Positions 1-34,676 of a stretch of 34,676 bases of DNA are shown one piece after another. The stretch lies in NCBI GenBank assembly GCA_021824565.1, contig JAKAKL010000046.1:1-34676 (forward strand). The letters run 5' to 3'. The stretch's first letter is position 1, and each line of letters begins with the position of its first letter. The notes under the pieces are model-generated. The model did no database searches and was not told the origin of the DNA. It was given only the letters and a program-made list of their open reading frames with translations. Made by a program: the position numbers and the translations under genes. This DNA is from Bacteroidota bacterium. GTDB lineage: Bacteria > Bacteroidota > Ignavibacteria > Ignavibacteriales > Ignavibacteriaceae.

Positions 1-44
1 CTCATTCTCTTCCGTTCTTCCGGCTTCGCGTTTATTTCTGTCAT
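1..44 (-). CDS. 5' end of an unidentified gene, cut by the left edge
   Basis: An ATG at 44 on the minus strand is preceded by AGGAG at 51-55 with six bases of spacing, a good ribosome binding site. The frame stays open to the edge and reads MTEINAKPEERKRM. Fourteen charged residues are too few to name a product. It lies downstream of the metalloprotease gene on the same strand. Confidence 0.5.
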   Translation of the reverse strand, partial: MTEINAKPEERKRM

Positions 45-85
45 TTTTTACTCCTGTATATTTTGTTTCTTAAACATAATTAAAT

Positions 86-1228
86 TTAACAAAAGTCCAT
101 TTCCAACTTAAGCATTACACTATATTGCTGATAACCATTTGCTGTCTTTTGGTACAAATAAATATCGACAGGTCCATTGAAGTTTTGATACCATACAATT
201 TTCTGCGGATTGTTTTGTTTGCTCCATGTAGAATTATTATTGGGAAAAGTAATTGTGATAAGGCTATTTATACTCCAGCCGACATCTTGCAGAATAGCAA
301 GCCCGACAGGTCCTGGAGAATGTATTGCCTCAGCCATTGCTAACGATGGTCTCATCAAGGAATTCGGATCGCCATTAAAATATGTTAGTTTATCCAGGTG
401 AGATATACTACTTCCGCTTTCAAAAGGATTGGGGGAATAAATTTTAGCATAATTGTATCCGTTCTGGTTGTAAGCATTTGTACCGCTAAAGGTAATATTA
501 TTGGAGGTAAGGACATTATATAAAGCAGAGGAATTTCGCTGGTAAAGTGATGTATCACTTAGGATTTTTACTCCCCCATATTGAATAAAACTGTCATAAA
601 TTGTGGGATAAGCGGTATTATTAAATCCCCAGGTAGCAGTTGCTAAAGAATTATCAGCCGAAAATGAACCAGCAATACCCAGTGCGTGGCATATTTCGTG
701 CAAAGCTACGGATTCAAGATCATATTGATTTGCCGGTGTATTACCATCTGTACCTCTATACCAGGCTATAGTGCTGTCGATGTCAAAATTTACATCACTT
801 GAATCAGGTACTAAATCTTGCCTTGTAATATAATTAGCAAGTGCATAAGGGTAATTAAGATGAGGGACAGCACCTGTAAAATCATGTAAATAACCTACGG
901 GCATTGCCTGTCCGAGTACATTCTGTTGAAGTTTCGTCCAATTAGCTTTTATTTTTATTTCAACAGTAGAGTTTATAAGATAGCTTAGAATATTTATTAC
1001 AGTATCTATTGTACTTCTTGCAGAAGAGGGAAAATTTGAAGAAAACTGTACTGACAAAGAAGCGGTTTTGATTTTATGCATCGCATCCTTAAATTTATAA
1101 ATGTCCGGAACATCCACCTTTGTATAAGCATTATAATTATCTCCCGTTATGCCGTGATATTTTATATCCATGTTCTGTGAATAACTAAACGCACTAAAAA
1201 GAATAAAAAGTAACAATAACTTTTTCAT
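86..1228 (-). CDS. Secreted zinc metalloprotease, probably C-terminally truncated
   Basis: 380 aa, starting with a signal peptide (residues 1-17, MKKLLLLFILFSAFSYS) and preceded by GGAG seven bases upstream. The zinc site HEICH lies at 177-181 (H177, E178, H181) in the context 'ALHEICHALGIAGS'. A later 'SHLD' (H277) and 'NSLMRP' (M292) fit the third ligand and Met-turn of a family of exported Bacteroidota/Ignavibacteria metalloproteases; this assignment is from recall of the family pattern. From about residue 324, 'ITITFPNNNSTW' starts what looks like an Ig-like Ser/Thr-rich domain (KRE9/KNH1 type), but the protein stops after about 55 residues with no T9SS sorting domain. The last dozen residues do not resemble that domain, suggesting a frameshift or deletion. 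It is probably exported to the periplasm or surface. Confidence 0.8.
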   Translation of the reverse strand: MKKLLLLFILFSAFSYSQNMDIKYHGITGDNYNAYTKVDVPDIYKFKDAMHKIKTASLSVQFSSNFPSSARSTIDTVINILSYLINSTVEIKIKANWTKLQQNVLGQAMPVGYLHDFTGAVPHLNYPYALANYITRQDLVPDSSDVNFDIDSTIAWYRGTDGNTPANQYDLESVALHEICHALGIAGSFSADNSLATATWGFNNTAYPTIYDSFIQYGGVKILSDTSLYQRNSSALYNVLTSNNITFSGTNAYNQNGYNYAKIYSPNPFESGSSISHLDKLTYFNGDPNSLMRPSLAMAEAIHSPGPVGLAILQDVGWSINSLITITFPNNNSTWSKQNNPQKIVWYQNFNGPVDIYLYQKTANGYQQYSVMLKLEMDFC

Positions 1229-1300
1229 GTTAATTTCTCCATGTTTATTTTGTTTTCAAAAACATTTAATTTAGCTAAGCAAACAAAAACGCATAATATT

Positions 1301-1378
1301 CCCCTTGAACAAGGGGCGATGTATCTTGCAATATATGTTTGCATATCTGCCATGCCGGTGCTGATATCGCCGGCATGG
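1301..1378. repeat. Two adjacent inverted repeats in the 205-bp gap
   Basis: CCCCTTG (1301-1307) pairs perfectly with CAAGGGG (1310-1316) across two bases. CCATGCCGG (1350-1358) pairs perfectly with CCGGCATGG (1370-1378) across eleven bases. Both lie between two minus-strand genes. Neither is followed by a convincing U-tract on the minus strand, so they are poor intrinsic terminators. They could be dispersed REP-like elements or mRNA-stabilising hairpins. Confidence 0.5.
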
Positions 1379-1433
1379 TGTTTGTTTTGGGGGTGCTTTA
1401 TTTTCCTGCATTGTGTTCCTTTTTAATTTTTAA

Positions 1434-2726
1434 TTATCTTTTGCCAATAGTAACAACGGCACGCGAACCTATATAGCCTGCTATTATTACCACATTATTT
1501 TTGAAATCTATAGATGAATATACTCCATTGGGCAGATCTAGTTCCTTATATATTGTCCATGTATTGCCATTATAATGACCGGTATGGGTTGAACCTATCA
1601 CAAACATATCGTTTAAGCCGTTCGCTCTTATACCTGTTAATGACTTCATTGTGAATTCATTTATCTCTTCCCATTTACCATAAGATTCTCTGAATAAACC
1701 TGAACCTGCTATATATACTATATTTTTGTTTTCTGCCCATACTGATGATGCCTCAAACAAATTATTTGGCGTTGATAAATTTTCAATTTTATTATTATTT
1801 GCAATACTTAATAAATCATACCCTTCTAAACCACTACTAGTATTATATAACGACATAAATATATCCGTAGTGTTAGGAATACCGTATATATCTGTAATAT
1901 TTAGTGTCGTTCCGCTTTCTCGCTTTTGCCAAGTACCGTTGGAATAGTGGACAATTGTGCCACTATTTCCAACAAAAAATAAATCATTAATTGATGTCCC
2001 ACTGATATGATAAACACTCCCATCATTTTGATTTAATACACCCATATCCCATAAATGATACAACCTCCATCCACCATTATTATCTTGCAAATATGGTAGA
2101 CCACTTGATAAAATTATTTCACCATTTTGCAAAATAAAAACGCCTTTTAATGGTGCAATAGTTTGATTACCTTTGTACATAACTGCAATTTTTCTCAACT
2201 GCCATTTTCTCCCATTCCATTTTGCAAAATTGTATGGAAATGGGTCGTGTTTTCCAGTTGAGTCATTCATATATATTTCTCCCACTGCATAAGCTAGGGT
2301 ATCATTTATTATTGCTACATCATTTAACATACAACTTCCGGCATTACCGCCAAACGTAAATGTCTGCCACGTAAAGCTGCTGCTCGTTGTATCCATTGTT
2401 TTAGCAGTAACTGTTTCACTTCTTTCAGTTGGGAAACCCTTGCCATACTCTGCCTGGTAAGAATATGATTGGTTTGGAGAAAGGGTACTATCATATAGAG
2501 TAGTATCATTACTGGTAAGGTTAAAACTAAAGAAAATATTTCCGTTCTTTTTAATAACAATATTAGTCGGTAGCGGGGCATTATTAATTGTAAGCTCAAT
2601 CCAGGCTTCAGTGCAGCTAACATCAGAAATGGATAAACTAAGCCTATAGTTGTTTGTCGCTGTCGGGCTTTTGCAGCTTAGCCACGTCAACGTTAACATT
2701 AAAACTAAGAGAAGCAGGTGCTTCAT
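1434..2726 (-). CDS. Outer-membrane-type lipoprotein with a propeller-like domain
   Basis: The start chosen at 2726 gives 430 aa beginning MKHLLLLVLMLTLTWLSCKS, a lipoprotein signal with lipobox 'WLSC'. The frame is open upstream to 2828, but that extension would place 34 residues in front of the signal. No strong Shine-Dalgarno precedes 2726, so the start rests on the lipobox. The next ~90 residues look like a fibronectin type III fold. The rest has repeated short blades with 'NDLFFVGNSGTIVHYSNGTW' and similar W/G-rich turns, suggesting a beta-propeller. There is no enzyme motif and no T9SS tail. Such lipoproteins are common in Ignavibacteria, and no function can be given. Confidence 0.75.
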   Translation of the reverse strand: MKHLLLLVLMLTLTWLSCKSPTATNNYRLSLSISDVSCTEAWIELTINNAPLPTNIVIKKNGNIFFSFNLTSNDTTLYDSTLSPNQSYSYQAEYGKGFPTERSETVTAKTMDTTSSSFTWQTFTFGGNAGSCMLNDVAIINDTLAYAVGEIYMNDSTGKHDPFPYNFAKWNGRKWQLRKIAVMYKGNQTIAPLKGVFILQNGEIILSSGLPYLQDNNGGWRLYHLWDMGVLNQNDGSVYHISGTSINDLFFVGNSGTIVHYSNGTWQKRESGTTLNITDIYGIPNTTDIFMSLYNTSSGLEGYDLLSIANNNKIENLSTPNNLFEASSVWAENKNIVYIAGSGLFRESYGKWEEINEFTMKSLTGIRANGLNDMFVIGSTHTGHYNGNTWTIYKELDLPNGVYSSIDFKNNVVIIAGYIGSRAVVTIGKR

Positions 2727-2890
2727 AATTATGTTTTTTACTTGTAATGCTTTTTCCATTAGGATTAAAAAATGTTTTCTCATAGCTGCCATTAAAAATC
2801 TTTTAAAAAATAAACTATCACTTTCCACATTTTTATTGTTGTAGAAAGCAAAAAAATAATCCCGCTATAACGTAGCGGTTATGTTTATCT

Positions 2891-3274
2891 CTAAATCAGA
2901 AAGACTTCGTGATTGGATTTATCTAAGAGTTTTGTTTTGGATTGCTTATTAAGATATGTATTAGATTTGTCTGCTGTTAATACTATAGGTACATGCTTAT
3001 CGATCAGCTTAAGCTTGTTTTGCTGCTTACGTTTCCGTATTACAAATTTGACATTGGAACTTGCTGCGTGTACGGGAACAATGTTAAAGGTGAAGTAAGA
3101 GGTAGAGAGGAAGAATGCTATATCGGGATTTACAAGCTGCTGGCTTTCGGAATCATCAAGAAATACATCTGTCAGTGTATCGCTTCCCTTTATAGTTATT
3201 TCTGTTAGTACACTTAAGAATAAAGACGAAAAGAATAGAAGTAAAAAGTAATATTTCAAATTGCCCTTAAACAT
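2891..3274 (-). CDS. Small exported protein of unknown function
   Basis: 127 aa with a hydrophobic N-terminus (residues about 8-24, YYFLLLFFSSLFLSVLT) that reads as a signal peptide or membrane anchor. The C-terminal third is basic and Lys-rich. GGAG lies only one base before the ATG, which is too close to be an efficient ribosome site. The family is not recognised. It stands alone between a lipoprotein gene and divergent fbp. It could be a spurious frame; the signal-like N-terminus and the lack of any competing gene favour a real one. Confidence 0.45.
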   Translation of the reverse strand: MFKGNLKYYFLLLFFSSLFLSVLTEITIKGSDTLTDVFLDDSESQQLVNPDIAFFLSTSYFTFNIVPVHAASSNVKFVIRKRKQQNKLKLIDKHVPIVLTADKSNTYLNKQSKTKLLDKSNHEVFLI

Positions 3275-3303
3275 ACTCCAATTTAAATTTTTAATTCTAA
3301 GTC

Positions 3304-3374
3304 AACTTATATTAAATAAGTTAAACTGTCAAGTAAAAATTAAAATTATTCTTTTGCCCGCATCACAAATGTGA
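3304..3374. promoter_or_regulatory. Candidate operators in the divergent gap before fbp
   Basis: A perfect 12-bp palindrome, TCACAAATGTGA, lies at 3363-3374, about 80 bases before the fbp start. A second inverted repeat, AACTTA with TAAGTT across seven bases, spans 3304-3322. The gap separates divergent genes and is otherwise AT-rich. TCACA/TGTGA half-sites resemble Crp-type sites but in inside-out order with two-base spacing, so the regulator cannot be named. Confidence 0.25.
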
Positions 3375-3453
3375 AACAGCGATTATCTAAAATAATAGTT
3401 GCACATTAGCAAATGATTAAATATTTTTCTTTTATAAAAATAGGAAGGTGCTT

Positions 3454-4497
3454 ATGTCAAAGACACAATTTATGACACTCGCCCGACACATAATCGAAGG
3501 CGAAAAAAGACACCCGGAAGCGACCGGAGAATTATCAAGATTACTCTCCGATCTTTCACTTGCTGCAAAGGTTATTTCACTCGAAGTAAACAAAGCAGGG
3601 CTTGTTGATATTCTTGGGTTTACAGGAAACAATAATATTCACGGCGAGCAGGTTAAAAAGCTTGATATGTTTGCCCATGATATTTTAATCAGGGCAATGG
3701 ATCACGGAGGACATTTCTGCGTTATGGCTTCCGAAGAAGAAGAAGATATTATTCATATTCCTGCTCGGCATAAAATCGGGAAATATGTTCTTCTTTTTGA
3801 CCCTCTGGACGGCTCATCAAACATCGATGTAAATATCAGCATCGGTACAATTTTTTCTATCTACAAGCGCATTACACCGGATGGTCAACCTGGCACTCTC
3901 GAAGATTGCCTTCAGCAGGGAATCTATCAAGTGGCGGCGGGATATATTGTCTATGGTTCAAGTACGATCTTAGTTTATACAACCGGCGAAGGTGTTCACG
4001 GCTTTACACTTGATCCTTCCTTCGGCGAATTTCTTCTTTCGCACGACAATATCCAAATTCCGAAGAAGTCTCACATCTATAGTATAAACGAAGGAAATTA
4101 TTTATACTGGCATCCGGGTTTGAAAAAATATATCAAGTACCTTCAAGAAGAAGACGAGAAAACAGAGCGACCTTACTCTTCCCGCTACGTAGGATCAATG
4201 GTTTCCGACATACACCGCAGTCTTTTGTACGGCGGAATATTTATGTACCCCGCAGATCATCGCCATACGAAAGGCAAATTAAGATTGATGTACGAATGCA
4301 ATCCAATGTCTATGATAATCGAGGCAGCGGGAGGAAGAGCGTCGAACGGAAAGCAAAGGATTTTGGAAATTCAGCCGACATCACTGCATGAAAAGACACC
4401 GCTGTTTATCGGAAGCGAAGAAGATGTAAAGATGGTCGAAGAGTTTATGGCAAAAGAGGAGGTCAACAGCGAAGTTTATATAGGCAATATATCATAG
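3454..4497 (+). CDS. fbp: Fructose-1,6-bisphosphatase, class I
   Basis: Hydrolyses fructose 1,6-bisphosphate to fructose 6-phosphate and phosphate, the committed step of gluconeogenesis, in the cytoplasm. 347 aa, the usual class I length. The metal-binding loop DPLDGSSN is at 116-123 with the SEE acidic cluster at 93-95. The substrate-binding region '[25 protein letters not shown]' spans 260-284. The ATG at 3454 is preferred over the in-frame GTG at 3448 because the GTG lies in the Shine-Dalgarno AGGAAGG (3442-3448), which is five bases from the ATG. It is a single-gene unit with a terminator-like hairpin behind it. The signature is complete, so the identification is firm. Confidence 0.97.
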
Positions 4498-4512
4498 CTT
4501 TATTTAAAAATT

Positions 4513-4544
4513 ATTAGACCACGATTTTTAGATCGTGGTCTAAT
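4513..4544. terminator. Bidirectional terminator-like hairpin between fbp and the amylase gene
   Basis: TTAGACCACGAT (4514-4525) pairs perfectly with ATCGTGGTCTAA (4532-4543) around a six-base loop, and an A-T pair at 4513/4544 extends the stem to 13 bp. It lies between two convergent genes. A-rich sequence precedes it and a short, interrupted T-run follows, so it could serve both directions, with weak U-tracts. Confidence 0.75.
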
Positions 4545-4573
4545 TTGAAAGATAAGATAATCAACTGACTGAA

Positions 4574-6232
4574 TTATTTCAGAAGCTGCATCTTAACACT
4601 CTTTTCAAAATTGCCTGCTCGAAGTTGATAAATATACATTCCACTTGGCAGACGGCTGCCGTTGAAACTTACCTCGTATTGACCAGGCGCTTTCGTTCCT
4701 GAAACAAGTGTATTAACAACTTGTCCAAGCATGTTGTATACTTTTAAAGTTACGAAAGTTTCCTTTTGAACCGAATAAGAAATTAATGTGCTCGGATTAA
4801 ATGGATTTGGATAATTCTGCTTTAGATCAAACGCTGACGGTACTTCTTTGCCTGCAACATCGTTTGGATTCTTAACAGACTTCTTACCTAATCCGGCTGG
4901 CGCATAAACAGCATAACCTCTCGGAGGAGCCCATAGCTGCACCCAGCCGTTGCCGTCAGAACTTTTATCAATTGCATGTCCTGTATAATCATGCATTGTA
5001 GTATTTGTCCATTTTACCTGAACCCATGCTCCAAGCCAATTTGATGCATTATCATTTAACACCAGAACACAGCCCGGTGCAGAGCCATATCCGTTTCTTT
5101 GCGCTACATAAAGATCGCCGTCTTTATATAGAACCGATGTTGTGCCGCCGTCTAAATGCTCCCTGATCCAGATAAGATTATCAATGCCGGGCTTTAAGCC
5201 ATAATTATAATAATCCTTCCAGAACACGCACGGTCTTCCTTCCGATATTAGTATATAAGCATACGCCATCATCTTATCATAAATAATCGGATCGCTTCTA
5301 TCCGTATCATGATTCTCTGCAAAGGTAACTGCTTTCATTGGGTCTATGCCGGCAACACCCGCGTGATCGAGTTGGGTCATATCAAACGAGCCGTTAGTAG
5401 TATTGCACATGCTGTTAAGTAAAAAGAAAAGAGGAAAATCGAAAGCGCTAGCCTCTCTATTTTCCTGGTTGATCCAGTTTTCAACGTTGGTGGTGCTGCC
5501 GTCCCAGAACTCGCCTACAGCCCACTTGCCAGCCATAGCTCCATAATTTAGCCATTCTGCAATAAAGCCTGGCTCAATCTGCTTAACGTCGTCAAGTCTG
5601 TAGCCGTCATAACCGACTGTCCTCGTCAGCCAATCGCCCCATGTTTCAAATCCGCTTCTTACAGCTTGAACAGCCTGGCATAAGTCGGGTCCAAAATCAG
5701 CATTATGATACGGGGGATTATTATCTGGATGAATGTCATTTGGATGGAAGTATTCATAATACTTTTCAAAAAGATGATGAGGATAAGTAAACTTAGTGTA
5801 AGTATATGAGTTAGTATATGGATTCCATTCTTGCGCACCGCCATCCATCTGGTTCATAACTATATCCGCATAAACCTGGATGCCATAATAATGATAAGTG
5901 CTAACTACATTCAGCAAATCCTGCTCTGTTCCAAAGCGCGTAGCTACTGTCCCTTCCTGATTATAATCCCCGATATCATATTGATCGAAAGGATCATATC
6001 CCATGGAAGAACTTCCCGAAGCTCCTTTTGATGGCGGCGGAAGCCAGATTGCCGTAAAGCCTACCGACTGAAGTTCCGCAGCTTTGGCACTTACAGTATC
6101 ATACCATCCGTTAGGTACATTCCAATAAAACCCCTGCATCATAACATCACTCTGTGCCGGCGTAATAACAGAGATTAACATCAACAATAGAGCAGTCAAA
6201 AATGATGTTAGAAAGAGTCGAACTGTTCTCAT
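4574..6232 (-). CDS. Secreted GH13 alpha-amylase with T9SS sorting domain
   Basis: 552 aa. A signal peptide (about 1-28) is followed by a GH13 TIM barrel. Region II is 'GYDGYRLDDVK' with nucleophile D214, region III is 'AVGEFWD' with acid/base E241, and region IV is 'FAENHDT' with H308-D309. Region I reads DIVMNQ (123-128), with Gln where most GH13 enzymes have His. A C-terminal beta domain follows at about 375-445. From about 473 there is a T9SS type A sorting domain starting 'LKQNYPNPFNPSTLISYSV' and ending 'SVKMQLLK'. It should hydrolyse alpha-1,4-glucans outside the cell, either released or attached at the surface through T9SS. A strong AGGAGGT lies at 6237-6243, four bases before the start. 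Subfamily (GH13_5- or GH13_7-like) is not settled. Confidence 0.95.
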   Translation of the reverse strand: MRTVRLFLTSFLTALLLMLISVITPAQSDVMMQGFYWNVPNGWYDTVSAKAAELQSVGFTAIWLPPPSKGASGSSSMGYDPFDQYDIGDYNQEGTVATRFGTEQDLLNVVSTYHYYGIQVYADIVMNQMDGGAQEWNPYTNSYTYTKFTYPHHLFEKYYEYFHPNDIHPDNNPPYHNADFGPDLCQAVQAVRSGFETWGDWLTRTVGYDGYRLDDVKQIEPGFIAEWLNYGAMAGKWAVGEFWDGSTTNVENWINQENREASAFDFPLFFLLNSMCNTTNGSFDMTQLDHAGVAGIDPMKAVTFAENHDTDRSDPIIYDKMMAYAYILISEGRPCVFWKDYYNYGLKPGIDNLIWIREHLDGGTTSVLYKDGDLYVAQRNGYGSAPGCVLVLNDNASNWLGAWVQVKWTNTTMHDYTGHAIDKSSDGNGWVQLWAPPRGYAVYAPAGLGKKSVKNPNDVAGKEVPSAFDLKQNYPNPFNPSTLISYSVQKETFVTLKVYNMLGQVVNTLVSGTKAPGQYEVSFNGSRLPSGMYIYQLRAGNFEKSVKMQLLK

Positions 6233-6711
6233 AAAGACCTCCTATAAATTAATTATTGTTGAATAAAGACAATAGAAAATGTTAGAAGCATATAACAGTT
6301 ATTTGGAAGAACGATCATAACTAAAGCGGATCGGCATATGATTTGGCTCTTAAGATAAAATCACAAGTTAAATAATGATACTACACAAATAGGGTGTTTT
6401 ACAATGAAGACCCATTCTGGATAGTCTATTTTGATACGAAGCACAGAAAATTCAATGGCACGTATAATTTTTTAAGGCTATTCAATAAAAAAAATAAATA
6501 GCTCAATCATTTTTATTACACTAGTTTTCCTTCGTTTCAGAAGAGCTGACGCTTGTAATTATTTCTTAATAACGAGATAAATTTTTTTTATTATAGAATT
6601 CCTTTTGAAGCTCGCATATATTTCTTTTCAAAATAGAAGAAAAATTAAAACTTGATTGAGGGCACAATTTTTGCCCAAGTTTGGTGTTTTTTCTTTTTAA
6701 ACTGAGGAAGT
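6233..6711. other. 479-bp divergent intergenic region
   Basis: Very AT-rich DNA between the divergent amylase and etfB genes, so it should carry both promoters; no element matches a consensus well enough to mark. A small hairpin, GGGCA (6660-6664) with TGCCC (6672-6676), lies about 35 bases before etfB and is followed by T-rich sequence, so a leader attenuator is possible but weakly supported. No convincing gene is present on either strand. Confidence 0.5.
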
Positions 6712-7602
6712 ATGAGCTACAAAAGCATTGTGCTTGTAAAGCAGGTTCCGGATACGGCAAATATATCTGGACAGGTTATGAAAGAGGACGGAACTGTTAA
6801 CCGCGCTCTTCTGCCTGCAATATTTAATCATGAAGACCGCGTCGCTCTTGAAATGGCTTTGCAGATAAAAGACAACTTCGGCGGCGAAGTTGCAGCTGTA
6901 ACAATGGGACCGCCCCGCGCTTCGGATGTTTTACGTGAATGCCTGTTCATGGGAGCTGACGATGCATATCTAATAAGCGACCGGAAATTTGCCGGCGCAG
7001 ATACATTAGCAACTTCCTACGTCCTTTCTGAAGCAATTAAAAAAATTGGAGATTATGATTTTATCTTTGCAGGGAGACAAGCCATCGACGGTGATACTGC
7101 GCAGGTTGGTCCGCAAACGGCGGAAAAATTGGGAATCCCTCAAGTAACTTACGCTCAGGAAATTTTAAACATTAACGGGAAGAAAGCGGTCATCAAGAAA
7201 AAGATCGAAGGCGGCTATGAAATTCTCGAGGCGGCTTTGCCTGTTCTTGTTACAGTATTAAAAGATGCTGTGTTTCCAAGACCGTATAAAGCCAAGCGGG
7301 TTATGTCTTACAAAAACGCGAAGACATTGCTTGAACTTGAAAAGCTTGCTGAAGGAAATTCTCTTCTTTATATCGACCAACTAAAACACGAATATATTTC
7401 CAAACATTTATACATCAACACAATGACAATGGACGATTTAAAACTTGATGCCGACCGCTGCGGCGTTGCAGGATCGCCGACCAAGGTGCACAAGATTGAA
7501 TCCGTCGTACTTGCCGGCAATAAGCATGAACATATTGAGCCGACCAAAACCGGTATTGGTGCGCTCATCGATAAATTAATGGAAGATCACATTTTCGGAT
7601 AA
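6712..7602 (+). CDS. etfB: Electron transfer flavoprotein, beta subunit
   Basis: 296 aa. Forms a cytoplasmic heterodimer with EtfA and carries electrons between acyl-CoA dehydrogenases and the respiratory or redox pool. The N-terminal strand 'IVLVKQVPDT' and the nucleotide-binding segment 'GRQAIDGDTAQVGP' (121-134) are diagnostic. This segment resembles clostridial and FixA-type EtfB, which can bind a second, bifurcating FAD, more than the mitochondrial form. About 40 extra residues compared with short EtfBs lie in the C-terminal half. A GAGGAAG ribosome site directly precedes the ATG. First gene of an etfB-etfA-acyl-CoA dehydrogenase unit; etfA starts six bases after its stop. Confidence 0.95.
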   Translation: MSYKSIVLVKQVPDTANISGQVMKEDGTVNRALLPAIFNHEDRVALEMALQIKDNFGGEVAAVTMGPPRASDVLRECLFMGADDAYLISDRKFAGADTLATSYVLSEAIKKIGDYDFIFAGRQAIDGDTAQVGPQTAEKLGIPQVTYAQEILNINGKKAVIKKKIEGGYEILEAALPVLVTVLKDAVFPRPYKAKRVMSYKNAKTLLELEKLAEGNSLLYIDQLKHEYISKHLYINTMTMDDLKLDADRCGVAGSPTKVHKIESVVLAGNKHEHIEPTKTGIGALIDKLMEDHIFG

Positions 7603-7607
7603 AATTT

Positions 7608-8627
7608 ATGATTAAAAGAAATAACGACGTATGGGTTTATATTGAGCAGCGCAGCGGAAAACCTGCCGATGTCAGCATGGAGCTTCTTTCCAAAGGAAGA
7701 AAGCTTGCACATCAGCTTAACGGAGCTTTAAAAGCTGTAGTAATAGGATTCAACGCCGAAGGTATTGCTAAGGAAACTTTTCGATACGGCGCTTCCGAAG
7801 TTCTGCTTGCAGATCATCAAGAGCTTGAACATTATAAGACTCTAACCTACGGAAGAATTTTAAGCGAACTCGTCGACGAGCATAGACCGGGAGTAGTTCT
7901 TTTCGGCGCAACAATTATTGGAAGAGATCTTGCACCTCGCGTTGCTTCTTTTATTAAAAGCGGATTAACTGCGGATTGTACAGATCTGCAAATTGCCGAC
8001 GTAAAATATCTTCGAAACGATTATAAGAATTTGCTGCTTCAAATACGACCGGCATTCGGCGGAAATATTATCGCGACAATTATTTCTCCTGAAGTCGACG
8101 TCCAGATGGCAACAGTCCGTGAAGGTGTTATGCGTCTTGAGCCGCTCGATTCGCCGGCAGAAGGCAAGATAACCCTGGTTGATTATAAGATGAACGGTTT
8201 CGACGACCTGGTTAAAATTATTGAGCAGCATCGCCAGGAAAATAAAGTCAATCTAAAGAGTGCGCCGATAATTGTTGCGGGCGGTTACGGCTTAGGCACG
8301 AAAGAAAATTTTAAGATGATTCACGAGCTTGCGCTTACTATCGGCGGTGAAGTTGCAGGCAGCCGAGCCGCAGTTGATGCCGGTTTCGTTACTGCCGATA
8401 GACAGGTCGGGCAAACCGGTGTTACCGTAAGACCAAAGCTTTACATCGCCGTTGGGATTTCAGGAGCAATCCAGCATCGAGCTGGTATGCAGGAATCGAA
8501 TAAGATCATCGCTATTAATAACGATCCGGACGCTCCAATATTCGGCGTTGCGCATTACGGTATTGTTGGCGACGCAGAACAAGTTATACCAACATTTATT
8601 AATGTATTTAAGCAAAAGTTGAGATAA
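7608..8627 (+). CDS. etfA: Electron transfer flavoprotein, alpha subunit
   Basis: 339 aa, typical for EtfA without a fused ferredoxin domain. The N-terminal half is the Etf alpha/beta fold shared with EtfB. The C-terminal FAD domain shows '[10 protein letters not shown]', '[15 protein letters not shown]', 'DRQVGQTG' and '[17 protein letters not shown]', the conserved FAD-contacting stretches. It starts six bases after etfB and ends three bases before the dehydrogenase start, so the three are surely co-transcribed. Confidence 0.96.
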
Positions 8628-8630
8628 ACC

Positions 8631-10352
8631 ATGCCAAATTTTTTTACCGACAATTCAGATTTATTATTTCAATTCAACAGGCTTGATCTGAAAGAGATCG
8701 TACAGCTTACCGAAGAGGATTTTCATCAAGCTGAAAAATTTACTTATGCGCCTATCAATTATGAAGACGCGATAGAAAATTATAAAAAGATTTTAGAAGT
8801 CGTCGGCGACATAGCAAGCAACTTCATTGCACCTCGTGCCGCTTCAGTTGATGAAGAAGGCGCTTCTTTTCACGAAGGGAAAGTAAAATACGCGAAAGGT
8901 ACAAAGGAATCTCTCGATCTTCTTTCTAAAGCTGAATTGATGGGCATGATTCTTCCCCGCGAATATGGCGGGCTTAACTTCCCTACTACAATTTATATGA
9001 TGGCTGTAGAATTAATTTCCCGCGCCGATGCATCATTAATGAATATTTTCGGTCTGCAGGATATTGCAAAAACAATTTCGCAATTTGCTAATGAACAATT
9101 GAAGGAAGAATTCCTTCCAAGTTTTTCTTCCGGCAAATATACAGGCGCAATGGCTTTAACCGAACCTGACGCCGGCTCCGATCTCCAAGCTGTAAAATTA
9201 AGCGCATACCAGGATGAAAATGGCAAATGGTTCTTACGCGGCGTTAAAAGATTCATTACAAACGGCAACGGCGAAGTTCTTTTAGTTCTTGCCAGAACAG
9301 AAGCCGGAACAAAAGATGCGCGCGGCTTAAGCATGTTTGCATGCTATGGAGACGGCACGGTTAAAGTAAGAAGGATCGAACATAAACTCGGAATACACGG
9401 CAGCCCGACTTGCGAGCTGCAGTTCAACGATACGCCGGCATTCCTTGTAGGAGAAAGAAGATTTGGATTACTGAAATATGTAATCTACTTAATGAACCGC
9501 GCGCGTGTCGGAATCGGGGCGCAGTCTCTTGGTATTTCTCAAGCTGCTTACGAGGAAGCTTTAAATTATGCAAAAGCAAGAGAGCAGTTCGGCAAACCGA
9601 TTTCTCAACTTCCGGTTGTATCAAACATGCTTGTTGATATGAGAGTAACGCTTGAGGCAAACCGTTCGTTGTTTTATCAAACCAGTTTGTGGCTCGATAG
9701 GAAAGAGAAGTATGAAGAGCTTTTCGAAAGGCTAAAAGCAGAGAAAAAATCTCTGGCTGAGGTAAATGAAAAGGTAAAAGAAGCCGGCAAGGTAACGGCT
9801 TTCCTTACGCCGCTTACAAAATATGTTTTGTCGGAGTCCGCAAATAAAATCGCTTACGATGCTCTTCAAATACACGGCGGTACAGGTTACATGAAAGAAT
9901 TCAAAGTAGAAAGGTTAGCGCGCGACGCTCGTATTACGAACATATACGAAGGCACTTCGCAGATGCAGATCGTTGCGGCTGCGGGCGGCGCTATTAACGA
10001 TGTGCTTAGCGAATATTTCGATGTGTGGGATAAAAAGGAATATAAAGGCAGCATTGCTCAATTGTTGTCGCACCTGCATGAAATCCGGCAGATTTACTTT
10101 GAGTGCTTGAAATATCTCAAAGATAAAAAAGACAAAAGCTTCCAGGAAATTGCAGCCAAAGATATTGTTGAAATCTACGGCTATCTCTATGTCGGCTACT
10201 TGCTTTTACAGGAAGCGAACTCAGATAACAGGAAAATATTTACAGCGAGGCGATATATCCTGGATGCACTGGCAAAGTCGTTGAAGAACCAGGAAACAAT
10301 AAAGTCCGAGCTTTATTCGGATGTTATTCATGCAGATACTATTTTACAATAA
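8631..10352 (+). CDS. Acyl-CoA dehydrogenase
   Basis: 573 aa flavoenzyme that introduces a trans-2 double bond into acyl-CoA and passes electrons to the adjacent EtfAB. Conserved signatures are 'AMALTEPDAGSDLQA' (173-187), 'ALQIHGGTGYMKEF' (411-424) and 'ARITNIYEGTSQMQ' (433-446), where E440 is the predicted catalytic base. It is longer than the ~380-aa short-chain enzymes: about 35 extra residues precede the fold and about 110 follow it, and a charged insertion lies near 355-385. This matches the ~600-aa bacterial dehydrogenases often found beside etf genes. Chain-length preference cannot be read from the sequence. Beta-oxidation of fatty or branched acyl-CoAs is the likely context. Confidence 0.94.
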   Translation: MPNFFTDNSDLLFQFNRLDLKEIVQLTEEDFHQAEKFTYAPINYEDAIENYKKILEVVGDIASNFIAPRAASVDEEGASFHEGKVKYAKGTKESLDLLSKAELMGMILPREYGGLNFPTTIYMMAVELISRADASLMNIFGLQDIAKTISQFANEQLKEEFLPSFSSGKYTGAMALTEPDAGSDLQAVKLSAYQDENGKWFLRGVKRFITNGNGEVLLVLARTEAGTKDARGLSMFACYGDGTVKVRRIEHKLGIHGSPTCELQFNDTPAFLVGERRFGLLKYVIYLMNRARVGIGAQSLGISQAAYEEALNYAKAREQFGKPISQLPVVSNMLVDMRVTLEANRSLFYQTSLWLDRKEKYEELFERLKAEKKSLAEVNEKVKEAGKVTAFLTPLTKYVLSESANKIAYDALQIHGGTGYMKEFKVERLARDARITNIYEGTSQMQIVAAAGGAINDVLSEYFDVWDKKEYKGSIAQLLSHLHEIRQIYFECLKYLKDKKDKSFQEIAAKDIVEIYGYLYVGYLLLQEANSDNRKIFTARRYILDALAKSLKNQETIKSELYSDVIHADTILQ

Positions 10353-10373
10353 AAAATATCATAAGGCAGTGAT

Positions 10374-10586
10374 ATGAAAACTCAAAAGAAAATCGCTTAC
10401 CGTTTTTTTGATGATAACGAAGAAAAACATTATGTGCTTTCTTCGTTAGATCATAAGGAACTGGAAGCATTGGTAGAAAAGTTCAAAACTAAGAGGGAAA
10501 AAGTAGTTGCTAAGGATTTTGTCACTTATTTAAAACGACATGACAAAGCCGCTGAGGAAGTTATACTTAAGGATTTTTATTTCTAA
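10374..10586 (+). CDS. Small charged protein of unknown function
   Basis: 70 aa, Lys/Glu-rich, with no signal peptide or membrane segment and probably helical. A fair ribosome site (AAGG, seven bases before the ATG) and its place 21 bases after the dehydrogenase suggest it is the last gene of the etf operon. No family recognised. Confidence 0.65.
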   Translation: MKTQKKIAYRFFDDNEEKHYVLSSLDHKELEALVEKFKTKREKVVAKDFVTYLKRHDKAAEEVILKDFYF

Positions 10587-10618
10587 GTCAACGAATTAGG
10601 AAAGCGGGAGAAAAACGA

Positions 10619-11083
10619 TTAATTATTTCTTTTGTCTATTTCCTTTTCAAAGCAAATACTGTTTTCAACATTCTTGTACTGCCCGTAATTTGGGATAACA
10701 GTGTAGCCGCTGTTTGTATAAAGCCGTACAGCTTCCGGCTGCTTTCTGCCGGTTTCGAGTATACATTTTTTATAATTTAGTTCAATCGCCCAGTTCTCAA
10801 GCTCATCCAAAATTCTTCTGCCTATTCTTCTGCCGCGGTATTCGGGCTTTACATACATTCTTTTCACTTCCATTGTGCCGCTGTCGTATTCCTTTATTGC
10901 TCCGCAACCGATTGCTGTGCTGTCATCATAAGCGACGATCACATTTTTTATTTTGTCAATCTTATTGTACTGCGCGTAGAATCCATGCTGCTCGCCGTCT
11001 TTCTCATGCAAGTATTCATCGAGCTTTGAGACGAGATTAACAAAGTCTTTATTTCCAGAGTCGGTTCTTTTAAGTGAAAGCAT
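10619..11083 (-). CDS. GNAT-family N-acetyltransferase
   Basis: 154 aa covering one GNAT domain. The acetyl-CoA pyrophosphate loop is 'VKPEYRGRRIGRRILDELE' (78-96, core RGRRIG), preceded by the beta4 strand 'TMEVKRMYV' and followed by the typical 'CILETGRKQPEAVRLYTNSGY' end. The fold transfers an acetyl group from acetyl-CoA to an amine, and the substrate cannot be predicted. The ATG has GGAAGA upstream. It is convergent with the 70-aa gene and separated from it by only 32 bases. Confidence 0.92.
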   Translation of the reverse strand: MLSLKRTDSGNKDFVNLVSKLDEYLHEKDGEQHGFYAQYNKIDKIKNVIVAYDDSTAIGCGAIKEYDSGTMEVKRMYVKPEYRGRRIGRRILDELENWAIELNYKKCILETGRKQPEAVRLYTNSGYTVIPNYGQYKNVENSICFEKEIDKRNN

Positions 11084-11156
11084 TATAATTCTTCCAGATT
11101 GCTTTTTTATATCTCGCCCGGTACATAATTAAATAACTTCTCGCGTCTTCAAAAAT

Positions 11157-12101
11157 TTAATTAGCCTTCGAATGTTCCATGAAGAAATTCCATATCAGAT
11201 CGGTAGCGTTTATTTTATTAGATGATTTGCCGACGAGGTATTTGGGAAGCAGGTTTGTACCGCCGGGCCACGAATGCCCCATTCCTTCGACTGTATAAAA
11301 ATCCGATTCAGCTCCTGCGCTGTCCGGACCTATTCTTTTACCTGTTACACCGTTATTGCTGTATATTGTTTTCTGCTCATCAGGACATTTTAATAGATCT
11401 CCCCATAGTTCCCACATCTTTTCGGCAGATATTCTTTCCTCTTCCTCTCCGAATCGTTTTACCTTTCCGCCGTTGAACGGATTAATCGGATCGTCAGTGC
11501 CGTAAATTAATATTAAGGACACCGGCATTTTAAGAGGATGAGGCTTCACAAGCAGCACACTTGACACAGGCGCGATTGCGGCGACTTTATCCGAAAGCTC
11601 CATCCCGGCTCTGAACGTCATAGCTGCGCCATTTGAAAATCCGGCGATATAAATTCTGTTTTTATCGACGGAATATTTTGATTCGAGAATTGTTATTACA
11701 GTATCAATAAAACCAACGTCATTTATTCCTTTAACTTCAGAGGGCGTTCCCTCTCCTCCGCAATTCCATGACCTTGGATTAAATAAAAAGCTTTCCCTTC
11801 TACCGGGATGTTTTAGTACTCCGTTCAAGCCAGCGACTATAAAATGTTCTTTGTCGGATTTTTCGATCCAGTGCCCCTGCTCCAATCCATTTTTGCCGTT
11901 GCCTCCGAACCCGTGCAGAAAAATAACTAGCGGATACTTTTCTTTAGGGTCATAAACGCTTGGCAGATGAAGATAATAGCTCCTTCCATAGCCTCCGTAT
12001 AATATTCTTTCTTCCTTTAGATTATCATTTCCATTTTCAAAAGTCTTGCTTTGTATATAAAAAGGATAAAGCAATAACAGCGCTGCGAGTACGAGTTTCA
12101 T
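11157..12101 (-). CDS. Secreted esterase / PHB-depolymerase-like (LpqC family)
   Basis: 314 aa with a short signal peptide (about 1-18, MKLVLAALLLLYPFYIQS). The alpha/beta hydrolase fold shows the oxyanion motif HGFGG (63-67), nucleophile S156 in 'IAGFSNGAAMTF', an acidic residue near 'GTDDPINPFNGG' (D203/D204) and H276 in 'GMGHSWPGG'. This arrangement is that of CE1-type feruloyl/acetylxylan esterases and extracellular poly(3-hydroxybutyrate) depolymerase-like proteins. An exported esterase acting on polymers or their side chains fits the neighbouring secreted amylase. No clear Shine-Dalgarno is visible. The exact substrate is unknown. Confidence 0.88.
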   Translation of the reverse strand: MKLVLAALLLLYPFYIQSKTFENGNDNLKEERILYGGYGRSYYLHLPSVYDPKEKYPLVIFLHGFGGNGKNGLEQGHWIEKSDKEHFIVAGLNGVLKHPGRRESFLFNPRSWNCGGEGTPSEVKGINDVGFIDTVITILESKYSVDKNRIYIAGFSNGAAMTFRAGMELSDKVAAIAPVSSVLLVKPHPLKMPVSLILIYGTDDPINPFNGGKVKRFGEEEERISAEKMWELWGDLLKCPDEQKTIYSNNGVTGKRIGPDSAGAESDFYTVEGMGHSWPGGTNLLPKYLVGKSSNKINATDLIWNFFMEHSKAN

Positions 12102-12241
12102 ATTTAAAATTTGTTTTGTGAATTATGCGTTAAAGATAATGCAAAATTATATTTGATAATAAGGTGAATAACTAGAAATCTTTAACAAGTGAACTGAATC
12201 ATTCCGGCAGAAATAAATTAGCCGCATGTTATCCGCAGAAT

Positions 12242-13399
12242 TTAAAAATTAAAATCACTCGGCTCGCCGTTAATTTCCCTTCCACGCAAGATCATATTCT
12301 TAACCATTTCGGAACTGTACGGATAGCTGCTTTCAAAATGCTTGTTGAATGCAAGACCGCTTTTTAGTCTGAACAGGTAATCGTTGTACGCCTTAGGCAG
12401 TTCTTCCAATAATTTTTTCCTTATATATTCGTCTGCGGCAGAAATGATACCGGTGCGCCAGTTGCTGTCATAATTTATAGGGCAAATTTCCGCCGCGCCG
12501 CGCAAAGTCTCCAATGCATCGTTGACCATCTCGTCTTCCTCGGTCTCGAAGCTGTTGTTGTACGCGTGCCATTTTATAATAAAGCTGCCGTCTTCACACT
12601 TCTTTAAGAATTCCAGCATTACTTCATCGTCCGAATAATCAAGGTAAGGTCTTCTGTCATAAACCGGCTTGGGTAGGTTCGGGTTTTTCTCTTCATTCTT
12701 TTTCCTATCATAATCGCGGCAGAGCTGCATATAGAATTCTTCTTTTGTGCCTCGAATATCATCAAGCATATATAAAGAGCTTAAGCCAGTGTTGTTCTCA
12801 TAGTACTCATACCAGCCGGGCGTTTCATACGAATAGTGATCGGAGTCCGGATCAATGGATTGCTCCTTGAAAGAATCGTATTCCTGCCACATCGTCAGGT
12901 AATCTGTTTTTATATCTTCCATTCTTTCAGATGATATAAACGTCATGTACAAATCAAATTCTTCTTGCGTTATAGGAGTAAGGAAAGGACATGACTCGAT
13001 ATCCTCTGACCATTCCCTGAACTCCGATGAGACCTCGATCTCCTCTATTTTTATTTGCTCAGCTCTCCACCTGCACTGGAGATCGAACAGTTTCCTTTGC
13101 TGTATCTGCCATAAATATTCTTCAGCCATCAATGAATATCTCAGCAATTTATCTTCTTCGTTCTCAAGCAGTTTCGCACCGGTTATTAAAATTTCTGCTT
13201 TCACTGAAGCGAAATGATTTTTAAAATTTGTTACGCTGACTTCGCGGTATTCATTCAAGAACTCCGCGTACTTAGGGTTTGTATTTAGGTCATCCAGGAT
13301 TTCTTTTTCCAGCCTTGATTTATCCGACCATGTTAACGGCTTCTTTTTATTTTTATCTTCTTCCTTTTGTTCGCTTCTGTTGTTTTCTTTCTCTTCCAT
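12242..13399 (-). CDS. Acidic cytoplasmic protein of unknown function
   Basis: 385 aa with no signal peptide or membrane segment, unusually rich in Glu, Asp, Tyr and Trp. The first ~25 residues are a Glu/Lys/Asn tail that looks disordered. The middle is helical with scattered aromatics ('TPGWYEYYENNTGLSSLYML'). A strong ribosome site (GAGGAG, six bases before the ATG) makes the start secure. No known family, catalytic motif or repeat was recognised. It lies alone between the esterase and the DinB-like gene. Confidence 0.8.
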   Translation of the reverse strand: MEEKENNRSEQKEEDKNKKKPLTWSDKSRLEKEILDDLNTNPKYAEFLNEYREVSVTNFKNHFASVKAEILITGAKLLENEEDKLLRYSLMAEEYLWQIQQRKLFDLQCRWRAEQIKIEEIEVSSEFREWSEDIESCPFLTPITQEEFDLYMTFISSERMEDIKTDYLTMWQEYDSFKEQSIDPDSDHYSYETPGWYEYYENNTGLSSLYMLDDIRGTKEEFYMQLCRDYDRKKNEEKNPNLPKPVYDRRPYLDYSDDEVMLEFLKKCEDGSFIIKWHAYNNSFETEEDEMVNDALETLRGAAEICPINYDSNWRTGIISAADEYIRKKLLEELPKAYNDYLFRLKSGLAFNKHFESSYPYSSEMVKNMILRGREINGEPSDFNF

Positions 13400-13465
13400 T
13401 TTAATCTCCTCTATACTAACAATTGTTTTTATTTTTTCCCATATTCTTTTTTAAATCCATTTGCT

Positions 13466-13912
13466 TCATTTATCGATCAGTCTGCGATGATAATTTATCT
13501 GCCCGACATGATAGTTAAGATGCGCTATAAGCGAAACAAGGAAAAATCCGGTCGTCATATTTTTTTTAGCGACATCAACCGGATATATTTTTTTAAAGTC
13601 ATCGTCATGCAGCTTTTGCAGCGCCGCGGCAACGGCTTCCTTTGCCTTATCTATACCTTCCAGCAATTCTGATCTGCTTACGCCCTTGAGGCTGAATTCT
13701 TTTTCCCTGTCTCTCTTATATTCAACCCCTCCAAGAATGCGCCCGATAAACTCTCTTAGATTGCCGATTAAGTGCAGGCATAAATTGCCGCCGCAGTTCT
13801 TTATTTCTCCATCAATCTTCCATAAGGCAGACTCGCTTTTATACAGACTTATTTCATCTCTTAATTTATTTATGTCCCGCTCGAATATTTCTATCAAATC
13901 TTCTTTTAGCAT
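13466..13912 (-). CDS. DinB-superfamily (DUF1572-like) protein
   Basis: 148 aa. The start is the ATG at 13912, preceded by a purine-rich GGAAAGG. An in-frame TTG at 13933 would put that ribosome site inside the gene. The protein is a probable four-helix bundle. The C-terminal 'LIAHLNYHVGQINYHRRL' has the spaced histidines of the DinB/YfiT metal-binding superfamily, and 'LCLHLIGNLREFIGRILGG' with 'YKRDREKEFS' matches the DUF1572 pattern as recalled. Related proteins include thiol transferases and stress-induced proteins; the actual role is not known. Confidence 0.85.
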   Translation of the reverse strand: MLKEDLIEIFERDINKLRDEISLYKSESALWKIDGEIKNCGGNLCLHLIGNLREFIGRILGGVEYKRDREKEFSLKGVSRSELLEGIDKAKEAVAAALQKLHDDDFKKIYPVDVAKKNMTTGFFLVSLIAHLNYHVGQINYHRRLIDK

Positions 13913-13967
13913 TGCTTTGCCTTTCCTTTCCAAAACGCTGAATCTTTTTTATAATAAAATAAATTTA

Positions 13968-14114
13968 TTACATAATAATTGCAAAACCGTTTGAGTATAC
14001 AGCACTCACATCTCTTTCATTCGCTTCTCTCAAACATGTTCGACAATTGGCGGTAGCGAAAAAAAAAGTGTGTGTTTTGCCGCTGTCTATCGCGGGTACT
14101 TTTTCCTTTTCCAT
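13968..14114 (-). CDS. Possible 48-aa CxxC microprotein, translationally coupled
   Basis: The ATG at 14114 shares one base with the stop of the membrane protein gene (TAATG), and the purine run AAGGATAAGGAAG in that gene's end could act as its ribosome site. The frame runs 48 codons to TAA and contains 'ANCRTCLREANERDV', a CxxC pair at C24/C27. A nine-base T-run encodes FFF at residues 17-19 and could mark a slippage or frameshift. Coupling favours a real gene; the short length and weak composition argue against one. Confidence 0.35.
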   Translation of the reverse strand: MEKEKVPAIDSGKTHTFFFATANCRTCLREANERDVSAVYSNGFAIIM

Positions 14115-14767
14115 TAAACTTCCTTATCCTTTACAAGCGTTTCGCCTTTTATCAGCCATGAGACTCCGAACGCCGCTAACGATACTGCTTCAAATATCAG
14201 GACTGGTTGTATTGCCGCAATAAAAGTTTTTACAAGAAAAACTTTGTAAACCAGTATGCAAAGAATTGAGAAGATAATTATATATCCGCATAATTTATAA
14301 ATTCTATTTCTCTTTATTTTCTCCGGCGTCATAGCGCCGCCGTGCTTTGTAAATAAGAATATCGAATTGAATGCAAGCGAAAGAAAGAACAATGATGCGC
14401 ACGTAAGATGAAAATAAACGGACACGCTGTCGTTAAGTTGAAATATGCCTGTCTTAAACACACCGCTGCTTTCTAATGACGTCGGGAAGAACGCGATACC
14501 AAATGCGAATATCCCGCTGATGTTACCGGTTACGTCGTCTATCTTTTCATAGCCTTTGTATGACATCAAGAATAGACCGACGCAGCAGAGCAGTCCAACA
14601 AAGAAATCACGCATGTTTGTATAGTAATAGCTGCTGATAGAATCGCCGAAGACAAATCCGTTTTGAATGAATCCGCCTAATATTACTATCATTGGCAATC
14701 CTATCCCCAGGATGCCGATAACTCGCCTCATTGTTAAGTATGAAATAATTAATCCGCGGTCAGTCAT
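14114..14767 (-). CDS. Six-helix integral membrane protein, unknown function
   Basis: 217 aa with predicted membrane segments at about 16-34, 54-70, 82-96, 115-139, 158-179 and 182-206. The loop after helix 1, 'GDSISSYYYTNMRDFFVG', looks conserved and recalls a DUF998-like group of bacterial membrane proteins; this is recall, not a match. H120 sits inside helix 4. AAAGGA lies ten bases before the ATG. It may form a two-gene unit with the overlapping 48-aa frame downstream. Confidence 0.8.
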   Translation of the reverse strand: MTDRGLIISYLTMRRVIGILGIGLPMIVILGGFIQNGFVFGDSISSYYYTNMRDFFVGLLCCVGLFLMSYKGYEKIDDVTGNISGIFAFGIAFFPTSLESSGVFKTGIFQLNDSVSVYFHLTCASLFFLSLAFNSIFLFTKHGGAMTPEKIKRNRIYKLCGYIIIFSILCILVYKVFLVKTFIAAIQPVLIFEAVSLAAFGVSWLIKGETLVKDKEV

Positions 14768-15330
14768 GATTAATCCATCCTTTCATAAAATTAAATATTA
14801 CAATAATATATTATCCAATTATCAGAGGTTATGCAAGAATAATTTTTTATAGCCGCGCCCTTTGTGAGACCGAGTGAAAACTTTAGAACATTGTTTAAAC
14901 TCGTTCTATACTGAAAGCCCTCTCTTTTTATGAGACAAATTTAGCGTGACTTCATTCATTGCAGACTTATTTTAACACAACTTCTTCACGTTTAGGAAGT
15001 CGAAACGGCATCATAAAAAAAATAAGATGTATATAAGATTGAAACAAAGGCTTTGAAAGTTTACACTATCGTACCCTGTACCGTTTACAATTTACCATGT
15101 CGTCAAAAAAAGTGAATATAACTTTCCCGTTTACAATGCTGTTTTCCCTCAATGAATTTTTTCTATCCTTTTATTAAAGAATAAAATCAAAGAATTATTT
15201 TCTCATACGGCGGCATGTAGTTTGACTTAAGCTAGGAATAACTATTCTGTTCCTTAAATTTTCTTGATCGCCGATGTGGTGATTCAAACTAAATCCGTTT
15301 TCTATTTATTAATTTTAGATGGAGTTATAT
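14768..15330. other. 563-bp AT-rich divergent intergenic region
   Basis: Separates the membrane protein (minus) from the large T9SS protein (plus). No convincing gene or RNA was recognised. An 11-base direct repeat, CCGTTTACAAT, occurs at 15081-15091 and 15127-15137. An imperfect inverted repeat around AGGAA/TTCCT lies near 15235-15256. It is long enough to hold a regulated promoter or a small RNA, but neither can be shown. Confidence 0.4.
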
Positions 15331-17358
15331 ATGAAAATTCTACACAACTTTCAGTTAATTGCATTGACGGCGTTCGCCAGTGTAATTGTTATGCGCTCCG
15401 CCTTTGCTCAAGGCTGGGTTAAACAAGCAAGCGGAACGACTAATAATCTTAACAGTGTTTACTTTGTTAATACAGATACAGGCTTTGCTGCGGGTGATGC
15501 CGGTACGCTTTTGCGCACTACAAATGGCGGCAATGACTGGACTTCCTTGTCAAGCGGAACAACAAATTCTTTGTATGAAGTAAAATTTTTTGACCCCGGC
15601 AACGGCGTAATTGTCGGCGATGCAGGTATAGTCTTAAAAACTACTGACGGAGGAATTTCATGGTCAAGCGAATCAAGCGGGACAACCGCAAATCTTACCG
15701 CAGTTTCCTTTGCTGATTCGACAACGTTAGTTGCCGGTGCAGAAAATGGCACTATCATTCGCTCTACTGATGGCGGTATTACTTGGACTGGAGTCGCCAA
15801 TCCCAGCGGACATCCTGCCGCTTTTACAAGCATTTCTTTCGGAAATGCAAATGATGGACTTGCCTGTGCACCTACTGCTTACACAGATATTTTGCGCACT
15901 ACCGACGCTGGCACAACATGGTCCGTTGTCAACGAGAGTTTTACTTTGTATGGAGTTCAATATATTTCCTCTAATACTGCTATTGCAGTTGGTTATGAAA
16001 TTGGTACTGGCTCAGCCTCTGTATCGGCAAAGACCACAGACAATGGACGCACCTGGAATGGCACCGGAGGACCTTTTGATCGATACGCTGAACTCACAGC
16101 AATCTCTGCGCCGGAGGCAAACTTCTGGTCGGTTATAGATGATAAAAATAATGCCGATCAAATATTGTGTACGACTAACGGCGGTTCTTCCTGGAATGCA
16201 CAAATAACCGGAAACTTCTATGCAATATTTTTCACTGATTCTAATAATGGAACTGTTGTCGGCAGCGGAGGAACAATTATGCACACCACTGACGGAGGCG
16301 CAACTATACCCCCGGAACCAGCTCTTGATTTACCGCTCAATGGAACAACCGGAGTTTCTACTTCTGTAATGCTTGAGTTTCACCCGGCTACCTTATTTGC
16401 ATCATATGGGCTTCAAGTTTCTAAGGATTCAAATTTCACAACATTTGTTCTGAATTTAAGTAATCTTCATCCTGCAAACGACGGGAACATTTATTATTTA
16501 CTTAGCGGACTCGACTCAAATACTGTTTATTACTGGCGAGCTAATACTTCAAATGTTTATGGAACTAGCTCTTGGTCTAAGACTTGGCATTTTAAAACAA
16601 TTTCCTCATACCCAAATCTTGTGGTTTACGACGGAACTCTCCAATCTCCCTGGGATGACGCATCGTGGAGTTCAACAGTAGTTTATACCGATACAAATGC
16701 AATCAAGGTTTCGGCTGATGCATGGGGATCATGGAGCGCTCATTACGGCAGTTGGGGCTCGCAAGTGGTAAACCCAGCAACCTATTCCGGACTTGGAGTT
16801 TCACTCTACGGTAATGCTTCGGTTGGAATTGAATTTGAAAATGATTCTTCTCAATCATTCCCTTACATACTTGAAAACGCCGGTGGAAACAACTGGATGG
16901 ACTATAAAATACCAATGAGTTCGCTGAATCCCAACGACTATTCTATAACCCGTATCGATGTACAATCGAATAATAGCGCACCCGTTGAATATTTTGTTAA
17001 GAACATCCGGCTGATCGGCGGTCCCAAAACTACCTCGGCTGCAAATTCCTTAACTTATGCAGCGAAGGGATTGAAGATGAATAATTATATGCCTCTTACT
17101 TTTAATTTATTGCAGAATTATCCTAATCCATTCAATCCTTCGACTGTAATAAGATATCAATTAGCATCTAAAGACTTTGTTACTTTGAAGATATATGATG
17201 AGCTTGGAAGAGTTGTACAGACGCTTGTAAATCAATATCAAAATCAAGGTTGGTACCGCGTAAATTTCAATGCATCCAACCTTGCGAGCGGATTATACAT
17301 CTACCGCATTCAAGCAGGCAGATTTATCGCCGCGAAAAAAATGATGCTGCTGAAATAA
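15331..17358 (+). CDS. Large T9SS-exported protein with Ycf48/BNR-type propeller
   Basis: 675 aa. The ATG at 15331 has GGAG at 15321-15324 with six bases of spacing and starts a signal peptide (MKILHNFQLIALTAF...SAFAQ). The in-frame ATG at 15319 overlaps that site and is rejected. Residues ~30-330 contain about seven ~40-residue blades with recurring 'TGFAAGDAGTLLRTTNGG' and 'DGGITW' turns, as in Ycf48/BNR photosystem-assembly-like propellers. Then comes a fibronectin III-like domain (~335-425), a ~130-residue W-rich beta-sandwich ('SWSAHYGSWGSQVVNPATYS') that may be carbohydrate-binding, and a T9SS type A sorting domain ('LLQNYPNPFNPSTVIRYQL') ending KKMMLLK. It is probably a surface-exposed adhesion or glycan-binding protein, with no catalytic residues seen. 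Confidence 0.92.
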   Translation: MKILHNFQLIALTAFASVIVMRSAFAQGWVKQASGTTNNLNSVYFVNTDTGFAAGDAGTLLRTTNGGNDWTSLSSGTTNSLYEVKFFDPGNGVIVGDAGIVLKTTDGGISWSSESSGTTANLTAVSFADSTTLVAGAENGTIIRSTDGGITWTGVANPSGHPAAFTSISFGNANDGLACAPTAYTDILRTTDAGTTWSVVNESFTLYGVQYISSNTAIAVGYEIGTGSASVSAKTTDNGRTWNGTGGPFDRYAELTAISAPEANFWSVIDDKNNADQILCTTNGGSSWNAQITGNFYAIFFTDSNNGTVVGSGGTIMHTTDGGATIPPEPALDLPLNGTTGVSTSVMLEFHPATLFASYGLQVSKDSNFTTFVLNLSNLHPANDGNIYYLLSGLDSNTVYYWRANTSNVYGTSSWSKTWHFKTISSYPNLVVYDGTLQSPWDDASWSSTVVYTDTNAIKVSADAWGSWSAHYGSWGSQVVNPATYSGLGVSLYGNASVGIEFENDSSQSFPYILENAGGNNWMDYKIPMSSLNPNDYSITRIDVQSNNSAPVEYFVKNIRLIGGPKTTSAANSLTYAAKGLKMNNYMPLTFNLLQNYPNPFNPSTVIRYQLASKDFVTLKIYDELGRVVQTLVNQYQNQGWYRVNFNASNLASGLYIYRIQAGRFIAAKKMMLLK

Positions 17359-17444
17359 ATTTTAGTTTCTCAGCATCATTTGCGCAAGACGTTGAACTAA
17401 GAACGATTGTTTAAATGTAAGTACTACACTTATGCTCAGAGTGT

Positions 17445-17494
17445 AAAAAATCTTGCCGGGTATTTATAGCTCTTTATATCCGGCTTGATTTTTT
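17445..17494. terminator. Bidirectional terminator-like hairpin
   Basis: AAAAAATC (17445-17452) pairs with GATTTTTT (17487-17494). After a TT/TT mismatch, GCCGG (17455-17459) pairs with CCGGC (17480-17484) around a 20-base loop. The T-run favours termination of the plus-strand propeller gene, and the A-run on the other side serves the minus strand. The loop is longer than in most intrinsic terminators. Confidence 0.6.
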
Positions 17495-17852
17495 ACTCAC
17501 TTGTCTGGATTCCAACAGATTAAAGATGCTTACTCCTTTTAATATTACTGATTTTAAAACCAAATACTTTCCCAATAGGAAAAAATCTCTATCGTTATGC
17601 ATTAACAGCAAAACATTCCCCATACAAAATGTTCCTATTATTATATCAGCTGTTTTTCTGACTGTTACTTTTTTTTTTCGTATTGACCTATAATTATTTG
17701 CTGCCTTTATTGCTATTTCTTCTCCGCAAACATTAAAAAGGAAATGAATTAAGTACATTTCTGGCAGTATCGTCATCTTTATCATGCCTAAGACCTTGTA
17801 AGAATTCCGCTAAAATAAAATCGCCTAATACTACTAATTCTTTTCCCGGCAT
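17474..17852 (-). pseudogene. Decayed VapC-type PIN-domain toxin
   Basis: Two frames together resemble a VapC ribonuclease. The first (17852-17733) reads MPGKELVVLGDFILAEFLQG and continues to 'RNVLNSFPF' before a TAA. The second, one frame over from about 17740, continues 'CGEEIAIKAANNYRSIRKK', 'VTVRKTADIIIGTFC' and 'LLLMHNDRDFFLLGKYL', matching the central helix and C-terminal acidic site of PIN domains. The upstream frame also hits a stop just before the M ('VEKLD*MPGKE'). The first catalytic Asp motif (usually VDTSVW) is missing, and the C-terminal end runs into the terminator. No antitoxin gene is adjacent. A frameshifted, 5'-degraded remnant is the simplest reading; it is almost certainly inactive. 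Confidence 0.75.
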
Positions 17853-17996
17853 TTAATCGAGTTTTTCAACTTGCCAATTTTCATTAGCTGCGTATTACCT
17901 GTCGCCTGCTGTTTTCAGCTTTGCTTTTTATTTTTTGCCAAACACTTCCCGTGGTTGCAGAGAAATAATGTTAATTAGATGGAATGTGACGCAGCA

Positions 17997-18032
17997 GGAC
18001 GGATAATTCAGCTTGCGGAATTATCTTTGTCC
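17997..18032. terminator. Hairpin after the helical-protein gene
   Basis: GATAATTC (18002-18009) pairs perfectly with GAATTATC (18018-18025) across eight bases, and GGAC (17997-18000) pairs with GTCC (18029-18032) outside it. It lies 47 bases past the stop of the minus-strand gene ending at 18079. There is no T-run behind it on that strand, so terminator function is uncertain. Confidence 0.35.
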
Positions 18033-18078
18033 GGCTTCAGCATATTCCCTGTCATTTGGTACCTAACACGTAATAATG

Positions 18079-18792
18079 TTAAGCGGGATTGCTCGGAGTT
18101 TGGGCAGATTGCGTTGCATCGCTTTCTGCCTTCGCTTTGTTAGCCGCGCTTAATTTTACCACGCGTTTTGCTGCATGGTACCGGGCGCAGAAATCAGGCT
18201 GCTTGCCTTCAAGATTTCGTATATAACGGCGGAAACGGTTCGCTACTATCGAACTGTTATCCGACATTAATTGTGCTACTGTCTTGGTGGCAACTACGCT
18301 CGTCTCTTCACCCTGGCTCTTGCCCGTTCTAGCCGCATCGAATGCCTGCAGTTTCGCTTTCGCGTCTGCAATTCCTTCGGCGGCTAAACCGTGATCTTCT
18401 AGAGCCGGTTCAATACGCCCCGTAAGATTAAGTATCGCCATTGATTTTTCGCTTAGCTCGGTGTCCCTTAAGCTGTTCAGAAAAGAATCATTTGTATTGC
18501 TCTGTGTTTCGAGCTCTACATCTTTCTTTTCCGCAGCATAATTGTTCACCGCGTCGGCTACTATTATAATCGCTGATACTAGATCTTCGCGCGCGTAATG
18601 CTTTTGTTCGGTCTTTCCTTCGGTTAAATCTGGTTTGCCGCTGTCCTTTATCTTAATCTGCTGCAGATTTTCTTCGAATATGACCGACCATCGCTTGAAC
18701 CCTGGAATTGAAGATACGATAGCGTCCTCTTGAACAAATAGGTCATGAATGCGCCAGTGCGCTTCGTTTCTGTTTATGAATCTATTATCCAT
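18079..18792 (-). CDS. Helical protein resembling an uncharacterised Bacteroidota family
   Basis: 237 aa from the ATG at 18792, which has AAAGGAG five bases upstream. An in-frame TTG further upstream also has AAAGGAGTGT before it: the ten bases are directly repeated at 18795-18804 and 18845-18854, so a longer form is possible. The protein is Ala/Lys/Glu-rich and helical, with no signal peptide. The C-terminal part ('FRRYIRNLEGKQPDFCARYHAAKRVV') recalls the F..xxP.FY..Y.AAR.I ending of a family of ~220-aa Bacteroidota proteins with no known role; that is recall, to be verified. The last ~25 residues are an Ala/Ser/Gln-rich tail. It is the last gene of a six-gene minus-strand cluster. Confidence 0.8.
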   Translation of the reverse strand: MDNRFINRNEAHWRIHDLFVQEDAIVSSIPGFKRWSVIFEENLQQIKIKDSGKPDLTEGKTEQKHYAREDLVSAIIIVADAVNNYAAEKKDVELETQSNTNDSFLNSLRDTELSEKSMAILNLTGRIEPALEDHGLAAEGIADAKAKLQAFDAARTGKSQGEETSVVATKTVAQLMSDNSSIVANRFRRYIRNLEGKQPDFCARYHAAKRVVKLSAANKAKAESDATQSAQTPSNPA

Positions 18793-18899
18793 ATACACTC
18801 CTTTGTTTGAGAGGGTTATTCTGCCCGCCACGGGAAATATCAACACACTCCTTTCATGCCTTATTTGTTTTTGTTTGCATTTAACGGTAAGGCAATCCG

Positions 18900-19535
18900 T
18901 CAACCTGCAAAAACTCTTTCCTCTGTATAATTACTTATTCTTAAACTTAAACTTGACCTTGAACTTAACCTCGCCTTTGTCTCATTCATCACCTGACAGC
19001 CTCCATTTATCTCTGACCGGGTGATTTCACTCAACGGCGCCCTCGCATTAATCTCCGGCGGGGTGATTTCACTCAACGACGCCCTGTCATTAATCTCCGG
19101 CGGAGTGATTTCACTCAACGACGCCCTGCCATTAATCTCCGGCGGAGTGATTTCTCTGAATGACGCCTCACTATTAATCTCCGGTGGGTCGGTATTATTT
19201 TCCGGCAGACTGCCATTAATCTCCGGCGGGGTGATTTCTCTCAACGGCGCCCTCGCATTAATCTCTGGCGGGTTCTCATTTATCTCCGGCGGATCGGCAT
19301 TAATCTGCCGCGGGTTGGCATTTTTTAAAGTCCGCCTGCCGTTTTTCTCCGGTGTGATGCCGTTTTTTAAAGACCACTTTCCGTCTGTCGACATCAACCT
19401 GCCATTCTTTAATAGCCGGACGGCATTTATCCGCGCACTGCTTTTATTTATCTGCAGGCAGACAACGTTTCTGCCCGGCAGATTATTATCAAGCGTACTC
19501 ATCACTCTATTTGCTTTTGGGATTTTACGGTTCAT
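18900..19535 (-). CDS. Heptapeptide-repeat protein
   Basis: 211 aa. From about residue 22 nearly the whole protein falls into seven-residue units with Asn at one position and Ile, Leu or Lys just before it, for example NADPPEI, NENPPEI, NARAPLR, EITPPEI, NGSLPEN, NTDPPEI. Nine of the units are PPEI types. There is no signal peptide, and Cys is rare. An AGAGGA lies 12 bases before the ATG; the inner ATG at 19502 is an alternative. The minus strand is preferred over the open plus-strand frame because it has a proper start and ribosome site and lies among minus-strand genes. A regular seven-residue period with a hydrophobic every turn suggests a solenoid or fibre rather than a coiled coil, since Pro is frequent. 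Function unknown. Confidence 0.65.
   Translation of the reverse strand: MNRKIPKANRVMSTLDNNLPGRNVVCLQINKSSARINAVRLLKNGRLMSTDGKWSLKNGITPEKNGRRTLKNANPRQINADPPEINENPPEINARAPLREITPPEINGSLPENNTDPPEINSEASFREITPPEINGRASLSEITPPEINDRASLSEITPPEINARAPLSEITRSEINGGCQVMNETKARLSSRSSLSLRISNYTEERVFAG
18979..19482. repeat. 21-bp / 42-bp tandem repeat array
   Basis: Twenty-four consecutive 21-bp units, the clearest being a 42-bp double unit from 19021 to 19272, starting 'gtgatttcactcaacgacgc' on the plus strand. Units 19063-19104 and 19105-19146 differ at one base. Outer units are diverged but keep the period. The freshest units are about 55% GC (23 of 42 bases), higher than the flanks. The period is a multiple of three, so reading frame is kept on both strands. 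Confidence 0.9.
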
Positions 19536-19662
19536 TGCTGAAAAGAATCCTCTTAATTAATTCTTCCATATAAACTGCAAAAAACTCCTGATATAAATTC
19601 CCGGCTATTTTTTATTTCCTTTCTTAAGATTAATATTTTTTATTCTCCTGTCTTCCCTATTT

Positions 19663-20751
19663 TCAGAGAAGGTTTAAACCATTTAGATCAATGTGCAGCC
19701 CGAGAGATACGTTGGTTGAATTAATAAAAGTCGGAGCCGCATCGCCGTCCTGGTATTTTAAATTTAAAGTCTTCCCGTCCGTTACCGGCACGCTCAATTC
19801 AATAGACAATAATTTTCTTTCCTTTTTATTTGAAGGATCATACGACACTGAAGTGGAAACTCTATTCCAGTACTGGTAATCGATAAAAAATCCGGAACCC
19901 TTTCCCATCAAGCCTGCAAAACCCCACTGAGCTTCCGCGTTAATTCTTCCCTCTTGAAACGGGTCTTTATCTTTCTCAGCAACGTTGGCGTATTCGTACC
20001 CCGCGGTTACATAAACGTTCTGCAAATTTGGAAACGGAGACAGAACAATAGACGTGAACACCATACCGGAAATATCATGGTAGTTCAAAGTCTGGATCGT
20101 ATTCTCCTGCGTGTGAATGCAAAGCGGGCGCATCTTCAAAAAACCGGGTATCACCTGTTCAAGCGACCACAGGTAGGATATATTGAATTTAATATTGTTC
20201 GAAGGATCGTCCTTCTTCGATGAGATAGTTCCCTCAAAGTTAAAGTTGAGTGTATTTGTTATTACCGCTTTTACGGACCAGTAAAGCCCGAGATCGCCGA
20301 TTGTATTCTGAGTGCTGTCGCTTTGGATCAATACGGGCGCGGCTGTAAACTTCCAGCCGATGGATTTTTGCTCTTCGTATTTCTCGTAGCTTTCCTCGCC
20401 TTTTAGAAGCTGCCTGAAATTATTTTTATCGATCAGGATATTATCACCAATAAAGTACAGGTAATAAGTCTTGTCATAAGATAGATCAAGCCCGGTGAAT
20501 TTTATTCCATCGCCTTTTAGATGCCACTTTAAAGGACTGCGCAGAGGAATGTTCATACCGGCGCTGTCCGCGAGCTTATACTTAGAGACATCAAAGTACT
20601 GCTCATCTATTTTTTGATTAAATAATATTCCCATAGCATAAAGACCATTTTTATCTTTGAATATCTGTATTGAATCGATCTTTATTTGAGTATGAATATT
20701 AGCCGCGATAAGCCAAACTGTAATCAACGCAAAACTTATTCTTTTAATCAT
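19663..20751 (-). CDS. Exported beta-rich protein, possible outer-membrane barrel
   Basis: 362 aa with a signal peptide (about 1-21, MIKRISFALITVWLIAANIHT) and a good ribosome site GAGGTGA. Residues ~22-130 look like a soluble beta domain with 'KYKLADSAGMNIPL'. From ~135 on, alternating polar/hydrophobic strands with aromatic girdles ('LGLYWSVKAVITNTLNFNFE', 'GSGFFIDYQYWNRVSTSV', 'LGLHIDLNGLNLL') suggest an outer-membrane beta-barrel. It lacks a terminal Phe and a T9SS tail. No family recognised. It lies within the six-gene minus-strand cluster. Confidence 0.8.
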   Translation of the reverse strand: MIKRISFALITVWLIAANIHTQIKIDSIQIFKDKNGLYAMGILFNQKIDEQYFDVSKYKLADSAGMNIPLRSPLKWHLKGDGIKFTGLDLSYDKTYYLYFIGDNILIDKNNFRQLLKGEESYEKYEEQKSIGWKFTAAPVLIQSDSTQNTIGDLGLYWSVKAVITNTLNFNFEGTISSKKDDPSNNIKFNISYLWSLEQVIPGFLKMRPLCIHTQENTIQTLNYHDISGMVFTSIVLSPFPNLQNVYVTAGYEYANVAEKDKDPFQEGRINAEAQWGFAGLMGKGSGFFIDYQYWNRVSTSVSYDPSNKKERKLLSIELSVPVTDGKTLNLKYQDGDAAPTFINSTNVSLGLHIDLNGLNLL

Positions 20752-20796
20752 GATCTCACCTCGTTTTATTAAATTAAATTTATGACCGGCATTGTC

Positions 20797-21102
20797 TTAA
20801 ACTGTTTCAAAAATATTATCAGCCAATTGACTGATAGTTATATCTTGATCGAAGATAGTCCGGTCGCTTGGCGACGTACACGGCGGCTGCGACGGGTCCG
20901 GAAATAATTCTTTCAATGCCTCGATCATATCATGGTAGATATCTTCCTTTTTCAGATTTGGATCGTTTGTCATGCTGTGAGAGAATATTGGAAGCTTTGG
21001 CAGATGAAGGTCTGCTATTTCTTTATCGGTTAGATTAGGATCAACAGCATCTTTTGATTTAAAAAATTTTAACAAGCATTTAAGCACGTCGTCTGAGTTC
21101 AT
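20797..21102 (-). CDS. Small soluble protein of unknown function
   Basis: 101 aa from the ATG at 21102, preceded by AAGGAA. An in-frame TTG 15 bases upstream overlaps that site and is rejected. The protein is acidic and contains two similar segments, 'DPNLTDKEI' (about 22-30) and 'DPNLKKEDI' (about 47-55), hinting at an internal duplication. It has no signal peptide, membrane segment or known motif. It lies 45 bases before the beta-rich exported protein gene on the same strand. Confidence 0.65.
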   Translation of the reverse strand: MNSDDVLKCLLKFFKSKDAVDPNLTDKEIADLHLPKLPIFSHSMTNDPNLKKEDIYHDMIEALKELFPDPSQPPCTSPSDRTIFDQDITISQLADNIFETV

Positions 21103-21184
21103 TTTATTTCCTTTCAATTTTTAGATTAATTAGCTGCAGAATAATACTGAGCTATTTATAATTACATAGAGTAGCATTTGAGTA

Positions 21185-21252
21185 TGCGCTGAGCTGCGCT
21201 GAGATTTAAAACTCTGTGTTACTCTGTGCTTCCTCCGTGAAACTCTGTGTAA
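21185..21252. repeat. Noncoding periodic repeats (10-11 bp)
   Basis: In the 170-bp gap between two minus-strand genes, TGCGCTGAGC and TGCGCTGAGA stand in tandem at 21185-21204. A degenerate ~11-bp series follows: ACTCTGTGTT, ACTCTGTGCTT, CCTCCGTGAA, ACTCTGTGTAA (21211-21252). Read on the minus strand this is the ACACAGAGT / CACGGAGG style repeat that occurs in intergenic DNA of various bacteria (recall). It encodes no plausible protein. Confidence 0.6.
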
Positions 21253-21272
21253 GTCTTTTTTCTTATAATTAC

Positions 21273-22061
21273 TTATCCTGTTCTACCATCTCCTTTCAGA
21301 TAATAACCCGTAACAAGCTTGAAGGCATCGGAAGTTTTCGTCCCGGGTGCGCCGTCGACAGTTAGAGAAATTCCGGGAAATTTATTTAAGAAAGTTTGAA
21401 GCTCTTCGCCGTATTTAATTTTGGTATTAGAAAATTTTACGTATGGTTCGCCTGTGTTGTTTAAGTTTTCTTTTACCGGAGAATTTACTTCTCCTTTATC
21501 GGCAAGGTTAAGCAGTAGTACTGCGGCTCCGCACTGGTTAGAGACCGCATTTTCATCCCACAATCCATCCCTGACAAATTTTCCTTTTGTGTAATGATTA
21601 GAAAAGCTCCAAAGGTAAGGCGATTTAACAGCCGGGTGTCTCAGTCTGTATCCCCAGCCGTTATATTCTTCTATCTTATAAAGAACGCCTTCAATGCTCC
21701 AGTCATTCCATTGGTCGAGATGACGTAATTGAAGAGCGTCAAGCGCGCTTTCCTCCCACGTGTACGGCGGATTCTTGTTCGGCAGCCTTCCGGCAGGTAC
21801 GTGAAAAGTCCTGCCCGTCAGCGGATCGCCGTTGTGCAGATGAGTGTTAAAATTCTGCGAAGACTCCATGTTGTGCAGCGCCGCTATTAAATACCATGGA
21901 ATCTTTAGCGCTTCGCCAACAGATTGGTATCTGCCTTTGTTATTAATAATTTTTGCAGCGGCTGAATCAACAAGCGCTTCTTTATCTTTGTTTACTGAGC
22001 ACGAATTAAACAGAACTTTATATTCTTCTTTTAACTCGGCGGAAAAATCTATCGCCGTCAT
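21273..22061 (-). CDS. Lysozyme-like protein (COG5526 type) with peptidoglycan-binding tail
   Basis: 262 aa with no obvious signal peptide. Residues ~25-185 resemble the COG5526 lysozyme-family proteins known from cyanobacteria, with 'AALHNMESSQNFNTHLHNGD' (61-80), 'TFHVPAGRLP', 'YTWEESALDAL', 'EYNGWGYR' and 'SPYLWSFSNHYTKGKFV'; E66 is the likely catalytic acid. Residues ~205-255 ('LQTFLNKFPGISLTVDGAPG') look like a peptidoglycan-binding domain of the PG_binding_1 type. Expected to cleave glycan strands of the cell wall. The absence of a signal peptide means export would need a partner such as a holin-like or dedicated secretion route. A good ribosome site (AAAGGGG) precedes it, and it starts 16 bases after the membrane protein gene. 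Confidence 0.85.
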   Translation of the reverse strand: MTAIDFSAELKEEYKVLFNSCSVNKDKEALVDSAAAKIINNKGRYQSVGEALKIPWYLIAALHNMESSQNFNTHLHNGDPLTGRTFHVPAGRLPNKNPPYTWEESALDALQLRHLDQWNDWSIEGVLYKIEEYNGWGYRLRHPAVKSPYLWSFSNHYTKGKFVRDGLWDENAVSNQCGAAVLLLNLADKGEVNSPVKENLNNTGEPYVKFSNTKIKYGEELQTFLNKFPGISLTVDGAPGTKTSDAFKLVTGYYLKGDGRTG

Positions 22062-22076
22062 ACTTAATTCCCCTTT

Positions 22077-23102
22077 CTATTTATCTTCGCTAAGAACTAT
22101 ATCCTCAACCTGCACCGGCTTGCCTGCAGTTAATTTCTTATTTGCGATAAGCGCCGAAAATTTCTTATCTCCGCTCTCAAGTTCCGCTTTAAAATTATAT
22201 TCTCCTTTAGGTACATTAGGAATGCTGAACGAACCGTCCGCGTTGACGTTTGTTTCAATTGTTTTACCTGTCCCTGACGCCGGAATCATGCTCAGCTTTA
22301 CTTTATCGGGAGTAATACCGGCTAAGCCTTGCGGCAATTTTACATTTCCTTTTACCGTTGTATAATTTGCGGCTTCGTCCTCTGCCGTAGTTTTGCCCGG
22401 AAGTATTATATCTTTTATTTTATTTAAAAGCTCGATCGCTCTCCCGGAAAAGAATCCTAGTATAAATGAGAAGACGAGTAGCTCGGTGGAAGTATTATCG
22501 AACTTAGCGCTGTTGCTGCTTGTAATAAGCCTGTAGCTGAAAATAATTATTACCGAGATCAGCGGCGCATAAAATAGTTTAGCAAGGTAAACGGATATCT
22601 CCGTTCTCTTAAATGAATTTGTACGCATCGCTTCGGATATGAAATACAGCAGGCTTGCAAGCACTCCGAATATAGACCAGAAGATCACTTCCAAATATTT
22701 TTTGTTTGTGTTCAGCCAGAAATAACTTCCCGTTGAAACCGATATAGTTGGAAGCAGACTGATCATAATATTAGAGCTTAAGTTTTCGTATTTCGCTCTA
22801 AATATTTTTTCAGCGGATGAATCTTTTGGGATAATATTCAGAAGTATGAAGCTGCATGCTTTATCCACTTTTATTGAATCAAAATTTGCAGGCAGATATT
22901 TAGTCTTTGCAGTATCATTTAGGATAAGAGTAACTGCGGTTTTAACATCGTCTGGAAGCTTTTGATCCATACTGCCGCGCACAATGCCGTGGTAAATTAT
23001 ATAAACGATAGAAAAGAAGAGCAAAGCAAAAATAATCGTCATTATCGACTGCCAGGGTCCGAGCGCTATCTTTGCACTATTAGAACCATCTGATTTTTTC
23101 AT
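22077..23102 (-). CDS. Four-helix membrane protein with C-terminal surface beta domain
   Basis: 341 aa from the ATG at 23102, which has GGGAG six bases upstream; the open frame extends to 23159 without a comparable site. Predicted helices lie at about 19-39, 137-156, 172-190 and 207-222. A ~95-residue soluble loop separates helices 1 and 2. Residues ~246-338 ('GNVKLPQGLAGITPDKVKLS', 'DGSFSIPNVPKGEYNFKAEL') form a carboxypeptidase-regulatory/SpaA-like beta-sandwich. No channel or enzyme signature is visible. It is the first gene of the cluster and lies directly before the lysozyme-like gene, so a role in export, anchoring or control of that enzyme is possible but unproven. Confidence 0.8.
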   Translation of the reverse strand: MKKSDGSNSAKIALGPWQSIMTIIFALLFFSIVYIIYHGIVRGSMDQKLPDDVKTAVTLILNDTAKTKYLPANFDSIKVDKACSFILLNIIPKDSSAEKIFRAKYENLSSNIMISLLPTISVSTGSYFWLNTNKKYLEVIFWSIFGVLASLLYFISEAMRTNSFKRTEISVYLAKLFYAPLISVIIIFSYRLITSSNSAKFDNTSTELLVFSFILGFFSGRAIELLNKIKDIILPGKTTAEDEAANYTTVKGNVKLPQGLAGITPDKVKLSMIPASGTGKTIETNVNADGSFSIPNVPKGEYNFKAELESGDKKFSALIANKKLTAGKPVQVEDIVLSEDK

Positions 23103-23528
23103 TTTTTTCTCCCTTAATATTCTATCCGCTTTCCACACGAATAGAAGTTTACTCACCAATTATTTATTTAACAGAAGTAATCCGGTTTTTATCAAGCTAA
23201 TCAGGAATATTATTTCTACCGTTAGCCGTACAATGCACGAGGCACGCATAGGGATTTAGCTATTTTTTGAACTAACTGCTCTCGAGAAGTTGTGATAGAG
23301 CAATTAGCTCTTAACAGATGAATTCATTATTGCAGCAGGTAAAGATGAAGTGAATATTTAAAGGCATTTCTCCTGTATACCATAATTTTTATTAATCACT
23401 GCAATCAAAATAATGAAAGTTTTTTTAAAAGCAATGAAGAACGAAAAAATATTTTCGGGGAAAGTTTTTATTTTAAAAAGCAAAAGCCCTCGATGCAGAG
23501 GGCTTTTAAAAATTAATTACTAAAGCAA
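23103..23528. other. 426-bp intergenic region upstream of the cluster
   Basis: Lies between rpmA and the cluster's first gene, both on the minus strand. It contains the rpmA terminator at 23482-23507 and must hold the cluster's promoter, which is not identifiable by consensus. A weak inverted repeat TGCTCT/AGAGCA occurs near 23277-23308. No gene seen. Confidence 0.5.
23482..23507 (-). terminator. Intrinsic terminator of rplU-rpmA
   Basis: AAAAGCCCTC (23482-23491) pairs perfectly with GAGGGCTTTT (23498-23507) around a six-base loop. On the minus strand it is followed by a T-rich stretch, and it lies 22 bases past the rpmA stop. Confidence 0.92.
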
Positions 23529-23786
23529 TTAAGATTCTTGAACAACGCTGACAACTTTTCTATCGCCGCGTCTGATTTCAAATTTAACAGTGCCGTCGGC
23601 AACTGCGAATAAAGTATCATCGCCGCCTTTTTGAACGTTAAGACCCGGATGAAATTTAGTACCGCGCTGACGTACGAGAATATTTCCCGCTAAAACTTTT
23701 TCACCGCCGAATCTTTTAACGCCGAGACGCTGCGCATTACTGTCTCTTCCGTTGCGTGACGAACCTTGACCTTTTTTATGTGCCAT
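23529..23786 (-). CDS. rpmA: 50S ribosomal protein L27
   Basis: 85 aa, standard length. Starts '[20 protein letters not shown]' and contains '[27 protein letters not shown]', the L27 signature. The N-terminal tail begins MAHKK directly, with no cleavable Firmicutes-type extension. L27 reaches the peptidyl-transferase centre of the large subunit. Second gene of the usual rplU-rpmA pair, 15 bases after rplU. Confidence 0.99.
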
Positions 23787-23801
23787 AATTAAAACTCCTT
23801 T

Positions 23802-24110
23802 TTATCCGATCGACGTTACTTCGATCTGTGTTAATTGCTGCCTGTGACCATTCATTTTCTGATAGCCGGTTCTTCTCTTCTTTTTGAAGACTAAAACCTT
23901 GTCGTCTTTTGTGTGTTCCAATACTTTAGCCGTAACTTTCACACCTTTAACATAAGGATTGCCGACCTTAGTCTCTTTATCATCATTAAGCAGCAGAACG
24001 CTGTCAAACGTAACTTCCTTGTTAAGCTCTTCGCTTAATTTCGGAACATAGTATCTTGTATTTTCGGCAACCTTGAATTGTTGTCCTAATATATCAACAA
24101 TTGCAAACAT
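23802..24110 (-). CDS. rplU: 50S ribosomal protein L21
   Basis: 102 aa from the ATG at 24110, giving the standard 'MFAIVDILGQQFKV' start with GAGG five bases upstream. The in-frame start at 24143 would add eleven residues and lie inside the promoter region. The C-terminal 'KKRRTGYQKMNGHRQQLTQI' is the L21 signature. It binds 23S rRNA in the large subunit. First gene of the rplU-rpmA operon. Confidence 0.98.
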   Translation of the reverse strand: MFAIVDILGQQFKVAENTRYYVPKLSEELNKEVTFDSVLLLNDDKETKVGNPYVKGVKVTAKVLEHTKDDKVLVFKKKRRTGYQKMNGHRQQLTQIEVTSIG

Positions 24111-24140
24111 CTGAACCTCATTTCCTAAAAATTTAGAGCC

Positions 24141-24171
24141 CAAATTTATAAAAATGAAACCTACAAGTCAA
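24141..24171 (-). promoter_or_regulatory. Promoter of rplU-rpmA
   Basis: On the minus strand TTGACT (24166-24171) and TAAATT (24143-24148) are separated by 17 bases, a good sigma-70 spacing. TAAATTTG (24141-24148) also fits the Bacteroidota -7 consensus TAnnTTTG exactly. The predicted transcription start lies about 25 bases before the rplU ATG. Confidence 0.65.
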
Positions 24172-24254
24172 TTTTTATCCGTATTTTTTTAAAGGCGCGT
24201 GTTCTCCGCAAATCTGCTTGTCTTAATCGGGGTTTTAAAAGGTGTGCAGATATG

Positions 24255-25283
24255 TTATTTTTTCAGTTTGAATGAGAATTCCGAGCCTTCGTCTAATTTG
24301 CTTTTAACTTCGATCTTGGAGCCGTGGGCTTCTACTATATGTTTTACAATTGCCAATCCCAAACCGGTTCCGCCTACGGCGCGCGATCTTGCTTTATCTA
24401 CGCGGTAGAATCTTTCAAAAATCCTGCTCAAGTCATTCTCAGGAATACCATAACCGGTATCTTTAACTATTATTCTCCCAAACTTCTGCTCTTCCTCGAT
24501 GAGGACTTCTACTTTTCCCTTCTCCGTGTATTTTATTGCGTTTTGGATAAGGTTTATCATAACCTGCCGCAGCTTATTTTTATCTCCGAAGAATTGCAGC
24601 CTGTCATGAGCCGGATGATAGATCAACTCAATATTTTTTTCTTCAGCCATCGGCTGGAACTCATTTACAATCGTCTGGAGATAGTCGTTAATATTAAAAT
24701 ATCTGAAGCTCATCTTCATCTCCCCGGATTCTATCATCGAAATGTCAATCAAATCATTCAGCAGGTTATTAAGATTCAAAGTATGAGTATTGGCTTTCTC
24801 AAGGAAATAATTATTTACCTTTGCGTCGTTTATCGCTCCGTTTAGAAGAGTTTCGATATAGCCTTGTATGGCGAATATCGGTGTGCGGAGCTCATGCGAA
24901 ACGTTTGCGAGAAATTCAGTACGAATTCTTTCAAGCCTCTTTAAATATTCAATGTCGCTTTTTGTTTTCTCGAACATTTTCTTAATATCTTCTTCGATGG
25001 CTGAAAGGTTTTTGCTTAAGTGTATTTCTTCAGAGTTGGAGTATTCGCTCTTTCTAATGTTATTGATAATTCTTTTTATCTCATCCAGTTCGGCATTCCT
25101 TTTCCTGCCTATATAGCCGAGCATGATTATGCTTAAAATTAGTTCAATAATTATAAGGCTGACAACCGCATATGTGCTGTCGATAAAGATGAAAATAATG
25201 AATGAGATTATGAAGTCGAATAATAAAACTTCGGGAATGTATATCCGGGCGGATAAAAGATTAGACTTAATTTTAGTCAACAC
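24255..25283 (-). CDS. Sensor histidine kinase, PhoR/PhoR-like
   Basis: 342 aa. Two adjacent membrane segments (about 18-34 and 38-57) with almost no periplasmic loop lead, through a charged linker, to the dimerisation domain with H130 in 'ANVSHELRTPIFAIQGY'. The ATPase domain shows N-box 'QVMINLIQNAIKYTEKG', G1 'VKDTGYGIPENDL' and G2 'GGTGLGLAIVKHIV'. It autophosphorylates H130 and passes phosphate to the regulator encoded just upstream. The missing extracytoplasmic sensor suggests the signal is detected in the membrane or through a partner. Its start overlaps the regulator gene by 11 bases. The signal is unknown; no pst or phosphate genes are nearby. Confidence 0.95.
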   Translation of the reverse strand: MLTKIKSNLLSARIYIPEVLLFDFIISFIIFIFIDSTYAVVSLIIIELILSIIMLGYIGRKRNAELDEIKRIINNIRKSEYSNSEEIHLSKNLSAIEEDIKKMFEKTKSDIEYLKRLERIRTEFLANVSHELRTPIFAIQGYIETLLNGAINDAKVNNYFLEKANTHTLNLNNLLNDLIDISMIESGEMKMSFRYFNINDYLQTIVNEFQPMAEEKNIELIYHPAHDRLQFFGDKNKLRQVMINLIQNAIKYTEKGKVEVLIEEEQKFGRIIVKDTGYGIPENDLSRIFERFYRVDKARSRAVGGTGLGLAIVKHIVEAHGSKIEVKSKLDEGSEFSFKLKK

Positions 25284-25962
25284 TTTTAAATCTATATCCT
25301 ACACCTTTAATCGTTTCGATCAAGTCTGAGTCTTTGTCCAGCTTTTCACGAATTTTTCTTATGTGAACATCAACCGTACGGTCCACGACAAATACGTCTG
25401 TTCCCCAGACATCCTTAAGCAATGTGTCGCGGCTGAAAACTTTTCCAGGGTTGCTCGCAAGATAATAGAGTACTTCAAATTCTTTCCTCGGAAAAATTTT
25501 TTCTTTGCCGCGCAGGTAAACAATATACTGCTCGCGGTCGATGACGATTGGTCCGGCTTCGATTTTTGATTTAAGTGTTTTGCCGCCTGATTCTTCATTT
25601 TTTCTGAGATTAGATTTTACACGCGCAATTAATTTTTTAGGTGAGATTGGTTTCTGGATATAATCGCTTGCGCCCAGCTCAAGCCCGAGGATTTCGTCGT
25701 ACTCGCCGGATTTGGCAGTAAGAAAAATAATCGGCGTCTTTTCAAATCCTTTCGTAGCGCGAACTCTTCTGCAGACCTCGTAGCCGTCAATGTTAGGCAT
25801 CATAATGTCGAGAAGTATCAAATCCGGATTCTCCGAAATCTTTGCGAGAGCTTCTTTCCCATCATACGCAATTATAACTTCAAAACCTTCCTGGACTAAA
25901 TTGTATTGCAAGAATTCCACAATATCGCGCTCGTCGTCGACAAGAAGTATTTTAGTTTTCAT
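25273..25962 (-). CDS. OmpR/PhoB-family response regulator
   Basis: 229 aa. The receiver domain has the acidic pocket D9-D10, phosphoacceptor D52 in 'DLILLDIMMPNIDGYEV', T81 in 'IIFLTAK' and K103 in 'YIQKPISPKKL'. The C-terminal winged helix ends 'DVHIRKIREKLDKDSDLIET' and 'IKGVGYRFKSVD'. Partner of the overlapping histidine kinase. Its start overlaps the stop of the upstream oxidoreductase gene (ATGA, four bases), so it is translated from the same mRNA as the metabolic genes before it. Target genes cannot be predicted. Confidence 0.96.
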   Translation of the reverse strand: MKTKILLVDDERDIVEFLQYNLVQEGFEVIIAYDGKEALAKISENPDLILLDIMMPNIDGYEVCRRVRATKGFEKTPIIFLTAKSGEYDEILGLELGASDYIQKPISPKKLIARVKSNLRKNEESGGKTLKSKIEAGPIVIDREQYIVYLRGKEKIFPRKEFEVLYYLASNPGKVFSRDTLLKDVWGTDVFVVDRTVDVHIRKIREKLDKDSDLIETIKGVGYRFKSVD

Positions 25963-26966
25963 AGGCTTAGCTTAATTTCTTTCTTTTGTGAAGATGATTT
26001 ATACATTGCTTCAATTACTTTCATTCTTGAAAGAGACTCGTCGGCGGGAGAAAATATTGGGTTCAATCCTTTAACCGCGCCGATAAAACTTTTCAATTCG
26101 TTCATGTATGATTTCTTAAACAAAATCATTGCGCTGTCCGTCTGCGAAGGAGTAAGATCGATCATCTGCTCCTGCATTTTTTTATAGACTCTAAACGGAT
26201 TTAAAGAAGCGCTGCCTTTAGTCCCGTACACATCAAAATAAAAATGGTCTTTTTCAACAGACAAGGACCAGCTCGATTCAATATTTATTATCGATGAATC
26301 TTTGCATCTTAAAAGACTAACGGAAGTATCTTCTACATCCTTTGTATTCTGATAAAAGTTCTGGGTTGAAACTGTAACAACTGGAGGAAATTCCAAAATC
26401 CATAATGCAATATCAAGAAGTAGAATCGATAAGTCAATTATTACACCGCCGCCGGATTCAATTTTTTTTGTAAACCATTCCTGGCTGCTGCTTCTTCGCC
26501 TTATCCATCCGCACTTTATATAAAAGGGCTTTCCGATTTCGCCGGCATTAGTCAAGCTTTTTAAAATCATCGCATCCGGTCGGTAACGCAAATTCATTCC
26601 GACCATTATTTTGCGGTTGTATTTATTAGCTGCGTCGGTTATCTGCCTGGCTTCACTGAAAGTTCTCGCTAGCGGTTTTTCGACAAGAACATCTTTCCCC
26701 GCTTTCATGCAAGCTATTGCTAAATCCTTGTGCGAGCTTGTTGGAGTTGCTATTATTACGGCTTCTGCATCGCTGTTTTCAAGCAGTTCACTATGGCTTG
26801 AATATCTCCCAGAAATATTAAATTTATCCGCGATAGTGTTCAAACGGTTTTTATTAACTTCTGCAACTGCAGTAACAACGACATTATCTAATTTTGAAAG
26901 ATTTGGTAAATGAACAAGCTGCGCAATTCCTCCAAGACCAATCACGGCTACCTTAGTTTTTTCCAT
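25959..26966 (-). CDS. Gfo/Idh/MocA-family oxidoreductase
   Basis: 335 aa. N-terminal Rossmann motif 'VAVIGLGGIAQLVHLPNLSK' binds NAD(P). 'AGKDVLVEKPLARTFSEA' carries the family EKP motif. The C-terminal half is the usual beta-sheet substrate domain ('RYRPDAMILKSL', 'GGGVIIDLSI'). Members oxidise or reduce sugars, inositols and nucleotide sugars; the His usually seen in the active-site GG(G)xxxDxGxH motif is replaced ('DLSILLLDIALW'), so the catalytic residue is uncertain. It starts one base after the dxs stop, with the end of dxs (GAGGTAA) as ribosome site. Confidence 0.92.
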   Translation of the reverse strand: MEKTKVAVIGLGGIAQLVHLPNLSKLDNVVVTAVAEVNKNRLNTIADKFNISGRYSSHSELLENSDAEAVIIATPTSSHKDLAIACMKAGKDVLVEKPLARTFSEARQITDAANKYNRKIMVGMNLRYRPDAMILKSLTNAGEIGKPFYIKCGWIRRRSSSQEWFTKKIESGGGVIIDLSILLLDIALWILEFPPVVTVSTQNFYQNTKDVEDTSVSLLRCKDSSIINIESSWSLSVEKDHFYFDVYGTKGSASLNPFRVYKKMQEQMIDLTPSQTDSAMILFKKSYMNELKSFIGAVKGLNPIFSPADESLSRMKVIEAMYKSSSQKKEIKLSL

Positions 26967-28883
26967 TTAAATAGTTACCTCTTGATTAGTATTATGCGCA
27001 CAAAATAATTTTACTTTCGCAGCGATTCCTTCATGATCAATTCCGAGTAAATGATGAAGCTCTGGCTGCGTTCCGTGATCAATAAATTTATCCGGAAGTC
27101 CAATTCTAAGAACATCATTCTTATAATTTTTCTCCGCAAAGTATTCGAGCACGCCGCTTCCGAACCCGCCTATCAATGCATTTTCTTCAAGCGTAATAAT
27201 TCTAGAATGTCTGCCTGCAACATCATCGAGAAGCTTTTCATCAAGAGGTTTAATAAATTTCATGTTTACTATTTCGCAATTGATTCCTTCGCTCTCTAAA
27301 ATCTTCGCAGCTTTGATAGAATAATCTACCATTGCTCCGACAGCTAAAAGAGCAGCGTCTTTTCCTTCGCGGATTATTTCTCCCTTCCCGATCTCAAGCA
27401 GATCAAAATTGTCTTTCATCGGAACTCCGATTGCATTGCCTCGCGGGTATCTAATGGCAACCGGACCGGACTCGTATTTTACCGCAGTGAAAACCATGTT
27501 GCGAAGTTCAGACTCATCCTTCGGAGCCATTACCACCATTCCTGGAATCATTCGCAAATAAGTAAGATCAAATGTGCCGTGATGTGTTGGCCCGTCGGCA
27601 CCAACCAGACCTGCGCGGTCCAGAACAAAAACTACATGAAGATGCTGAATGCTTACGTCGTGAATAATTTGATCAAATGCTCTCTGCAAGAAAGTAGAAT
27701 ATATTGCAACGACTGGAATTATTCCTTGTGTTGCAAGACCAGCAGCAAAAGTAACTGCATGCTCTTCAGCGATACCAACATCAAAATAATTTTTGGGAAA
27801 GCTTTTCTGAAGAATATCCAGACCGGTTCCATCCGGCATTGCACCTGTTATGCCAACAACATTCGGGTTTTCTTTGACAATATCTTTCAAAGCATTTCCA
27901 AAAATTGAAGTATACGAAGGAACAGAACTAGGTTTTTTCAGTGCCTGCCCGGTTAACTTATCAAACGGAGTTGAAGCGTGAAGTTTCTGGACATCACCTT
28001 CCGCAGGCTTGTATCCTTTTCCCTTTTGAGTAAGAAGGTGAACAAGGATTGGACCTTTCAAATCTTTTACCTGCTCAAATATTTTAATTGTCTGATGCAG
28101 ATTATGTCCATTGACCGGTCCAAAATATCTAAAGCCGAGCGCCTCGAAAAGCATTCCAGGAGTAACGACGGCTTTTATTCCGTTCTCTAATCGTACGGCA
28201 ATTTTTCTCAGTCTATCGCCGAAATGATCAAGTTTGCCTGTAAGGTCCCAAATTTGTCCTTTAAACTTATTATAGTCGGGATGAGCTATCATCTCAGTAA
28301 AATAATTTGATATCTGCCATACGTTAGGCGCGATAGACATATTGTTATCATTCAGTACCACGATCAAATTTGCTTTCGTAAATCCGCTGTTGTTCATAGC
28401 TTCGTAAGCCATACCGCCGGTCATGGCGCCGTCGCCTATAATAGCAATAACTTTTTTCTTTTCATCTTTGAGATCGCGCGCGACAGCCATACCAAGCGCC
28501 GCCGAGATCGAAGTTGATGCATGACCGGCACCAAATGTGTCGTATATGCTTTCGGATCTTTTTAGGAATCCGCTTATGCCGTTTAATCTTCTAATTTGTC
28601 TAAGCGCTTCTTTTCTTCCAGTAAGAATTTTATGAGGATATGCTTGATGTCCAGTGTCCCAAACAACAAGATCGTTAGGAGTATTAAAAACTTTATGCAC
28701 TGCTACGGTAATTTCAACGGCTCCAAGTCCGCCGCCAAAATGTCCGCCTATTTCCGAGATTGTATCGATCAAATATTCGCGGATGTCCGAACAGAGTAAT
28801 TTTAGCTCGGGTACATCAAGATGTTTTATGTCTTCAGGATAATTTACTTTCGACAGGATTTTATATTTTTCGGAATCAATCAT
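26967..28883 (-). CDS. dxs: 1-deoxy-D-xylulose-5-phosphate synthase
   Basis: 638 aa thiamine-diphosphate enzyme. Condenses pyruvate with glyceraldehyde 3-phosphate to give DXP, the first step of the MEP isoprenoid pathway and a source for thiamine and pyridoxal. 'GGHFGGGLGAVEI' (46-58), the TPP/Mg motif 'IGDGAMTGGMAYEAMNNSG' (149-167) with 'NDNNMSI', and 'DRAGLVGADGPTHHG' are diagnostic. The start is preceded by AAAGGTGA, formed by the last codons of xseB ten bases upstream. The xseA-xseB-dxs order is common in bacteria. Confidence 0.98.
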   Translation of the reverse strand: MIDSEKYKILSKVNYPEDIKHLDVPELKLLCSDIREYLIDTISEIGGHFGGGLGAVEITVAVHKVFNTPNDLVVWDTGHQAYPHKILTGRKEALRQIRRLNGISGFLKRSESIYDTFGAGHASTSISAALGMAVARDLKDEKKKVIAIIGDGAMTGGMAYEAMNNSGFTKANLIVVLNDNNMSIAPNVWQISNYFTEMIAHPDYNKFKGQIWDLTGKLDHFGDRLRKIAVRLENGIKAVVTPGMLFEALGFRYFGPVNGHNLHQTIKIFEQVKDLKGPILVHLLTQKGKGYKPAEGDVQKLHASTPFDKLTGQALKKPSSVPSYTSIFGNALKDIVKENPNVVGITGAMPDGTGLDILQKSFPKNYFDVGIAEEHAVTFAAGLATQGIIPVVAIYSTFLQRAFDQIIHDVSIQHLHVVFVLDRAGLVGADGPTHHGTFDLTYLRMIPGMVVMAPKDESELRNMVFTAVKYESGPVAIRYPRGNAIGVPMKDNFDLLEIGKGEIIREGKDAALLAVGAMVDYSIKAAKILESEGINCEIVNMKFIKPLDEKLLDDVAGRHSRIITLEENALIGGFGSGVLEYFAEKNYKNDVLRIGLPDKFIDHGTQPELHHLLGIDHEGIAAKVKLFCAHNTNQEVTI

Positions 28884-28893
28884 TTAGAATCAT

Positions 28894-29139
28894 TCACCTT
28901 TCATCTTCAAGAAAATCTTCTTCATCAGTCGTCAATTGATCGAGCTTCTTTTTCAACTGGGTAATTTTCAACTCAGCATTTTTAAGAGCGGTAACACAGT
29001 CTTTGGAAAGTTCTATTCCTTCTTCATAAAGGTTGATTGCATCTTCCAGACCTATGTTGTCTGCTTCAAGCAAGCCTGAAATTTCTTCAAGCCTTTTCAG
29101 CTTTTCTTCAAATGAGTCTTTAGATATTTTCTTAGTCAT
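28894..29139 (-). CDS. xseB: Exodeoxyribonuclease VII small subunit
   Basis: 81 aa. The core 'FEEKLKRLEEISGLLEADNI' and 'LEDAINLYEEGIEL' is the XseB signature, a helical hairpin that assembles several copies onto XseA. The complex degrades single-stranded DNA to short oligonucleotides. It lies 31 bases after xseA; the acidic tail is typical. No clear Shine-Dalgarno. Confidence 0.96.
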   Translation of the reverse strand: MTKKISKDSFEEKLKRLEEISGLLEADNIGLEDAINLYEEGIELSKDCVTALKNAELKITQLKKKLDQLTTDEEDFLEDER

Positions 29140-29170
29140 TTAATTTTCGAATGAGATTTACAAATTATTT

Positions 29171-30364
29171 TTAATTCTGTTTGGAATTAATTTTTACTTC
29201 ATCGTCATAAAATATTAACTTTGTTTCATTACCCGTGATAAAATTTTCCGCACGGGTTATAAATTTAGAATCTTGTCTTACCAAAACAAAACCTTTTTTC
29301 AGATTTTTTTTAATATCATGAGATTCAATAATTTTTGTAAGAAGCGCAACTTTATTTTGGAGAACAAGATTTCTTTTATCAAAATTTCCGGTAAGTTTAT
29401 AAACAGCTCCGTCAACCTGTTGTGATTTTCTTCTGACAAAATCGAGCGGCATTTTAAATCCGTAAGAACTCAAATTAGCAGCAACCTTAGCTCGTTTATT
29501 AAAAACAAGTTCGCTAATGTTTCGAGCGGAATTATATGAAAAATCATTTATAAAGGCAAAGTAATCCGCTTTATTTGGAGTAGCAATTTCCATCGCTGCG
29601 GAAGGAGTTGGCGCTCTTAAATCGGCGGCAAAATCAGCAATTGTAAAATCTATTTCGTGACCTATGCCGGTTATTATCGGAATTTTCGATTCGAAGATTG
29701 CGCGTGCAACAATTTCTTCGTTAAACGACCAGAGGTCTTCAATTGAACCGCCTCCACGCCCAACGATAATTATATCAATATCTTTTTTCTTATTTAAGGC
29801 TTTAATGCTCTCTACAATATTTTGCGCGGCTCCGGTGCCTTGAACTTTTGATGGAGCAATTACTAATTCGATCAGAGGAAATCTTCTTCTTGCTATGCTA
29901 ATCATATCGCGGAAAGCCGCGCCGTCAATTGCAGTAACTATCCCTATTCGCTTTGGAAATTCCGGGATAGACTGTTTGAATTGCTCATCAAATAAACCTT
30001 CGCCAGATAATTTTTGTTTTAACTTTTCAAATGCAGCTTGAAGTTCTCCAACGCCGGCAGGTTTCATCGAACGAACATCGAATTGATAATTTCCTCTCGG
30101 AGGATAAACCGTGATACGCCCGTTGATTGTAACTTTCATTCCATCCTGCGGGGTGAAGAAGACATAGGAATTTAATCCTTTCCACATAGTGCATGAGATG
30201 ACGGCTTCATTGTCTTTCAGATTGAAATACCAATGTCCGGAAATATGAGCTTTAAAATTTGAAATCTCACCTTGCACGCTTAACTGCGGAAACTCTTCTT
30301 CCAGGGTTTGCTTAATTTGCTTTGTTAGTTCGGAAACAGAAAGTATTTCTGCTGAATCAAACAT
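29171..30364 (-). CDS. xseA: Exodeoxyribonuclease VII large subunit
   Basis: 397 aa. The N-terminal OB fold ('LSVQGEISNFKAHISGHWYF') binds single-stranded DNA. The catalytic domain has 'PKRIGIVTAIDGAAFRDMIS', 'IIVGRGGGSIEDLWSFNEE', 'GIGHEIDFTIADFAADLRAP' and 'TPSAAMEIATP'. The coiled-coil region is short, so this is at the compact end of the family (usual 400-450 aa). It works with XseB in ssDNA degradation, mismatch repair and repair of DNA adducts. It starts three bases after the methyltransferase stop, so the two are co-transcribed. Confidence 0.97.
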   Translation of the reverse strand: MFDSAEILSVSELTKQIKQTLEEEFPQLSVQGEISNFKAHISGHWYFNLKDNEAVISCTMWKGLNSYVFFTPQDGMKVTINGRITVYPPRGNYQFDVRSMKPAGVGELQAAFEKLKQKLSGEGLFDEQFKQSIPEFPKRIGIVTAIDGAAFRDMISIARRRFPLIELVIAPSKVQGTGAAQNIVESIKALNKKKDIDIIIVGRGGGSIEDLWSFNEEIVARAIFESKIPIITGIGHEIDFTIADFAADLRAPTPSAAMEIATPNKADYFAFINDFSYNSARNISELVFNKRAKVAANLSSYGFKMPLDFVRRKSQQVDGAVYKLTGNFDKRNLVLQNKVALLTKIIESHDIKKNLKKGFVLVRQDSKFITRAENFITGNETKLIFYDDEVKINSKQN

Positions 30365-30367
30365 AGA

Positions 30368-31234
30368 TTAACCTTCTTTTCTAAATATCAGACAATATTG
30401 ATGATGCCTGTTTGCAACCCATGCGCTGTTTATTCCAAGAGCAATCAAAGGTTTGTCATCTTGCAGCCAGATTTTTTCATCTTTCAAAACCCAGCTTTTA
30501 TTTTTTCTGTTAGTCAGCGAAACAGCAGTGTCATATGCAAGCGGATAAAGTCTTCCATCAAAATAAACATTATTTGTTATGATCGTTAAATAGCCGTTGT
30601 TCTTCGTAACGTCAAAAACATTATCAAAGATTTTCGCCTGATGTTCAATAAACTCGCTATAATCAACAATGTTGCCGATATCATCTTTGTTCAGTGAATA
30701 TTTGGTATCAAGTCCTTTGCTGCTTCTTACTTTTTGCCGCAAAGAATTTCTTTCAAGCTGGTTCCAATACGGCGGCGAAGTAATCGTGTAATCAAATAAA
30801 AATTTCTCCGGCAGAGTTTTTTCAAGCAGCATACATAAATTTTCAGATGAACCTTTGACTGTAATAATCTTAGATGAATATTTTTCTTTTGCAATCCGCT
30901 GTTTTGCTATCGAAAAATATTCTTCGGAAAGTTCTACTCCGACAGCGTTTCTTTTGGTATTTCCAGCCGCAATTAATGTGCTGCCTGTTCCCATAAACGG
31001 ATCAAGCACCCAATCATTTTTTTTTGTAAAGAAAGAAATAAATTCTTCTATCAAAGTTTCCGGGAACTTTGCCGGATGCAGTAGCTCATTTGCTTTTCTC
31101 CTTGGCGGGCGATGAATGAACCACGACTTTGAAAACTTTATCCATTCCTTTCCTGTCAGGTCATTGATTTTATTATTAGGATTATACTTTCCTCTTTCGC
31201 CAAGATCAATTAAAGAATTATTTTTTTTTACCAA
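30368..31234 (-). CDS. DNA (N4-cytosine/N6-adenine) methyltransferase, orphan
   Basis: 288 aa from a TTG at 31234 with AGGG seven bases upstream; no ATG is available before residue 134. The SAM-binding motif I, 'VLDPFMGTGST' (76-86), preceded by 'HPAKFPETLIEEF', comes before the catalytic motif IV, 'TSPPYW' (152-157). SPPY-type motifs are usual for N4-cytosine enzymes. The I-then-IV order is the reverse of the common beta class. No restriction gene lies nearby, so it is likely a solitary regulatory or housekeeping methylase. A run of nine A's in codons 2-5 is a possible slippage site. First gene of a seven-gene run that continues through xseA, xseB, dxs, an oxidoreductase and a two-component system. 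Confidence 0.9.
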   Translation of the reverse strand: MVKKNNSLIDLGERGKYNPNNKINDLTGKEWIKFSKSWFIHRPPRRKANELLHPAKFPETLIEEFISFFTKKNDWVLDPFMGTGSTLIAAGNTKRNAVGVELSEEYFSIAKQRIAKEKYSSKIITVKGSSENLCMLLEKTLPEKFLFDYTITSPPYWNQLERNSLRQKVRSSKGLDTKYSLNKDDIGNIVDYSEFIEHQAKIFDNVFDVTKNNGYLTIITNNVYFDGRLYPLAYDTAVSLTNRKNKSWVLKDEKIWLQDDKPLIALGINSAWVANRHHQYCLIFRKEG

Positions 31235-31252
31235 AACAGAACCCTAATAAAT

Positions 31253-32095
31253 TTAGAAGTATACCGAAAAGAAACTCGAATAAAGACCAATAGATATTTC
31301 GTTAAACTGCGATCCGCTTTCGCCAGGCTTAAAATTATAACGGTATCGAGTATAAATTGTAAACGTGTTTAGTATTCTAAAAAGCCCGAGAGAAACCTCG
31401 CCGCTGATGCCGTTATAACCCTTAAAGTCAGTGAAGAAATCAACGCCGGGCGATAGATACTCAATTAATGGTAACTCGATTAATTCCTTGTAGCCAATCC
31501 GCAAAAAATTTTTTCGGTCCGTCTTAAATATGTAAGAATACTCCGCGGAGAAATACCCGTATGGATACACAAAGTTTTTTGAGCGAAAAGAAATTAAAGG
31601 AATTTCTTTTGTAAGGCTGAAATAATTTCCCTGCGGTCCAGTTACAAATACCGGGTCAGGCAGAGCAAATACCGCTGCGCCAAATAAACACAAAAGCAAA
31701 AAGTTTGAATCTCCTTCCTCTATTTTAACATCGCTTGGCAGCTCAAAAGTATTTACATCGCTTTTTGTAACATGACCGGTTGAGTCTTCTGCTAAAATAT
31801 AAAAAGGAATTTCCTTTCTTTTGAAATGAAGAGACGAAATGTCTAATTTCAAATTATGACTATCTATTAAAGTATCTGAAACCGGATAAGTATATTTGTT
31901 GTCAATTACAACTTTCGTCTTGCAGTTTACACTTGTATAAAATGAAAGCAAAAAAGTATGCGGCTTTTCTGGAGTTACATATGAATCAATAACCGTTATT
32001 TCTACAGTATCATTTTGCGCGCCGTTGTCTTGAGCAAAATTATTCTTTAAAAAAACTGATGCTAAAAAGAAAACGACCAAAAAATATCTCAGCAT
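31253..32095 (-). CDS. Exported beta-rich protein, possible outer-membrane protein
   Basis: 280 aa from the ATG at 32095, which has AAAGGAA upstream and begins a signal peptide MLRYFLVVFFLASVFLKNNFAQ. The open frame extends to 32149 but without a ribosome site. Residues ~25-130 look like an Ig-type periplasmic domain. After a hydrophobic stretch 'FLLLCLFGAAVFALPDP' (~139-155), the C-terminal half has amphipathic strands ('FSAEYSYIF', 'IYTRYRYNF', 'ISIGLYSSFFSVYF') ending in Phe, as outer-membrane barrels often do. Family unknown. It ends 18 bases before the methyltransferase start. Confidence 0.8.
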   Translation of the reverse strand: MLRYFLVVFFLASVFLKNNFAQDNGAQNDTVEITVIDSYVTPEKPHTFLLSFYTSVNCKTKVVIDNKYTYPVSDTLIDSHNLKLDISSLHFKRKEIPFYILAEDSTGHVTKSDVNTFELPSDVKIEEGDSNFLLLCLFGAAVFALPDPVFVTGPQGNYFSLTKEIPLISFRSKNFVYPYGYFSAEYSYIFKTDRKNFLRIGYKELIELPLIEYLSPGVDFFTDFKGYNGISGEVSLGLFRILNTFTIYTRYRYNFKPGESGSQFNEISIGLYSSFFSVYF

Positions 32096-32138
32096 AAAAT
32101 TCCTTTCCGGTAAGATAAAAGCTGGAGACAAAATTAAT

Positions 32139-32169
32139 AAAAAGGTCACTTAAAAATATTTAAGTGACC
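32139..32169 (-). terminator. Intrinsic terminator after the PLP enzyme gene
   Basis: GGTCACTTAAA (32144-32154) pairs perfectly with TTTAAGTGACC (32159-32169) around four bases. On the minus strand it is followed by five T's (complement of 32139-32143) and more T-rich DNA. It ends the gene whose stop is at 32191. Confidence 0.9.
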
Positions 32170-32190
32170 AACACAATCAACAAGAAATTA

Positions 32191-33519
32191 TTAAACAGAC
32201 TTCAGGCATTCGTCAAGATCCATAAGAATATCTTCTACATTCTCCAATCCGATTGCAAGACGAATACCTCCGGCATCAATTCCGGACTCCGATAATTTAT
32301 CCACCGGCACCATCGAATGAGTCATCGAAGCAGGGTGTTCAATCAGCGTCCTCGTATGACCGAGACTTACTGCAAGCGTCATTGTATAAGATTTTTCTGC
32401 GGCATGGTTCATAAACTTTCTGCCGAACTCCTTACTTTCCGCAGGCGTCGATCCTTTCAATACAAAATAGATCAAGCTGCCCGGAGCAAAATTTCCATTG
32501 TAATCATTCATCTGCATTCGAGCTAATTCATAATATTTATAATCAGGCAGACCTGGATAATTAACATATTCAACTTTTGGATGAGCATTTAAATATTCGG
32601 CTATACGCAGCGCAGACTTCATTTGTTGTTTAATTCTTAACGGCAAGGTAGGCAACCCATAAGTATTGACTGTCCACGCGCTTTTATTATTTAACACTGC
32701 TCCGAAATCTTTTCTATAAAGTAGAAGCATATCTTTATACTTCTTTTTTCCGATTACAACGCCGCCCATGTCCGTTCCAAAGCCGCCTATTCCTTTGGTT
32801 AATGAGCTTACAGAAAAATTCGCGCCAAGTTCAATTGGACGCTGACAATATGGAGTTGCAAAAGTATTATCGACAACGATTTTTATTCTTTCGGCTTCAC
32901 TTCGCTTTTCATTTATTTCATCCGAAATTTTTCTAATCGCCCGGATGTTAATAATATCTAAGTTTGGATTAGCCGGAGATTCAAGATAAATAACTCTGGT
33001 CTTATTGTTCACAACTCTTAAAATATTTTGCGGATCAGTAAGATCAACCATCGTTGTTTTAATATTGTAGCGCGGATACCAGTTAGTTAAAAGTGAATAA
33101 GTGCAGCCGTATAATGTTCTGTGCGCAATTATTTCTTCCCCGGATTTTACAAGCATTCCGAGTATGCCTGAAATTGCGCCCATGCCGGTTGCAAAAGTTA
33201 CTGCCATTTCTCCCTTCTCGGCATAAGCAAGATTTTCCTCAAGAATATCTTTGTTGGGCTCGCCAAGCCGATCATAAATATAAATCGGCATTGCATCTTC
33301 GCCGGCGATCGGAGAATTGGCAAATTCTAAAAATCCTTCGGCGCCTCGCTCAACTGAATCAAGCTTATAAATTACGGACGAAGAAATAGGCGGAAGAACA
33401 TGATGGGAGTAGTCCCATTTGTTTGTAACGTTCTTCCCGTAGATCAAATGTGTATCCATAGAATATTTTGTATCGTCTACGGAATCAATTTGGTGTGTTT
33501 GTTTTGTTTCGGTGTTCAT
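32191..33519 (-). CDS. Cys/Met-metabolism PLP enzyme, methionine gamma-lyase-like
   Basis: 442 aa. PLP Schiff-base lysine K242 in 'FSVSSLTKGIGGFGTDMGG', phosphate-binding 'FATGMGAISGILGML' (109-123), and 'VVDNTFATPYCQRP' with D217. The segment 'HRTLYGCTYSLL' has a Cys (C139) where methionine gamma-lyases have their characteristic Cys next to the substrate; most cystathionine enzymes have Gly there. That favours methionine gamma-lyase or O-acetylhomoserine sulfhydrylase over cystathionine synthase. A ribosome site GGGGAAGG precedes the ATG. It lies 90 bases after a second member of the same family, and both may share sulfur amino-acid metabolism. Confidence 0.9.
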   Translation of the reverse strand: MNTETKQTHQIDSVDDTKYSMDTHLIYGKNVTNKWDYSHHVLPPISSSVIYKLDSVERGAEGFLEFANSPIAGEDAMPIYIYDRLGEPNKDILEENLAYAEKGEMAVTFATGMGAISGILGMLVKSGEEIIAHRTLYGCTYSLLTNWYPRYNIKTTMVDLTDPQNILRVVNNKTRVIYLESPANPNLDIINIRAIRKISDEINEKRSEAERIKIVVDNTFATPYCQRPIELGANFSVSSLTKGIGGFGTDMGGVVIGKKKYKDMLLLYRKDFGAVLNNKSAWTVNTYGLPTLPLRIKQQMKSALRIAEYLNAHPKVEYVNYPGLPDYKYYELARMQMNDYNGNFAPGSLIYFVLKGSTPAESKEFGRKFMNHAAEKSYTMTLAVSLGHTRTLIEHPASMTHSMVPVDKLSESGIDAGGIRLAIGLENVEDILMDLDECLKSV

Positions 33520-33546
33520 TTTTCCTTCCCCGAAAAAAGTTAATAA

Positions 33547-33566
33547 AAATTTATTTGAATAAATTT
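33547..33566. promoter_or_regulatory. AT-only palindrome before the PLP enzyme gene
   Basis: AAATTTATT (33547-33555) pairs perfectly with AATAAATTT (33558-33566), about 28 bases upstream of the minus-strand start at 33519. It may be an operator or a weak terminator of the preceding gene. It is AT-only in AT-rich DNA, so chance is not excluded. Confidence 0.25.
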
Positions 33567-33609
33567 ACGGAGAATTTTTATGAATAAACAACCGAAAAAA
33601 CTTCCAAAA

Positions 33610-34676
33610 TTATTTTATAGCTTGCTGAATGTCCGCAATTAGATCTTCAACATCTTCTATCCCTACTGAAAAGCGGACGAGACTTTCCGTTAAGCCCATT
33701 TTCTCTCTGTCTGCTTTCGGCACCGATGCATGAGTCATGCTTGCCGGATGACTTATTAAACTTTCTACGCCGCCGAGGCTTTCACCTAAGGTAAATATTC
33801 TAACATTCTTCAGAATTTTCTTCGCAGTTTCAACATTCCCAAAGTCCACCGAGATCATTCCACCGAAACCCCGCATTTGTTTTTTAGCAAGCTCGTGCTG
33901 CAGATGACTTGACAATCCTGGATAATAAACTTTTTCAGCTAAACCGGAATCATTTAAAAAGTTTGCGAGCTTAATTGCATTTTCATTATGCCGCTCCATT
34001 CTTACTGCGAGCGTTTTTGTAGAACGAAGTACAAGCCAGCAGTCAAACGGCGATGGCACCGAACCAATTGCGTTCTGAATGTATCTCAGCCTATCATGAA
34101 TTTTTTCATTGCCTGTTACAATAATTCCGCCAATAACATCGCTGTGCCCATTAATATATTTCGTAGTGCTGTGCAAAACTATATCGCAACCGAGCATTAA
34201 CGGATTCTGGAAAAAAGGACTCATAAAAGTATTATCAACCACTGAAATCAAATTATGCTTTTTACAAATATCAGCTGCGGCAGATAAATCAGTAAGGTTC
34301 AGCATAGGATTCGTAGGAGTTTCAAGATAAACCATTTTCGTATTTGCAGCAATCGCATTTTCAATATTATTTACATTACTCGTATCGACCCATGAAAATT
34401 TTAAACCATAGTCTTTCATTATTAGTTCAAAGAGCCTGTAGGTGCCACCGTAAACATTGCTTGAAACAACAACGTGATCGCCGGCTTTTAGCAATCCCAT
34501 TAAAGCATGCGTTGCAGCTAAACCGGAGCCAAAAGCGATTCCATATTTTCCTTTTTCAAGCGCGGCAATGTTAGCTTCCAATGCCTGCCGCGTAAAATTT
34601 TGAGTTCGCCCGTATTCATAGCCTTTATTTTTTCCAAGTTCTTCCTGTGCATAAGTTGAAGTTTGATATATTGGAG
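33610..34676 (-). CDS. Cystathionine gamma-lyase/synthase-type PLP enzyme, N-terminus outside the window
   Basis: 354 residues are visible; the frame is open to the right edge and reads 'PIYQTSTYAQEELG', 'YEYGRTQNFTRQALEANIAA' there, the normal N-terminal region of the family, so roughly 20-30 residues are missing. The TTG at 34581 is internal, not the start. PLP lysine is in 'VLHSTTKYINGHSDVIGG', and the phosphate loop is 'GIAFGSGLAATHALM'. 'SSNVYGGTYRLFELI' (Gly-Gly, no Cys) fits cystathionine gamma-synthase or gamma-lyase rather than methionine gamma-lyase. It works in transsulfuration between homocysteine and cysteine; the direction cannot be told from sequence. Confidence 0.93.
   Translation of the reverse strand, partial: PIYQTSTYAQEELGKNKGYEYGRTQNFTRQALEANIAALEKGKYGIAFGSGLAATHALMGLLKAGDHVVVSSNVYGGTYRLFELIMKDYGLKFSWVDTSNVNNIENAIAANTKMVYLETPTNPMLNLTDLSAAADICKKHNLISVVDNTFMSPFFQNPLMLGCDIVLHSTTKYINGHSDVIGGIIVTGNEKIHDRLRYIQNAIGSVPSPFDCWLVLRSTKTLAVRMERHNENAIKLANFLNDSGLAEKVYYPGLSSHLQHELAKKQMRGFGGMISVDFGNVETAKKILKNVRIFTLGESLGGVESLISHPASMTHASVPKADREKMGLTESLVRFSVGIEDVEDLIADIQQAIK

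Follow-up and report, generated by a model that had tools for sequence, protein, structure and literature searches.

An intergenic 21-bp minisatellite as the probable source of an apparent heptad-repeat protein in an Ignavibacteriaceae bacterium

The apparent seven-residue-repeat protein read from the minus strand at 18900-19535 of the window, a stretch of 34,676 nucleotides from a Bacteroidota bacterium of the Ignavibacteriaceae (GCA_021824565.1, contig JAKAKL010000046.1, positions 1 to 34,676), is most likely a by-product of a 21-bp DNA array lying between genes. The array itself is probably a non-coding, dispersed intergenic minisatellite that evolves by whole units, one of roughly 100 arrays of 21-bp period in its genome. 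Direct support was obtained for the existence of this class, its position in spacers, the presence of several copies of two of its families, the scarcity of indels and, in four tests, the lack of protein-level constraint. The kind of element is ordinary, an intergenic minisatellite, and what is unusual is the uniform 21-bp rule.

The array and its open reading frames

The ORF list of the window contains a 211-aa ORF on the minus strand at 18900-19535, the residues 3-184 of which, when cut into fixed steps of seven codons, form 26 consecutive heptads without a register shift, 19 of them ending in Asn. The original prediction had assigned about 190 of the 211 residues to a strict seven-residue period, and this was borne out, with 182 residues counted in register. 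It had also described near-identical inner 42-bp units flanked by diverged outer ones, as if the array had grown recently from an old heptad protein. Recent growth holds at the level of DNA, where 42-bp units lie inside an older, diverged 21-bp array; a single base in 42 separates two inner units framed from ATCACT. Periods of 42 and 84 bp were reported by TRF (scores 286 and 317), and in a lag scan the mean identity was 0.57 at lags 21/42/63 and 0.74 at lags 42/84/126, above chance. The plus strand over the array is likewise open (19021-19560, 179 aa). Two minus-strand ORFs, 19663-20751 and 18079-18789, flank the array. The features are as follows.

18984-19529, minus strand: 21-bp tandem array of 26 units in one register, read as 26 heptads on the minus strand
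19003-19272, minus strand: core homogenised to 42-bp higher-order units (TRF period 42, 6.4 copies, score 286)
18900-19535, minus strand: 211-aa open reading frame over the array, judged most likely a by-product and no gene (ORF list, coding tests)
19021-19560, plus strand: 179-aa antisense open frame on the same array, also judged a by-product (codon score 0.020)
19536-19630, minus strand: leader beyond the ORF, in common with the copy on contig C16 (18 mismatches and 4 gap columns over 94 aligned bases)
18933-18973, minus strand: tail of degenerate (AAGTTC)n hexamers, simple-repeat sequence that matches many other places in the genome, on contigs including C141, C16, C5, C105, C132 and C46

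The 236-aa product of the neighbouring ORF 18079-18789 has no Pfam match and a weak, sub-threshold NCBIfam match, and its codon usage is gene-like (score 0.195).

Under the preferred reading, the element would consist of tandem 21-bp units and a short leader and would have spread by copying to a few genomic sites. Growth and shrinkage would proceed by whole units, through slippage or unequal crossing-over, and whole-unit exchange would homogenise the middle to 42-bp units, the edges staying old and diverged. In alpha-satellite DNA of eukaryotic centromeres, with its 171-bp unit, a homogenised higher-order core is likewise bordered by diverged single units; the likeness to the window array in core and edges is an analogy only.

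A genome-wide class of 21-bp arrays

The source genome (4.59 Mb, 148 contigs) was sampled in 20 stretches of 20 kb and later in 20 more, making 834,676 bases with the window; the 40 stretches were placed regardless of repeats, yet on contigs with earlier matches, and the sample is thus not strictly random. In the first 20 stretches, TRF reported 25 clusters, 14 of them with periods divisible by 21. Such periods account for 10 of the 12 strong tandem arrays (TRF score at least 75) in the source-genome sample, 2 of 6 in the genus (363 kb), 0 of 6 in the family and order (360 kb) and 0 of 6 in the phylum (329 kb). In a lag scan of the 834,676 bases, 16 places were found at period 21 and 19 at period 42 (union 20), and no period indivisible by 7 had more than one place; the corresponding period-21 counts in the genus, family-and-order and phylum samples were 3, 1 and 0. 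Two places are set aside: the window, selected because of its array, and L080, one of the 16, which looks like an acidic coding repeat and stands outside the class. The remaining 18 lie in 800 kb, from which about 100 arrays in the source genome are estimated by extrapolation.

The members of this class share their period and little else. When 17 arrays, one per family, were compared in all pairs by blastn, the sole match was a weak one of 44 bp (E 4e-4) between L072 4640 and L151, the two most AT-rich arrays. All 23 arrays that were placed among ORFs of at least 100 aa (L011, at a contig start, was left out of the 24) sit in spacers, one of them reaching the earliest potential start of the ORF that follows. 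The spacers comprise 13 tandem, 7 convergent and 2 divergent ones and 1 contig edge, L009, in the def-groES spacer, having been scored as tandem though divergent since GroES falls below the 100-aa cut. An ORF of at least 100 aa lies over 13 of the 23 arrays, and such ORFs are common.

Arrays of this kind were also met elsewhere in the order. Five weak profile matches (E 4.9e-4 to 0.0097) were obtained in 163 other order genomes, and four of these (L053, L054, L055 and L057) are 21-bp arrays with stops within the matched stretch; the fifth, L056, has no tandem repeat. Perfect or near-perfect 7-bp tandem repeats were also seen in some members of the phylum, in L107 (G210) and L120 (G205), and once in the source-genome sample (L162:12540-12628). 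No account of such 21-bp arrays in bacteria was found in the open-access literature among the matches listed.

Constancy of phase

For 24 arrays, which with padding amount to 10,128 bp (bounds set by hand from TRF output), the fit of a cyclic profile gave 3207 mismatches to consensus against only 8 indels at a distance of over 63 bp from either end. Six of the 8 are compensating +3/-3 pairs in L071, and the other two are net phase shifts, in L069 and L161. Another 30 indels were placed no more than 63 bp from the limit of a padded region, for the most part in the padding. The hand-set bounds enclose 11 of them, 10 at 13 bp or less from an end and the last at 24 bp, because of which the phase at the extreme array edges is less certain. 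The mismatches within the hand-set bounds amount to 2851 of 9336 bases. At 18985-19535 of the window, 212 mismatches in 551 bp are accompanied by no phase-shifting indel. As a control of detection, 132 of 144 artificial deletions were recovered by the fit. Eight flank stretches beat their shuffles; five of the eight have a positive score, and four of these five are in phase.

A neutral minisatellite, in which a mutational process (slippage, or rolling-circle copying or template switching with a two-turn ruler) sets the 21-bp step and no later selection acts, is a possible account, to be given somewhat less than even weight. It agrees with the homogenised cores and diverged edges, as expected from unequal exchange, with gaps between copies that are all 21 bp, with the few divergent spacers (2 of 22 classified, the divergent def-groES spacer being misclassed there) and with unit sequences that differ between families. 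However, even diverged units stay in phase, the 3207 mismatches standing against 2 net indels away from the ends, and indels do arise outside arrays, albeit in small numbers: in the leader, 4 gap columns versus 18 mismatches, and in a flank common to contigs C67 and C45, one 6-column gap versus 8 mismatches. Moreover, arrays with stops in every one of the six frames hold their phase about as strictly as the remaining arrays do (one of the two net shifts is in such a closed array), and for them a reading frame cannot explain the spacing.

The 21-bp spacing would therefore seem to be kept by a rule at the level of DNA. Under the preferred reading of a non-coding minisatellite, selection or a molecular ruler would hold the period, and the most plausible cause would be that units have to face the same side of the helix at a distance of two turns, either through protein binding or through the two-turn step of a duplicating enzyme. 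The two-helix-turn reading is rivalled on equal terms by one in which the duplicating machinery itself measures out 21 bp. The notion of a helical phase rests mainly on the number 21, because the 10.5-bp signal is weak or absent and other multiples of the turn are missing, the lag scan of 834,676 bases having shown no arrays near 31-32 or 52-53 bp. The 10.5-bp harmonic within units is weakly raised in information content (z 2.2) and is not raised in base composition or A-tracts, and DNA curvature via phased A-tracts was rejected on the missing A-tract harmonic.

Other structural signals were recorded in the same arrays. The 7-bp harmonic is raised inside units (A+T z 2.8, AA/TT z 2.7). An ancestry of the units in 7-bp repeats was rejected, the lag-7 autocorrelation in eight arrays being 0.20-0.33, close to background. 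Dyad symmetry is increased in some families, with a combined p of 6e-9 under one null and 7e-6 under another; both nulls break short A/T runs, and the signal is therefore given no weight. As RNA, the array folds mildly better than shuffles (z -2.1 and -1.8), which repeats can produce, and no Rfam family was found in the window.

Copies in the source genome and comparison with known elements

Two further copies of the window element occur in the source genome, on contigs C19 (80% identity across 347 bp) and C16 (74% identity across 437 bp). About 95 bp upstream of the ATG are common to the window and the C16 copy, so that two of the three copies share a leader and have the ATG in the same position; the C19 copy is without the 5' part and without the ATG. 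No window-family match was found in 58 relatives at E 0.001, and close copies of the family were found solely in the source genome when relatives, order and phylum were searched. No match was found among PLSDB plasmids.

The C16 copy is placed between def and groES. Ten other groES-bearing pieces of the genus carry a close groES, and def was found on one of them, G006, where the def-groES spacer measures 485 bp without the element versus 951 bp with it in the source genome; the G006 spacer is not alignable with the element and is too diverged for placing a junction or a target site duplication. In G005, a homologue of the 19663 ORF (60% identical) is followed after 64 bp by an ORF with no clear likeness to the 18079 ORF (best E 0.69), and no tandem repeat was found on the piece carrying it. 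Just upstream of groES, at about 1430-1465 of L164 (G000:C16), stands an inverted repeat, TTAGCACTC-N9-GAGTGCTAA, which resembles a CIRCE/HrcA site. This repeat is kept between the source genome and G006, and most of the surrounding spacer is not. A palindrome-like stretch, GTAGAACAGACTTTAGTCTGT, perhaps a REP-like repeat, lies beside array elements, in the 5' flank of L176 (G000:C47), with a similar stretch beside the C19 copy in L008.

A second array family was examined in nine copies, some of which have leader or tail pieces in common. In five pairs, the best local alignment contains no gaps other than ones of 21 bp. Separately, two contigs, C67 (G000:C67:1-945) and C45 (G000:C45:26651-27643), have a common flank of about 450 bp that is 97% identical, and the arrays beside it differ in unit make-up. 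This pair may reflect either a rapid turnover of whole units or variation among strains within the assembly, duplication and assembly variants being indistinguishable here.

Among known systems, the nearest relative is BrickBuilt of Porphyromonas gingivalis. As described (PMC4596501), BrickBuilt is a MITE in which a leader and a tail enclose a minisatellite of 23-bp units; it is present in 19 intergenic copies in one strain, and its repeats, which show 0-11% mismatches and 0-6% indels, are without matches outside the species; some copies overlie hypothetical genes predicted by pipeline without proteomic support. The arrays studied here resemble it as so described in having short tandem units without spacers within an element of several intergenic copies, and the leader of about 95 bp in two of three window-family copies, together with the pieces in some second-family copies, may be set beside its leader and tail. 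By the same description, rather than by BrickBuilt sequence, the unit differs (21 bp, not 23 bp), and the present arrays differ from that single family in their one 21-bp period across many unlike families and in the scarcity of indels. The 464/PgRS elements of the same species, a family with 41-nt repeats (PMC4596501), are similar in that tandem repeats are internal to a dispersed element, and are unlike the present arrays in unit length and sequence and in being one family.

That the element is a miniature inverted-repeat element of the BrickBuilt type, its interior a minisatellite by chance and its movement due to an IS transposase, is rather unlikely. The several copies with leader or tail pieces in spacers, and the restriction of close window-family copies to the source genome among the genomes searched, are in its favour; however, no convincing terminal inverted repeats were seen by eye in either family, the 5' ends vary between copies, and the element is not filed as a MITE. 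Retro-copying, suggested by common 3' ends and variable 5' ends, was set aside as an idea only, three reverse-transcriptase matches in the genome proving nothing. Dispersal by transposition is not established.

Coding potential of the open reading frame

Searches with the ORF product gave no indication of a known protein. There was no match in Pfam or NCBIfam, nothing better than E 0.61 among solved structures (PDB) and no homologue at E 0.001 in 58 other relatives; a profile search of 197 other phylum genomes likewise gave none at E 0.001, and none was confirmed when genome contigs and viral contigs were scanned with two short peptide patterns. An AlphaFold2 model without alignment was uninformative (mean pLDDT 44).

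The codon-usage score of the ORF is 0.069, below all of the 23 window genes picked by hand as reference (0.133-0.322) and below a closed frame on the same strand (0.16); two further ORFs score 0.195 and 0.179. With base identity kept, no synonymous excess was found between the window and the C16 copy (16 vs 13.8 expected) or the C19 copy (8 vs 8.2 expected), unit pairs being matched by hand, nor in three separate pairs of the second family (23 vs 20.7 expected, p 0.32), and there was no BLOSUM excess between copies. Across 16 arrays, the third codon position was no more variable than positions 1 and 2 (difference -0.005 +/- 0.029); the window array was scored there in its open plus frame (a tie), and its minus-frame entropies at positions 1-3 (1.17, 1.39, 1.33) show no third-position excess either. 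No purifying selection on the amino-acid sequence was thus detected in copies of both families or in the 16-array codon-position test.

As 21 is a multiple of 3, arrays of this period often hold an open frame, hence the "heptad protein". When GC and array structure are held constant, the window array has a probability of 0.21 of showing a wholly open frame, and the minimum stop counts of 24 arrays fit the null (combined p 0.67). Seven of the 24 arrays were dropped as copies of a family for counts over 17 families, L069, with its phase shift, being also dropped in the codon-position test; a fully open frame was found in 9 of the 17 families, vs 5.0 expected (P 0.02). In the minus frame, none of the three copies of the window family has a stop in its array, vs 3.3 and 1.4 expected with relocated substitutions and 4.4, 3.0 and 3.5 expected from column shuffles. 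Before any correction, differences between copies favour codon position 3 (18/27/34 and 12/13/17 at positions 1/2/3 in the window family), and in the second family they are 80/60/96, summed over overlapping pairs. In that family, the N/K-S heptad frame is largely open in the nine copies examined; 5 of the 9 have stops within the heptad run, and no start codon is visible at a common place. Several sister arrays carry stops in all six frames yet keep phase. A frame-breaking repeat number cannot decide the matter, because a 21-bp unit never breaks frame.

A real, fast-evolving gene for a low-complexity heptad-repeat protein, secreted or disordered, with the other arrays as its decayed relatives and with frame and the Asn/hydrophobic pattern alone mattering, is accordingly improbable: the stop-free frames of the three window-family copies, the common ATG in two of them, the mild excess of open frames in the class, the largely open second family and the lean to position 3 speak for it, but the codon score is under that of the 23 genes, the synonymous excess is gone once base identity is kept, there is no BLOSUM excess and no codon-position signal within arrays, the second family has its stops and lacks a common start, and closed arrays show no extra indels, unlike what decayed genes would. 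Of the original prediction, then, the period is real, and its reading as a protein, as a fibre or solenoid, finds no support in the codon, synonymous and closed-sister tests.

A parallel is offered by CRISPR arrays, which, according to PMC7673337, can be translated into spurious proteins, a repeat array being read there, as here, as a false repeat protein. The window array is unlike a CRISPR array in that its units abut and spacers are absent, where a CRISPR array combines identical repeats with unique spacers.

Implications

Repeat "proteins" of seven-residue period in such genomes call for caution, as they can be translation artefacts of 21-bp arrays. For the class itself, many unlike arrays share one period, tolerate substitutions and contain few indels, even though some of them cannot code for protein, which leads to a testable question: what measures 21 bp, a protein that binds the arrays or the apparatus that produces them? 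A tentative and still doubtful answer is that the roughly 100 unlike intergenic arrays are all kept at 21 bp by a sequence-indifferent constraint at the level of DNA, imposed by a protein that reads spacing or an enzyme with a two-turn ruler. If true, this would point to a protein that reads spacing on one face of the helix, with a nucleoid or boundary function, or to an enzyme with a ruler of two turns that makes or renews the repeats.
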